Source: a bacterium
Lineage (GTDB): Bacteria > Patescibacteriota > Gracilibacteria > UBA1369 > PNNO01
DNA: 57,730 nucleotides
NCBI GenBank assembly: GCA_021158225.1
Contig: JAGGUZ010000003.1
Coordinates: 1-57,730, forward strand
Direction of reading: 5' to 3'
The notes under the pieces: generated by a model
Told to the model about the DNA's origin: nothing
Databases searched by the model: none
What the model saw: the letters and a program-made list of their open reading frames with translations, nothing else
In this document: positions 1 through 57,730 of the stretch, piece after piece
How the letters are laid out: every line of letters begins with the position of its first letter
How positions within the stretch are numbered: the stretch's first letter is position 1
Position numbers and translations under genes: made by a program

Positions 1-119
1 CCGAGGAGACACCTACTGAAGAACCTGCCGAGGAGACACCTACTGAAGAACCTGCCGAGGAGACACCTACTGAAGAAAAGAAATCAACTTTGGATATTTC
101 CGGAGATTTGGGATTATAA
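1..119 (+). CDS. C-terminal fragment of an unidentified protein ending ...EETPTEEPAEETPTEEPAEETPTEEKKSTLDISGDLGL*; by synteny possibly RpoB
   Basis: Open frame from base 3 to TAA at 117-119; contains a 27-nt tandem repeat encoding EETPTEEPA. Identity as RpoB is only a synteny guess. Confidence 0.5.
   Translation, partial: EETPTEEPAEETPTEEPAEETPTEEKKSTLDISGDLGL
3..77 (+). repeat. Coding tandem repeat, 27-nt unit (gaggagacacctactgaagaacctgcc), about 2.8 copies at the window edge
   Basis: Exact repeats read at 3-29, 30-56 and 57-77 (partial). Confidence 0.9.
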
Positions 120-143
120 ATTACTCATAACTAACAACCAACT

Positions 144-1139
144 GTGTACAGCGATTTAGGAAAAGAAATATTATTCTTTGCAATCTCACTTTTTGTGTTG
201 ATTAAATCAGCGGATTATTTGGTGAAATATTCGGAAAAACTCGGACTATCACTTGGTATACCGCAGTTTATTATAGGTATTACTTTAATAAGCGCTGGGA
301 CATCTCTTCCCGAACTTGCCACTTCCATATTCTCCGTATTAAAAGGTCAACCTGGAGTTGTAGCAGGTAATGTTGTTGGTTCAAATATAGCAAATATCTT
401 ACTTGTCGTCGGTATAACAACAATTCTCGTCAAGAGAGTTGAAATTAAAAGAAGTCTTATAAGGCTGGATTTACCACTTCTTGTAGCATCCGGAGCAGTG
501 CTTGTTTTAACTCTTTCCGATGGAAAATTTACATTCTTTGAAGCTCTTGTCTCACTTGCTGGTTTTGTGATTTACCTTATATATAGCATTACTCAACCAA
601 AACAAGATGTTATTGAAAAAGGAAAAGAATTTGAAGAAGTTACACTCGACAATAACAAAAAAACATTTCTTCAAAAACGTCCGCCTTTTAAATGGAGCTA
701 TATCGTTTGGGTAATAGGATCTGCAGCCGTGCTTTATTTTAGTGCCGATTTTACAATCGACTCGGTAATCTCACTCGGCACACTCCTTAGTGTAGACACA
801 TCCATAATTGCAATTACAGCGGTTGCCATTGGAACTTCCCTTCCGGAACTTATGGTTTCTGTTGTAGCCGCCAAAAAAGGAAATTTTGATATCGCACTCG
901 GAAATATTCTAGGATCAAATATATTTAATGGATTTTTGGTAATGGGTGTATCCGGATTAATTAGTGATCTGCCGGTTGAAACTCCAGTTTTACTTATTGG
1001 TATACCTTTCTTTATTGTCGCAACAATTCTTCTTGTATTCTCCGGAATTGAAAGGAAATTCTATAATTTTGAAGGAGCGTTTTTCTTAATCTTATATCTA
1101 CTTTTTATTGAACAACTCTACCAAATGATAGTTGTTTAA
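144..1139 (+). CDS. CaCA-family Na+/Ca2+ antiporter-like membrane protein (YrbG/CaxA type)
   Basis: Two alpha-repeat motifs (GTSLPELATSIFSVLKG...VVGSNIANI and GTSLPELMVSVVAAKKGNFDIALGNILGSNIFN); multiple TM segments; GTG start. Confidence 0.88.
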   Translation: MYSDLGKEILFFAISLFVLIKSADYLVKYSEKLGLSLGIPQFIIGITLISAGTSLPELATSIFSVLKGQPGVVAGNVVGSNIANILLVVGITTILVKRVEIKRSLIRLDLPLLVASGAVLVLTLSDGKFTFFEALVSLAGFVIYLIYSITQPKQDVIEKGKEFEEVTLDNNKKTFLQKRPPFKWSYIVWVIGSAAVLYFSADFTIDSVISLGTLLSVDTSIIAITAVAIGTSLPELMVSVVAAKKGNFDIALGNILGSNIFNGFLVMGVSGLISDLPVETPVLLIGIPFFIVATILLVFSGIERKFYNFEGAFFLILYLLFIEQLYQMIVV

Positions 1140-1171
1140 ATTTATATATTCGTCATTAACTTTCTTAAATT

Positions 1172-4100
1172 ATGTCACAAGTAAAGCGAGGTAATACAAA
1201 TACTTTGGATGTCTTCAATTCAATATCTGTTGCTGTTGCCTCCCCGGAAGAAATTTTGTCATGGTCTCACGGTGAAGTCAAAAAACCTGAAACCATTAAT
1301 TATCGTACACAAAAACCTGAACGTGATGGGCTTTTTTGTGAAAGAATTTTCGGTCCTACAAAAAACTGGGAATGTTATTGCGGAAAATATAAAAGAATCA
1401 GATACAAAGGTGTGATTTGTGAAAAATGCGGAGTGGAGGTAACAAGAAGCTCTGTAAGAAGAGAAAGAATGGGACATATTAAATTGGCGGTTCCTGTAAC
1501 TCATATCTGGTTTTTAAGATCAACACCAAGTAGAATTGGATTACTACTTGATTTGCCTATTAAAACAATCGAACAAGTGGTTTATTTTGCAGCCTATGTT
1601 GTTATTTCCGTTGATGAAGATGCAAAAGAAGAAACCAAAATGCAATTGGCGGAGGAATATAAAAAACATAGAGCAGTAATACAAGAGGAGGCAAAAACGA
1701 AGAAAAACAGCGATAAAGAACTTGCACAAAAAGTACAAGAACTTGATGAACAGCACGCTACAGCAAAAGAAGAATTGGCCGGTATAAAAATCGGAAGTGT
1801 TTATTCTGAACTTGAATATAGAAATCTTTCAATGAAATTTGGACATGTATTTAAAGCCGGTACGGGTGCGGAAAGTATTAGAGAAATCATCTCCAATATT
1901 GATCTTCAAAAACTTATTGATCAACTTGAAATTGACTTAACAAAATCTTCTGGACAAAAGCAAAAAAAAATTATTAAAAGAATTAAACTTTGCGGAAGTT
2001 TACTTAAAGCAAACATTAAACCCGAATGGATGGTTCTTACGGTACTTCCTGTTATTCCGCCGGATTTAAGACCAATGGTTCAACTTGATGGAGGACGCTT
2101 TGCCGCTTCTGACCTTAATGATTTATATAGAAGAGTTATTAACAGAAATAATCGTCTTAAAAGACTTATTGCAATAGGTGCTCCGGAAGTTATTTCACGA
2201 AATGAAAAACGCATGCTTCAAGAAGCTGTTGATACATTACTTAACAACAGTGCAAGACAAGGGAAAACCGTATTTAACTCGGGAGATAAACGCAAATTGC
2301 GATCTCTATCAGACATGCTCAAAGGTAAGCAAGGACGATTCAGACAAAATTTGCTTGGAAAACGTGTTGATTATTCAGGACGATCAGTAATTGTGGTTGG
2401 ACCGCAACTTAAACTAAATCAGTGCGGTCTCCCAAAACTTATGGCAATGGAACTTTTTAAACCGTTTGTTATTGGAAGACTAATAAGAGACGGATATGCT
2501 CACAACATTAAGAATGCGGAAAAATATATTCAAGCCGGAAAACGCGAGGTATGGGATATTCTAGGAGAAGTTACTCAAGATCATTATGTACTTTTAAACA
2601 GAGCTCCTACACTTCATAGACTAGGAATTCAAGCTTTTCAGCCTGTACTCGTGGAAGGGAAAGCCATTCAAATTCATCCGCTTGTATGTACAGCGTTTAA
2701 TGCCGATTTCGATGGAGATCAAATGGCTGTGCATGTTCCACTTTCAAAACAAGCACAAAAAGAAGCAAAAAACCTTATAGGATCAGACAAAAACCTGCTA
2801 AAACCTTCTCATGGGGATCCTATTATAACCCCTACGCAAGATATGGTGCTTGGATGTTATTTTTTAACAAAAATGACTCAAGGGAAAAAAGGAGAAGGAT
2901 CCGTATTTGCAGATCTTAATGAGGCATTGATGTCTTATCGCCTTGGATACGTACATATCCAAGCTCCTATAAAATCTCGTATTAATGGAGAGATTATTGA
3001 GACAACAGTTGGAAGAATGATTTTTAATACTTTTGTTCCGGATGAACTTGGATATCAAAACGATACGATGACAAAAGGCAAATTAAGTGGGCTTATTAGT
3101 GAATGCTATAACAAACTTGGGAACGATGTTACGGCAAAACTTGCAGACGAGATTAAAAGAATCGGATTTAAATTTGCTACCAAATCCGGACTTTCTATTG
3201 GAATTGATGATATGATTGTTCCAAAAGCCAAAACAAAAATTATAGATGAAGCCTCGGAAGTTGTTAAAAAGCTTACGAACCACTACAATATTGGGCTTAT
3301 GACCGATGATGAAAGATACGGACATACAATTAAAGTATGGGCAAAAGCAAAAGCGGATATTACAAAAGAACTAGTTGCAAACATCGATGATGAAAATCAT
3401 CTTCATTATATGATTAACTCGGGAGCCCGCGGTAATTGGGGACAAGTAACTCAGCTTTGCGGTATTAAAGGTTTAGTTGCCAATCCGGCAGGTAAAACTA
3501 TCGAACTGCCGATTAAGTCTAACCTAAAAGAAGGATTTACTATCCTTGAATACTTCATTGCCACACATGGAGGACGTAAAGGTAAATCTGATACGGCTCT
3601 AAAAACAGCGGAAGCCGGATATCTTACGCGTCGTTTGGTTGATGCTGTTCAAGATGTAATTATCAAGGAATACGATTGTGGTACCGATAAATTTCATAAT
3701 ATAACCCGTGAAGAAAGTAAAAGCATAGGGGAAGATTTTGAGAAAAGAATTTACGGACGTGTCGTTGCAAAAGATGTTGTAGACAGCAAAACGGGTGAGA
3801 TCATAATTAAAAAAGATATTGAAATAGGAAAAGACGAATTAAAACTTATTAAAAAAGCAACCGTAGATGAAGTTGGCGTACGTTCCGTTATGACATGTCA
3901 AACTTCAAACGGTATTTGCGTAAAATGTTATGGAAAAGATCTTGGCACAAATAAAACGGTTGATCTTGGTACTGCTGTTGGTATTATTGCGGCTCAAAGT
4001 ATTGGAGAACCGGGAACTCAACTTACAATGCGTACGTTTCATATGGGTGGTGTTGCGGAAGGTGGAGATATCACGCAAGGTCTAACACGTGTAGAGGAAC

Positions 4101-5002
4101 TGTTTGAAGCAAGAACTCCAAAATCACCCGCCATACTTTCCGAGATAGATGGGAAAGCAAAAGTAACACATAAGGGAAAAACGACTACAATTTCAATCAC
4201 ATCTCCGGATCCGATAATAAGCCAGTATTATACTGGACCGTTTATGAAACCAACGGTAGAGAAAGGTGACAAAATAAAAGCAAAACAAATTATTGCCAAA
4301 TCAACGAAGCAAAAAAACACTGTTAAAGCGGAAATGCCGGGAAAAGTTTTATCGGTTGAAAAAGACAAAATCGAAATTATTTCAGAAGATGTTGTTGAAA
4401 AAGTATACATAATTCCATATGGGAAAACGGTCTTAATAAAAAACGGAGCTGAAGTTAAAAGAGGAGACGCTTTAAGCTCGGGTCATTATAATTTAAGAGA
4501 ATTAATGCAACTCACGGACATGTATACATTGCAAAATTATGTTATGCGAGAAGTGCAAAGTATTTATGCATCGCAAGGACAAACAATTAACGATAAGCAT
4601 GTGGAAATTATTGCCAGACAAATGCTATCGAAATCTCGTATTCTTGATGCTGGAGATAGTAAGTTCTTACCCGGAGAAATGGTTGACTTCATTAAACTCG
4701 GAAAAATTAATGAAGAGCTTAAGAAAAACAAAAAACAACCTATACACGCCGAACGCTTATTGCTTGGACTTACTCGTATTGCTCTTCATACCGATAGCTG
4801 GCTTTCTGCAGCCTCATTCCAAGAAACAATCAGAGTACTTGTTGAAGCGTCTACAACCAAACGCATAGACCATCTCTCAGGACTTAAAGAAAATGTTATT
4901 ATCGGTAAATTGATTCCTGCCGGAGAGATCTACAGGAAACGACATCCAGAACTTGTAAAAGAAATGCGTAAGTACGTACCGGAAGATACCTCTACCGAAT
5001 AA
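1172..5002 (+). CDS. rpoC: DNA-directed RNA polymerase subunit beta'
   Basis: [14 protein letters not shown] catalytic motif, N-terminal zinc finger [39 protein letters not shown]. Confidence 0.98.
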
Positions 5003-5014
5003 ATTAGAAAAAAC

Positions 5015-5043
5015 TTGCATTCTTAATAATTTTCCGTTAAATT
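5015..5043 (+). promoter_or_regulatory. Candidate sigma70-type promoter for rpsL (TTGCAT-N17-TAAATT)
   Basis: -35 TTGCAT 5015-5020, -10 TAAATT 5038-5043. Confidence 0.5.
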
Positions 5044-5122
5044 ACACGTCGCTAAGAGACGAACGCAAGTGAGACTCTATACGAGCCTAAGAGCGAACTC
5101 CTTAACTAATTTAATAAGATAT

Positions 5123-5536
5123 ATGCCTACAATAAACCAGCTAATTAGAAAACCACGAAGAAAAGTTGTTAAAAAAACTAAATCTCCCGCAATGGGAATA
5201 GCTTTTAACACGATTAAGAATAAAGAAGTCGCTGTTAAATCGCCACAGAAAAGAGGGGTCTGCGTAAAGGTATTCACAATGACACCCAAAAAACCGAATT
5301 CGGCGCTTCGAAAAGTAGCTCGCGTAAGACTTACAAACGGAATTGAAGTAAATGCATATATCCCAGGAGAAGGCCACAATTTGCAAGAGCATTCCGTAGT
5401 AACAATAAGAGGAGGAAGAGTAAAAGATTTACCTGGTGTTCGTTATCATATAATAAGAGGATCTCTTGATACTCAAGGGGTAACTGACAGAAAACAAGGT
5501 AGAAGTAAATATGGTGCAAAGAAGCCAAAGAAATAG
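5123..5536 (+). CDS. rpsL: 30S ribosomal protein S12
   Basis: [12 protein letters not shown]...[20 protein letters not shown] at 5123 preferred over the GTG at 5069 given by the ORF track. Confidence 0.97.
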
Positions 5537-5554
5537 TCTTTAATCATAAGTTAA

Positions 5555-6007
5555 ATGCAAAAAAGAGCACGTTTTATACCAAAAGATTCAAATCCGTTAT
5601 ATGAGAAGTTTATTAATTATCTCATGCTAGGCGGGAAGAAAACCGTTGCAAGAAAAATTTTTAACGATGCAATGAAATCAGTCGGAGAAAAAACAAAAGA
5701 GGATCCAATGAAGATCTTCAATAAAGCTCTTGATAACATCAAGCCTCAAATGGAAGTTAAACCGAAAAGAATTGGTGGAGGCGTATATCAAATCCCAAGA
5801 GAAGTTAAAGCAAACAGACAAATTACTCTTGCGTTTAGATGGCTACTTATTGCAACAAGAGCTGGGAAGGGATCACCAATGTATCAGAGACTTGCAAATG
5901 AACTTATACAGGCTGCTGAAGGACAAGGAGCCGCAATCAAGAAGAAAGAAGACACTCATAGAATGGCGGCTGCAAATAAAGCCTTCGCTCATTACGGAAG
6001 ATATTAA
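5555..6007 (+). CDS. rpsG: 30S ribosomal protein S7
   Basis: S7-like sequence, directly after rpsL. Confidence 0.96.
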   Translation: MQKRARFIPKDSNPLYEKFINYLMLGGKKTVARKIFNDAMKSVGEKTKEDPMKIFNKALDNIKPQMEVKPKRIGGGVYQIPREVKANRQITLAFRWLLIATRAGKGSPMYQRLANELIQAAEGQGAAIKKKEDTHRMAAANKAFAHYGRY

Positions 6008-6043
6008 GATAAAAGAAGTTACACATTAAAACAATTATCAAAA

Positions 6044-6080
6044 GGAGCCCTGCGTTAACGCAGGGCTCCTTTCTTTCTTA
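6044..6080 (+). terminator. Rho-independent terminator (bidirectional between convergent rpsG and the SLH protein)
   Basis: Perfect 13-bp palindrome ggagccctgcgtt/aacgcagggctcc followed by tttctttctt. Confidence 0.9.
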
Positions 6081-6090
6081 ATTCGTAATC

Positions 6091-8625
6091 TTATAAACCT
6101 ATTGGCTCTAGTGGATAAGGATAATCAATAGAACCCATATCTTTCAATTCTTCTTTATTTACTTCCGCAAAATCATTTGCCATATCATTTGCCATAATCA
6201 TCCCGTTTGAAACGGTATATAAAAACTTTCCAATATAAAGAATTCTATCTATATCTTTATTTCCATACCAATAATAACCTGACTTCTCAGCCACTTCGTT
6301 ATCATCATAGTGGGTAATTTTAGCCTTTAAATTAAATCCTTTGGCAAGATCAACTCCATAAACATAAGCTCCCTGAAAAACAATATCACCATATTCGCTA
6401 TCCGAAGCGGTTGGATCACTTTTAACTTCATCGGAAATTTTCGCAACCGTTACAGGAAAAGCGAATAAATCTTTATCTTTATCAAACAAAAGTGCTTTGT
6501 GATCATATAAAAGTGGACTATCAGATCCCCTGTCACCAATAACCTCGGTAAACATTTGCTTTGGAGTTGTAACATCCGTTACATCAAACATTGCAAGTTT
6601 TATTCCTTGATACCAAGCAAAATCATGATCCCAATCCGCTTTTTCTTCCTCCGTTGCTTCAACCGTATTTTTCCCAAACCCTATAATATGATTATCGTCA
6701 TAAGGTTGCAGGTAATCGCTATACCCGGGTATCTTTAACTTCCCTAAAATACGAGGTCCCTTACTATCTGACATATCAATCACAAAAAACGGATCTGTCT
6801 TTTTAAAAGTAACCATATAAAGTCTGTTTCCCATAAATCTTGTTGAATGAATAACTTCCCCCGGAGCAATACCTTCAAGTTGTCCGGTAATCGCCATATT
6901 TTCATCAAGAATATAAACATTATTTAAAGATGTTCCATCCCAAGCATTTCCCTTTGTAGTTGCTATTCTAAAATGATTATCAGCTTCATCCATTGAAAAC
7001 TGATTTAAAATAGTACCGGGAACCTTCCCTTGCCCTTTAAATTCAATATTATCTTTACCTAGCGAAAATTTATATACATCAGTAGTCTCGCTGGAAGGCT
7101 GGTAATTCAAGTTCCAATCATTTGCAGCGATGTACATATTTTCACGCGAAGAATAAACATTTCCAACAGAACCAAGTACAACTTCTTTTGAGATATTACC
7201 GCTTGCTTCATTTATGGGAATTCCTACAACAATCAAATAATTCGCAGATTCAAAAGCCGGGATGTAACCGATATCTCCACAACTTACAAGAGGCTTTGCA
7301 ATCTCATCGTTTGTATCTCGATAATGCGGAAGTATTTCATTAGCACTTTCTATTGTTTCATAAGGCACAAATCCCGGACGACTAAGCACCATATAAACCA
7401 TATCGTCAACTTTTCTTGACTGGCTATATGAACCTTCAAATTTTAAAGATCTAAATTTTTTAATATTCGTTTTATCGCTTATATCAAATATATAAACATC
7501 CGAAACAGACCCCCCGTAATACGGATACGACATTGTAATAGCATCCATTCTATATGCCGGATAATAAGTATAAGCCGAATGTCCCAAAACTATAAGCTTA
7601 TCACCATCAACATACATATCTGTTGGACTAAACATATCATCATCAAAATCAATTGAACCGATTTCCAACATATTCTCAGGAGGAAAAGCTTTTACAACTC
7701 TAACACTCATTCCGTTAACAATATATATGTATTCCCCGTCTGTCTTAACGATATCAGCTTCATCCACTCCCTCAACTTGAACATTTGTAGTCGAATAATC
7801 AGAACTTCCATTAGTAGCAAAGGTACTCGCCTCTTCTATGCCCGACTCCGCAGGGGTTACCTCCCCGATTGAAGTGCTAACAGCAGAATCCATAGCCTTT
7901 AAAGTCTCTCCTCCCATTATATATCCTCTCTCCGAATTGCTATCTTTAAACTTGGCTTCAAGAGTAGCGCAAGAATCTATTCTGTGCATCGTTTGTCCAT
8001 CCGACATTTTCTCAATATCATCATAAGTTTTGCTATCTTTTTTCTGCCCTGTCTTTATACGCCAAATCATTTCAGCCATTTCTCCTCTATTAACATATTG
8101 ACCGAATGTATCAATAGATGGCGGAATAGATTTATCTTTATCCAAAGCATCTACATATTTATGAAACCATGTATCTTGATATGAATCATTTAAACTAACA
8201 TTCATTCCTATTGATATAATTTTTCCCGCCTCGGCAAAATTAATCGGACGCTCCGGTTTAAAAGTTCCATCAGGATACCCGGCAACAAGCCCGATATCTT
8301 TTGCTTTACAAACATAAGGAGCAAACCATCCCTCGGTTACATCCGGGAAACAATTGCTTCCTTCCGGCTTATAACCAGCTGACAAAAGTACAATTTTGGT
8401 AAACTCAGCCCGATTAATGGTATTTATCGGTTTATAAGTTCCATCGCCGTACCCTTCAACAACTTTCAAATCTTTAAGATATGAAACTGCATCGGAATAG
8501 TCATAAGAAGTTGGGACATCACTAAAACCACTGAAATCCTGAGCCTTCACTGGCAATGCTTGCATAAAGCTTGTTATTGTTAGCGCAATCAGCGCAATAA
8601 AAGCTCCAGCACGTTTGATTACCAT
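6091..8625 (-). CDS. Secreted SLH-domain protein with C-terminal beta-propeller domain
   Basis: Signal peptide; SLH-like repeats (FSDVP...VEGYGDGTYKPINTINRAEFTKIV; FPDVTEGWFAPYVCKAKDIGLVAGYPDGTFKPERPINFAEAGKII); TNVQVEGVDEADIVKTDGEYIY as in Beta_propel secreted proteins. Confidence 0.85.
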   Translation of the reverse strand: MVIKRAGAFIALIALTITSFMQALPVKAQDFSGFSDVPTSYDYSDAVSYLKDLKVVEGYGDGTYKPINTINRAEFTKIVLLSAGYKPEGSNCFPDVTEGWFAPYVCKAKDIGLVAGYPDGTFKPERPINFAEAGKIISIGMNVSLNDSYQDTWFHKYVDALDKDKSIPPSIDTFGQYVNRGEMAEMIWRIKTGQKKDSKTYDDIEKMSDGQTMHRIDSCATLEAKFKDSNSERGYIMGGETLKAMDSAVSTSIGEVTPAESGIEEASTFATNGSSDYSTTNVQVEGVDEADIVKTDGEYIYIVNGMSVRVVKAFPPENMLEIGSIDFDDDMFSPTDMYVDGDKLIVLGHSAYTYYPAYRMDAITMSYPYYGGSVSDVYIFDISDKTNIKKFRSLKFEGSYSQSRKVDDMVYMVLSRPGFVPYETIESANEILPHYRDTNDEIAKPLVSCGDIGYIPAFESANYLIVVGIPINEASGNISKEVVLGSVGNVYSSRENMYIAANDWNLNYQPSSETTDVYKFSLGKDNIEFKGQGKVPGTILNQFSMDEADNHFRIATTKGNAWDGTSLNNVYILDENMAITGQLEGIAPGEVIHSTRFMGNRLYMVTFKKTDPFFVIDMSDSKGPRILGKLKIPGYSDYLQPYDDNHIIGFGKNTVEATEEEKADWDHDFAWYQGIKLAMFDVTDVTTPKQMFTEVIGDRGSDSPLLYDHKALLFDKDKDLFAFPVTVAKISDEVKSDPTASDSEYGDIVFQGAYVYGVDLAKGFNLKAKITHYDDNEVAEKSGYYWYGNKDIDRILYIGKFLYTVSNGMIMANDMANDFAEVNKEELKDMGSIDYPYPLEPIGL

Positions 8626-8825
8626 AGGAACATGGGTTAAATATTTTCACACATTTACAAGTATACCAATTTATAGAAATTACAAAAGAAAGTTGACGCA
8701 TAGCAGAGTCATTGCTTGCCAATACTCTTATAATATTTTTTCATCATAAAAAATCATCAAGAGCCCTATTTAAAAGTATTTTCTTGCTTTCGTCAAGCAC
8801 TGTGCGCACAAACAAGCACATTTGT

Positions 8826-8853
8826 TTGACTTTCATAGCTAAATTCATATAAT
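8826..8853 (+). promoter_or_regulatory. Candidate fusA promoter (TTGACT-N16-TATAAT)
   Basis: -35 8826-8831, -10 8848-8853. Confidence 0.6.
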
Positions 8854-8916
8854 ACCTCTGACATATCGCTAATATGCGATCCGCTCACTTTTATATCTAT
8901 TTTAACTATAATAAAC

Positions 8917-10998
8917 ATGTCTGAAAACCTGAAAAAACTTCGTAACATTGGTATTATAGCCCATATTGATGCGGGAAAAACAACTGTAACAGAGCGTATT
9001 TTATACTATACCGGTAAAAAACATAAAATCGGTGAAACACATGAAGGCGCAGCCGACATGGACTGGATGGAACAAGAAAAAGAAAGAGGAATTACAATTA
9101 CATCTGCAGCAACAACATGTTTCTGGAAAGATGTAAGAATTAATATTATTGATACGCCGGGACATGTTGATTTCACCGCAGAGGTAGAAAGATCACTTCG
9201 CGTACTCGATGGAGGAGTTGTTGTTTTTGACGGATCACAAGGTGTAGAACCTCAGTCGGAAACAGTATGGAGACAAGCGGACAAATACGATGTACCTCGA
9301 ATGGCGTTTATAAATAAAATGGATAAAATGGGTGCAGACTTTTATATGAGTTTAGAATCAATTCACGAAAGACTCAACAATAAAGCTGTTGCTATCCAAC
9401 TTCCTATAGGAGCTGAAAGTACATTTGAGGGCGTTATCGATCTACTTGAACAAAAAGCATATAAATTTGAAGGACACTATGGAGAAAATATAGTTGAGAT
9501 CGAAATTCCGGAAGACATGAAAGGGAAAGTTGAAGAATATCGTAATATATTAATTGAAAAAGCTGCGGAGTGTGACGACAATTTAATGGAAAAATATCTT
9601 GAAGGAGGCGACTATACAATTGACGAAGTTAAAGTTGCTATAAGAAAAGGAACTATCGACAACGCTATGTATCCTGTGCTTTGCGGAACAGCTCTGCAAA
9701 ACAAAGGTATTCAATTAATGCTTGATGCGGTTCGGGAATATCTTCCTTCGCCATTAGACATTCCACCTATAAAGGGAACAAATCCAAAAACAGAAGAAGA
9801 AGAGGTTAGAGAAGCTGATGAAAACAAACCATTTGCCGCATTGGCATTTAAAATTGCAACAGATCCTTATGTCGGTAAACTTTGTTTCTTCCGTGTTTAC
9901 AGTGGAAAATTAACAGCGGGAAGTTATGTTTATAATTCAACAACAGGACAAAAAGAACGTATAGGACGGATTTTACAAATGCATGCAAATCATCGTGAAG
10001 AAATTAAAGAGGTTCATGCGGGAGATATTGCAGCTACAGTAGGACTTAAAAACACAATGACAGGTAATACTCTTTGCGAAGAAGGTCATCCTATTGTTTT
10101 AGAATCGATAGAATTCCCGGAACCCGTTATATCTATTGCGATTGAACCGAAAACAAAGGCCGATCAAGAAAAAATGGGAATAGCGTTGCAGAAACTTGCC
10201 GAAGAAGATCCAACATTCCAAACTTACACCGATGAAGAGACAGGGCAGGTTATTATATCCGGAATGGGAGAACTTCATCTCGAAATTATTGTTGATCGTC
10301 TAAAAAGAGAATTTAAAGTTGAAGCAAATATCGGGAAACCGCAAGTTGCTTATAGAGAAACAATTCAAAACGAAGTTCAAATGGAGGAAAAATATGCAAA
10401 GCAATCGGGTGGGCGTGGTCAATATGGACATGTACTTATGCGATTTTATCCACAAGAACCCGGAGCAGGTTACGAATTCACAAACAAGATTGTTGGAGGA
10501 AAAATCCCAAGAGAATATATTCAACCGGTTAATAAAGGTGTGGAAGAAGCAATGACACGTGGTGTTATAGCTGGATATCCAATGGTAGATATTAAAGCTG
10601 AATTATACGACGGTTCATACCATGATGTAGATTCATCTGAAATGGCATTTAAAATCGCAGGTTCAATATGTTTTCAAAATGCCGCTAAAAGAGCTAACCC
10701 CGTTCTTCTTGAACCTATAATGAAAGTTGAAGTTGTAACTCCGGAAGAATACTTTGGAGATGTAATGGGCAATTTAAGTTCACGAAGAGGACAAATCAGC
10801 GAAAGCGGAGACAGAGGAAATGCAAAGTTCATTAAATGTGAAGTACCTTTAAGCGAAATGTTCGGATACACAACAGATTTGCGCTCAATGACACAAGGTC
10901 GTGCAACATCAACTATGGAATTCGGTCATTATGCCAAAGTACCGAAGAATGTTGAAGAAAAAGTAGTAGCTGAAAGAGGAGGCACAAAAAGAGCTTAA
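8917..10998 (+). CDS. fusA: Elongation factor G
   Basis: [49 protein letters not shown]. Confidence 0.98.
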
Positions 10999-11005
10999 AA
11001 ATAGC

Positions 11006-11034
11006 TTGCATTTACAGTACAATTTAGCTAATAT
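11006..11034 (+). promoter_or_regulatory. Candidate tuf promoter (TTGCAT-N17-TAATAT)
   Basis: Same TTGCAT -35 as the rpsL candidate promoter. Confidence 0.5.
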
Positions 11035-11091
11035 CTCTTAGCGTTTAGAATAAACTCGCAAATAATAACTTACTATTTAAAACCAATTCTT

Positions 11092-12285
11092 ATGGCTGAA
11101 CAAGAAAAATTTGATCGTTCAAAGCCCCACGTTAATGTTGGAACCATCGGACATGTTGACCATGGTAAAACCACATTAACAGCTGCAATTACAGCTGTTG
11201 CCGCCGCAAAGTGGCCGGAGAGCAACAACGCGGTTGCTTTTGATCAGATCGATAATGCTCCCGAAGAAAAAGAAAGAGGAATTACAATTGCAACATCTCA
11301 TCAGGAGTATTCAACAGATAAAAGACACTATGCTCACGTTGACTGTCCGGGACATGCCGATTATGTAAAAAACATGATTACTGGTGCCGCTCAAATGGAT
11401 GGAGCAATTTTAGTTGTATCTGCAGCAGACGGACCTATGCCACAAACTCGCGAACATATTCTTCTTGCTCATCAGGTAAACGTCCCTTATATCATTGTAT
11501 TCTTGAATAAAATGGATCAAGCCGATCCTGAAGTTGCTGAACTTGCAGAAATGGAAGTACGTGAACTTCTTACAAAATATGAATATCCTGGAGATGAAAT
11601 TCCTATAATTAAAGGGTCTGCGCTTAAAGCTCTTGAAAACCCAACGGGTCCTGATGCAGAACCTATTGTTGAGCTTCTAAAGACTCTTGATGAATATATT
11701 CCTGAACCAAAGCGTGAAATCGACAAACCTTTCTTAATGCCGGTTGAAGATGTTTTCTCTATTAAAGGTCGTGGAACTGTCGCTACAGGAAGAATAGAGA
11801 CAGGAGTTGTGAATGTTAACGATGAAGTTGAAATAGTTGGTGTTAAAGACACAAGAAAAGTGGTAGTTACAGGTGTTGAAATGTTTAAGAAACTTCTTGA
11901 TGAAGGTCGTGCAGGTGATAATGTTGGTCTTCTTTTAAGAGGTATTGAGAGAAATGAAATTGAAAGAGGACAAGTACTTGCAAAACCGGGAACAATTAAA
12001 CCACACACTAAATTTGATGCTGAAGTTTATATCTTAACTAAAGAAGAAGGTGGAAGACATACTCCGTTCTTTAAAGGGTATAAACCTCAATTCTATATTA
12101 GAACTACAGATGTAACCGGTTCAATTGAGCTACCTGCAGATGTAGAAATGGTAATGCCTGGCGACAATGTAAAGATGAAAGTTGAACTTGGAACACCAAT
12201 TGCTATGGACGAAGGACAAAGATTCGCTATCCGTGAAGGAGGACGAACCGTTGGAGCCGGCGTTGTAGCTAAGATTATTGAATAG
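11092..12285 (+). CDS. tuf: Elongation factor Tu
   Basis: [52 protein letters not shown]. Confidence 0.99.
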
Positions 12286-12296
12286 TTGTCCTAGTC

Positions 12297-12324
12297 GCCC
12301 CCACCTTACGGTGGGGGCTTTTTT
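12297..12324 (+). terminator. Rho-independent terminator after tuf
   Basis: gcccccacc-ttac-ggtgggggc stem-loop followed by tttttt. Confidence 0.93.
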
Positions 12325-12390
12325 AGTTACCTGGTAACCCATCTTTAATAGCTTATTTAAAGCAACTACATTAACTTACCGAGTAAGCAC

Positions 12391-12418
12391 TTGACTTCGT
12401 CCGATTTTTCCTTACAAT
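12391..12418 (+). promoter_or_regulatory. Candidate rpsJ promoter (TTGACT-N16-TACAAT)
   Basis: -35 12391-12396, -10 12413-12418. Confidence 0.5.
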
Positions 12419-12639
12419 GGCATAGCAACAAATAGCTGTTTCTTGTTTTTAAGAAACACTTCGCCAAGAAACGAAAAGACGAACGCAAGTTAGGCTCCGT
12501 GTGAGCAAAATCTTATCGCAAGCCAACGTGAGCAAAGAACTCCTTCAGGCGGAAAAACCCGGATACACTTTTATTATCGTTAAAAAACCAATAAAACCGG
12601 GAAGTTGCAATCTCGGTATTTTAACTAACAAACTTCAAA

Positions 12640-12963
12640 ATGGCTGCAAAGCAAAAAATTCGAATCAAACTTCGCGCTTATGATCATAAGATTATTGACG
12701 ACAGCGCAAAACTTATTATTGACACCGCTATTAGAACAGGAGCAATTATAAACGGTCCTATTCCCCTCCCCACAAAAACGGAAAAATATACCGTGAATAA
12801 ATCTACATTCGTTCACAAAACTTCGCGCGAGCAATTTGAAATAAGAACACACAAAAGACTTATTGATATTTCTGAGAGCACACCAAAGACAATCGAGTCC
12901 TTATCTAACCTAAGCCTGCCTGCAGGTGTGGATATCGAAATTAAAATGCTTGTGAATTCTTAA
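12640..12963 (+). CDS. rpsJ: 30S ribosomal protein S10
   Basis: [21 protein letters not shown]...GPIPLPTK... Confidence 0.97.
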
Positions 12964-12976
12964 CCGAGTGCAAGAC

Positions 12977-13636
12977 TTAATTTTCATCAAACACCTTTTC
13001 TTTTTCACCAAGAATCGGTTCCGGATGGCTTACATATACCTGCCAGATTGCAAGAAGCGTGGCGGGTATTTCACGTAGATCATAATAAAACTGTCCTTTG
13101 TACTTTTGTCTACTTGCCGAGACACCAATGGAATCCAGCCCTAAAGCATTACAAGTATAAAGAGCTCTATATAAGTGATATTCCTGAGTAACTAAAATCG
13201 CTTCGTCAATTTGAAAAATCTCTTTTGCACGATAGCACGTATCGTATGTTCTTCTTCCCGCATAATCCAAAACAATATCCTCCTCCGGAACAGAAAGAAG
13301 CTCAGCATATCGTTGCATAACTTTTGGCTCGTTATAATGAGTCACTCTGTTATCTCCGGACAAAATAATTTTCTTAACTTTCCCTTTATTATAAAGATCT
13401 ATCGCCGTAACAAGGCGATCACGAAGAATATCACTCGGAAGCCTGGTAGTTGAATTCACAGAAGCTCCAAAGACAATTGCCACAGACTTTGACGGCACAT
13501 CTTTTATGTCATCATAATTATAAATAAGCCCCTTGACGGAATTATGAACAATTAAAAGCACACCAGAACATATTCCCACAAACAACAAGAATGTAGAAAG
13601 TAAAATCGTTATATTTTTTTTGGTAAATATTTTCAT
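12977..13636 (-). CDS. SanA/YdcF-like (DUF218) membrane-anchored protein
   Basis: N-terminal TM; VAIVFGASV...SDILRDRLVTAIDLYNKGKVKKIILSGDN...VTQEYHLYRALY. Confidence 0.8.
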   Translation of the reverse strand: MKIFTKKNITILLSTFLLFVGICSGVLLIVHNSVKGLIYNYDDIKDVPSKSVAIVFGASVNSTTRLPSDILRDRLVTAIDLYNKGKVKKIILSGDNRVTHYNEPKVMQRYAELLSVPEEDIVLDYAGRRTYDTCYRAKEIFQIDEAILVTQEYHLYRALYTCNALGLDSIGVSASRQKYKGQFYYDLREIPATLLAIWQVYVSHPEPILGEKEKVFDEN

Positions 13637-13712
13637 TTAAATACACTTTAAATGTTGTTGAATAACCTTATTTCTGGTACAATATACTAATAGATTTTTA
13701 ACAAAAACAAAA

Positions 13713-14384
13713 ATGAAAAATTTATTTAACATTTCTTTTAAAGAAAATCGGTTGGTATTTATGTGCCCTCCAAGAAGAACTCCGGAGGGAAGAAGCACAG
13801 CTGAGACACTACCAACAAACGAAATCAAAAGGTACGACAGAGCAGTTAATAAAGAAGTGCAAAGAAATCTATACACTTCAAAAAGCGAATTTCAACGCAG
13901 GATGAATGAAGCTATAGTGCGAGCAACATCAAAACTGGTAGACGAAAATCCTGGAGCAAAAACATTAAAACAATTCGACAAAGACAAATATAATAGAACT
14001 AAGTTGTTTTTAGCCAAAAAATTAAAAGGTAAATTCCGAATACAAGATTTACCAAGTTTAAGAATAAGTGCCGCTTTAAATGTTGGGAAACTGGCAAGAA
14101 AAGAAGCAAAAGTTAATCTTTCTTTAGATACGGATTTATCAACAACCTTTTTAAAACCGGGAGCATCGAAAAGAGAGCAGACAAGGGCAATGATTTCCCC
14201 AAGTCTTAACCTTATATCAAAATTAAGTAAACAAGGCGTACCACCGCAACAATTAAAAAAAATCGTATCACAAAGACGGCAAATAGCCAAAAATGCAAGA
14301 ACCAAAGCCGTTCTGGATGCAAACTTCGGAAGAATAATAACTCTAGCACAAAAATATATGACAGATGCATTAAACAATGCATAA
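13713..14384 (+). CDS. Hypothetical protein (orphan between rpsJ and rplC)
   Basis: 223-aa ORF with an upstream promoter-like region; no family recognised. Confidence 0.65.
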   Translation: MKNLFNISFKENRLVFMCPPRRTPEGRSTAETLPTNEIKRYDRAVNKEVQRNLYTSKSEFQRRMNEAIVRATSKLVDENPGAKTLKQFDKDKYNRTKLFLAKKLKGKFRIQDLPSLRISAALNVGKLARKEAKVNLSLDTDLSTTFLKPGASKREQTRAMISPSLNLISKLSKQGVPPQQLKKIVSQRRQIAKNARTKAVLDANFGRIITLAQKYMTDALNNA

Positions 14385-14404
14385 ATTAAAGCGTTAATTT
14401 CCGC

Positions 14405-14433
14405 TTGACTTATAAAAGCACGTTGCTTATACT
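14405..14433 (+). promoter_or_regulatory. Strong candidate promoter for the rplC-led operon (TTGACT-N17-TATACT)
   Basis: -35 14405-14410, 17-nt spacer, -10 14428-14433; followed by a TCCTTG-taag-CAAGGA hairpin (14478-14493) in the leader. Confidence 0.7.
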
Positions 14434-14538
14434 CTGCTGGCAATGTGTTTTTTACGTTACAAAAAAGGTTCAAGGGCTCCTTGTAAGCAAGGATTTAAGA
14501 AGTAAGATCTTTGAGACCATATTAACCTCTTGTAAAAC

Positions 14539-15123
14539 ATGCTAGGAATATTAGGAAAAAAAATAGGTATGACTCGCGTCATTCAAGACGATGGTCGTGT
14601 GATCCCAATCACCGTTGTACAGTGTGAACCGAATGAGATAACTCAAGTGAAAACAATGGAGAAGGATGGATATCCGGCGGTAGTCCTCGGTTTTTCTGCA
14701 TTAAAGAAACCGAAAAAGACTAAGAAATTTCGATTTCAAAGAGAAGTAAGACTAGACGATGGGCAGGAACTTAAAAAAGGAGATAGCGTTTCATTAAAAG
14801 ACTTTAATGAAATAAAAGAGGTATTTGTAACCGGAACTTCAAAAGGTAAAGGATTTCAGGGAGTTATAAAAAGACATAACTTCTCAAGAGGACCGGAAAG
14901 TCACGGATCACATCATCATAGAGAACCGGGTTCTGTAGGGTCATGCGCAAAACCCGGGCGAGTAGCCAAGGGTAAAAAATTACCGGGACATATGGGATCA
15001 GCCAAAGTAACAATTAAAGGTGTTAAGGTTGCATACCTTGATGCTAAAAATAATGTAATAGGACTTAAAGGGGCACTTCCAGGTCCAAACAAAGGGTTAA
15101 TCTTTATTAAAGCAAACGCATGA
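14539..15123 (+). CDS. rplC: 50S ribosomal protein L3
   Basis: GILGKKIGMTRV..., GKGFQGVIKRHNFSRGPESHGSHHHREPGSVG. Confidence 0.97.
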   Translation: MLGILGKKIGMTRVIQDDGRVIPITVVQCEPNEITQVKTMEKDGYPAVVLGFSALKKPKKTKKFRFQREVRLDDGQELKKGDSVSLKDFNEIKEVFVTGTSKGKGFQGVIKRHNFSRGPESHGSHHHREPGSVGSCAKPGRVAKGKKLPGHMGSAKVTIKGVKVAYLDAKNNVIGLKGALPGPNKGLIFIKANA

Positions 15124-15755
15124 AAGTAGATTTATACACACAAACAGGCGAGAAGAAAGGGCAAGTTGAATTGAAAAAAGAATTTTTTGAAGTTTCTTAC
15201 AATGAAGACCTTATCCATCAGGCTCTTATAAGACAACATGCAAACGGTCGAATCGCAATAGCTCACACAAAAACCAAAGCCGAAGTAAGAGGCGGAGGGA
15301 AAAAACCATTTAGACAAAAAGGTACGGGTGGTGCTCGTCAAGGTTCTAAACGTAATCCGCACTTCAAAGGCGGAGGCGTTGTGTTCGGTCCAAGAAACGA
15401 TAGAAATTTTGCAGTCGACATGCCCAAGAAACAACGAAGAAAAGCTTTGTTCTCAGCTCTATCGGCTAAAGCCAGTAACGGACAAATCATAGCATTGGAG
15501 AATTATGAAGGAGAAATCAAAACAAAGTTATTTGCAAAGCTTATTGAGAAATTACCAATCGAAAGAAATGTTCTCGTTGTTATCCCGGAAAAGAATGGAG
15601 TAATTCAAAAATCAACCGAGAACCTAGCAAATGCAAAAACCATTATAGTTAATTATTTAAATATAGCCGACTTACAGAAATATAGAAAAGTTTTATTTCT
15701 AAAAGACGCCCTTACAAAGATGGAAAAAGTCTTCAGATCGGCAATTAAAGCTTAA
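15120..15755 (+). CDS. rplD: 50S ribosomal protein L4
   Basis: TKAEVRGGGKKPFRQKGTGGARQGS. Confidence 0.96.
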   Translation: MKVDLYTQTGEKKGQVELKKEFFEVSYNEDLIHQALIRQHANGRIAIAHTKTKAEVRGGGKKPFRQKGTGGARQGSKRNPHFKGGGVVFGPRNDRNFAVDMPKKQRRKALFSALSAKASNGQIIALENYEGEIKTKLFAKLIEKLPIERNVLVVIPEKNGVIQKSTENLANAKTIIVNYLNIADLQKYRKVLFLKDALTKMEKVFRSAIKA

Positions 15756-15761
15756 TTTACA

Positions 15762-16073
15762 ATGAAAGATTTTCACACAATAATAGGTCCAATTACAACT
15801 GAAAAAAGCACAATGCTTTCCGATAAAGGCAAATATGTGTTTAAAATTAGAAAAGACTCAACCAAAATAGATGTTAAAAATGCTATAAAAACTATTTACG
15901 GGGTTGATACAAAGAAAGTTACAATAACTTATATAAGACCAAAATCCAGACTTGCAAAAGGAAAACATATGTACGAAAAAAGGAAACTTGCAAAAAAAGC
16001 GACTGTTACAATTAAGGATGGTAAAAATATAGATATCACCAAAATTAAAAACTCTAAGAAATCTAAGAAGTAA
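15762..16073 (+). CDS. rplW: 50S ribosomal protein L23
   Basis: L23-like sequence (IIGPITTEKS...), position. Confidence 0.95.
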   Translation: MKDFHTIIGPITTEKSTMLSDKGKYVFKIRKDSTKIDVKNAIKTIYGVDTKKVTITYIRPKSRLAKGKHMYEKRKLAKKATVTIKDGKNIDITKIKNSKKSKK

Positions 16074-16075
16074 TA

Positions 16076-16912
16076 ATGGCTATAAAAAATTACAAACCGA
16101 CAACACCAGGTAGAAGAGGGATGAGTGGATACTCATTTGACGAGATCACGAAGTCTAAACCTGAGAAGAAACTTACCGTTCGTCTAAACAAGCGTTCAGG
16201 GCGAAACAATCAAGGTAGGATTACAATTCGTCATAGAGGCGGAGGTCATAAAAGACTTTACAGACTCGTTGATTTTAAAAGATCGGACAAGAGTAATATA
16301 GAAGGAATTGTAACCGCTGTTGAGTACGATCCTTACAGAACAGCTTACATTATGCTCATAAATTATAAAGATGGAGAAAAAAGATATCATCTTGCTCCAC
16401 AAGATATTAAAGTGGGGGATAAAATAATACTTGCAGATAAGGTTAAATTAAAACCCGGAAACAGAATGTTGCTTAAAAATTTTCCTGTAGGTTTTATGGT
16501 TTACAACATTGAAATAACAAAGGGAAAAGGTGGACAAATGATTAGATCTGCAGGATCTGCGGCAAAAGTTGTTTCACAAGAAGACGATTCTTACACGCAA
16601 ATTCAACTCCCTTCGGGAGAAGTAAGACTTGTAAGCAAAGACTGTTATGCAAGTTTTGGAGAAGTGAGCAACAGTGACCACTCTAATATAACGATAGGAA
16701 AAGCCGGAAGGACAAGAAATATGGGAAGAAGACCGCAAGTAAGAGGAAAAGTTATGAATCCAAACGATCATCCACATGGAGGAGGAGAAGGAAATCAGCC
16801 TATTGGGCTTAAACATCCGAAAACCCCATGGGGAATGCCCGCCCTCGGATACAAAACTCGTCGTAGAAAATACAGCGACAGATTAATCGTTAAGTCACGT
16901 CATCGAAAGTAG
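16076..16912 (+). CDS. rplB: 50S ribosomal protein L2
   Basis: GRNNQGRITIRHRGGGHKRLYR...GRRPQVRGKVMNPNDHPHGGGEGNQPIG. Confidence 0.98.
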   Translation: MAIKNYKPTTPGRRGMSGYSFDEITKSKPEKKLTVRLNKRSGRNNQGRITIRHRGGGHKRLYRLVDFKRSDKSNIEGIVTAVEYDPYRTAYIMLINYKDGEKRYHLAPQDIKVGDKIILADKVKLKPGNRMLLKNFPVGFMVYNIEITKGKGGQMIRSAGSAAKVVSQEDDSYTQIQLPSGEVRLVSKDCYASFGEVSNSDHSNITIGKAGRTRNMGRRPQVRGKVMNPNDHPHGGGEGNQPIGLKHPKTPWGMPALGYKTRRRKYSDRLIVKSRHRK

Positions 16913-16955
16913 ACTATCGATTGCTAATTACTAATTGCTAATAACTAATTAAATC

Positions 16956-17234
16956 ATGGGAAGAAGTAGTAAAAAAGGACCATACGTAGATCAAGATCTT
17001 GCTAAGAAAGTCGCAAGAATGGATAATAGTGGCCAGAAAAAAATTATTAAGACATGGTCTAGAGGATCAACTATCTCCCCGGACTTCGTAGGACACACAT
17101 TCGGAGTTCATAATGGAAAACAACATATTCCTGTATTTGTAACCGAGAATATGGTTGGACACAAATTCGGAGAATTCTCTCCAACAAGGAAGTTTAAAGG
17201 ACATGGAGGAAAGCTTGCAAAAGCACAAAAGTAA
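16956..17234 (+). CDS. rpsS: 30S ribosomal protein S19
   Basis: SSKKGPYVD...[46 protein letters not shown]. Confidence 0.97.
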
Positions 17235-17254
17235 ATATTAACCATTAAAAACCC

Positions 17255-17632
17255 GTGAAAGCAATAGCACGAAATGTACGAATATCACCAAAGAAGGTAA
17301 ATTTAGTTGCCGGACTTGTTAGAAGAAAAAATGTTAAAGAGGCACTAAACATATTAAAATTCACACCTAAGAAAGGAGCAAAAATACTTTATAAGGTCTT
17401 GCATAGTGCCGTTGCAAATGCAGAAAACAACTTCAAGCAAAAACCCGATTTATTGGTAATAAAAGAAATAATAGTCACCGAAGGACCTACTTTCAAAAGA
17501 AGTGTTCCCGTATCAAGAGGACGTGTACACCCTATCTTAAAAAGGAATTCGCATATTACTGTTACAGTAGGGCTTGAAGATACCAAGGAAGAAAAAGATA
17601 CCAAAGAGAAAAACCCCACCGATAAAAAATAA
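17255..17632 (+). CDS. rplV: 50S ribosomal protein L22 (GTG start)
   Basis: RISPKKVNLVAGLVRRKNVKEAL...RVHPILKRNSHITV. Confidence 0.95.
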   Translation: MKAIARNVRISPKKVNLVAGLVRRKNVKEALNILKFTPKKGAKILYKVLHSAVANAENNFKQKPDLLVIKEIIVTEGPTFKRSVPVSRGRVHPILKRNSHITVTVGLEDTKEEKDTKEKNPTDKK

Positions 17633-17652
17633 CATTATAAATTCACTTAGTT

Positions 17653-18405
17653 ATGGGACAAAAAGTCAATCCAATCAGTCTGAGAATAGGAATTAATCGC
17701 TTATGGGATTCAAAATGGTATGCCAATAAAAAAAAGTATGGAAAAACTCTTCATCAAGATTTTGCAATTGAAAATGCGATTAGAGAAAAGCTAAAAGATG
17801 CAAGTGTATCAAAAATCGAGATTTTACGAACATCAAATGCTGTAACTATTAATGTACACAGCGCAAAACCGGGGCTTATTATAGGACGTGGAGGAGAAAC
17901 TATCGAAAAACTTCGTGAGTTTTTGGATAAAAAATTCGGAGGTAAATTCAGCGTTAATATCATGGAAATCAAACAACCGAATATGGATGCACACCTTGTT
18001 GGAGAATCTATTGTTAAACAAATCGAAAGAAGAATTTCTTACAGACGTGTGGCTAAAATGGCTATTGATAGATCATTGGAAGCCGGTGCGCTTGGAGTAA
18101 AAGTAAAAGTTGCCGGAAGACTTAATGGAGTAGAGATTGCCCGTAACGAATTCTTCAGTAAAGGGAAGATTCCTCTACATACGTTTAGAGCCGATATCGA
18201 TTATGCATATCTCCCGGCCAATACAACTTATGGAATAATTGGAGTAAAAGTTTGGATCTACAAAGGAGATGTATTTAAAAAAGATATAGAAGTTCAAATG
18301 ACAGGTAGCCCATTACCGGAGGAAGAAAAAAAAGCTCCCGCAAAAAAGGTTGAGAATAAACCGAAAGCCAAGAAACCAGTAAAAAAAACTACTAAGAAAA
18401 AATAA
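17653..18405 (+). CDS. rpsC: 30S ribosomal protein S3 with Lys-rich C-terminal tail
   Basis: [14 protein letters not shown]...[10 protein letters not shown]-like KH motif. Confidence 0.97.
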
Positions 18406-18407
18406 TT

Positions 18408-18827
18408 ATGCTCGCACCAAAAAAGCAAAAATTCAGAAAAATGTTTCGTGGACGAAGTGCCTTAAAAGGTAAAGCGTACAGAGGAAGCACCATGAGTTTC
18501 GGTGAATTCGGGCTTAAAGCTCTTAGTGCCGGAGAAATTACAGCAAGACAGATTGAAGCGGCAAGACGATCAATCACTCACTATTGTAAGCGTGGAGGTA
18601 AAATATGGATTCGTGTATTCCCACATAAACCGCTTACGGAAAAAGGTGCAGAAACTCCGATGGGTTCAGGGAAAGGTGCTGTAGATAGATTCGTAGATAC
18701 GGTTAAACCGGGCAAGATCATATTCGAAATGGATGGAGTAACGGAAGAAGTGGCCAGAGAAGCATTAAGAAGAGCGGCGCATAAATTACCAATGAAGTGT
18801 AAGTTTGTAAGCAAAATATCAGTTTAA
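18408..18827 (+). CDS. rplP: 50S ribosomal protein L16
   Basis: [15 protein letters not shown]...[22 protein letters not shown]. Confidence 0.97.
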
Positions 18828-18846
18828 TTTAAATTAAGAAACAATT

Positions 18847-19071
18847 ATGTTAAAACTCGACGAATTAAAAAAAATGAGAATCCAAGACCTTGATGAAGAA
18901 TTCGACAAAACTACAAAAGAGTTGTTTAAACTTAAATTTGAAGTAAATACCGGATCTGAAAAAGGAAGTCACCAAATCGGAAACTTAAAAAAATACAGAG
19001 CACAAATTCTAACCGTTAAAAACCAATTGGTAGCGGAAAAGGAAAGTAAGTTTGATGCTCAAGCAAAATAA
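18847..19071 (+). CDS. rpmC: 50S ribosomal protein L29
   Basis: Position, length and L29-like sequence. Confidence 0.93.
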   Translation: MLKLDELKKMRIQDLDEEFDKTTKELFKLKFEVNTGSEKGSHQIGNLKKYRAQILTVKNQLVAEKESKFDAQAK

Positions 19072-19098
19072 TATCACTCCCCTAACCTATTACAAAAA

Positions 19099-19347
19099 AT
19101 GAGGACAATAACAGGAACAATAACGAGTAAAAAAATGGATAAGACTTTAGTTGTAACTGCACATCGTTATAAAAATCATCCTAAATATAAAAAACGATAT
19201 CGCGTATCAAAAAAATATTTCGTTGATAATCCGGAGAACAAATACGAAATGGGAGATAAAATCACAATTTACGAAACAACTCCGATTAGTAAATTAAAAA
19301 AATGGACTACAGCTAAACCTAGCAGAGCTGAAAAAGTGAGAGAGTAG
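19099..19347 (+). CDS. rpsQ: 30S ribosomal protein S17
   Basis: TGTITSKKMDKTLVVTAHRYKNHPKYKKRYRVSKKY. Confidence 0.96.
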   Translation: MRTITGTITSKKMDKTLVVTAHRYKNHPKYKKRYRVSKKYFVDNPENKYEMGDKITIYETTPISKLKKWTTAKPSRAEKVRE

Positions 19348-19374
19348 TAAAACACTTACTTATAATTAATTATC

Positions 19375-19743
19375 ATGATTCAACCAGAAACACGTTTACA
19401 AGTAGCAGATAATACGGGAGCTAAACTAGTAGAATGCATTAAAGTCCTTGGAGGCTCTAAAAGACGATATGCATCAATAGGAGATCTTATCGTTGTAGCG
19501 GTCAAAGAAGCTGCTCCAAAAGGACTTGTAAAAAAGAAAGCGGTAGAAAGAGCCGTTGTAGTAAGAGTAAAAAAAGAAATCGGACGAAAAGACGGATCAT
19601 ATATCAGATTTGATGAAAATGCCGTTGTAATTATTAATAAAGATTTACAACCAAAAGGAACTCGTGTGTTTGGTCCTGTAGCAAGAGAACTAAGAGACAA
19701 AGGGTTCCAAAAAATAATTTCTCTTGCACCGGAAGTAATTTAA
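19375..19743 (+). CDS. rplN: 50S ribosomal protein L14
   Basis: [27 protein letters not shown]. Confidence 0.98.
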
Positions 19744-19768
19744 ATCTCAATTTTAAACTAATTAGACA

Positions 19769-20095
19769 ATGAAAGTTAAAACAAGCGATAAGGTACTGGT
19801 CATAACTGGAAAAGATCGCAATAAAACCGGGAAAATAACCAGAGTAATAAACAAGTTGAACAAAGTTGTTGTTGAAAAGGTGAATATGAGAACAAAACAT
19901 ATTAAAAAAACTCAAACTGCTCCCGGAAGTAAAATTCAATTTGAAGCAGCTATAAATGCCTCTAATGTGCAAGTAATATGTCCAAACTGTCAAAAAGCAA
20001 CCAGAGTCGGTTATAAGAAACTTGAATCGGGGAAAAAGCAAAGAATGTGTAAGAAATGTGGAGAATCTTTAGATAAGATATCAACTATAAAATAA
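19769..20095 (+). CDS. rplX: 50S ribosomal protein L24 (with C-terminal Cys4 motif)
   Basis: KVKTSDKVLVITGKDRNKTGKI...CPNCQKATRVGYKKLESGKKQRMCKKCGESL. Confidence 0.96.
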   Translation: MKVKTSDKVLVITGKDRNKTGKITRVINKLNKVVVEKVNMRTKHIKKTQTAPGSKIQFEAAINASNVQVICPNCQKATRVGYKKLESGKKQRMCKKCGESLDKISTIK

Positions 20096-20114
20096 TTATT
20101 AACTTTATATAAAA

Positions 20115-20669
20115 GTGGCTAAAGTAATGACATTAAAAGAAAGATATCAAAAAGAAATTTTACCTGCTCTTCAAAAAGAGTTGGGGATTAAAAATGTAAA
20201 CGCTGTACCTAAAATAACCAAGGTTGTTGTAAATGCAGGACTTGGAAGTGCGTATACAGCTGGAACAAAAGACTTTACCGAGTTTACGGAAAACTTTAAA
20301 GCAATTACCGGTCAAGCGCCGGTTATACGAAAAGCCAAGAAAGCTATTTCTAATTTCAAACTCCGCGAAGGGCTCCCAAACGGTGTAATGGTTACACTCC
20401 GAGGAGCTAGAATGTATGACTTCCTAAATAAGTTAATTAATATAGTGTTTCCACGTATAAGAGATTTTAGAGGAATATCGCGAAAAGCATTTGATGGACA
20501 CGGTAATTATTCTGTAGGAATTAAAGAACATACCGTGTTTCCGGAAATTAATCCGGATGATCTGGTTAAAATTCACGGATTGCAAGTTTGTATTAATACA
20601 ACCGCAAAAGATAATGAAGAAGGTATGGCTCTTTTAACAGCCTTCGGATTTCCATTTAAGAAGAAATAA
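20115..20669 (+). CDS. rplE: 50S ribosomal protein L5 (GTG start)
   Basis: L5 signatures (ITGQAPVIRKAKKAISNFKLREGLPNGVMVTLRG, RIRDFRGI). Confidence 0.97.
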   Translation: MAKVMTLKERYQKEILPALQKELGIKNVNAVPKITKVVVNAGLGSAYTAGTKDFTEFTENFKAITGQAPVIRKAKKAISNFKLREGLPNGVMVTLRGARMYDFLNKLINIVFPRIRDFRGISRKAFDGHGNYSVGIKEHTVFPEINPDDLVKIHGLQVCINTTAKDNEEGMALLTAFGFPFKKK

Positions 20670-20687
20670 TTAATTAAAGTTAAACTT

Positions 20688-20912
20688 ATGGCACGAACAG
20701 CACTAGTCGTCAAAACTAAGAAAAAACAACAAGAATATATCCATGCATTGGAAAATGGACAAAAACCAAAATTCCCAACTCGTGTCTACAACAGATGCGG
20801 AAGATGCGGAAGAAAAGGCGGATATATGCGAAAATTTGATCTATGTAGAATTTGCTTTCGTGAACTTGCCCAAGAAGGAAAAATAACAGGACTTACAAAA
20901 TCGTCCTGGTAG
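20688..20912 (+). CDS. rpsN: 30S ribosomal protein S14 (zinc-type)
   Basis: [43 protein letters not shown]. Confidence 0.96.
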
Positions 20913-20932
20913 AGCGAGCAAAGCGAGCTCTT
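20911..20932 (+). repeat. Small hairpin agagc-ga-gc-aaa-gc-ga-gctct in the rpsN-rpsH gap
   Basis: Symmetric stem with tandem GA/GA internal loop, read directly. Confidence 0.6.
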
Positions 20933-20979
20933 TATAGTCCAAAATACTTGAAACCACTCACTTAAATTAAATATTAATC

Positions 20980-21366
20980 ATGAACACAGATCCAATTGCA
21001 GATTACTTAACAAGAATTAGAAACGCATCTCTCGCAAAACACTCAACTGTACGAATACCTTACTCAAGCGTTAAAGAAAATATTTCAAAGTTACTTGTAA
21101 AAAGAAGATTTCTTGAAAAGTACGAAGTAAAACCTAGTGGGGAATTTAAAGAGATTGAAGTAAGCCTTAAAGGATGGGAGAAGGAGCCTCTTGCAATTAA
21201 AAGAGTAAGTAAGCCGGGGCAAAGAATATATTTAAAGAGTAAAGATATTAAAGCTGTTAAGAACGGACTTGGAATGCTTGTACTTTCAACATCCAAAGGA
21301 GTTATGTCCGGAGAACAAGCAAGAAAAGAGAAACTTGGAGGAGAAGCTGTCTGCGAAATATACTAG
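20980..21366 (+). CDS. rpsH: 30S ribosomal protein S8
   Basis: DPIADYLTRIRNASLAKH...LVLSTSKGVMSGEQARKEKLGGEAVCEIY. Confidence 0.97.
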   Translation: MNTDPIADYLTRIRNASLAKHSTVRIPYSSVKENISKLLVKRRFLEKYEVKPSGEFKEIEVSLKGWEKEPLAIKRVSKPGQRIYLKSKDIKAVKNGLGMLVLSTSKGVMSGEQARKEKLGGEAVCEIY

Positions 21367-21383
21367 AGGCGAACGAAGTGAGC
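21367..21383 (+). repeat. Small hairpin ggc-ga-ac-gaa-gt-ga-gcc in the rpsH-rplF gap
   Basis: Same design as the hairpin at 20911. Confidence 0.55.
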
Positions 21384-21433
21384 CTTAATTGTAGCCTAAC
21401 TTAATTATTACTACTAAATATTAATCATAAAAA

Positions 21434-21985
21434 ATGTCACGAATAGGAAAATTACCAATCGAGATACCGCAAGGAGTTACTGTTGAAATAACAAAAGATC
21501 TTGTTACAGTAAAAGGACCAAAAGGTGAATTATCAGAAAAAATTCACGAGAAGATCACGGTAGAACAAAAAGATAACCAAATAATTGTAAAAAGAAATGA
21601 CGATGGGAAATTCGCCAGAAGTTTACATGGCTTAAGCAGAAATCTTATTAACAACATGGTAATTGGCATAACCGAAGGATTCAAAAAAGAATTGGAAATT
21701 ATCGGAGTTGGATATAGAGCTCAAGCACAAGGAAATAAAGTTACATTAAATCTTGGATATTCTCATCCAATTGAATACACGGCTCCGGAAGGAATAATAT
21801 TTGAACAAGATAAGAACAAAAAAAACATTTTAGGAATTTCCGGTATTAATAAGCAGGTAGTTGGAGAAGTTGCCGCTAAAATAAGATCCTACAGGAAACC
21901 TGAACCATACAAAGGAAAAGGAATTAAGTATGTTGGAGAATATATTGCACGTAAGGCCGGTAAAACTGCAGGTAAAGGAGAATAG
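21434..21985 (+). CDS. rplF: 50S ribosomal protein L6
   Basis: MSRIGKLPIEIPQGVTVEI...PEPYKGKGIKYVGE. Confidence 0.97.
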   Translation: MSRIGKLPIEIPQGVTVEITKDLVTVKGPKGELSEKIHEKITVEQKDNQIIVKRNDDGKFARSLHGLSRNLINNMVIGITEGFKKELEIIGVGYRAQAQGNKVTLNLGYSHPIEYTAPEGIIFEQDKNKKNILGISGINKQVVGEVAAKIRSYRKPEPYKGKGIKYVGEYIARKAGKTAGKGE

Positions 21986-22023
21986 ACTATCAATTGCTGA
22001 TTACTAACTAATAACTAATTATA

Positions 22024-22368
22024 ATGCCACTACAGAAAACACAATCAAGATATAGGAGACACCAAAGAAGTATTGGAAGAATGCAAGGAACAGCGGATAA
22101 ACCAAGACTTATTATATATCGCAGTAATACATCTATGTATGCTCAATTAATTGACGATACAACAGGTAAAACATTAGTGTCAGCTTCAAGTATGAAGCTG
22201 AAAAAAGGAACTCCGATAGAAAAAGCGAAAGAAGTGGGAGCGGAGCTTGCAAAAAAAGCGAGGGACATAAAAATTACAACATGCGTATTCGATCGTAACG
22301 GATTTAAATATCACGGAAGAGTTAAAGCTGTTGCGGATTCGGCTCGTGAAGAAGGGCTTAATTTCTAA
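22024..22368 (+). CDS. rplR: 50S ribosomal protein L18
   Basis: KPRLIIYRSNTSMYAQLIDD...VFDRNGFKYHGRVKAVADSAREEGL. Confidence 0.96.
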   Translation: MPLQKTQSRYRRHQRSIGRMQGTADKPRLIIYRSNTSMYAQLIDDTTGKTLVSASSMKLKKGTPIEKAKEVGAELAKKARDIKITTCVFDRNGFKYHGRVKAVADSAREEGLNF

Positions 22369-22395
22369 TTATTAATATCTAATTACTAATTTAAT

Positions 22396-22974
22396 ATGGG
22401 AAAACCAGCACATAAAAACAATCGAGGCCAAAGAAGGGAACCAAAAGAATTCGATGAAGAAGTTATTCAAATCGATAGAGTTACTCGTGTTGTAAAAGGT
22501 GGACGTCGTTTAAGATTCAGAGCCACAGTTGTAATTGGAGATAGAAAAGGAAGAATCGGTATTGGGATTGGGAAATCAACCGAAGTTGCAGGTGCTATTC
22601 AAAAAGGAATCGCAAAAGCCAAAGTTTCTCTTATTCGTGTTCCAATTTTTAGAAATACTATTCCTCACGATATTAAAGTTAAATTTAAGGCTTCTCGTAT
22701 TTTAATGATACCGGCAAGCGAGGGTACCGGGATTATTGCTGGAGGAGCTGTGCGTAAAGTTGTTGAACTTGCGGGTATTAAAAATATTTTAAGTAAATCA
22801 TTCGGAACAAATAATAAAGTAAGTAATACTCAAGCTGCTTATAAAGCTCTTGGCTTGCTTAGAAAAAGAACTGACAATCGAAAGAAAGATGTTAAAGTAC
22901 AAGCGCCAACAAATGATACAACAAATGACGCATCAACAAATCCGGCTCCAAAAAAAGAAGCCAAAAGAGATTAA
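22396..22974 (+). CDS. rpsE: 30S ribosomal protein S5
   Basis: IDRVTRVVKGGRRLRFRATVVIGDRKGRIGIGIGKSTEV. Confidence 0.97.
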   Translation: MGKPAHKNNRGQRREPKEFDEEVIQIDRVTRVVKGGRRLRFRATVVIGDRKGRIGIGIGKSTEVAGAIQKGIAKAKVSLIRVPIFRNTIPHDIKVKFKASRILMIPASEGTGIIAGGAVRKVVELAGIKNILSKSFGTNNKVSNTQAAYKALGLLRKRTDNRKKDVKVQAPTNDTTNDASTNPAPKKEAKRD

Positions 22975-22996
22975 TAAACTATTTAATTATTAGATA

Positions 22997-23479
22997 ATGG
23001 ATTTACTAACACTTAGAAGCAATAAAGGGGCAAGACACAGAAAAAGACGTGTTGGACGCGGAAACGGTTCCGGAGTTGGAACATATTCCGGACGAGGTAT
23101 GAACGGACAAAATGCCAGAAGTGGGGGAAAAAGAAGACCGGGATTTGAAGGAGGACAAACAAGTTTTATCCAAAGAATGCCTAAATTACGAGGATTCAAA
23201 AATCCAAATGGGAAGAGATATCAAGTTGTAAATATTTCGGATTTGGACACTTTTAATAATGGAGAAACCGTAAACAAAGATTCTCTTTTAAAAAAGAATC
23301 TTATTGGGAAAAAGACCGGTCTGGTTAAAGTACTTGGAAACGGAAAATTAGAAAAGGAACTAACAGTAAATGTAGACGCCGTTTCTAAATCCGCAGAAGA
23401 GAAAATTGCAAAAGCCGGAGGGAAAGTTACGTTAAACAAACTTGCAGAGAAAAAGGAAGACATCCCTTCCAAAGAATAA
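22997..23479 (+). CDS. rplO: 50S ribosomal protein L15
   Basis: RVGRGNGSGVGTYSGRGMNGQNARSGGKRRPGFEGGQ; directly follows rpsE (no rpmD/L30). Confidence 0.96.
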   Translation: MDLLTLRSNKGARHRKRRVGRGNGSGVGTYSGRGMNGQNARSGGKRRPGFEGGQTSFIQRMPKLRGFKNPNGKRYQVVNISDLDTFNNGETVNKDSLLKKNLIGKKTGLVKVLGNGKLEKELTVNVDAVSKSAEEKIAKAGGKVTLNKLAEKKEDIPSKE

Positions 23480-23491
23480 TTTTAAAAAACT

Positions 23492-24790
23492 ATGTTCAAA
23501 TACCTACAACAGATCTGGAATTCGAAGGATTTAAGAAATAAAATTCTAATTACATTTGGAATTATTATTATTTTCAGAATTTTAACACAAATTTCAATTC
23601 CCGGTGCAAACTTGGATGCGATACGCGCCGTAATCAATAAAAATCAATTGTTTGGAATATTCAGTGCGCTTACAGGTGGTTCCGCAAAGAATTTCTCTAT
23701 TATTTTAATGGGGCTTTCACCTTACATCAATGCATCCATCATTATGCAACTATTAACGGTTATAGTACCGAGCTTGGAAAATCTTTCCAAAGAAGGCGAA
23801 CAAGGAAGAGAAAAAATCAATCAATATACAAGATGGCTAACAATTCCAATCGCATTTATGCAATCTTACGGAATGATAGTTCTTATAAATTCACGAGCAG
23901 CTGTACCCATATTGCCTAACATTGGAGATCCGGCAATTGTACTTCCCGTTATGTTAACAATTACAGCCGGAACTGTACTCCTTATGTGGCTAGGTGAGCT
24001 TATTTCCGAATATGGAATCGGAAATGGTATATCTTTAATTATCTTCGCCGGTATTATTGCCAACATCCCAATTGCAATAGGACAAACAATGGCACTTACA
24101 CAACAAAATGCAGATACCCTTATTCCATTTGTAATTATGTTGCTTGTTACATTTATACTTCTTGCCTTTGTTATTCTTGTTACAGAAGGTCAAAGACAAA
24201 TCCCTATTATATATGCGGGTAGAGGCACAAGGGGGAAAAGTGATCACGCCACCTTACCGATAAGGGTAAATCAAGCAGGAATGATCCCTATTATCTTTGC
24301 TGTCTCAATGACAACGTTCCCGGGTGTCCTTGCTCAGTTATTCCAAAATTCAAAATCTGAAATACTAAAAGCAATTGCCGAGTGGATTGGTACATATTTC
24401 CATGTAAACAGTCCTTTGTATGTTGCTGTTTATTTCTTATTGATTATCGCTTTTACATATTTCTATGTAAGTATTACTTTTAATCCGGATCAAGTCGCGG
24501 AAGATTTACAAAAACGAGGAGGATATGTTCCCGGTATTCGTCCGGGAAAAGAAACCGCCAAACATCTTGCGAAAATATCAAATAAACTTAATTTATGGGG
24601 AGGGCTGTTTATTGGTTTTATCGCAGTTTTCCCAATGATACTCGGTTCATTTTTTACTTCATTGCAACTTGGTAGTATTACAATGTTAATAAGTGGAGCA
24701 GGAATGATTATTATAGTAGGAGTAGTGCTTGAATTTATAAGGCAAATAAATGCGCAACTCATTATGCACGACTATTCTAAATTCTATTAA
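23492..24790 (+). CDS. secY: Preprotein translocase subunit SecY
   Basis: SecY signatures (IFSALTGGSAKNFSIILMGLSPYINASIIMQLL, GGYVPGIRPGKETAKHL). Confidence 0.98.
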   Translation: MFKYLQQIWNSKDLRNKILITFGIIIIFRILTQISIPGANLDAIRAVINKNQLFGIFSALTGGSAKNFSIILMGLSPYINASIIMQLLTVIVPSLENLSKEGEQGREKINQYTRWLTIPIAFMQSYGMIVLINSRAAVPILPNIGDPAIVLPVMLTITAGTVLLMWLGELISEYGIGNGISLIIFAGIIANIPIAIGQTMALTQQNADTLIPFVIMLLVTFILLAFVILVTEGQRQIPIIYAGRGTRGKSDHATLPIRVNQAGMIPIIFAVSMTTFPGVLAQLFQNSKSEILKAIAEWIGTYFHVNSPLYVAVYFLLIIAFTYFYVSITFNPDQVAEDLQKRGGYVPGIRPGKETAKHLAKISNKLNLWGGLFIGFIAVFPMILGSFFTSLQLGSITMLISGAGMIIIVGVVLEFIRQINAQLIMHDYSKFY

Positions 24791-24811
24791 AGTTATTAAA
24801 ATAATGTTGTC

Positions 24812-25456
24812 ATGGACATAATATTGTTCGGCATTCAAGGTTCTGGAAAAGGTACCCAAGGAAAACTTTTAAAGGAATACTATAACATGTCTTATTTTGA
24901 GACTGGTGCTCAATTAAGGAAACTCGCGTCGGAAGATAGCGATCTTGGACATGAAGTAAAAAAAATAATTGAAGCGGGTCATCTTGTCCCAAATGAGATA
25001 GTTATGAAAATAGTCCAAAACTTTTTATCCAAGGTTTCGGAAGGAAAAAGTATTATATTTGATGGGATCCCGCGTAATATGATTCAAGCAGAAACCTTTG
25101 CAAAACTTTTAGACGATAATAACAGAAAATATAAAGCGGTGATTTTGGAATTATCGAAAGAGGAAGCTTTAAAAAGACTCACTCAAAGAAGAGTATGTTC
25201 AAAATGTAAAGAAGTTTATCCGGCAAGTTACCAAAAAGAAACTTGCGAAAAATGTGGAGGAAAGTTAATTACTCGCACGGATGATAACACTGAAAGTATA
25301 AAAGTAAGACTTGATGCATTTTTTACCGAAACAATACCGGTTATAAATATGTTTGAATCGAAAAATAAATTAATTCACATTAACGCATCGGGAACAATTA
25401 AAGAAGTTGATAAAAATCTTAAAGAAATACTCTCTCCAATTTTAAAACAACAATAA
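24812..25456 (+). CDS. adk: Adenylate kinase with zinc-type LID
   Basis: ILFGIQGSGKGTQGK P-loop; CSKCKEVYPASYQKETCEKCGG. Confidence 0.93.
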   Translation: MDIILFGIQGSGKGTQGKLLKEYYNMSYFETGAQLRKLASEDSDLGHEVKKIIEAGHLVPNEIVMKIVQNFLSKVSEGKSIIFDGIPRNMIQAETFAKLLDDNNRKYKAVILELSKEEALKRLTQRRVCSKCKEVYPASYQKETCEKCGGKLITRTDDNTESIKVRLDAFFTETIPVINMFESKNKLIHINASGTIKEVDKNLKEILSPILKQQ

Positions 25457-25457
25457 T

Positions 25458-26210
25458 ATGGCTATTACAATTAAAAATCCCGAAGAAATTAAAATTATGC
25501 GTGAATCATGTAGGATTCTTGCGCATGTTTTGGAAGATATAAAAGAATTTACAGAAATAGGGAAAACCACAAAACAGCTTGATGATTATGCCGAAACCTT
25601 AATGAAAAAATATAAAGTTAAACCATCTTTCAAAGGATACCAAGGATTTCCCGCAATTTTGTGTACATCGGTTAACGAACAAGTTGTACATACAATACCA
25701 AGCAACTATATCTTAAAAGACGGTGATATTTTAACGGTAGATTGCGGAGTTATTCATAAAGGCTTCCATTCCGATGCCGCAAGAACAATAATGCTTGGAA
25801 ATGTTCCTGAAAAGACAAGACAATTTGTACTTACTGTAAAAAGAGCATTGAGCGCCGCAATCGGGAAAATTAAAGAAGGTGTGAATTTAAATGTTATCGG
25901 AAGTACAATCCAACAAATTGTAGAAACGGAGCACGGATACAGTGTTGTAAAAGAATTAACCGGACATGGCATAGGAAGAAATCTTCACGAAGATCCTTTT
26001 ATTGTAAATTTCAGGGAAATATCACCCGGACCAATGTTAAAAGCCGGAATGACAATAGCAATAGAACCGATTGTAGCAATGGGAGGCGGGCAAACTCTCA
26101 CCCTTGATGACGGATGGACGATAGTAACAGCGGATAAAATGCCTGCATGCCAATGGGAGAATACCGTTCTTATCACAAAGGATGGAGCTGAAATACTCAC
26201 GAAACTCTAA
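25458..26210 (+). CDS. map: Methionine aminopeptidase type I
   Basis: TVDCGVIHKGFHSDAARTIMLG; ELTGHGIGRNLHEDP. Confidence 0.96.
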   Translation: MAITIKNPEEIKIMRESCRILAHVLEDIKEFTEIGKTTKQLDDYAETLMKKYKVKPSFKGYQGFPAILCTSVNEQVVHTIPSNYILKDGDILTVDCGVIHKGFHSDAARTIMLGNVPEKTRQFVLTVKRALSAAIGKIKEGVNLNVIGSTIQQIVETEHGYSVVKELTGHGIGRNLHEDPFIVNFREISPGPMLKAGMTIAIEPIVAMGGGQTLTLDDGWTIVTADKMPACQWENTVLITKDGAEILTKL

Positions 26211-26311
26211 TTGTTAAGATAAAATTTCACTCCAAATTAGATTTATTTTACAATATTTTAGCTCTCTTGCAACTGTTTTTTTGCAAATAGCAAAAATATC
26301 GTTAAAATCCC

Positions 26312-26340
26312 TTGATTTAAGGATACCTCTGGGGTACTAT
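26312..26340 (+). promoter_or_regulatory. Candidate infA promoter (TTGATT-N17-TACTAT)
   Basis: -35 26312-26317, -10 26335-26340, upstream of the re-assigned start. Confidence 0.45.
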
Positions 26341-26385
26341 CCTATCGCTGTCAGTTTTTGGCTACAAGTAACAATATATTGCCAC

Positions 26386-26688
26386 ATGGCGAAAGAGGTT
26401 ATAGAAGTCTTCGGAGAAGTATTAGAAACGCTCCCAAATGCAACATTTAAGGTTAAACTTATTGATAAGAACTATCCCGAGCATAGTGTACTTGCTCATC
26501 TATCGGGAAAAATGAGAGTCAATTACATAAAAGTCGTACCAGGAGATGTTGTAACTTTGGAATTAACTCCTTACGACCTTACAAAAGGACGTATTACGTT
26601 TAGGCACAAGTCGCCGGAAGCGGCAAGAGCTCTAATGGCGGAACAAGAAGCAGAAAAAAAAGAAACTAATAACACCGATCAATCATGA
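26386..26688 (+). CDS. infA: Translation initiation factor IF-1
   Basis: [25 protein letters not shown]...[36 protein letters not shown]; start placed at ATG 26386, not 26281. Confidence 0.96.
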
Positions 26689-26798
26689 AAGTAAGATCAT
26701 CTGTAAGAAAAATTTGTGATAATTGTAAGATTATTAAGCGAAAAGGAGTACTTCGTGTTATTTGTAAAAACAAGAAACATAAACAACGACAAGGGTAA
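26685..26798 (+). CDS. rpmJ: 50S ribosomal protein L36 (missing from the ORF track, 37 aa)
   Basis: Translated by hand: [41 protein letters not shown] overlap with infA stop. Confidence 0.96.
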
Positions 26799-26831
26799 TC
26801 ATCATCAGTAATTAGCAATTAACAATTAATT

Positions 26832-27206
26832 ATGGCTCGTATAGCAGGTATAAATCTACCAAAAGAAAAAAGAATTGAAGTTGGGTTAACTGCAATTTAT
26901 GGAATTGGTAGAAAGTTAAGTACAAAGATGCTAAGCGATCTTAAAATGGATCCGAACACAAGAGTAAAAGATCTTACTGAAGGTGAAATTGCAAAATTGC
27001 GTGAGGCAATCGGGAAAATGCTCACCGAGGGCGACCTTAGAAGAAAAATTTCGCTTGATATTAAGAGACTTCAAGATATTGGAAGTTACAGAGGTTTTAG
27101 ACACAGAAAAAGATTGCCGGTACGAGGACAAAGAACAAAAACAAATGCAAGAACAAAAAAAGGGAAAAGAATTGCTATTGCAAACAAGAAGGTTGCAACT
27201 AAATAA
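26832..27206 (+). CDS. rpsM: 30S ribosomal protein S13
   Basis: [27 protein letters not shown]...[25 protein letters not shown]. Confidence 0.98.
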
Positions 27207-27226
27207 TAATTTAAATAATTAAACTT

Positions 27227-27628
27227 ATGACAGAGAAGAAAAACGCTAAATCGGTAGTAAAACGAAAAGGAAAAAGAAGGGTATCTTCCGAATGTAACGC
27301 ATACATACAAGCTACTTACAATAATACCATTATAACTATTACAGAACCGAATGGGGACGTAATATCATGGGCTAGTGCGGGTAGCAGTGGATTTAAAGGC
27401 TCAAGAAAATCAACTCCGTACGCAGCACAAGTTGCAGCCGAAAATGCCGTAGAAAAAGCTCAATCTGCTGGAATAGAAAAAGTAAATGTATATGTTAAAG
27501 GAGTCGGATCGGGGAGAGAGCAAGCAATAAGAGGGCTTAACTCTTCCGGGCTTCATATCGTTACTATTACAGATATAACACCGATTGCTCATAACGGTTG
27601 CAGACAGAAGAAACAACGAAGAAATTAA
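27227..27628 (+). CDS. rpsK: 30S ribosomal protein S11
   Basis: [44 protein letters not shown]. Confidence 0.98.
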
Positions 27629-27657
27629 TTTAATTTTCAAATTAACCAGTATAAGAC

Positions 27658-28284
27658 ATGGCTCGATATAGAGGACCGAAAACTAAAATTGCCAGACGAG
27701 AAGGGATAAGCCTTGCAGCATTTGGAAACTACGAAGGAGCCGCATTTAAAGCGGCGCAAAAGAAAAACTATCCACCCGGACACAACGGGAAAAAGGGGTC
27801 GTTCTCTAAACCTTCTGAGTTTGCAAAACAACTGAGAGAAAAGCAAAAGGCAAAAAGAATTTATGGAGTATTGGAAAAACAGTTTCGAAGATATTATAAA
27901 AAGGCCGATAAAATGGAAATGGCTACAAATGTTTCGCTCCTAACTTTGCTTGAAAAACGCATGGATAACATTGTATATAGAAGCGGAATTGCGGAAACAA
28001 GAAGACAAGCTCGCCAAATAGTTACGCACGGACTAATGAATCTCAACGGTAAACGCGTAGATATCCCTTCTATCGAACTGAAAGTCGGAGACAAAATTGA
28101 AGTAAGAGACACAAAAAAAGCATCTCCCCTATTCAACGAGATAAAGAAGAAAAAACCAAGAGCTCCAAAATGGCTTAAGACAGACCTTAAAAGCCTTAAT
28201 TGCGAAATCATCAGAGACCCTCAAAAAGACGATCTTGAGCATATTATTGAAGCTCAGCTAATCGTTGAATACTACTCAAAATAA
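27658..28284 (+). CDS. rpsD: 30S ribosomal protein S4
   Basis: MARYRGPKTKIARREG...LEKRMDNIVYRSGIAETRRQARQIVTHGLMNLNGKRV. Confidence 0.97.
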   Translation: MARYRGPKTKIARREGISLAAFGNYEGAAFKAAQKKNYPPGHNGKKGSFSKPSEFAKQLREKQKAKRIYGVLEKQFRRYYKKADKMEMATNVSLLTLLEKRMDNIVYRSGIAETRRQARQIVTHGLMNLNGKRVDIPSIELKVGDKIEVRDTKKASPLFNEIKKKKPRAPKWLKTDLKSLNCEIIRDPQKDDLEHIIEAQLIVEYYSK

Positions 28285-28311
28285 TCCTTTTCTTTTAATT
28301 AATAGTTTACT

Positions 28312-29289
28312 ATGCATCAAATACAAGAAGAAATTGGCATTCCTAAATTCAAGCCACAGAAAAAGGGTGATAATCATATGGTGTTTACTCTTGGGCCACT
28401 TCCTCCGGGATATGGAATGACGGTTGGTAATGCACTTAGAAGAGTACTTCTTTCATCATTGCCCGGTGCTGCTATTACAGGAGTCAAGATACAAGGAGTA
28501 ACTCATGAATATTCTACAATCAAAGGTGTTAAAGATAGTGTTCTTGATATTAACTTAAATATCAAACAGCTTTATGTAAAAATGGAAAACAAAGAACCTG
28601 CAACTTTGGAGCTTAATGTTTCCAAAGCTGGTGTTGTAACAGCAAAAGATATCAAATGCCCTACTGGAGTTAAAATTTTAAATCCCGATCAATACATTAC
28701 AACTATAGATAACAAGTCTACAAAACTTAAAATGGAACTTCGCGCGGAAAAAGGAGTTGGATATATTCCGGCATCACAAAAAATTAAAAAGGAGAAAATC
28801 GCCGGAATGATAGTACTTGACGCTGTTTATACCCCTGTTATTAAAGTTCGTTATGATGTGGAAAACACTCGTGTAGGAGAAATGACAAACTTGGATAAAT
28901 TATCACTTGAAATTAAGACAGACGGAACAATATCTCCGGAAGATGCTCTTAAATTTTCTTCGAATATTTTAGTTTCTTATTTTAGTCTCTTTAATGAGAA
29001 AGGAATTATGGTCGAACAAGATTTTATGAGTGATTTTGCAAAGATTACAGCAAAAGAACAAGAGAAAGAAAAAGCAAAACCGATACAAGAATCATATACT
29101 CCTATTGAAATTCTAGGATTCTCTCCAAGAACACTTAATGCACTTATAAACGGAGGTATAGGATCAATTGAGCAACTTTCAAAATGTACGGAAAGTAAAC
29201 TATCAAACTTAAGAGGATTCGGGAAAAAAGCTTTAACGGAAGTTAGCGATGCCTTAGATAAGAAAGGTTTAAATCTTTCAGAAGAATAA
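28312..29289 (+). CDS. rpoA: DNA-directed RNA polymerase subunit alpha
   Basis: LGPLPPGYGMTVGNALRRVLLSSLPGAAITGVKIQGVTHEYSTIKGVKDSVLDI; C-terminal alpha-CTD. Confidence 0.97.
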   Translation: MHQIQEEIGIPKFKPQKKGDNHMVFTLGPLPPGYGMTVGNALRRVLLSSLPGAAITGVKIQGVTHEYSTIKGVKDSVLDINLNIKQLYVKMENKEPATLELNVSKAGVVTAKDIKCPTGVKILNPDQYITTIDNKSTKLKMELRAEKGVGYIPASQKIKKEKIAGMIVLDAVYTPVIKVRYDVENTRVGEMTNLDKLSLEIKTDGTISPEDALKFSSNILVSYFSLFNEKGIMVEQDFMSDFAKITAKEQEKEKAKPIQESYTPIEILGFSPRTLNALINGGIGSIEQLSKCTESKLSNLRGFGKKALTEVSDALDKKGLNLSEE

Positions 29290-29310
29290 TCTAATAATTA
29301 ATAACCAATA

Positions 29311-29664
29311 ATGCGACATCAGAACAGATTGCAAAAAATCGGGACAGATGCATCACATCGTAAGTCAATGCTTAAAAATCTTGCAATGAATATAATTATT
29401 CATGAAAAAGTAAAGACTACAATCAGTCGTGCAAAAGCTGTGTCTCCGTTTGTAGACAAGCTTATTAACGTCGGAAAAAAAGAAAATAAATTGCATGTTA
29501 TCAGACAACTGGACAAACTTATAACTCATAAAGACTGTAGTAGAAAAATTATGGAAGAGCTTGTGGAAAGATATAAGGATCGTGCTTCCGGATATACAAG
29601 AATCACTAAAGCCGGATTTAGAGCAGGTGATAATGCGTCTATGGTATATATTGAACTCGTTTAA
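29311..29664 (+). CDS. rplQ: 50S ribosomal protein L17
   Basis: MRHQNRLQKIGTDASHRKSMLKNLAMNIIIHEKVKTT. Confidence 0.96.
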   Translation: MRHQNRLQKIGTDASHRKSMLKNLAMNIIIHEKVKTTISRAKAVSPFVDKLINVGKKENKLHVIRQLDKLITHKDCSRKIMEELVERYKDRASGYTRITKAGFRAGDNASMVYIELV

Positions 29665-29666
29665 TT

Positions 29667-30095
29667 ATGAAAACATATTCACCCAAAAAACAGGATATCG
29701 ATCGGACTTGGTACATTGTTGATGCCAAAGATCAAATACTTGGAAAACTTGCAACCAAAATTGCGGTTAAACTTAGAGGGAAAGACAAACCTATTTTCGC
29801 TCCTCATGTAGATTGCGGAGATTATGTGATTGTTATCAACGCAAAAGATATTGCGGTTACAGGTAATAAAATGAATGATAAGTATTATTACACTCACAGC
29901 GGATTTACAAGTGGTTTACGTAAAAAACCCCTTAAAAAATTACTTGAGGAGAAACCGGAAGAAATTATAAAGAAAGCCGTTCAAGGAATGATCCCGCGAA
30001 ACAAACTACGCAAAGAAATCATGTCAAAGCTTAAAATATTTGCAGGACCGGAGCATACACATGAAGCTCAAAAACCTAAACCGTTAACTGATTAA
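29667..30095 (+). CDS. rplM: 50S ribosomal protein L13
   Basis: RTWYIVDAKDQILGKLATKIAVKLRGKDKPIFAPHVDCGDYVIVINA. Confidence 0.97.
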   Translation: MKTYSPKKQDIDRTWYIVDAKDQILGKLATKIAVKLRGKDKPIFAPHVDCGDYVIVINAKDIAVTGNKMNDKYYYTHSGFTSGLRKKPLKKLLEEKPEEIIKKAVQGMIPRNKLRKEIMSKLKIFAGPEHTHEAQKPKPLTD

Positions 30096-30100
30096 TAATT

Positions 30101-30520
30101 ATGCCAGCACAGCCTAAATCAAAAAAGAAAGATGTTTATTATTATGCAAACGGAAAACGGAAAACCTCCATTGCCCGCGTTAGAATTATTCCGGGTGGAA
30201 AAGGTGAAATTACAATCAACGAAAAACCGATGAAAGAATTTTGCCAGGTTAAAACGCAACAAGATTTAATTTTAGCACCGCTCGATCTTGTTGGTCTTTC
30301 AAATAAAGTCGATGTAAGTGTTAAAGTTACAGGTGGAGGATTTAATTCTCAAGCTGACGCAATTAGACACGGCATAGCAAGAGCTCTCTTGGAATATGAT
30401 GAAATGTTTAGAGCAACTCTTAAAAAAGCCGGATTTATTACAAGGGATTCAAGAATAAAAGAAAGGAAAAAATACGGATTGAAGAGGGCAAGAAAAGCAC
30501 CTCAATTCTCTAAACGTTAA
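30101..30520 (+). CDS. rpsI: 30S ribosomal protein S9
   Basis: YANGKRKTSIARVRIIPGGKGEITIN...KKYGLKRARKAPQFSKR. Confidence 0.98.
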   Translation: MPAQPKSKKKDVYYYANGKRKTSIARVRIIPGGKGEITINEKPMKEFCQVKTQQDLILAPLDLVGLSNKVDVSVKVTGGGFNSQADAIRHGIARALLEYDEMFRATLKKAGFITRDSRIKERKKYGLKRARKAPQFSKR

Positions 30521-30521
30521 A

Positions 30522-31169
30522 ATGCGATTTGATATTTGCACACTGTTCCCGGACATGTTCACTTCTTATTTTAGTGATAGCATTTTAAAGCGCGCTAAAG
30601 ATGAAGGCTTAATAGAGATCCGCATTCATAATATTCGTGACTACAGCAAAGATAAGCATAAAAAAGTTGACGATACTCCGTATGGAGGCGGAGCCGGAAT
30701 GCTCATGACCGCACAACCTTTGTACGATTGCCTTATGGCTGTTAAAAAAATTAATAGTGGACCGGTTGTGTTTATGACACCGCAAGGCAAAAAATTAACC
30801 CATACGCATGCGAAGAGACTTGCAATGAACAATGAGTCTCTTATTCTATTATGCGGACGATACGAGGGCATAGACCAACGAATTCGCGATCTTCTGGTTG
30901 ACAAAGAAATAAGTATTGGAAATTACGTTTTAACCGGCGGTGAACTTGCCACAATGGTGGTCGTAGACGCCGTTTCACGATTTATTCCAGGAGTACTGGG
31001 CGACGAAGCCTCAGCGGAAGAGGACTCATTTAGCAGACGACTTGGAGGAAAAAAAGAATATCCGCATTACACAAAACCCGCAATTTTTGAAGGATTGGAA
31101 GTACCAGCCGTTCTGCGCTCAGGAAATCATGCCGAGATAGCAAAGTGGAGAAAGGAGCATTTAAGATAA
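30522..31169 (+). CDS. trmD: tRNA (guanine-N1)-methyltransferase
   Basis: DICTLFPDMF, VDDTPYGGGAGMLM, LCGRYEGIDQRI, ISIGNYVLTGGELA. Confidence 0.96.
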   Translation: MRFDICTLFPDMFTSYFSDSILKRAKDEGLIEIRIHNIRDYSKDKHKKVDDTPYGGGAGMLMTAQPLYDCLMAVKKINSGPVVFMTPQGKKLTHTHAKRLAMNNESLILLCGRYEGIDQRIRDLLVDKEISIGNYVLTGGELATMVVVDAVSRFIPGVLGDEASAEEDSFSRRLGGKKEYPHYTKPAIFEGLEVPAVLRSGNHAEIAKWRKEHLR

Positions 31170-31344
31170 CCTGAAGCATTTAACCAATATTGTCAGCTAC
31201 CATATGCAACTTTTGTCTCTCTTGTTTTACAATATTGTTCATAGCTAAATTTTATTACAAAGTGGCTTTTGTAGATAACTTTTTACTTGCCAAACTCATA
31301 AGGTTCTTATACAATTTTTTCTACCTCTTAGCAATATATTAACT

Positions 31345-33681
31345 ATGAAGCGTTCACTATTTATCCTTGGCGTTTTTGCCCTTTTCGTAGTAGTAAATTC
31401 GCTCTTTATAGTTACACCGCCGGTTAAAAAAACGGTTGTTAAAACTGAAAAAAAGATAGAGAAGCCCATTCAAGAACTAACGGGAAAAGAGAGAATTCCA
31501 GTCCTTGAATATCACAATTTTGATACCGACAATGCAAGATGGACTCGCTCACCGGAGTCTTTTTATAATGACCTTCTATGGCTCTATAATAACGATTATC
31601 GTCCCATTACGGTAAATCAGTTCTTGAAAATGAAATTCCCAATTGAGAAAGGGAAAAAACCGTTTTTAATTACTTTTGACGACGCCAGTGCAGGCCAATT
31701 CCGAATTCTGGAAGATGGCTCCATTGACCCGAATTGCGCTATTGGAATTATGAATAAATTCCACGAAGATCATCCAGACTTTGGTACTGCAGCAACATTT
31801 TTTGTACTTCCGAACAGTTTTAGGCAACCGGAATATACGGAAGCCAAACTCAAATATCTAATAGCCACAAGTCGCGAGATTGGAAATCATACTTTTGGAC
31901 ATGAAGACCTGGCAACTTTAACAGCCGATGAAATCCAAAAAACCCTGGCAAAAAACAAGGCATATGTTAATAAGAAACTTGGCCGGGATTACTCCTCCGG
32001 TGCACTCGCCTACCCTCTTGGACATTACCCGGATGGCGAGCTTCTGAATTTCATAAAACATGGTAAATACGATGACACCGAGTACAACATAAAAGTGGCA
32101 TTTTTAGTTGGAGCAAGACCGGCGCTAACACCGAACAACAAGGATTTTGACCCATACAAAATCCGTCGAATCCAAGCAATAGATGATGAATGGGAAAGAT
32201 GGTTTAACCGCGAACCCGAAGAAACAGCAAAGTCCGATAAAGTCCCCAAGTTTATACCTTATATTGCACATAGCAACGAAATCATCGAGCCAAAGAAATT
32301 TGATCTTGATGTAAAGTTCACACCAAATAAAAATATTGTTGATACCGGTGCGGAAAATCTTGATGTGCACGGAGAAACGGACGCTCCCAAGCTACCATAT
32401 CAAACATGCAAACCAACAAACGCAAAACCACCATCCATTGCAAGCATCCTATGGAAGTCGCTTAAATACAAACTATCAAAAGTTCGTATAAATAACCCAC
32501 CATTATCAAAACCCGACGGACTTAAATTCAAAGACGGCAAATTCTACTATACGATTGCAAATGAAGATGAATCTATATCGGAAAAATTCTTTAAATATTC
32601 AAATCAATATAGGCTTTCTGATTTTAAGAACGATTTGTTAAAGGCGAATCCGAAAAGCAATTTTGAACCCGAAGATGAAATAATAGTGCCTGACATACCG
32701 GCCATACTTATAAAACACCCACTTAATGTAAAAACCCCTTGGGGAATTTATTTAACCGGTTATTATGCGATTTCGGACGAAGGAAAACGTCTCATAGAGC
32801 AAATGAAAGAGCGCGGAGGAAATATGATAGTTTTTGATGTCAAAGAAATAGATGGCTATGTGTATTATCCCTCATCTGTTTCAATGGTTAAAGAAACCGG
32901 AGCGGATAAACACATTTCCATCCCGAATTTAGCAAATTATGTTCGTTACTGGCACGATAAAGGTATTCACCTAACAGCTCGCATGGTTGTTTTTAAAGAT
33001 ATAAACCTTTCCAAAAACAGACCGGATCTTGCAATTAAAAATTCACACGGAGGACTTTGGGAAAACCGTGAAGGTTCCGTTTGGCTAGATCCATCAAATG
33101 AAGAAACTCAAAATTATATTCTTGATCTAACGGAAGAGCTTGCAAAAGCAGGTATTGATGAAATTCAATTTGACTATATAAGATTCCCCACGCTTGGTCC
33201 CGTTAACAATACAAAGTATAACTTCGATGAAGCAACAACCGAAAAATATGAAATAATCAGAGATTTCATATTCAAAGTCCATGAAAGATTAGCCCCCTAC
33301 GAATCCAAACTCGGACTTGATGTTTATGGAGTAATTGTATGGAATAATGGATATGACGCTCGCTCCACAGGTCAAAGAATGGAATGTTTGGGACCTTACA
33401 TAGATACTGTTTATCCAATGGTATATCCATCTCATTTTGGCCCCGGATTTGCCGGCTTCGACAGCCCGGGAGATCATCCTTATTATTTTGTAAACGAAAG
33501 CATTAAACTGTTTCAGAAATATTTAGAAGGAACAAACACGGAAATTCGCCCATGGTTACAAGCTTTTTCATGGAGAGTTTCAAATTATGGACAATGGTAC
33601 ATAGACGAACAAATAAAAGCGTCCAATGATGCCGGAGTAAAAGGTTATGCTCTCTGGAATGCCGGTAATAAATATTTTTAA
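31345..33681 (+). CDS. Bifunctional secreted/anchored protein: polysaccharide deacetylase (CE4/NodB-like) domain plus DUF4015 glycoside-hydrolase-like (COG1306) domain
   Basis: N-terminal TM; FLITFDDA and GNHTFGH (NodB motifs); C-terminal WGIYLTGYYAISDEG...VFDVKEIDGYVYYPS...GIDEIQFDYIRFPTLG...LGLDVYGVIVWNN...YPMVYPSHFGPG. Confidence 0.85.
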   Translation: MKRSLFILGVFALFVVVNSLFIVTPPVKKTVVKTEKKIEKPIQELTGKERIPVLEYHNFDTDNARWTRSPESFYNDLLWLYNNDYRPITVNQFLKMKFPIEKGKKPFLITFDDASAGQFRILEDGSIDPNCAIGIMNKFHEDHPDFGTAATFFVLPNSFRQPEYTEAKLKYLIATSREIGNHTFGHEDLATLTADEIQKTLAKNKAYVNKKLGRDYSSGALAYPLGHYPDGELLNFIKHGKYDDTEYNIKVAFLVGARPALTPNNKDFDPYKIRRIQAIDDEWERWFNREPEETAKSDKVPKFIPYIAHSNEIIEPKKFDLDVKFTPNKNIVDTGAENLDVHGETDAPKLPYQTCKPTNAKPPSIASILWKSLKYKLSKVRINNPPLSKPDGLKFKDGKFYYTIANEDESISEKFFKYSNQYRLSDFKNDLLKANPKSNFEPEDEIIVPDIPAILIKHPLNVKTPWGIYLTGYYAISDEGKRLIEQMKERGGNMIVFDVKEIDGYVYYPSSVSMVKETGADKHISIPNLANYVRYWHDKGIHLTARMVVFKDINLSKNRPDLAIKNSHGGLWENREGSVWLDPSNEETQNYILDLTEELAKAGIDEIQFDYIRFPTLGPVNNTKYNFDEATTEKYEIIRDFIFKVHERLAPYESKLGLDVYGVIVWNNGYDARSTGQRMECLGPYIDTVYPMVYPSHFGPGFAGFDSPGDHPYYFVNESIKLFQKYLEGTNTEIRPWLQAFSWRVSNYGQWYIDEQIKASNDAGVKGYALWNAGNKYF

Positions 33682-34220
33682 TATCTACGCACTCTGTTAA
33701 GCTGATCCGTAAACAAGTTGTGAGCTTCTCTATAATCATCAAAAACTTTCTGACAAGTCTTTTTAAACGAATTCAAACTTATATCGTCAAAAGCGTTCTC
33801 CTTCGCATAGGCAAGAACCCGTTTATATGCATTTTCATAATTTATAAGCTTTATGATGTAATCCGTATTAAATGTTTCTTCTATTTTCTCTTTATTTCGA
33901 CGAAATTGATTCTTATTCATATAATTTTTAATCAGTTCTATTTCATGAGAAATATTATTTACTTTTTCTTCAAGAATTCCAATATCCGATTCAAGATTAA
34001 AATCTGCAAAGAGATCGTTTAAATCTCTTGTTCCAATCCCAATTTCATTAACTGTCTCAACGATATGATTATGAATATCCAAACCGATGTTTGTAATCTT
34101 AGACGAACCGATAAGTTGCGCTTTCCCACCTGACACATCAAAAAATCCATATACGATCAAAACACCAAGTATAAGAACAAGTACGGTTAAGCCGGATATG
34201 TAAATAATAAATTTTTTCAT
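33678..34220 (-). CDS. Hypothetical membrane-anchored helical protein
   Basis: N-terminal TM, coiled-coil-like remainder; convergent with the upstream gene. Confidence 0.65.
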   Translation of the reverse strand: MKKFIIYISGLTVLVLILGVLIVYGFFDVSGGKAQLIGSSKITNIGLDIHNHIVETVNEIGIGTRDLNDLFADFNLESDIGILEEKVNNISHEIELIKNYMNKNQFRRNKEKIEETFNTDYIIKLINYENAYKRVLAYAKENAFDDISLNSFKKTCQKVFDDYREAHNLFTDQLNRVRRY

Positions 34221-34300
34221 AGCATAAGCATTATAGAGTTGCCACTCGCGATTGCAAAGTTTTTTGTTTCTGGTAAAATAATCAGGCTAATTTTTGTTTT

Positions 34301-36271
34301 ATGAATGACAAAAAATTCAAACTCGTTTCTGATTTTAAACCAACCGGGGACCAACCCGAAGCTATCGCTAAACTTGTCAAAGGAATAAAAGCCGGGAAAA
34401 AAGACCAAGTCCTACTGGGCGCAACCGGAACCGGAAAAACTTTTGTAATGGCGAACATTATTCAGCAAGTTCAGAAACCAACACTTATTATTGCTCATAA
34501 TAAAACATTAACGGCTCAGCTTTGTACGGAATTCCAAGAATTCTTCCCGGAGAACGCGATTAACTATTTTGTTTCATACTATGATTATTATCAACCGGAA
34601 GCTTATATTGCGCGGACAGATACTTACATAGAAAAAGATTCATCCATAAACGAAGAAATAAACAAATACAGACATGCCGCAACACAGAGTCTTCTTACGC
34701 GCAAAGATGTTCTTGTTGTTGCTTCTGTTTCGTGTATTTACGGTCTTGGGAGTGTTGAAGAATACGGAAATGTGGCGGTTAAGATAGAAATCGGAAAAAG
34801 TTACAAAAGAGACAAAATACTTAGACATTTAACCGATATACAATACACAAGAAGCCAGCTTGAATTTAGACGAGGAATGTTCCATGTTTTGGGCGATACG
34901 GTTGAGATTTATCCCCCATCCGGAGACACAATTTATCGTCTTGAATTTTTTGGTGATGAACTGGAACGAATTTCCGAAGCAGATGCTTTTACCGGAGAGG
35001 AACTTAAAGAACTGACAAATATTAAAATTTTTCCTGCGAGACACGATGTCACAACAGCAGATAGAATTCAAAAAGCAGTTGGACAAATACAAATAGATCT
35101 TAAGAATAGATATGATCAATTAAAAAAAATAGGGAAGAATATTGAAGCACAAAGGCTTAAAACAAGAACCGAATACGACATAGAAATGCTTCTTGAAACG
35201 GGATATTGTAGCGGAATAGAGAACTACACAAGGTACTTGAACTTGCGCGAACCGGGAGAACAACCTGCAACATTGATAGACTATTTCCCCGATGATTTTT
35301 TGATACTTATCGACGAATCACATATGACCGTCCCTCAAATAGGAGCGATGTATAATGGGAATTTATCACGAAAACAAACACTTATAGAACATGGTTTCCG
35401 ACTTCCTTCAGCCAATGACAACAGACCGTTAAAATTCGAGGAATTTGAGAAACATATTAAAAACGCCGTATATGTATCCGCAACTCCGGGGAAGTATGAA
35501 ATGGCCAAAACCAAAAGAAAATTTGTTGAACAAATAATAAGACCAACCGGACTTATAGATCCGGGAGTTGAAGTACGCCCAAGTAAAGGACAAATACCGG
35601 ATTTATTAAAAGAAATAAAGAAGAGAATTAAAATTAAAGAGCGCGTACTTATAACTACGTTAACAAAAAAATCTGCGGAAGAACTTACGGATTATCTTGC
35701 AGAACAAGGCATTAAAGTCCGTTATCTTCATTCCGAAATCGATACACTGGAGCGTATTGAAATTCTGAGAGATCTTAGACTGGGAAAATTCGATGTTCTT
35801 GTTGGAATAAACCTTTTACGAGAAGGGCTCGATTTACCGGAAGTATCTTTTATTGGAATTTTAGATGCCGACAAACAAGGATTTTTAAGATCCACCTCCG
35901 CTCTAATTCAAACAATCGGACGTTGCGCGCGCAATGTAAACGGCTTTGTTGTTATGTACGGAGATAAAATAACGGATGCAATGAATAAGGCTCTGGACGA
36001 AACAAATCGTCGTCGAACAAAGCAAATTGCATATAATAAAAAACATGGAATTACTCCAACAACCATTAAAAAAACAATAAAAGATATAACTCTTCACGGC
36101 AAAAAAGATGAAAGCCAGAAGAAATACGAAAAAGTACCAAAAGACGAAATGAAACATTTAATGAAAACACTTGAAGATCAAATGGATCTTGCTTCTCATA
36201 ATTTGGAATTTGAAAAAGCCGCAGAATTAAGAGATGAAATAGATATGCTTCGCGAAGAATTCGGAATGTAA
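34301..36271 (+). CDS. uvrB: Excinuclease ABC subunit B
   Basis: TGDQPEAIAKLV...LLGATGTGKTFVMAN...NYFVSYYDYYQPEAY; GINLLREGLDLPEVSFIGILDADKQGFLRS. Confidence 0.98.
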   Translation: MNDKKFKLVSDFKPTGDQPEAIAKLVKGIKAGKKDQVLLGATGTGKTFVMANIIQQVQKPTLIIAHNKTLTAQLCTEFQEFFPENAINYFVSYYDYYQPEAYIARTDTYIEKDSSINEEINKYRHAATQSLLTRKDVLVVASVSCIYGLGSVEEYGNVAVKIEIGKSYKRDKILRHLTDIQYTRSQLEFRRGMFHVLGDTVEIYPPSGDTIYRLEFFGDELERISEADAFTGEELKELTNIKIFPARHDVTTADRIQKAVGQIQIDLKNRYDQLKKIGKNIEAQRLKTRTEYDIEMLLETGYCSGIENYTRYLNLREPGEQPATLIDYFPDDFLILIDESHMTVPQIGAMYNGNLSRKQTLIEHGFRLPSANDNRPLKFEEFEKHIKNAVYVSATPGKYEMAKTKRKFVEQIIRPTGLIDPGVEVRPSKGQIPDLLKEIKKRIKIKERVLITTLTKKSAEELTDYLAEQGIKVRYLHSEIDTLERIEILRDLRLGKFDVLVGINLLREGLDLPEVSFIGILDADKQGFLRSTSALIQTIGRCARNVNGFVVMYGDKITDAMNKALDETNRRRTKQIAYNKKHGITPTTIKKTIKDITLHGKKDESQKKYEKVPKDEMKHLMKTLEDQMDLASHNLEFEKAAELRDEIDMLREEFGM

Positions 36272-36281
36272 GTCTTAAAAC

Positions 36282-36309
36282 TTGACAATAAAGGCATGGA
36301 TGCTATAAC
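36282..36309 (+). promoter_or_regulatory. Candidate promoter TTGACA-N16-TATAAC
   Basis: Consensus -35, upstream of the 36342 ORF. Confidence 0.6.
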
Positions 36310-36341
36310 TTGTATCCTTATTATTCTTTTATATACTAGTC

Positions 36342-36962
36342 ATGATCGAAAGTAGCGAACCTGAAGTTTTTCTAACAAATCAAGAAAGATTAGAGCTTAT
36401 TAGAAATACTCTTTTGGAAATTATTCAAATTAGTTGTGATGAAAATATACGCGAGTTGGACAGAATGGATCTAATTAAAGTGAAATTGGGTGATATAATG
36501 GTTCATATTGAGGCTGGCGGAGGAGAGCTTGGATTAAACCAAAACGAACACTCTGTTATAAGCTCTTTAATGTGGCATAGTAACGATTCTGCTCTGCGTA
36601 TAGCTTACAAATGCGCTCGATTGCTTGGAGCTTTAAATCAACCTTCTCGTTATCCGGAATCGTGGGATAATCAACCGATTATAATTAAAAATGCTTTTTT
36701 AAAAGATTTGCAAAATATGCTCGATATTGTTATAAAAGACAATTCAGTCAAGAATCTTCTTAAATTAGAAGAACTTATAAGCGGATTTCTTGTTCATGAA
36801 TCTCTCAATTCGGAGGATGAAGTCAAAAATGTCTGCCTTGAAATTGAAGACTGTATTTATGAAACTTTATATTACGGCTTTGAACTTAGCTTGGTAAGAC
36901 TTAGTATACAAAAAAACACAACCGTTACAATGAGAGGGAAATTAAGCCTGGGTCTTTCATAA
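36342..36962 (+). CDS. Hypothetical protein, 206 aa
   Basis: Long ORF with its own promoter-like sequence. Confidence 0.65.
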   Translation: MIESSEPEVFLTNQERLELIRNTLLEIIQISCDENIRELDRMDLIKVKLGDIMVHIEAGGGELGLNQNEHSVISSLMWHSNDSALRIAYKCARLLGALNQPSRYPESWDNQPIIIKNAFLKDLQNMLDIVIKDNSVKNLLKLEELISGFLVHESLNSEDEVKNVCLEIEDCIYETLYYGFELSLVRLSIQKNTTVTMRGKLSLGLS

Positions 36963-37008
36963 AAGGCTTAAGTATGCTATAATGAAACGATCAAAAAACA
37001 AAAACAAA

Positions 37009-38007
37009 ATGGATAGTTCTACGGAAAACAACAATCATCACAAAGAAAAGAACTCTCAATATGTCGGCGAGTGGCTTAATCGAAAAGGACCGAGAGATCT
37101 CGAGCCTTTACCTTTAGAAAGAGCTATAACCAATGAGCTTGCCAACCAAGTTATAGAAGACGAATCAACTAAATGGGACACAATCAGAGAAATTGCGGGA
37201 AATTTCAACAAACTCGGAGATGATCTTGAAACTTTCATTGAAAACTTCCTTTTTCAGGAAGACTTAAAAAATCCATACCGCAAAGATGCTCAAAAAAGGG
37301 TAGCAAGCCACATACAAAATTTAATTTCCCGCATAGAAGAAGAAAACATAAAATTAAATTCTTATAGAGATATTGTCGGAGACATTGTAACCACGCTACT
37401 TAGACATTCTTTAAATATCCTTAAAGAGAGAGCAAGTAAAATTCATGATGCCACGGTGAAAGGAAATCCTGTAAGCGTAAATAATTCATATAAATCGTTT
37501 GAAAATTATCGAAATAAATTTTTTAGCGAACTTTCACAAATTCTCTTCATCTTCGCAAACGATCCTTTTGCTCGCGCAGAAGCAGGCCCTTTTGAAAAAG
37601 AGATGACAGATGTAATCTTTGACGCTCTTAAAATTCCCGCAATACCGGAAAACATGCTCGCAGAATATATACAAAGAGACGATACAAAAACCGATGAAGA
37701 AACTTTTAGAAAAGACTATGAATTTTTTATGAATATAGAGCTAGGTTTACATAAGCAAGAATTGCATGAAGAAATTTACATAAATCGTAAGGAATTAGAA
37801 ATGCAATTGGAAACGAGTACAAACTCTCCAAGACTAAAAGATTTTTTAACAAACGAACTTAATTATTGGGAAAAAATGACACCGGAAAAACGATACAAAC
37901 AACTACTACGTATGCGCATTTTTGAATTGTTAGAAACTTCCGCTGGCGAAAAAAGACTTACTCCGGAACTTATGTACAAATTCTATTCCAAGATAAGGTT
38001 TATGTAA
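37009..38007 (+). CDS. Hypothetical soluble helical protein (about 332 aa)
   Basis: Long ORF; ATG at 36982 lies inside/at a TGcTATAAT extended -10, so ATG 37009 is preferred. Confidence 0.65.
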   Translation: MDSSTENNNHHKEKNSQYVGEWLNRKGPRDLEPLPLERAITNELANQVIEDESTKWDTIREIAGNFNKLGDDLETFIENFLFQEDLKNPYRKDAQKRVASHIQNLISRIEEENIKLNSYRDIVGDIVTTLLRHSLNILKERASKIHDATVKGNPVSVNNSYKSFENYRNKFFSELSQILFIFANDPFARAEAGPFEKEMTDVIFDALKIPAIPENMLAEYIQRDDTKTDEETFRKDYEFFMNIELGLHKQELHEEIYINRKELEMQLETSTNSPRLKDFLTNELNYWEKMTPEKRYKQLLRMRIFELLETSAGEKRLTPELMYKFYSKIRFM

Positions 38008-38014
38008 TAGAACT

Positions 38015-39760
38015 CTACCAACCGCCTCCACCTCCACCACCAAATCCCCCACCGGAGAATCCGCCGGAAAACCCACTTCCACCACCCCATGCGCTCGAAC
38101 CTCCGCTACTTCTTGGCGAAGACGCAAATGCGGTTTGTGTGTGCACTGAGAACCTATTTAAATGATCCAATAAATAAAATGTATTAAATGTGCTCATGTC
38201 ATTACTTTCAAACCAACTTGGGGGTTTTTTGTAAATATCTTTAAAAGCTCCAGCCCATTTTTCTCCAAGCCCAAGAACCATTGCGTAAGGAAGAAGCTTT
38301 TCAAAAAAGATATTCTGATCTTCTTGAAATTTAATTCTATCTTTTTCAGCGGTGCGTATATATTCTTCCAATCCTTTAATCTCTATAAGTGTTTTTGCCC
38401 CTTTAATAGTTTTACGTGGCATTATAAAAGAAAACAGAATAAATAGTCCTCCACTTGCCACAATTGCAAAAACAGCAGTTAGACCGATAAAATCAGTTAT
38501 AAATCCTGCCCCAAATAAAGTAGCCCATATTATTCCAATCCCTATTCCCATATAAATTGCCCTAATATTCTCCGGATTATGAGCAAGATACCCGTCCTTA
38601 ACCAAACCTGTATAAATTTGTTTTTTTATACCTTTTATATGTTTATAAAACTTATATTTAAGCGATGAAATTTTAATTTTCTTTTTCCCACCGAATATTG
38701 CCCCCAAAATCTTTTTTTCATGAGACTTCATATTCTTATCATCCGAATAACTTTTGACAACTTCGAGTTCATAATCAGTGTCATCAAAGAAAAACATCTT
38801 TTTTGACTTAATTTCATGTATTTTTATATATCCTCTAACAGCATAAGTAATAATTACACTTGTTATATCTTGTATATCAACTTTTTCGTCTATAATTGTT
38901 CCAACTTCAGTTGGAGTTAAATCGTCGGGAGGTTCAAATCTTGGAATAACTGTATCTCCAACTTTTGGATCTCTACCAACCGTATACCATTTCCAAAAAA
39001 GGAAAACAAACACAAACAAAGGAATTAGCAAAGACCAATTATCAACAACAAACCACCAAATTTTCATAAACCAAGAAGCTTCACTTATAATCCCTTTCGG
39101 CCAACCGGCAACTATTGTAAAACCTTCTCCCGGAGCCGATGGCTTTGTAATGGAATATTGCAAAGTTTGCCCATCTATAACAGTAGATAAACAATCCTTC
39201 GAAGTCTCCCCGTAAAACCCGGTATAACAAGTGGATGAAAGAGAGCTCTCATCTACTTCTTGAGGTAAATGAACCGTAACCGTACTTGAAAGAACCGGAA
39301 TATCCCACGAACTATACGGATTCCAATAAAGTTCGTTATGTTCATCAAAATAACCAATTGCCCTGTTAATATCATAAGCTATTACATATGTTTGTATGTC
39401 GTTATACACAACATCTTTGTCCCCGATTTTAATAATATACTCTCCACCGCTTTTATACTCCGATGCTATCGAGCGAGATTTTCTATTTTCATCTGTAACA
39501 CTTATAAGTTTAAAACGGAGATTAAAAGGATTCCCGAATTTATCTTTATAGCTTATTGGGATATGCCTGTATATACCATGATGTGGCGACCTTGTAAAAT
39601 CCGCCTTAACTGTTTCCACAACATGGATTTCTCCCGACTTATCAAGTCTTATATCTTGATTAACTTCAGGCAAATTCCAGGAATAATCAGCAAGTGCGGA
39701 AGGCGCCAGCAAAGCTAAAAATCCAAGTGTAGCAAGAAACTTTTTCATAAGAGAAAACAA
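38015..39760 (-). CDS. DUF2207-type membrane protein with Gly-rich C-terminus
   Basis: Signal peptide, YSWNLPEVNQDIRLDKSGEIHVVETVKADFTRSPHHGIYRHIP, TMs, terminal GGGFGGGGGGGW; adjacent to LemA. Confidence 0.88.
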   Translation of the reverse strand: MFSLMKKFLATLGFLALLAPSALADYSWNLPEVNQDIRLDKSGEIHVVETVKADFTRSPHHGIYRHIPISYKDKFGNPFNLRFKLISVTDENRKSRSIASEYKSGGEYIIKIGDKDVVYNDIQTYVIAYDINRAIGYFDEHNELYWNPYSSWDIPVLSSTVTVHLPQEVDESSLSSTCYTGFYGETSKDCLSTVIDGQTLQYSITKPSAPGEGFTIVAGWPKGIISEASWFMKIWWFVVDNWSLLIPLFVFVFLFWKWYTVGRDPKVGDTVIPRFEPPDDLTPTEVGTIIDEKVDIQDITSVIITYAVRGYIKIHEIKSKKMFFFDDTDYELEVVKSYSDDKNMKSHEKKILGAIFGGKKKIKISSLKYKFYKHIKGIKKQIYTGLVKDGYLAHNPENIRAIYMGIGIGIIWATLFGAGFITDFIGLTAVFAIVASGGLFILFSFIMPRKTIKGAKTLIEIKGLEEYIRTAEKDRIKFQEDQNIFFEKLLPYAMVLGLGEKWAGAFKDIYKKPPSWFESNDMSTFNTFYLLDHLNRFSVHTQTAFASSPRSSGGSSAWGGGSGFSGGFSGGGFGGGGGGGW

Positions 39761-40351
39761 TTATTCTTCTTTTTTATCGTCATCAGTTTTCTTTTCATCA
39801 GAAAAACTAACTTTTACATTCTTTCTTTCTTCGTCGTCAATTTCAAAGAAATCACGTTTCTTAAATCCAAGCATTCCGGCAACTATATTGTTCGGGAAAA
39901 CTTGCAATTTTGTGTTGAAATCACGAACAGTCCCATTGTAATACCTTCTTGACATTTGAATATGCTCTTCAATTTCTTTTAATGTCTCCTGAAGCTCCAT
40001 AAAATTCTGATTTGCTTTCAACTCAGGATAATTCTCCGCCACTGCAAACAAAGACTTTAAAGTTGATGATAACATATTCTCAGCTTTTGCAGACTCGTTA
40101 GGCGTTTTTGCCTGCATAGCTTGGCTTCTTGCTTTTGTAACCTCCTCAAAAACCCCAGCTTCATGTTTTGCATAACCCTTTACAGTCTCAACCATATTTG
40201 GGATAAGATCCCATCTTCTTTTAAGTTGAGTATCAATATCTGACCAACCTTCATCAACTTTGTTTCGAAGAATAATCAAAGAATTGTAAACTCCCATTGC
40301 AAATAGCCCCACAAGAATAACAATTCCGAGTACAATGTATAAAACTTCCAT
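39761..40351 (-). CDS. lemA: LemA family protein
   Basis: YNSLIILRNKVDEGWSDIDTQLKRRWDLIPNMVETVKGYAKHE. Confidence 0.93.
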   Translation of the reverse strand: MEVLYIVLGIVILVGLFAMGVYNSLIILRNKVDEGWSDIDTQLKRRWDLIPNMVETVKGYAKHEAGVFEEVTKARSQAMQAKTPNESAKAENMLSSTLKSLFAVAENYPELKANQNFMELQETLKEIEEHIQMSRRYYNGTVRDFNTKLQVFPNNIVAGMLGFKKRDFFEIDDEERKNVKVSFSDEKKTDDDKKEE

Positions 40352-40508
40352 TGTTTTGTCGTTAAAAAATAAACCGGAACAATTGTATCAGATTTAAGAT
40401 TACAAGTTAAGTTTCAAATGCACGAATAAAATTCAACTTCGCACTTGACATATATACCAATATCAAGTTAAAATTGTCTCCTTTTTTATCTATAACCTTA
40501 ATTGTAAA

Positions 40509-41270
40509 ATGGGAATTGAAAAAAATACGGGAATGGAACACGGTTTATATCCCGAACAAGTAAATAGTCTAAGACTATCAAATGTCGATGAATTCGACGA
40601 AAATACCGTGGCTTATGCAAGACTCGGTGAAGAGACTTTAATAACTTTAGCCGCAACCGGAGAAGCTCCTTATGCGTCTTTGGTGCCAGATGCACTTGAA
40701 TACAAATTGGCAGAATTTGATGACGAATTGGATGACCCGTTAAGAGACCTAAGTAGTCCAACCGGAACAACAAAGTTCTTCTTTATGGTAGGCGAACTTG
40801 CAAAACGAGGATTTAACGTACACCAAGTTTTAGATTTAGGAGAAGAAAGCGATTTAATACGTTTTCTTGATGACTTTAAAAACGATAGATTCCCGGAAGA
40901 AGCCAAATCTTCAGAAGCCATAAACAAATTTGTAACAAAAGCCAGAGAATTTGGAATATCACGCCCGGAACTAAATAAAATATTCAATAAAGCAAGTAAG
41001 AAAAAAGGTGTTTTAATAGGCCTATCACAAGCGTTCCTGGACGAAGCCGGAGATGACGCTTGGCCTGAACAAAATAATATCAAGAACAATCATCCTTGCA
41101 GATATGCAAAACTTCGGGGAGGATTAAAGCTTGAACATATAACAGGAATCCTTCCTCTTGATAAAACTTCAAACGCTGTTATGGATACTATAACAAACAA
41201 TCTTGACGACAAAGTTGAAAAAGTAAAAACTCTTGTTGGACAAGAAGTAGATAATACTCTGCAAGTTTAA
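40509..41270 (+). CDS. Hypothetical protein, 253 aa
   Basis: Long ORF preceded by TTGACA-N17-TTAAAA (40445-40473). Confidence 0.65.
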   Translation: MGIEKNTGMEHGLYPEQVNSLRLSNVDEFDENTVAYARLGEETLITLAATGEAPYASLVPDALEYKLAEFDDELDDPLRDLSSPTGTTKFFFMVGELAKRGFNVHQVLDLGEESDLIRFLDDFKNDRFPEEAKSSEAINKFVTKAREFGISRPELNKIFNKASKKKGVLIGLSQAFLDEAGDDAWPEQNNIKNNHPCRYAKLRGGLKLEHITGILPLDKTSNAVMDTITNNLDDKVEKVKTLVGQEVDNTLQV

Positions 41271-41722
41271 TTGAGTTTGTCGTAAATTTCCACCATTTTT
41301 CCACCAAACTGAGTGTTTATTAGAGTAAGTTGCTTACCGTCATCACTCAGTTGGAATGTTGAAATATATCTATCTTTAATTCCTCCCGGGCAATCATTAT
41401 CTGTAATAGAAATACTCATAATCCCATCTCTAACCGACATATTCCCCTTTATGGTGCACTTTGCAGTAGATGATTCGTATGTATTTTCAGTCATTTTAAT
41501 TGTAGCCGGATCAACATTTTGGACAACTCCATCCAATGTTGCGCTAACACGCGACCACGAACCTATATAACCGGAATTAATCCAACTCTTAATTCTCTTA
41601 GTTTGTACTTTTTCTGTAGTTTGCGCTTTATCAGCAGACTGGTGAACTTGGCTATCGTTATCACATGCGCTAAACGATGTTATCGCCGTAATAAAAAATA
41701 TCGCAATAAAAAATTTTTTCAT
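41267..41722 (-). CDS. Putative lipoprotein, hypothetical
   Basis: Signal peptide with SFSAC lipobox-like motif. Confidence 0.65.
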   Translation of the reverse strand: MKKFFIAIFFITAITSFSACDNDSQVHQSADKAQTTEKVQTKRIKSWINSGYIGSWSRVSATLDGVVQNVDPATIKMTENTYESSTAKCTIKGNMSVRDGIMSISITDNDCPGGIKDRYISTFQLSDDGKQLTLINTQFGGKMVEIYDKLN

Positions 41723-41782
41723 TTGGGTTTGATTAAAAAAACACTGGAAAATTATAGCATTAAAAACACAATTATACTAGAA

Positions 41783-42988
41783 TCACTCCCTCACAAAAGA
41801 AAATAGAATCATAGAAACAAACACTAAAACTATACTGTAAACAAACATTGCTTCGGGATTTATCTTGTCCCATATCAGCCCTGCAATAAATCCTCCCGGA
41901 AGAGCCACCAAACCTATAGCTGTATGAAAAGCTCCAAGCGCTGTCGCTTTTAAATCTTTAGGTGCCAAATCAACAACAAACGCCCTTTGGACTCCGTCTA
42001 TCATTGCGTAAAAAATTCCATAAAGAGCAAAAGCGAGCAACATAGCATATAAATTCGAAATAAAAATCAATCCAAAAGTCATAATGGCAAATAATGTATA
42101 TCCCCCAATTAATAAAGGTTTCCTGCCTATCTTATCAGAAAGTATTCCTGCCGGAATTATAAATATTGTATATACAACATAAAACAAAACATAAAGAAGA
42201 ATCGCCGTATTATCGGCAAGCCCTATGTTTTGAGCTCTTAATAATAAGAAGGCATATCCAAAGTGTCCCAATGCAAAAACGGAAGATACACCAATAAAAA
42301 TCTTTAAATCTCTCGGCAATCTTTTAAAACTTGATTTCAATGATATTTGTTCCCTATTTTTTTCCGATTGAATATTAACGGCAACTTTCTTTTCCTTAAG
42401 AAAAAGAATAGTAATAACCGCCACAACGGAAGGCAAAAATGCAAATAAAAATATATTTTTATATCCGAAAATCGGGAATAAAAAGAAAGCCGCCAAAGCT
42501 CCGAATACAGAACCGAGTCCATCCATTGCTCTATGAAAACCATATGCTTTTCCTCTTGTTTCCAAAGTGCATGAATCAGCTACAATTGCATCTCTTGGAG
42601 CGGTTCTAAGCCCTTTCCCAATTCTTTCTATTACGCGAACAAAAAGAACAAAAAACCATCCGCTTGCAAATGCAAAAAGTGGCTTTGTTATTGAAGATAA
42701 CGAGTACCCCAACAAAACAAATGATTTCCTTCTTTTTATTTTATCGGACCAATATCCGGATATAACTTTAAATAACGATGCGGTTGTTTCCGCGGCACCT
42801 TCAATAATACCCACTTGATACGCAGTAGCACCCAAAACGCTTGTTAAGAACAAGGGAATTAACGGAAAAACCATTTGGCTTGATAAATCCGTAAACATGC
42901 TAACAAGCCCTAATATCAGAATATTCCTGGTAATCCCGTTTAAAAAACCTATTTTTTTACTTTTAGTATTGTTCAGATTGAAGTTCAA
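41783..42988 (-). CDS. MFS transporter
   Basis: SDKIKRRKSFVLLGYSLSS, IIPAGILSDKIGRKPLLIGGY; track start at 43114 overlaps rubrerythrin by about 150 nt, a TTG at 42988 is an alternative start. Confidence 0.85.
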   Translation of the reverse strand: MNFNLNNTKSKKIGFLNGITRNILILGLVSMFTDLSSQMVFPLIPLFLTSVLGATAYQVGIIEGAAETTASLFKVISGYWSDKIKRRKSFVLLGYSLSSITKPLFAFASGWFFVLFVRVIERIGKGLRTAPRDAIVADSCTLETRGKAYGFHRAMDGLGSVFGALAAFFLFPIFGYKNIFLFAFLPSVVAVITILFLKEKKVAVNIQSEKNREQISLKSSFKRLPRDLKIFIGVSSVFALGHFGYAFLLLRAQNIGLADNTAILLYVLFYVVYTIFIIPAGILSDKIGRKPLLIGGYTLFAIMTFGLIFISNLYAMLLAFALYGIFYAMIDGVQRAFVVDLAPKDLKATALGAFHTAIGLVALPGGFIAGLIWDKINPEAMFVYSIVLVFVSMILFSFVRE

Positions 42989-43547
42989 AGAAATTTTTCG
43001 GATGCGAGCAAGAAGGACATTTCTCCGGTGGCTCTTCTCCTTCGTGAATATATCCACACTCTCTGCAAACCCAATAAACTTTCTTCTCTTTCTTGAATAC
43101 CGTATTTGCTTCAACTTCTTTTAAAAGCTTTTGAAATCTTGCCTCATGATGCCTTTCCGCAACAGCAATAGCCCTCAATCTTACGGCAATCGCCAGAAAA
43201 CCTTCTTTTTCCGCAATATCAGCAAACTCCGGATACATTTGAGTTTGTTCATAGTTTTCTCCGGCAATAGCGGACTTTAAATTTTCCGCCGTATCTCCCA
43301 AAGTTGTTGGCGCGTTAGCCTCCACTGTTATCTCACTTAATTCTTCTCCGCTTTTTTTCTTTAGTTCGTTAATAAGCCTAAAAAGCCATTTTGCATGTTG
43401 TCTTTCGTTCTCAGCGGTAAGCAAAAATATTTCGGAAATCTGCTCGAAACCTTCTTTCTTGGCGATTTTCGCATAAAGACTATACCTGTTTCTTGCCTGG
43501 CTCTCGCCAATAAAAGCTTTTGTTAAGTTTTTAATAGTCTCGTTCAT
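42963..43547 (-). CDS. Rubrerythrin (ferritin-like plus C-terminal rubredoxin domain)
   Basis: ESQARNRYSLYAKIAKKEGF; CRECGYIHEGEEPPEKCPSCSHPKNFFEL. Confidence 0.95.
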   Translation of the reverse strand: MNETIKNLTKAFIGESQARNRYSLYAKIAKKEGFEQISEIFLLTAENERQHAKWLFRLINELKKKSGEELSEITVEANAPTTLGDTAENLKSAIAGENYEQTQMYPEFADIAEKEGFLAIAVRLRAIAVAERHHEARFQKLLKEVEANTVFKKEKKVYWVCRECGYIHEGEEPPEKCPSCSHPKNFFELQSEQY

Positions 43548-43693
43548 AATTATGTTTTGTTAAATTATTACACATCTGCAAGTCTATTAATTAAGTCACC
43601 ACAAGTCAATCAAGAAACTGTTGCCAATACATTAAATTTGAAAATATGACAAAGTTATGATAACATCATCCCCAAATTAAATTTTAATCAAAA

Positions 43694-44272
43694 ATGTTAG
43701 AAGAAATAACTGAAAAGTTTACGGATAAACAGGAAAAGGCTGTTGAAAAGGCTGTTGATGTTATTATTGCAGTTTTGACAAAATCATCTGGCTATATAAA
43801 AAAAAATTTGCTTAGAGTTCTTGGAATATTTCCGAAAAATGGCGCACATATGCTTGATTGTATATTGGTTAATTCCGACGTAGTTGATTTTGATGATGCT
43901 AATGAAGTTGCAACGTCTCTTCATAATGATGAGTTAAGAACAGAGGTTCTTAGAAGATTAAGAAATAGAGGATTTTTTAAAAAAGAGGATGACAAACGCA
44001 AAGCAGATAAAATGAATAAAGTGAACGAAGTACGTGAAGTATATTCTTCTTTACAGCTTGTAACTGTTTTTATGGCTCGCGAACAGATACAGTGGCTTGT
44101 TAAAAGAATAATCTTGTTTAATGAACAATTGGATGCTTCCGTTATAACTGTGTTTATTAAATCATTCGCAATTCTTGATGACAATAGAGTAGATCAAATA
44201 ATAGATTGTCTAAAAAATGGCGAGTGTCGAATGAAACTTGTTAAAATTATAAGCAATAAAAAATTTATTTAA
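43694..44272 (+). CDS. Hypothetical helical protein, 192 aa
   Basis: Long ORF with upstream -35/-10-like TTGAAA-N17-TAACAT. Confidence 0.6.
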   Translation: MLEEITEKFTDKQEKAVEKAVDVIIAVLTKSSGYIKKNLLRVLGIFPKNGAHMLDCILVNSDVVDFDDANEVATSLHNDELRTEVLRRLRNRGFFKKEDDKRKADKMNKVNEVREVYSSLQLVTVFMAREQIQWLVKRIILFNEQLDASVITVFIKSFAILDDNRVDQIIDCLKNGECRMKLVKIISNKKFI

Positions 44273-44365
44273 AAACCCTTTTTCCTTTAGAGAGATAGGC
44301 TTGTTACTTTTACGCTCCCTTAACTGCTTTGCAATCACATCAACCTTTCTTTCGTGAGTTGTCAT
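44210..44365 (-). pseudogene. Possible N-terminal remnant of a FAD-linked oxidase
   Basis: Hand translation: MTTHERKVDVIAKQLRERKSNKPISLKEKGF... then runs out; resembles N-termini of FAD-binding oxidoreductases from memory. Confidence 0.3.
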
Positions 44366-44396
44366 AAATTTTTTAGTTTTAAGTTAAGTTATTTGT

Positions 44397-45641
44397 TTAA
44401 GTTCCATACATAATCGTAGCCAATTGTAGAAATACAAAAAAACCGAAAACATCCGTAGCCGTTGTTATAAAAATAGTCGCCGATGAGGCTGGGTCCTTCC
44501 CCATTTTTTTCATAAAAATCGGGATTACAGCTCCGAAAAAACCTGCAATTATAAGATTTATCACCATTGCAAGCCCTATAATAAGCCCTAAAACCGGACT
44601 CTTATTCCAAAGCACAGCAATACCGGCAACCAATAAACCATTTATAATTCCGTTTACTCCACCTGCAATAACTTCATTTAGAATTACCTTCTTTGCCGTT
44701 TTGGAATTAACTTCCTTTAGCGCCAACCCTCTAACCATAACGGCAAGTGTTTGAGTTCCGGCGTTACCACCCATCCCCGCAACAATAGGCATATAAACCG
44801 CAAGCAAAACAAAAGCGGAAATTGTTTCTTTAAATAAACTTACAATCATTGCCGCAAAAAATGCTGTACCCAAGTTTACAATAAGCCACTTATATCTATT
44901 TTTTACTTTTATAAAAGCTGAATCCAAAACATCTTCTTCATCACTAATACCCGCGAAATCTCTTAAATTATTCGCCGATTGATTTTCTATAAATTTTAAG
45001 ATGTCATCAGAATAAATAACTCCCAAAATACTATAATCCGAATCCAAAACAATAATCTTATTATGAGGATTCTTCTTAAAAAGAGATATCACACCATTTT
45101 CATCCATATCGTATTTAACGGAAGGGACTTTTGCTATGTATTTGTTTATCTTCTCGTTTCTTTTGGATATAGCAAGCGTATAAAACGGGAGCTCTCCAAC
45201 CAAAAAACCTTCTTCCACAACAAGTATTGTAGGAATCTTCCCTGTTCTTTTTTCATGTTTTCGAATTATCTTGGAAAGATCTTCAAATGTTTTGTTCTTT
45301 CTTATCTCAATATAATCCAAGCTCATTAATCCGGCAGCAGTTCTGGAATCAAACTTAAGCAAAAATTCAACTTTTTTCTTAATATCTCTTCCCAATTTTT
45401 TCAAAAGCCTCCTTCTTCTTTTTTTGGGAATTCTCTGCAATAAATCGGTTACTTCATCCGGATCTAAATAATCCCCAAGCTGTACAATCTCTTTGTTATT
45501 CAACTTCTTCATAAGCTCACGCTGAATCGCATTAGGCAAACCAAGAAGAACAAACCCCCTGCTATTAGGGGGTAAGTCCCGGAAAAGAGAGACCCTTTTC
45601 GTCCTATTAAGTAATATTTCTTGAGCTAAATCGTTTTTCAT
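44397..45641 (-). CDS. mgtE: Magnesium transporter MgtE
   Basis: MgtE_N, CBS-like and TM segments (GMGGNAGTQTLAVMVRGLAL; KKMGKDPASSATIFITTATDVFGFFVFL). Confidence 0.94.
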   Translation of the reverse strand: MKNDLAQEILLNRTKRVSLFRDLPPNSRGFVLLGLPNAIQRELMKKLNNKEIVQLGDYLDPDEVTDLLQRIPKKRRRRLLKKLGRDIKKKVEFLLKFDSRTAAGLMSLDYIEIRKNKTFEDLSKIIRKHEKRTGKIPTILVVEEGFLVGELPFYTLAISKRNEKINKYIAKVPSVKYDMDENGVISLFKKNPHNKIIVLDSDYSILGVIYSDDILKFIENQSANNLRDFAGISDEEDVLDSAFIKVKNRYKWLIVNLGTAFFAAMIVSLFKETISAFVLLAVYMPIVAGMGGNAGTQTLAVMVRGLALKEVNSKTAKKVILNEVIAGGVNGIINGLLVAGIAVLWNKSPVLGLIIGLAMVINLIIAGFFGAVIPIFMKKMGKDPASSATIFITTATDVFGFFVFLQLATIMYGT

Positions 45642-46088
45642 CTACTTTTTGTTGTAGAAAGGATGTTTAACACACATAATTTCTAAATAAAGCACGAATG
45701 CGTTAAGCGCCAATGAGAGATACTGTACTCCTTGCGAAAACGAAGACAACAAAGCAAGTACGGTAAAGATTATACTAACTATAATAGCCCATTTTTGCCC
45801 TTTGAAAATTCCAACCGTAATAAATATTCCAAGAATAAAGAACAAAATAACCGGAATAAGTAAAAAAGTCCCCATTGTAGCTAGAAATGAAGCCATTGGG
45901 AAGTTTTGCATTCCAGATCCTTGTAACATTTGAGAAAGCATTGCTCCTCCGCCAATAACAGCAAATATAAGTATCACAAGCACAATACCCATAAGTACAA
46001 GCCCGATAATATCGAGCACACCAATAGTGGTTCCTTCCCACGGACGTTTAACTCCATGCGTTTGGACCTGTGTGTTTTCATTTTCCAT
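45642..46088 (-). CDS. Hypothetical membrane protein
   Basis: Multiple TM segments; abuts mgtE. Confidence 0.65.
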   Translation of the reverse strand: MENENTQVQTHGVKRPWEGTTIGVLDIIGLVLMGIVLVILIFAVIGGGAMLSQMLQGSGMQNFPMASFLATMGTFLLIPVILFFILGIFITVGIFKGQKWAIIVSIIFTVLALLSSFSQGVQYLSLALNAFVLYLEIMCVKHPFYNKK

Positions 46089-46131
46089 AGATAGAATGTA
46101 AAAAATAAAATAAACCTTGGTAATTATAACT

Positions 46132-46848
46132 TTATTGAATCTTTTTTACAATTTTCTTGCCTATTTTCTTTATAAATTTCGGTAAATGCAATTTTGTAGC
46201 AAACTCATACATATTCTTTAAAAACAAAACATATCTATTTTTTATTCTGTCTTTTAATGAATTTTGCTTGACCTTTTTTGCGTATGTAATGGAATCAATA
46301 AATTTAACATCCTTAAAATATTTTGATTTATATACCGATTTGGCAACAACTTTTTTAACCCCCGGCCAACCTATTGTATCGTGAAAAGCCATAACCCCAC
46401 CTTCAACAACTTTTGGAAACCACACATCAAAATCAAGCCTAATAAAATCGTAGTCATGAGCTCCATCTATAAAAATAAACGCAACAGGCTTGTTAAAATC
46501 TTTGGAAGCATCTTCCGATGTTTTTACAATAGGCTCAACAATATCATCAACTTGCGCATCTTCTATATTTTTTTTAAATTCATTAAAAGTCCAAATTTTC
46601 TCATGACTGTCTTTATGCCTTGACGAACCGGTATGAGGATCAATTGCATAGATCTCAATTTTGTTTCCATCTTTAGAACCTTCTCCCAAACAAACAGTGG
46701 ATTTCCCTTTCCATGAACCTATTTCCACAATTACCCCATTATTTGGACAACTTTTTGCAAGTCTGTAAAGAATATCTGCTTCTTTATCCGTTAACCACCC
46801 TTCAAGTTTTCGAACGGTTTTTAAAAGTTCTGTTATATCTTTTGTCAT
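46132..46848 (-). CDS. Class I SAM-dependent methyltransferase (Methyltransf_24-like)
   Basis: NGVIVEIGSWKGKSTVCLGEG...IYAIDPHTGS...AFIFIDGAHDYDFIRLDFDVW...GGVMAFHDT. Confidence 0.8.
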   Translation of the reverse strand: MTKDITELLKTVRKLEGWLTDKEADILYRLAKSCPNNGVIVEIGSWKGKSTVCLGEGSKDGNKIEIYAIDPHTGSSRHKDSHEKIWTFNEFKKNIEDAQVDDIVEPIVKTSEDASKDFNKPVAFIFIDGAHDYDFIRLDFDVWFPKVVEGGVMAFHDTIGWPGVKKVVAKSVYKSKYFKDVKFIDSITYAKKVKQNSLKDRIKNRYVLFLKNMYEFATKLHLPKFIKKIGKKIVKKIQ

Positions 46849-46902
46849 ATTATATTAATTATAAAAATTTAAATCTTAATTAAAGTAGCAAATTCAGCCG
46901 TA

Positions 46903-48318
46903 TCAATCCACTCCTTCTTCTATTATTGATTCATCAATAACACCTCTTTCCAACTTATCTTCATCCATAATTTTCTTTTGCTTCCATGTTCCTTTTGCAA
47001 ACCAAATAATCGCTATTATTGCCGCAACGACATTGGCAATTGGAAACGCAATCCAAATACCAACCTCGGCAAAACCACCGTGCATAGAAAGCAAATAGGC
47101 AAGAGGAAAACGCAAAACCCACAATGAAACAATTGATAGTGTCATCGAAATCATCGTATTGCCGGATCCTCTAAAAGCACCGTTTAAAGACATCTGAATC
47201 CCAATAAACCCGAATGTTAAAGCCATCATTTTAATGAATAAAGCACTTGATTTTATTGTTTCTATTTCTCCCGGTATAAAAATCGCAGAAATCTGCTCTG
47301 CAAATATAAAAATAATAATTCCTATAAGACTCAAACCAACAAAACCCAAAAACGAACTTAATTTTGTTGTTTTTTCCGCTCTATCTATTTTTCCGGCTCC
47401 GATATTCTGCCCGACAATTGTTGATGTGGCCATAGACAGTCCCAATGCTGGAATAATTATAAAACTCAAAATTCTGCTTCCTATCCCATAAGCGGCCAAA
47501 GTAATCGTACCAAAGCTCGCGACTAGAAAAGTCATAATGACCATACCCAAGGCCCTTGTTGATTGTTCTATGGAAGCCGGAACCCCAATTTTAAACATCT
47601 TTTTTATTAGATTAATATCTGGTTTTAAGTCGTGTAAATGAAGTTGTATTTGGTGCTTCCCTCTAATAAGTAGAGTAATCCCGATTACTCCCGCTATACC
47701 TTGTGTAAAGATAGTGGCAACAGCAGCTCCCGCAACTCCGTAAGCCGGCACCACCCCATATCCGAAAATAAAAAGAGGATCAAGACCCAAATTTAAAAGT
47801 ACTGTTCCAAAAACAATATACATTGGAGTTTTAACATCTCCGACTCCACGCATTAACGATTGAAACACCATATACGTAAAAACAAATACGGTACCGATAA
47901 AAGAAATTTTCATGTACGAAACAGCCGAGGAAAAGACATCTTGTTCAGCTCCCATTAGTTTTATTAAAAACGGAGAAAGCAAGTAGCCAATTGCGGACAA
48001 CACAATGGAAACCGTAAATACCAATAATAAAGTTTGAGCAGTAATATGATTTATCGCATTTTTATCCGACTTCCCTTTGTATTGAGCCACAAGTATTGTT
48101 CCAGCCATCGCAAGTCCTCCCCCAAGATAAATTATAAGAAAAATAATCGGAAAGCCTATCGACACAGCCGCAACAGCATTTGTCCCAAGTCTTCCAACCC
48201 AAAAAGTATCAATTAATTGATAAGCGGTTTGCAATAAATTCACAAACATAATTGGAAGCATCAATGTAAGCAAAGACTTTAAAATTGAACCTTCCGTTAA
48301 ACTGTTTTTCATCTGCAT
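46903..48318 (-). CDS. MATE family efflux transporter
   Basis: 12-TM; LLQTAYQLIDTFWVGRLGTNAVAAVSIGFPI; VGQNIGAGKIDRAE. Confidence 0.92.
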   Translation of the reverse strand: MQMKNSLTEGSILKSLLTLMLPIMFVNLLQTAYQLIDTFWVGRLGTNAVAAVSIGFPIIFLIIYLGGGLAMAGTILVAQYKGKSDKNAINHITAQTLLLVFTVSIVLSAIGYLLSPFLIKLMGAEQDVFSSAVSYMKISFIGTVFVFTYMVFQSLMRGVGDVKTPMYIVFGTVLLNLGLDPLFIFGYGVVPAYGVAGAAVATIFTQGIAGVIGITLLIRGKHQIQLHLHDLKPDINLIKKMFKIGVPASIEQSTRALGMVIMTFLVASFGTITLAAYGIGSRILSFIIIPALGLSMATSTIVGQNIGAGKIDRAEKTTKLSSFLGFVGLSLIGIIIFIFAEQISAIFIPGEIETIKSSALFIKMMALTFGFIGIQMSLNGAFRGSGNTMISMTLSIVSLWVLRFPLAYLLSMHGGFAEVGIWIAFPIANVVAAIIAIIWFAKGTWKQKKIMDEDKLERGVIDESIIEEGVD

Positions 48319-48382
48319 ACCAATTTAAAAAATAACAATACCTTTGCGCACTATACTTGCTTTCATCTTTAAAATAAAATTT

Positions 48383-48526
48383 TTAACCGTGTAAATCGGA
48401 TAAACTCTCGTCTACCTTCTCAATAAAAACGGCTCTTTCTGATTGTGCCGAAGCGGGAGTATCAACAGCTTTCATTACTTTTTTATAATATACCACAGCT
48501 TTATTCGCACCGGCTTTAACAGAAGC
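48383..48526 (-). pseudogene. C-terminal remnant of an unidentified protein
   Basis: Hand translation ASVKAGANKAVVYYKKVMKAVDTPASAQSERAVFIEKVDESLSDLHG* with in-frame stop immediately upstream. Confidence 0.35.
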
Positions 48527-48742
48527 TCAAACAAGATTTCACAGTATCATTATTCGCACCATGCCCAAAAATCCGATTTTCAATCATACTTCAAAGATAT
48601 GAAAAATCCTTATCTATAATCCATACAAATTTCATTTCAGCGAGAAAGCAAATGTCTGTAATGCAATCACTAGAGCCAAAACAATTATCAATAAAAGAGA
48701 GAGTCTTTTCTTTATATTGTTTTGTTCAAAGTTTTATTAAGA

Positions 48743-49397
48743 TTACATTTCATTTTCACATTTTTTTTGCTCGTCCTTACCTTTTTTAATCTGGTAAGCC
48801 GGCACAGTGTAAGAATTTAACTGATCGTTAAGATTATTTATGTCTAAATATCCAAAATAATCCCAATCGACCCAAACAGAGAAACGAGGTCCGGGAGAAT
48901 TATCTATACCATCATACATAAGAATAAGTTTTGTTCCATCCATTCCAGCTGTTCTAAGTATTTGAGGCTCCTCTTCCTCATACAATTTAAGCAATTCAGC
49001 AGTTTTTGTATTATATGAATATATTTTATTTACACTTGTCACATCAGGCCCTTCTCCATTTATACCAGCACTTATTGAAACATAAATTATATCCGGATCA
49101 AAAGGGGACTTTGGCAGTGAAACACTTTCCACACTCTCTTTTGTTTGAGATTCTATATCAGTAGTAAAAATTTCCCATTGTTGATCATAGCGATTATATC
49201 CTTCTTTAATTGTTTGATCTAAATCTACAGTATTTGGCGGTTGTTGAGTTTACAGTTGTTGTGTTGGATTTTTGACAACATTTGTACTTTGCCACCAGCA
49301 AACACCTCCGCCAACAATACCAGCAGTTATAACCACGGTAAGAAGAATTGACCATACACTGTTCCGTTTGCTTTATTGCCCCTTGTTCTTTAACCAT
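48743..49397 (-). pseudogene. Disrupted gene for a TM-anchored hypothetical protein (one frameshift plus one in-frame TAA)
   Basis: MVKEQGAIK(fs)KRNSVWSILLTVVITAGIVGGGVCWWQSTNVVKNPTQQL*TQQPPNTVDLDQ... continuing into the 48743-49132 ORF; premature TAA at 49250-49252. Confidence 0.7.
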
Positions 49398-49439
49398 ATT
49401 TTTTCAGTTAATGAACATAAAAGTATTGGATAACATTTA

Positions 49440-50108
49440 CTATAATTTTTTATGACAAAGCCACCAATCAAAACACTCAAACTCGCCCTTTTTGGCTTGC
49501 TCCAATCTCTCTTTTGCAGTTCTTGTATCGCTTGCAGGCGGTATAATCACATGATCGTTAACTATCTCATTATTTGGCCAGTTAGCCGGCATAGCAACTT
49601 TGTTTTTATCTGCAATTTGCATAGCCTTCACTATTCTTAATATTTCGTCCATATTCCTGCCAAGTTCCTGCGGATAGTATAAAATAGTTCTTATCTTTGA
49701 TTCGGAATCAACAACAAACACAGCTCTAACGGTGTTTGTTCCCTTCCCCGGATGAATAAGCCCGAGTCTTTCGGCAACCGACCCTGTATCTGCAATTATC
49801 GGAAATTGAATTTCCACATCCATATTTTCCTTTATCCACTCTTCCCACTTGATATGAGCAAACACTTGGTCAACACTAAGCCCTATTAGTTCACAATTAA
49901 GAGCTTTAAATTTGTCGTATCTTTTCTGAAAAGCAACAAATTCCGTTGTGCATACGGGCGTAAAATCAGCCGGATGACTGAACAAAACAAACCACTTCCC
50001 GGCAAAATGACCTGGCAAATCAATTTGTCCATGAGTTGTCTGAACTTTCATTTCCGGAAAAACGTCTCCTAAAAGGGGCATACCCTTTTTCTCTGTTGGA
50101 TTTTCCAT
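49440..50108 (-). CDS. Peroxiredoxin (Prx6/1-Cys-like)
   Basis: [20 protein letters not shown]...[17 protein letters not shown]. Confidence 0.94.
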
Positions 50109-50236
50109 ATTATATAAAGTTAGTTATTTACAGCAGACAAAGTGTATCATGATCTAACTTGAGAACAACATAAATTTTCAAAAAACGCCAAGCTAAACAG
50201 TCAACATTATTAATTGTAAGAGTTGCTTTTTTACAA

Positions 50237-50515
50237 CTATTTTTTGAATAACATCTTTATTTCACCCAAAAACATCTTGTAATTCATTAACAAGTGAACT
50301 ATCACCAGCGCAGACATGACAAATCCAAAGAGTGTATGTAAATTTTCCAATTGCAACTTCCCAAATCCAAAAAAATTCCAACCGGCTTCTCCTGCAATTT
50401 TTCCCGAAGGAGATATGTATAATCCTATCCCCGTGAAAAGAACAATCGCAAACGTAATAAAAAGTAACGAAGAAAGAATTGCTCTGATTTTAATAGTGTT
50501 TTTCATAATGAGCAC
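50237..50515 (-). CDS. Small DUF4405-like membrane protein
   Basis: TMs with LHTLFGFVMSALVIVHLLMNYKMF. Confidence 0.6.
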   Translation of the reverse strand: MLIMKNTIKIRAILSSLLFITFAIVLFTGIGLYISPSGKIAGEAGWNFFGFGKLQLENLHTLFGFVMSALVIVHLLMNYKMFLGEIKMLFKK

Positions 50516-50679
50516 ATTGTTATGTTATGCAAATAATAACAATTTACTATTTTTATATCTAGCAAAAAATTAGTCATTAAGTTAGTTTTGTTAATCCTCA
50601 CCGATAGACTTAATCACTTTCAAATTAACTTCACTTAATTGACTCGCTATTCTATCTGCACCTTTATATTTCTCTATAT

Positions 50680-50892
50680 TTAAACTACTGATTGAAGAAC
50701 CGCTTGTTCTAATTTTTTTGGTTCATCTGTTCCGATTCTATATGTCTTACCATTTTTCATTGTTATTTCAACCGCATCAAAACCGGAAATATTGTAAATC
50801 AACATATAAGGCCAAAACCATACTCTTATTCCCCACCCATAATACCAATGATTTTTTACGGTTTTTGCAGTAAGTGAACTTTCCTGATCTGG
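50680..50892 (-). pseudogene. 5'-truncated remnant of a small membrane protein
   Basis: Hand translation PDQESSLTAKTVKNHWYYGWGIRVWFWPYMLIYNISGFDAVEITMKNGKTYRIGTDEPKKLEQAVLQSVV* with a stop immediately upstream and no start codon. Confidence 0.6.
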
Positions 50893-51034
50893 TTAAATAA
50901 TAGTTAATATATCCATTAAAAGGAAGTAACTAAACCGCTTTCCAATACAACCTCGGGAAAGAATTTGAATTTTAAGAAGACTTACTTTATTGTTAGCTTA
51001 AGTTAAAGTATTTGTAATTATATAGGTGCTTAAT

Positions 51035-51166
51035 ATGAAAAATATGAAAATAGGTTACTGTCCAACTATGGAAAAATATTTAAAAAAATATATTAAAAAT
51101 AAAAACTTCGAATTAATAAATTTAGGAAGTGCTAAGCGAGGTTTATATTTATTAGACAATAATTAA
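51035..51166 (+). pseudogene. Short ORF, likely N-terminal gene fragment
   Basis: MKNMKIGYCPTMEKYLKKYIKNKNFELINLGSAKRGLYLLDNN*. Confidence 0.3.
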
Positions 51167-51240
51167 TATTCCAAGAACACCAGCTAATTCATAAAAATTG
51201 CGTTAATACTGACTAGAACAGATATATTATTGCATAAACA

Positions 51241-51325
51241 GATAACAAAATTCCGATATTCTTTTGTGATAGCTTTTTATACGCCACGACGACTGAAAGG
51301 AGGAGAATGCAACATGGCGCAACCA
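51241..51325 (-). repeat. attC site G (degraded): right-arm remnant plus conserved post-gene flank
   Basis: CCGATATTCTTTTGT...TATACGCCACGACGACTGAAAGGAGGAGAATGC aligns with site E CCGTATATCTCTTGTTATACATCCCGACGACTGAAAGTAGGAGAGCG. Confidence 0.55.
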
Positions 51326-51370
51326 AAGGAAACGGAACTGGATATATGTCTGCTGGTCGAAGTATTTCAA

Positions 51371-51712
51371 CTACATTAAAGAAAGCCCAGCATACAATAG
51401 GTATGGTTTGAGTAGCTCTATTCCAACAACCACAGCAAGATCAATAAGAATTATTATAATGATTCTTAATGGTTTTGGATGGAACTTATTATGTAACTCA
51501 TAATAAAGAATTCCTAAAAATACAGCTAAACCTACTAAAATATGTATCATTGATACTAGTGCTCCAACGATACCAGCAAATAGAGTAATCCAAATTGCTT
51601 CTGTGTATTTGATAGGAAGTTTCATCAGCCTACCTGCAACAAAAAGAGGTATAGGCATAATAATAAGGAATTCGACAACTAGAAGAATAATTGGGAAATA
51701 GAGAAATAGCAT
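51371..51712 (-). CDS. Small hydrophobic membrane protein (cassette 6)
   Basis: 3-4 predicted TM segments; flanked by attC-like sites F and G. Confidence 0.65.
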   Translation of the reverse strand: MLFLYFPIILLVVEFLIIMPIPLFVAGRLMKLPIKYTEAIWITLFAGIVGALVSMIHILVGLAVFLGILYYELHNKFHPKPLRIIIIILIDLAVVVGIELLKPYLLYAGLSLM

Positions 51713-51717
51713 ATCTT

Positions 51718-51820
51718 ATAAAATTAGATATATCAAAAATATTATACCACAAAATATAATGAAGCTGAAGGCAAATTTGGGTAAAGCCTGCAAGGTGAAA
51801 TCTTTAAATCCTAGTTATAC
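51718..51820 (-). repeat. attC-like site F
   Basis: GAAGGCAAATTTGGGTAAAGCCTGCAAGGTGAA...AAATCCTAGTTATAC aligns with site B interior GAAGGCAATTTGGGCTGAGGCTCTGCAAGAGCCGAAC...ATCCGCTGTTATG. Confidence 0.65.
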
Positions 51821-51868
51821 GTTTTTTCTGCAATGGAAAAGCCGGAGGCTTAGTTTGAATTTTGGCGT

Positions 51869-52093
51869 TTACTTATTGGAGAATTGAATCTTAGAAAAAT
51901 CATAGATTGCAGCCAAAGTAAAAATTATTTGAAGAATTATAAATATTAAATCTCCAACATAAATGCTGTAAGTTTCTAAACATAAACCTCCAAGAATGTA
52001 AAGAACATCTTGTGTTTTTCGTTTCTTGGTAATTATTCCAAGAGAGATTAATATTATACCTAATGCACCAATAATTTTGAAAATGTTAATCAT
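51869..52093 (-). CDS. Small membrane protein (cassette 5, second gene)
   Basis: MINIFKIIGALGIILISLGIITKKRKTQDVLYILGGLCLETYSIYVGDLIFIILQIIFTLAAIYD; internal Met start preferred. Confidence 0.65.
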   Translation of the reverse strand: MINIFKIIGALGIILISLGIITKKRKTQDVLYILGGLCLETYSIYVGDLIFIILQIIFTLAAIYDFSKIQFSNK

Positions 52094-52098
52094 AATTT

Positions 52099-52512
52099 TT
52101 ATTTTTGGTCTTTGATTTTTTCTAAATTTTTTATAGGGTCGCTGACTACTTTCCATCTAGTTAATCTCTGTAAACCAAAAGGTTCAGATACTTTCTTTAT
52201 CAATCCATCATTCACGGCTTTTTGAAAAAGATTTGCTCCGTCTTCCGTAAAATCAGTGGAAAGGAAGGTCTTTCCAGTTCCTACACGACGCAAAAAGTCA
52301 TGAAATATGATATATCCAAAACCATAACCTTTCTGTTTATTCCAAATGTTTATAAAATACGGCTCATCACCAGAAAAATCAGCATCATAATTAGCCATTG
52401 TTTCAACATCAAATAACTTATAATTCCCGTCTATTACATCTTGGACGATAGATTCAATTTGATCTGAGCCGATTTTTTCTAGTGTTTGAGAAGGTTCAAA
52501 TCTTTCGCTCAT
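52099..52512 (-). CDS. Hypothetical protein (cassette 5, first gene)
   Basis: Starts MSERFEPSQTLEKIG; the track start at 52551 falls in the attC core. Confidence 0.65.
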   Translation of the reverse strand: MSERFEPSQTLEKIGSDQIESIVQDVIDGNYKLFDVETMANYDADFSGDEPYFINIWNKQKGYGFGYIIFHDFLRRVGTGKTFLSTDFTEDGANLFQKAVNDGLIKKVSEPFGLQRLTRWKVVSDPIKNLEKIKDQK

Positions 52513-52545
52513 AATAGTTAAGTGTAAAAAATAAAAATTTATTTC

Positions 52546-52669
52546 AGACAATGTTTCGCACTATGCAAACTTGCGCAGATGTATAATATGCTGAAGGCAT
52601 ACACCTATGCAAGTTGAGTGAAGATTTTTAGGCTGTGCCGAACCCCGAACCGTATATCTCTTGTTATAC
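52546..52669 (-). repeat. attC-like site E
   Basis: AATGTTTCGC...AAACTTGC/GCAAGTT inner hairpin...GGCTGTGCCGAACCCCGAACCGTATATCTCTTGTTATAC; right arm homologous to site B. Confidence 0.75.
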
Positions 52670-52819
52670 ATCCCGACGACTGAAAGTAGGAGAGCGAAGC
52701 GTGACACAAAACATAGCAGAGTAAGTTCAAAAAATATTTTTCGTTCTTATTCATTTAATAGGCTTTCTTATTTTCTTATAAATTTGATTTTTTCGTTTTT
52801 GGTTATTCGGATTTTAAAC

Positions 52820-53497
52820 CTATCTAACATAATTTTTATAATTTCTAAATTTTAATTTTAACATGATTTTTATAATTTCTATGCTTTGTTTTAATAACAA
52901 ATAAAATCCGTTTTTACGTTTTATAGGTTTATTTGTTTGTCTTAATCCTTTCAAAATTGATTTATAAACTGGTATTTTATTCATTTTACAATAATTATTT
53001 AATACAACTTCTAGTCCGTATCCTTTCATAAGAGGATTATTTCTTACTTTTCTAAAAATAGAATAATGCAATGCCCTTTCCCCTGTGATTAAGGGAAAAA
53101 TATGTTTTGAAAGAAAGTATGTCACTTTACCGTAATCTCTTATGCCCGCCGACATTGCTATTGTTTCATGTTTAAAAGGGACCAATATTTGCTTTATATG
53201 TTTCTCTTTAAAGTTATGTAAATCACCATCACAAAAAAATAGGATTTCTGTTTCTAAATTTATTGTAGCTATTTTTACGGCATCACTTTTCCCTACATTT
53301 TTCTCAAGAGAAATAATTTGCAATTTTTTACAATCAAAAGATTGAACTATACGTAAAGTATTGTCTGTCGAGGCATCGTCTACTACTATAATTTCGTTTA
53401 TTAAATCCGAATTTATTAAAGTTGTCAGAACGTTTGCTATGGTTTTTTCTTCATTAAATGCCGGAAGTATTGCTGTGACTTTCATTTTTTTCTTCAT
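52820..53497 (-). CDS. Glycosyltransferase family 2 (cassette 4, second gene)
   Basis: VTAILPAFNEEKTIANVL...EIIVVDDASTDNT...EILFFCDGDL. Confidence 0.88.
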   Translation of the reverse strand: MKKKMKVTAILPAFNEEKTIANVLTTLINSDLINEIIVVDDASTDNTLRIVQSFDCKKLQIISLEKNVGKSDAVKIATINLETEILFFCDGDLHNFKEKHIKQILVPFKHETIAMSAGIRDYGKVTYFLSKHIFPLITGERALHYSIFRKVRNNPLMKGYGLEVVLNNYCKMNKIPVYKSILKGLRQTNKPIKRKNGFYLLLKQSIEIIKIMLKLKFRNYKNYVR

Positions 53498-54302
53498 TTA
53501 ATAATTTTTTTAGTAAAGGGAGTTTTTTTTGCATTTCTTTTTTCCCTTTTTGATAATAGTCTTCCATTAGCCCAACATTATAAAATTTTAGTATATCTTT
53601 CCAATTATGAAAATCAAATTTTATTTCTTTCAAAGGTTCTAAGATTATATCTGAATCTTTTTTTGTGATTTCTTCTCTTGATTTGATTAATGGAATGTAT
53701 ATTGATCTCCAAACCACACTAAATGGGTTACTATGATAATTTGATGCGGTATAAAAAGAGCCCTCTAATATAGAACTTGTAACAATGTTATTTTTGCCAA
53801 TCTTTTTCCTGCAAACATCCGCCGGAATATTATTTAAAACGCCTCCGTCTACAAAAACATTATTATCAATTGTAACTGCTGGATATATTCCTGGAAATGC
53901 TGAAGAAGCACAAACTGCATCTACTATATTTCCCCTCTCAAAAACATTTAATTCTGCGGTATTTAAATTAGTTGCGACAATAAATAAACTTATTTTGCTA
54001 TTTTCTATAGTTGTTTTAACCAATAACCTTTTAAGTATTTTTTTAATATTAGATTGAGAAATAAAACCATTTTTTGAAATTGCTGGCTTGAACCAGTTTA
54101 ATCTACTTGTTAATTTGAAAAACTCTTTTTTTATATCTTCAATCGGCACTTCATTTGCTATAAGAGCACCAATTATGGAACCCATACTAGAGCTTACAAT
54201 ACAGTTAATAGGAATATTATTATTTTGAAGTACTTCTATTACTCCTAAATGAGCAAAACAGCGCGCTCCCCCTCCACCTAGAACCAACCCAATTTTTTTC
54301 AT
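53454..54302 (-). CDS. Patatin-like phospholipase (cassette 4, first gene)
   Basis: GLVLGGGGARCFAHLGVIEVL; IVSSSMGSIIGAL nucleophile-elbow-like; FVDGGVLNNIP. Confidence 0.9.
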   Translation of the reverse strand: MKKIGLVLGGGGARCFAHLGVIEVLQNNNIPINCIVSSSMGSIIGALIANEVPIEDIKKEFFKLTSRLNWFKPAISKNGFISQSNIKKILKRLLVKTTIENSKISLFIVATNLNTAELNVFERGNIVDAVCASSAFPGIYPAVTIDNNVFVDGGVLNNIPADVCRKKIGKNNIVTSSILEGSFYTASNYHSNPFSVVWRSIYIPLIKSREEITKKDSDIILEPLKEIKFDFHNWKDILKFYNVGLMEDYYQKGKKEMQKKLPLLKKLLNEEKNESHSNTSGI

Positions 54303-54423
54303 CTCGTTTCCATATTAATAATTAAGTTATTGGTATTATATAGGTTTTCTCTTTTAAATAAATCGTTTTCGGAGTGTAGCGGAGAAAAATATTGGAGAGC
54401 GACGGCAGGAGCAAACCGCATAT

Positions 54424-54549
54424 ACTGTGTTGCGTGACTATGAGAAGTTTTGCCACAGTATAATTTGTGCATCAGTATTTACTGTGGCAAAATTTGGGTA
54501 AACGAACATAGCTGAGCAAAGTAAGTAAATCTCATAGTCTTTGTTAACC
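54424..54549 (-). repeat. attC-like site D (degenerate R' core)
   Basis: GACTATGAG (54436-54444)/CTCATAGTC (54531-54539) arms; 13-bp perfect inner stem TTTTGCCACAGTA (54448-54460)/TACTGTGGCAAAA (54480-54492); GTTAACC at 54543. Confidence 0.75.
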
Positions 54550-54565
54550 GATGTTGGGCTGTTTT

Positions 54566-55180
54566 TTAATTGAGCTTAAGTGTTGGTTCAACAACATCAC
54601 GAATTTCTTGACACCCAATTGGTCTGTCCGAGCCATCATTAATTCCTGTTCCGCAGGAATTGACAAAGAGGAGCCAATTATCATTTAGCATTGTAGGATA
54701 AGCGTCTCCGCCGGCATAACATTGGTCAAAGTCCTTTTTAAATTCATCAAGTGAAGAATAACCAGCTTTATTTGGTAGCAAGGTTACGACGAAAGTATCA
54801 GATTCTTGACTGTCACCAGTATACTTGAAGTTATAGACGGTTTTGGTTGCACCGCTGAATTTAGAAACTAGATTATTGAAGTAGTTCTCCGTTTGTTCAT
54901 TGCCACATTCTTGAGCCATTGATACAAGCTGGTCAGCGGTGTAACCAAATGACGTGGTCTTCTTTGAAACAGAGGCGGAGACACCGCTTGTTGAATAAGT
55001 TAGAGGCTCTTTTGGCTCCTCTTTGTTCGCAGTTGTTGTTTCAGTTGTATCAGTAATTACTTCACTGACTTCTTCTTGAACAACCTTGCTTTGTTGCCAC
55101 CAATAAACTCCACCACCGACAACAACTGCGGTGATGATGATGGTAAGGGTAATTACCCACGTGTTGTTTTTTTGCTCCAT
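54566..55180 (-). CDS. Hypothetical N-terminally TM-anchored protein (cassette 3)
   Basis: WVITLTIIITAVVVGGGVYWWQQSK N-terminus. Confidence 0.7.
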   Translation of the reverse strand: MEQKNNTWVITLTIIITAVVVGGGVYWWQQSKVVQEEVSEVITDTTETTTANKEEPKEPLTYSTSGVSASVSKKTTSFGYTADQLVSMAQECGNEQTENYFNNLVSKFSGATKTVYNFKYTGDSQESDTFVVTLLPNKAGYSSLDEFKKDFDQCYAGGDAYPTMLNDNWLLFVNSCGTGINDGSDRPIGCQEIRDVVEPTLKLN

Positions 55181-55245
55181 AGCGATTTATGTTAATGGTT
55201 AAGTGAATTATATTTTAAATAACGGAATAAAACCAGCCCAATTTC

Positions 55246-55366
55246 GCCTAACGTTCCTGCGTATGCGATGTTTGCTGGTGGTATAATATATTGCGAAGCA
55301 ATTTACCGCCAGTGAATATGGGCGGAACGAGCGTAGCAAAGTGTAGCCGCATAGTGCTTGTTAGGC
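55246..55366 (-). repeat. attC site C (121 nt)
   Basis: GCCTAAC (55246-55252)...TATGCG/CGCATA...GTTAGGC (55360-55366); on minus strand GCCTAACAAGC...GGAACGTTAGGC; both R boxes fit RYYYAAC/GTTRRRY. Confidence 0.88.
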
Positions 55367-55402
55367 GATGTGTCCATTGTAAATATCTAAAAAACTTGGC
55401 AT

Positions 55403-56248
55403 TTATTTCTTTTTTTCGCTTACAAAAATATCCTGATATGAAAGACTTTCTTTCCTGTTTGACCAATTCCCGTGGTGAATTTTCAAATTTTCACAACAAT
55501 CAAATTTTCTTAATTGTTCGATAATCCAGTTTTCCATGTATCCGATTTCAGCCTCTGGAACGTTTTTATGTGAATAAAAGGCAAAATTCCCTTCATACGG
55601 ATAAATAAAATTGCAGTTGGAAACGTGTTTGTTGATATTTTCTTGAACCTCTTCGTCTATAGAAAACCATGTCAGAAAACATTTGCCACCAGGTTTTAAA
55701 ACTCTTTTAATCTCTGAAAGATATTGATTAATTTGTTTGGGTAGCATATGCGTAAAAACGGAGGTGGCAAAAATGAAATCAAATTTATTGTTTTTATATG
55801 GAAAGCTGAATTTATCTGCATGAATTTTGCCTTTTTTATTGTAGTACTTATTAAAAATATCAACATATTGGAAGTGAAAATTTGAAAATTTCTTTGAAAT
55901 ATTTTTTTTACACCATTTAATACCTCTTTTATCTATATCAAAGCCATAAAGTTCACCATCTGTTAAATATTTTGTTGAAGGAATGGCGATACGGCCAATG
56001 CCACATCCGATGTCTAAAACAACGTCGTTTGATTTCAAATTGCCTAATTCCTTAAAATATTTAACAAATTCATTCCCGACTTTTTTAAATTCACTACTGC
56101 CGACAAAATTTAGTCTTTTCGGAGGATATCCTTCCATCTGGCTTCCTTTGATATAGAAAATAATATCTTGAGCGAGATAAAAAAGATATTTCAAAGTTTT
56201 TTTCGCAGAAACAGGAAGTATGTATTTTAGCTTTTTTTTGAAATTCAT
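55403..56248 (-). CDS. Class I SAM-dependent methyltransferase (cassette 2)
   Basis: DVVLDIGCGIGRIAIPSTKYL...FDFIFATSVFTHM...YLSEIKRVLKPGGKCFLTWF. Confidence 0.87.
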   Translation of the reverse strand: MNFKKKLKYILPVSAKKTLKYLFYLAQDIIFYIKGSQMEGYPPKRLNFVGSSEFKKVGNEFVKYFKELGNLKSNDVVLDIGCGIGRIAIPSTKYLTDGELYGFDIDKRGIKWCKKNISKKFSNFHFQYVDIFNKYYNKKGKIHADKFSFPYKNNKFDFIFATSVFTHMLPKQINQYLSEIKRVLKPGGKCFLTWFSIDEEVQENINKHVSNCNFIYPYEGNFAFYSHKNVPEAEIGYMENWIIEQLRKFDCCENLKIHHGNWSNRKESLSYQDIFVSEKKK

Positions 56249-56306
56249 GATCGGCTGGTTAAAGAAATAAATGCCAATACCTATTGTAATTTACAATGGA
56301 CATTTC

Positions 56307-56392
56307 GCCTAACGTTTGCGGATATGAGAAGTTACCGAAGGCAATTTGGGCTGAGGCTCTGCAAGAGCCGAACCTCATATCCGCTGTTATGT
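56307..56392 (-). repeat. attC site B (86 nt)
   Basis: GCCTAAC-GTTT-GCGGATATGAG-AA-GTT...AAC-CTCATATCCGC-T-GTTATGT; 11-bp perfect L stem with asymmetric spacers. Confidence 0.88.
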
Positions 56393-56508
56393 GTCCCGAG
56401 TGTAGCGAAGCGAAACGAGAGTGCAACGTGGTCGTAGCGAAGCGGAGAAGTCGTATTTTCATTTATTCAACCTTAAATTATTTTGGGCGTTTCCTTTTTA
56501 GAGCAATT

Positions 56509-57444
56509 TTACTTTTTTACCCTGTTTACATTTTTTAAAAACACTTTTTGGAACTTGGAAGCTGTATTTTCTAACCATTCAAAATATTCATTCCATTTTT
56601 CAGAATCGTTTATGTCTGCTTCAGAGGATATTTTAATTCTACTGGCTTTTTTACCTTCTAAAGCCATCCATTCTAATTTCATATCTAATTCTTGCTCTAT
56701 TTTATCTTCTTGTTTTTCTAATTCATAAAATAGGTCTTTTGAGTTTGGGATATAAACTTCACAAGCGATTTGATTTGATTGGCTATTGATTGTTAAAGAT
56801 ATGTGCGCCTCTGAACTTCCGAAACTTATATCATACCAGTGTTGAGGATATGCTTTTCTTAATCTAAGTTTGGAGTTATTTGATTGAGCATATTCTTTAA
56901 ACTTGTTCCAAAAATCAAGTTGTAATAATTTTGTATCTGTTAAGGCAGATTGACCTGTTGATTTTTTAATAGCTTTTGCCCAATCATTCGGTTTTGAAAT
57001 TATTTGAAATTTTGGTGCAAAAGGAGAGTTCCCAATCTGCCATAATTCCATTTTGATTGCAAAGAAATTGATTTTTTCATCAGTATGTTCATTTAACCAA
57101 TCAATAGCTTGTTTATGTTCATCTCTAACATCTTTAACAATCCAGATAATTATTTCTGCATCGTAGCCAGAAGCATAAGTTATGACTTGTCCTAAATGAG
57201 AATGATCGGTTGTTTCTAATTGATTTTCAATTACTACTTTTCTTCCAGTATTTTCTTCTTCTGCAAGAATATCAACATTAAATTTCCCAACACTTGCTTC
57301 AGTTTGTATTACTTGTAAGCCAATCCCAATCTCATCACTCAAAAGACCTAAATTTTCATCTCTTGCAAGCCAGTTAGTAAAATCCAAAGCTTCGTGCTTC
57401 CAAGCTTTTCTTAAATCAACTTTTTGTAGTTTTCCAAGTTCCAT
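56509..57444 (-). CDS. DUF4268-type protein with N-terminal PD-(D/E)XK-like nuclease fold (cassette 1)
   Basis: ASVGKFNVDILAEEENTGRKVVIENQLETTDHSHLGQVITYASGYDAEIIIWIVKD (D...ExQ motif). Confidence 0.8.
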   Translation of the reverse strand: MELGKLQKVDLRKAWKHEALDFTNWLARDENLGLLSDEIGIGLQVIQTEASVGKFNVDILAEEENTGRKVVIENQLETTDHSHLGQVITYASGYDAEIIIWIVKDVRDEHKQAIDWLNEHTDEKINFFAIKMELWQIGNSPFAPKFQIISKPNDWAKAIKKSTGQSALTDTKLLQLDFWNKFKEYAQSNNSKLRLRKAYPQHWYDISFGSSEAHISLTINSQSNQIACEVYIPNSKDLFYELEKQEDKIEQELDMKLEWMALEGKKASRIKISSEADINDSEKWNEYFEWLENTASKFQKVFLKNVNRVKK

Positions 57445-57552
57445 ATTGTTATTATTAAAAAATGTAAATTATATAAATGTTTTTAAAATTGCTCTTTCAT
57501 TAGTTAAGCCCAAAATAATTTCCTTATCAATTATAAATGAAAATACGATTAC

Positions 57553-57705
57553 ACATAACGTCCACGGCTTTGCGAAGTTTTTACGGTGGTATAATACCAC
57601 GACGTGAGGAGTGGGACTACCGTTAAAAAAACTTGAGAGAGGTGTTTTAGGCCGTGCGAAGCCGGCTGATCAAAAAACACCGAACCGCAAAAGCCGTTGT
57701 TATGC
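57553..57705 (-). repeat. attC site A (about 153 nt) belonging to the next, off-window cassette
   Basis: ACATAAC-GTCC-ACGGCTTTGCG-AA-GTT...GAAC-CGCAAAAGCCGT-T-GTTATGC; one extra base in one arm; inner hairpins AAGTTTTTACGGT/ACCGTTAAAAAAACTT and GGTGTTTT/AAAAAACACC. Confidence 0.85.
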
Positions 57706-57730
57706 GGAGTTGGGGAGTGATGGCTAAGAA

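Follow-up and report, generated by a model that had tools for sequence, protein, structure and literature searches.

The window analysed here, a stretch of 57,730 nt (contig C10) from a 990-kb genome that is 99% complete, contains a cassette array that is read on the minus strand and extends from ~52.5 kb to the right end of the contig. We built a covariance model from the four strong attC sites of the window: attC a (57554–57706, first of the array, with the contig end 24 nt beyond), b (56307–56393), c (55246–55367), and d (54430–54550, the own attC of cassette 3). A genome-wide search with this model returned only five matches, which comprised these four sites and a weak, possibly chimeric attC e (52547–52670) of the same array. 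All five lie on the minus strand, and the identification of attC a and d was also based on their folds. The array matched no relevant family in Rfam, and a megablast search of the array against plasmids gave no match.

The cassettes, all on the minus strand, carry different genes. Cassette 1 (56386–57559) encodes a 311-aa protein assigned to DUF4268 (ORF 56509–57444), cassette 2 (55360–56313) a 281-aa methyltransferase (ORF 55403–56248), and cassette 3 (54543–55252) a 204-aa protein with an N-terminal membrane segment (ORF 54566–55180) that had no match in Pfam. The genes of cassette 4 (52820–54302) encode a patatin-like phospholipase (53454–54302) and a family-2 glycosyltransferase (52820–53497).

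The initial annotation had described a terminal inverted repeat in cassette 3, and its coordinates proved exact: the left end GTTAACCGATGTTGGGCTGTTTTT and the reverse complement of the right end GTTAGGCGAAATTGGGCTGGTTTT match at 19 of 24 positions, forming an imperfect repeat. The repeat includes an asymmetric 2-nt loop (left side AA, 55242–55243, minus strand; right side TG, 54552–54553, plus strand) and an arm, TTGGGCTGGTTTT at the left end (55229–55241, minus strand) and TTGGGCTGTTTTT at the right end (54554–54566, plus strand). Over positions 12–25, 12 of 14 arm positions match (P = 2e-5 vs composition-matched random arms). In cassette 2, a 14-nt arm, TGTCCATTGTAAAT, is identical at both ends (left 56289–56302, minus strand; right 55371–55384, plus strand), and further in lies a second shared arm of 17 nt, TTGGCATTTATTTCTTT (left 56261–56277, minus strand; right 55396–55412, plus strand), which was recognized by inspection and forms the outer stem in the circle fold. 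Cassette 1, previously credited with only 9 nt, has a perfect 16-nt arm TCGTATTTTCATTTAT (57533–57548, minus strand), whose inverted identical copy at the right end (56451–56466, plus strand) is displaced by a 56-nt structured insert between the R box and the arm (56395–56450, plus strand; a type II module, CCCGAG..GAGAGTGCAACGTGG..GAAG). A second arm, AAATTATTTTGGGC, is also present in this cassette (left 57509–57522, minus strand; right 56475–56488, plus strand).

At the right end of cassette 4, a type II insert starting at 52672 precedes the arm TTCAAAAAATATTTTTC (52726–52742, plus strand), a sequence that recurs in cassettes of other genomes. This cassette lacks its left end, since attC d is joined to half of another attC: its R' position is occupied by GCAACAC, directly continuous with the left half of the other site, and in the region 54370–54440 this GCAACAC continues as the half attC ACAGTATATGCGGTTTGCTCC. 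The junction is, as its sequence indicates, a deletion or fusion between attC sites. Decay, to which the weak ends of cassettes 1, 4, and 5 had been attributed, is not supported, and the ends of cassettes 1 and 4 are better explained by the insert and the deletion.

Integrase genes beside the arrays

Contig C11 of the same genome overlaps the right end of the window by exactly 50 nt (window 57681–57730; 5732–5781 in L098) and encodes a tyrosine recombinase that reads away from the array, with its start ~165 nt from attC a. Given this overlap and the adjoining integrase, the array is very probably part of a complete integron that was split by the assembly. A candidate attI, GTTATACGGCAT, is located between the integrase gene and attC a. 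The same layout was found elsewhere: the integrase gene and the nearest attC lie on opposite strands in all 20 loci that have both.

The array-side integrases (about 275–300 aa) align with IntI and have no IntI-specific insertion, leaving a gap of ~40–50 residues in the alignment with the true IntI L078. Against the integron-integrase model TIGR02249, the integrase of this genome scored 195.5 bits in two pieces (cut-off 265), and only one of 98 relatives passed the cut-off; against NF040815, it scored 213.8 bits, just under the cut-off of 220. In the phylogenetic tree, the CPR integrases form one clade (95/93), apart from IntI (100/99) and from the other sampled recombinases lacking the IntI-specific domain (patch III region; hereafter, patch-less), with a weakly supported position relative to IntI. 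Among solved structures, IntI4 (PDB 2a3v) has the most similar sequence. An order-level relative (G032) encodes an integrase identical to that of the Candidatus Peregrinibacteria record MFXJ01000002.1, and the host is therefore probably a member of Patescibacteria close to Peregrinibacteria. One member of the patch-less clade (L079/L100, G025:C73) carries 40–50 additional residues where the insertion of IntI would lie, and these apparently differ from the IntI domain. A true patch-bearing IntI (L078/L099; 460 bits) occurs in the assembly of a relative on a 4.1-kb contig (G055:C21) that is possibly a contaminant.

Cassette-specific arms shared by the two ends of a cassette

Among the relatives, which are represented by genome assemblies of mostly metagenomic origin, the covariance model detected attC sites in 28 of 40, and of 288 genomes from across the phylum, 47 had such sites under a refined model (R2) with stricter scoring. 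Arms were scored at nt 13–52 counted from GTT, outside the region of the site-finding covariance model, and the arm signal was therefore not built in. The arm score was 9.91 for the own two ends of a cassette and 5.89 between ends of different cassettes (n = 100 cassettes; z = 30), and none of 20,000 permutations gave a sum above 650, compared with 991 observed. For replication, an independent set of 72 cassettes was collected afterwards, mostly from other groups of the phylum; the corresponding scores were 8.27 and 6.07 (z = 13.6; 0 of 10,000 permutations). Cassette ends are AT-rich, as expected if coincidence or low complexity had produced the repeats in two cassettes of the window. However, mismatched ends of the same composition scored far lower and no permutation in either set reached the observed sum; the two cases are not coincidental, and this explanation has a negligible probability.

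As a classical control, we analyzed 39 cassettes located beside patch-bearing IntI genes in records of viral contigs, plasmids, and phages. These cassettes were collected using a generic R/L-box finder that misses many CPR attC sites and was used for the classical comparison and not for the main counts. In these cassettes the R boxes match (0.90), whereas the arms do not (5.53 vs 5.08). Because arms are absent beside classical IntI, the extension is not a general property of cassettes. In one IntI array (L199, Thiodictyon plasmid), the ends of a single cassette, GTTGAACTAATCCGCTCC and GTTGGACTAATCCGCTCC, outmatch those of its neighbours; these long-matching ends may belong to a less clear attC there.

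In total, 170 distinct cassettes were compared, and an arm of ~15 nt, specific to each cassette and common to its two ends, extends beyond the R-box pairing. The arm directly follows the 2-nt loop in 86 of the 170 (type I). In another 50 (type II), the right side carries a structured insert with a motif such as CCCGA..GAGAGTGCAACG(G/T)GG..GCG, and a matching arm follows the insert in 34 of these 50, compared with 4% expected. The 16 type II cassettes with no convincing arm after the insert probably include some that are two cassettes with a missed attC and some that have decayed. Neither type is clear in the remaining 34. A second arm was present in about one-quarter of the 120 cassettes tested (z = 23.7), and the stretches between the first and second arms contain small hairpins that often differ on the two sides. 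Right ends that had seemed 'short' were an artefact of the first R'' anchoring and disappeared once the anchoring was corrected. Some left ends (L389, L390, L396, L409, L416, and L417) consist of small palindromes at the core, e.g., GTTATGCAAAATGCGCCGCGCATTTTGCATAAGG, which resemble a different element located at attC sites. At L387, L388, and L404, the base before the crossover is A and not G (ATTACCC, ATTAGGC), and the right ends keep GTT.

The known R-box pairing of cassette ends is GTTRRRYGA. Among type I cassettes, the 61 clearest show the pattern GTT(A/G)NNNGA(A/C)AT-arm at the left end and GTT(A/G)NNNGATGT-arm in the reverse complement of the right end, with a conserved asymmetric loop (AA or CA on the left, TG on the right). 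Position 11 is A at the left end in 60 of 61 cassettes and G at the right end in 53 of 61, and since the two sides differ, it represents a conserved mismatch between two paired stretches. Position 11 would form a G-T wobble on the bottom strand and an A-C mismatch on the top strand, a difference that would favour the bottom strand, on which known integrases act (PMC2727003). A wider wobble count for strand bias gave 10 vs 4 (p = 0.18), and in the predicted folds of cassette 3 the top strand had a slight advantage in stability over the bottom strand (-34.8 vs -30.9).

The initial annotation had proposed conserved pairing between arms whose sequence varies, and suggested a covariation analysis of cassette ends; both the 100-cassette comparison and its 72-cassette replication agree with the proposal. 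We extended the covariation analysis to the arrays of relatives. Relatives of cassette 3 were identified from similar proteins, or from arms and R boxes of the same pattern beside such genes, and L076 was added. These cassettes carry arms such as TTGGGCTGTTTTT, TTGCGCTGATCT, and TTGCGCTAATTTT, and in nine of them four arm pairs are altered on both sides. Compensatory cells numbered 10, compared with 3.8 +/- 1.3 in shuffles (0 of 500 as high), a comparison to which the relatedness of the cassettes applies as a caveat. Controls with slid partners gave at most 3 cells. The count of pairs with two-sided changes is, on its own, not extreme (79 of 500 shuffles).

Such two-sided changes would also be produced if template-switch (quasi-palindrome) correction or gene conversion kept the arms alike with no selection for pairing, and the two ends are close together in the circle. 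Correction should, however, erase the asymmetric loop, whose sides stay unlike amid paired bases (left A in 60/61, right G in 53/61), and classical cassettes show no arms; we therefore regard this process as quite unlikely to be the source of the arms. The arms could also be a relic of cassette birth, e.g., of fold-back copying of a longer palindrome, that slowly decays, and some cassettes do have weak or no arms. Against such an origin, related cassettes have retained their arms, with two-sided changes, despite diverged proteins, and conservation of the asymmetric loop extends to unrelated cassettes, which makes a decaying relic very improbable.

The own-end match also provides a practical marker of exact cassette boundaries, including the integrase-proximal first cassette, where attI should lie. 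Own-end matching predicted a left arm of the first cassette between the integrase gene and the first attC, and this prediction came out: first-cassette starts were located with 14 of 14 arm positions and a matching R box at six loci (L074, L114, L115, L047, L107, and L116), and with 13 of 14 arm positions at L113.

Predicted folding in the free circle and a proposed role for the arms

The attC sites known so far function as single strands in folded form, and their R boxes pair completely only if both ends belong to the same cassette. Folding of in silico circularized cassettes, another check suggested in the initial annotation, showed that the bottom-strand DNA of 98 attC sites folds at -41.9 kcal/mol as a circle compared with -32.1 kcal/mol in the array, and that the circle fold is the more stable of the two in 90 of 98 sites. 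Own arms scored 9.26, whereas the two arms on either side of that attC in the array scored 5.36, which is the background level, showing that arms are not matched to the array neighbour. In classical IntI cassettes, the difference between circle and array folds is only -4.4 kcal/mol (19 sites).

We consider it fairly likely that the arms are an extension of attC that is present only when a cassette's own two ends meet, above all in the excised circle. In the free circle, the site would fold into the attC hairpin, the R-box stem plus GA, the asymmetric loop, and the ~15-nt arm. The loop would consist of 2 nt or, on one side, of a structured module, and about one-quarter of the cassettes tested would add a second arm. 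In the array, attC would be flanked by the non-pairing arms of two different cassettes, and the array site would therefore fold less well. The likely effect is that the folded strand is favoured in the free circle, or that the two ends become paired before excision, and the sequences agree with either role. The arms, their own-end specificity, their covariation, the asymmetric loop, their absence from classical arrays, and the arrangement with the integrase are seen in the sequences themselves; from them we infer folding of the single strand in the cell, use of the folded or paired site by the patch-less integrase, and the direction of the effect: recombination would take place at such sites and integrated sites would stay quieter, with capture favoured and storage stabilized as the outcome. 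Possible roles of the loop or the branched module are to orient the integrase or to determine which strand is used.

The arms may alternatively function in RNA, where the 5' and 3' untranslated arms would close the mRNA or form a terminator/anti-terminator with no role in recombination. Both arms do flank the gene within the cassette, and hairpins occur in the inserts and in the stretches between first and second arms. The spacing between the arms and the recombination core is nevertheless fixed, the arms continue the R-box pairing, and classical IntI cassettes have none, although they too carry genes. A promoter scan of the left ends detected a slight excess of strong sites only. Where a strong promoter-like site was present, in few cassettes, its -10 box falls downstream of the left arm, around nt 72, and the cassette's own transcript would therefore lack this arm. 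Pairing would also have to span 200–2000 nt of translated mRNA. Thus, a function in RNA seems unlikely.

If the attC extension is the correct reading, it offers a structural reason why free cassettes could be reactive and stored ones stable, a long-standing question of integron dynamics. A stronger version, which we put forward tentatively and think possible but doubtful, is that these arrays constitute a separate integron class in which own-end pairing creates a conditional site, the full substrate is present only in the free circle or in the pair of own ends, capture is thus favoured, integrated cassettes are locked, and the arms together with the loop or module replace the role of the missing integrase domain.

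Comparison with known systems

In most described cassettes, pairing continues past the 7-nt boxes to a total of 9–11 consecutive nt (PMC2727003), and an extra domain is the mark of IntI (PMC9668308, PMC9024848). Compared to these features, the present lineage carries an integrase without the domain that is thought necessary for single-strand recombination, and it could be missed by searches that rely on the IntI-specific domain. By the usual criteria, the array of the window would probably be called a CALIN (cluster of attC sites lacking an integrase), because its integrase has no extra domain of the kind used to recognize IntI (PMC9024848). Unlike a CALIN, however, the array is very probably adjoined by an integrase gene, as indicated by the 50-nt overlap with contig C11.

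The score of 213.8 bits against NF040815 (site-specific tyrosine recombinase/integron integrase, XerA type) relates the integrase to XerA/XerC-type recombinases. It differs from these recombinases in being located at cassette arrays and in having IntI4 (2a3v) as its nearest structure. At other patch-less recombinase loci, mainly from Bacteroidota, the candidate cassettes recovered by the generic finder showed no arms. One locus outside Patescibacteria (L195, Flavobacterium UBA7665) has two weak attC matches near a patch-less recombinase, with no arms seen, and it is the only such patch-less locus with attC matches.

Among the open-licence journal papers searched, we found no description of integrons in Patescibacteria or of such arms, and no report of arms behind a conserved loop or of the present integrase group in association with arrays. 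The system looks like a previously undescribed integron variant in uncultured Patescibacteria. It shares with integrons the tandem cassettes, each with a palindromic attC end carrying R''-L''...L'-R' boxes, the complementarity of the R boxes at the two ends of one cassette, and an adjacent, divergent integrase gene (20/20 loci). It differs from them in its integrase, which has no IntI-specific additional domain and belongs to a clade of its own, and in its cassette ends: classical IntI cassettes pair over the 9–11 nt of the R-box region and no further, whereas most cassettes here carry arms, with a loop and then ~15 further paired nt past the R boxes.
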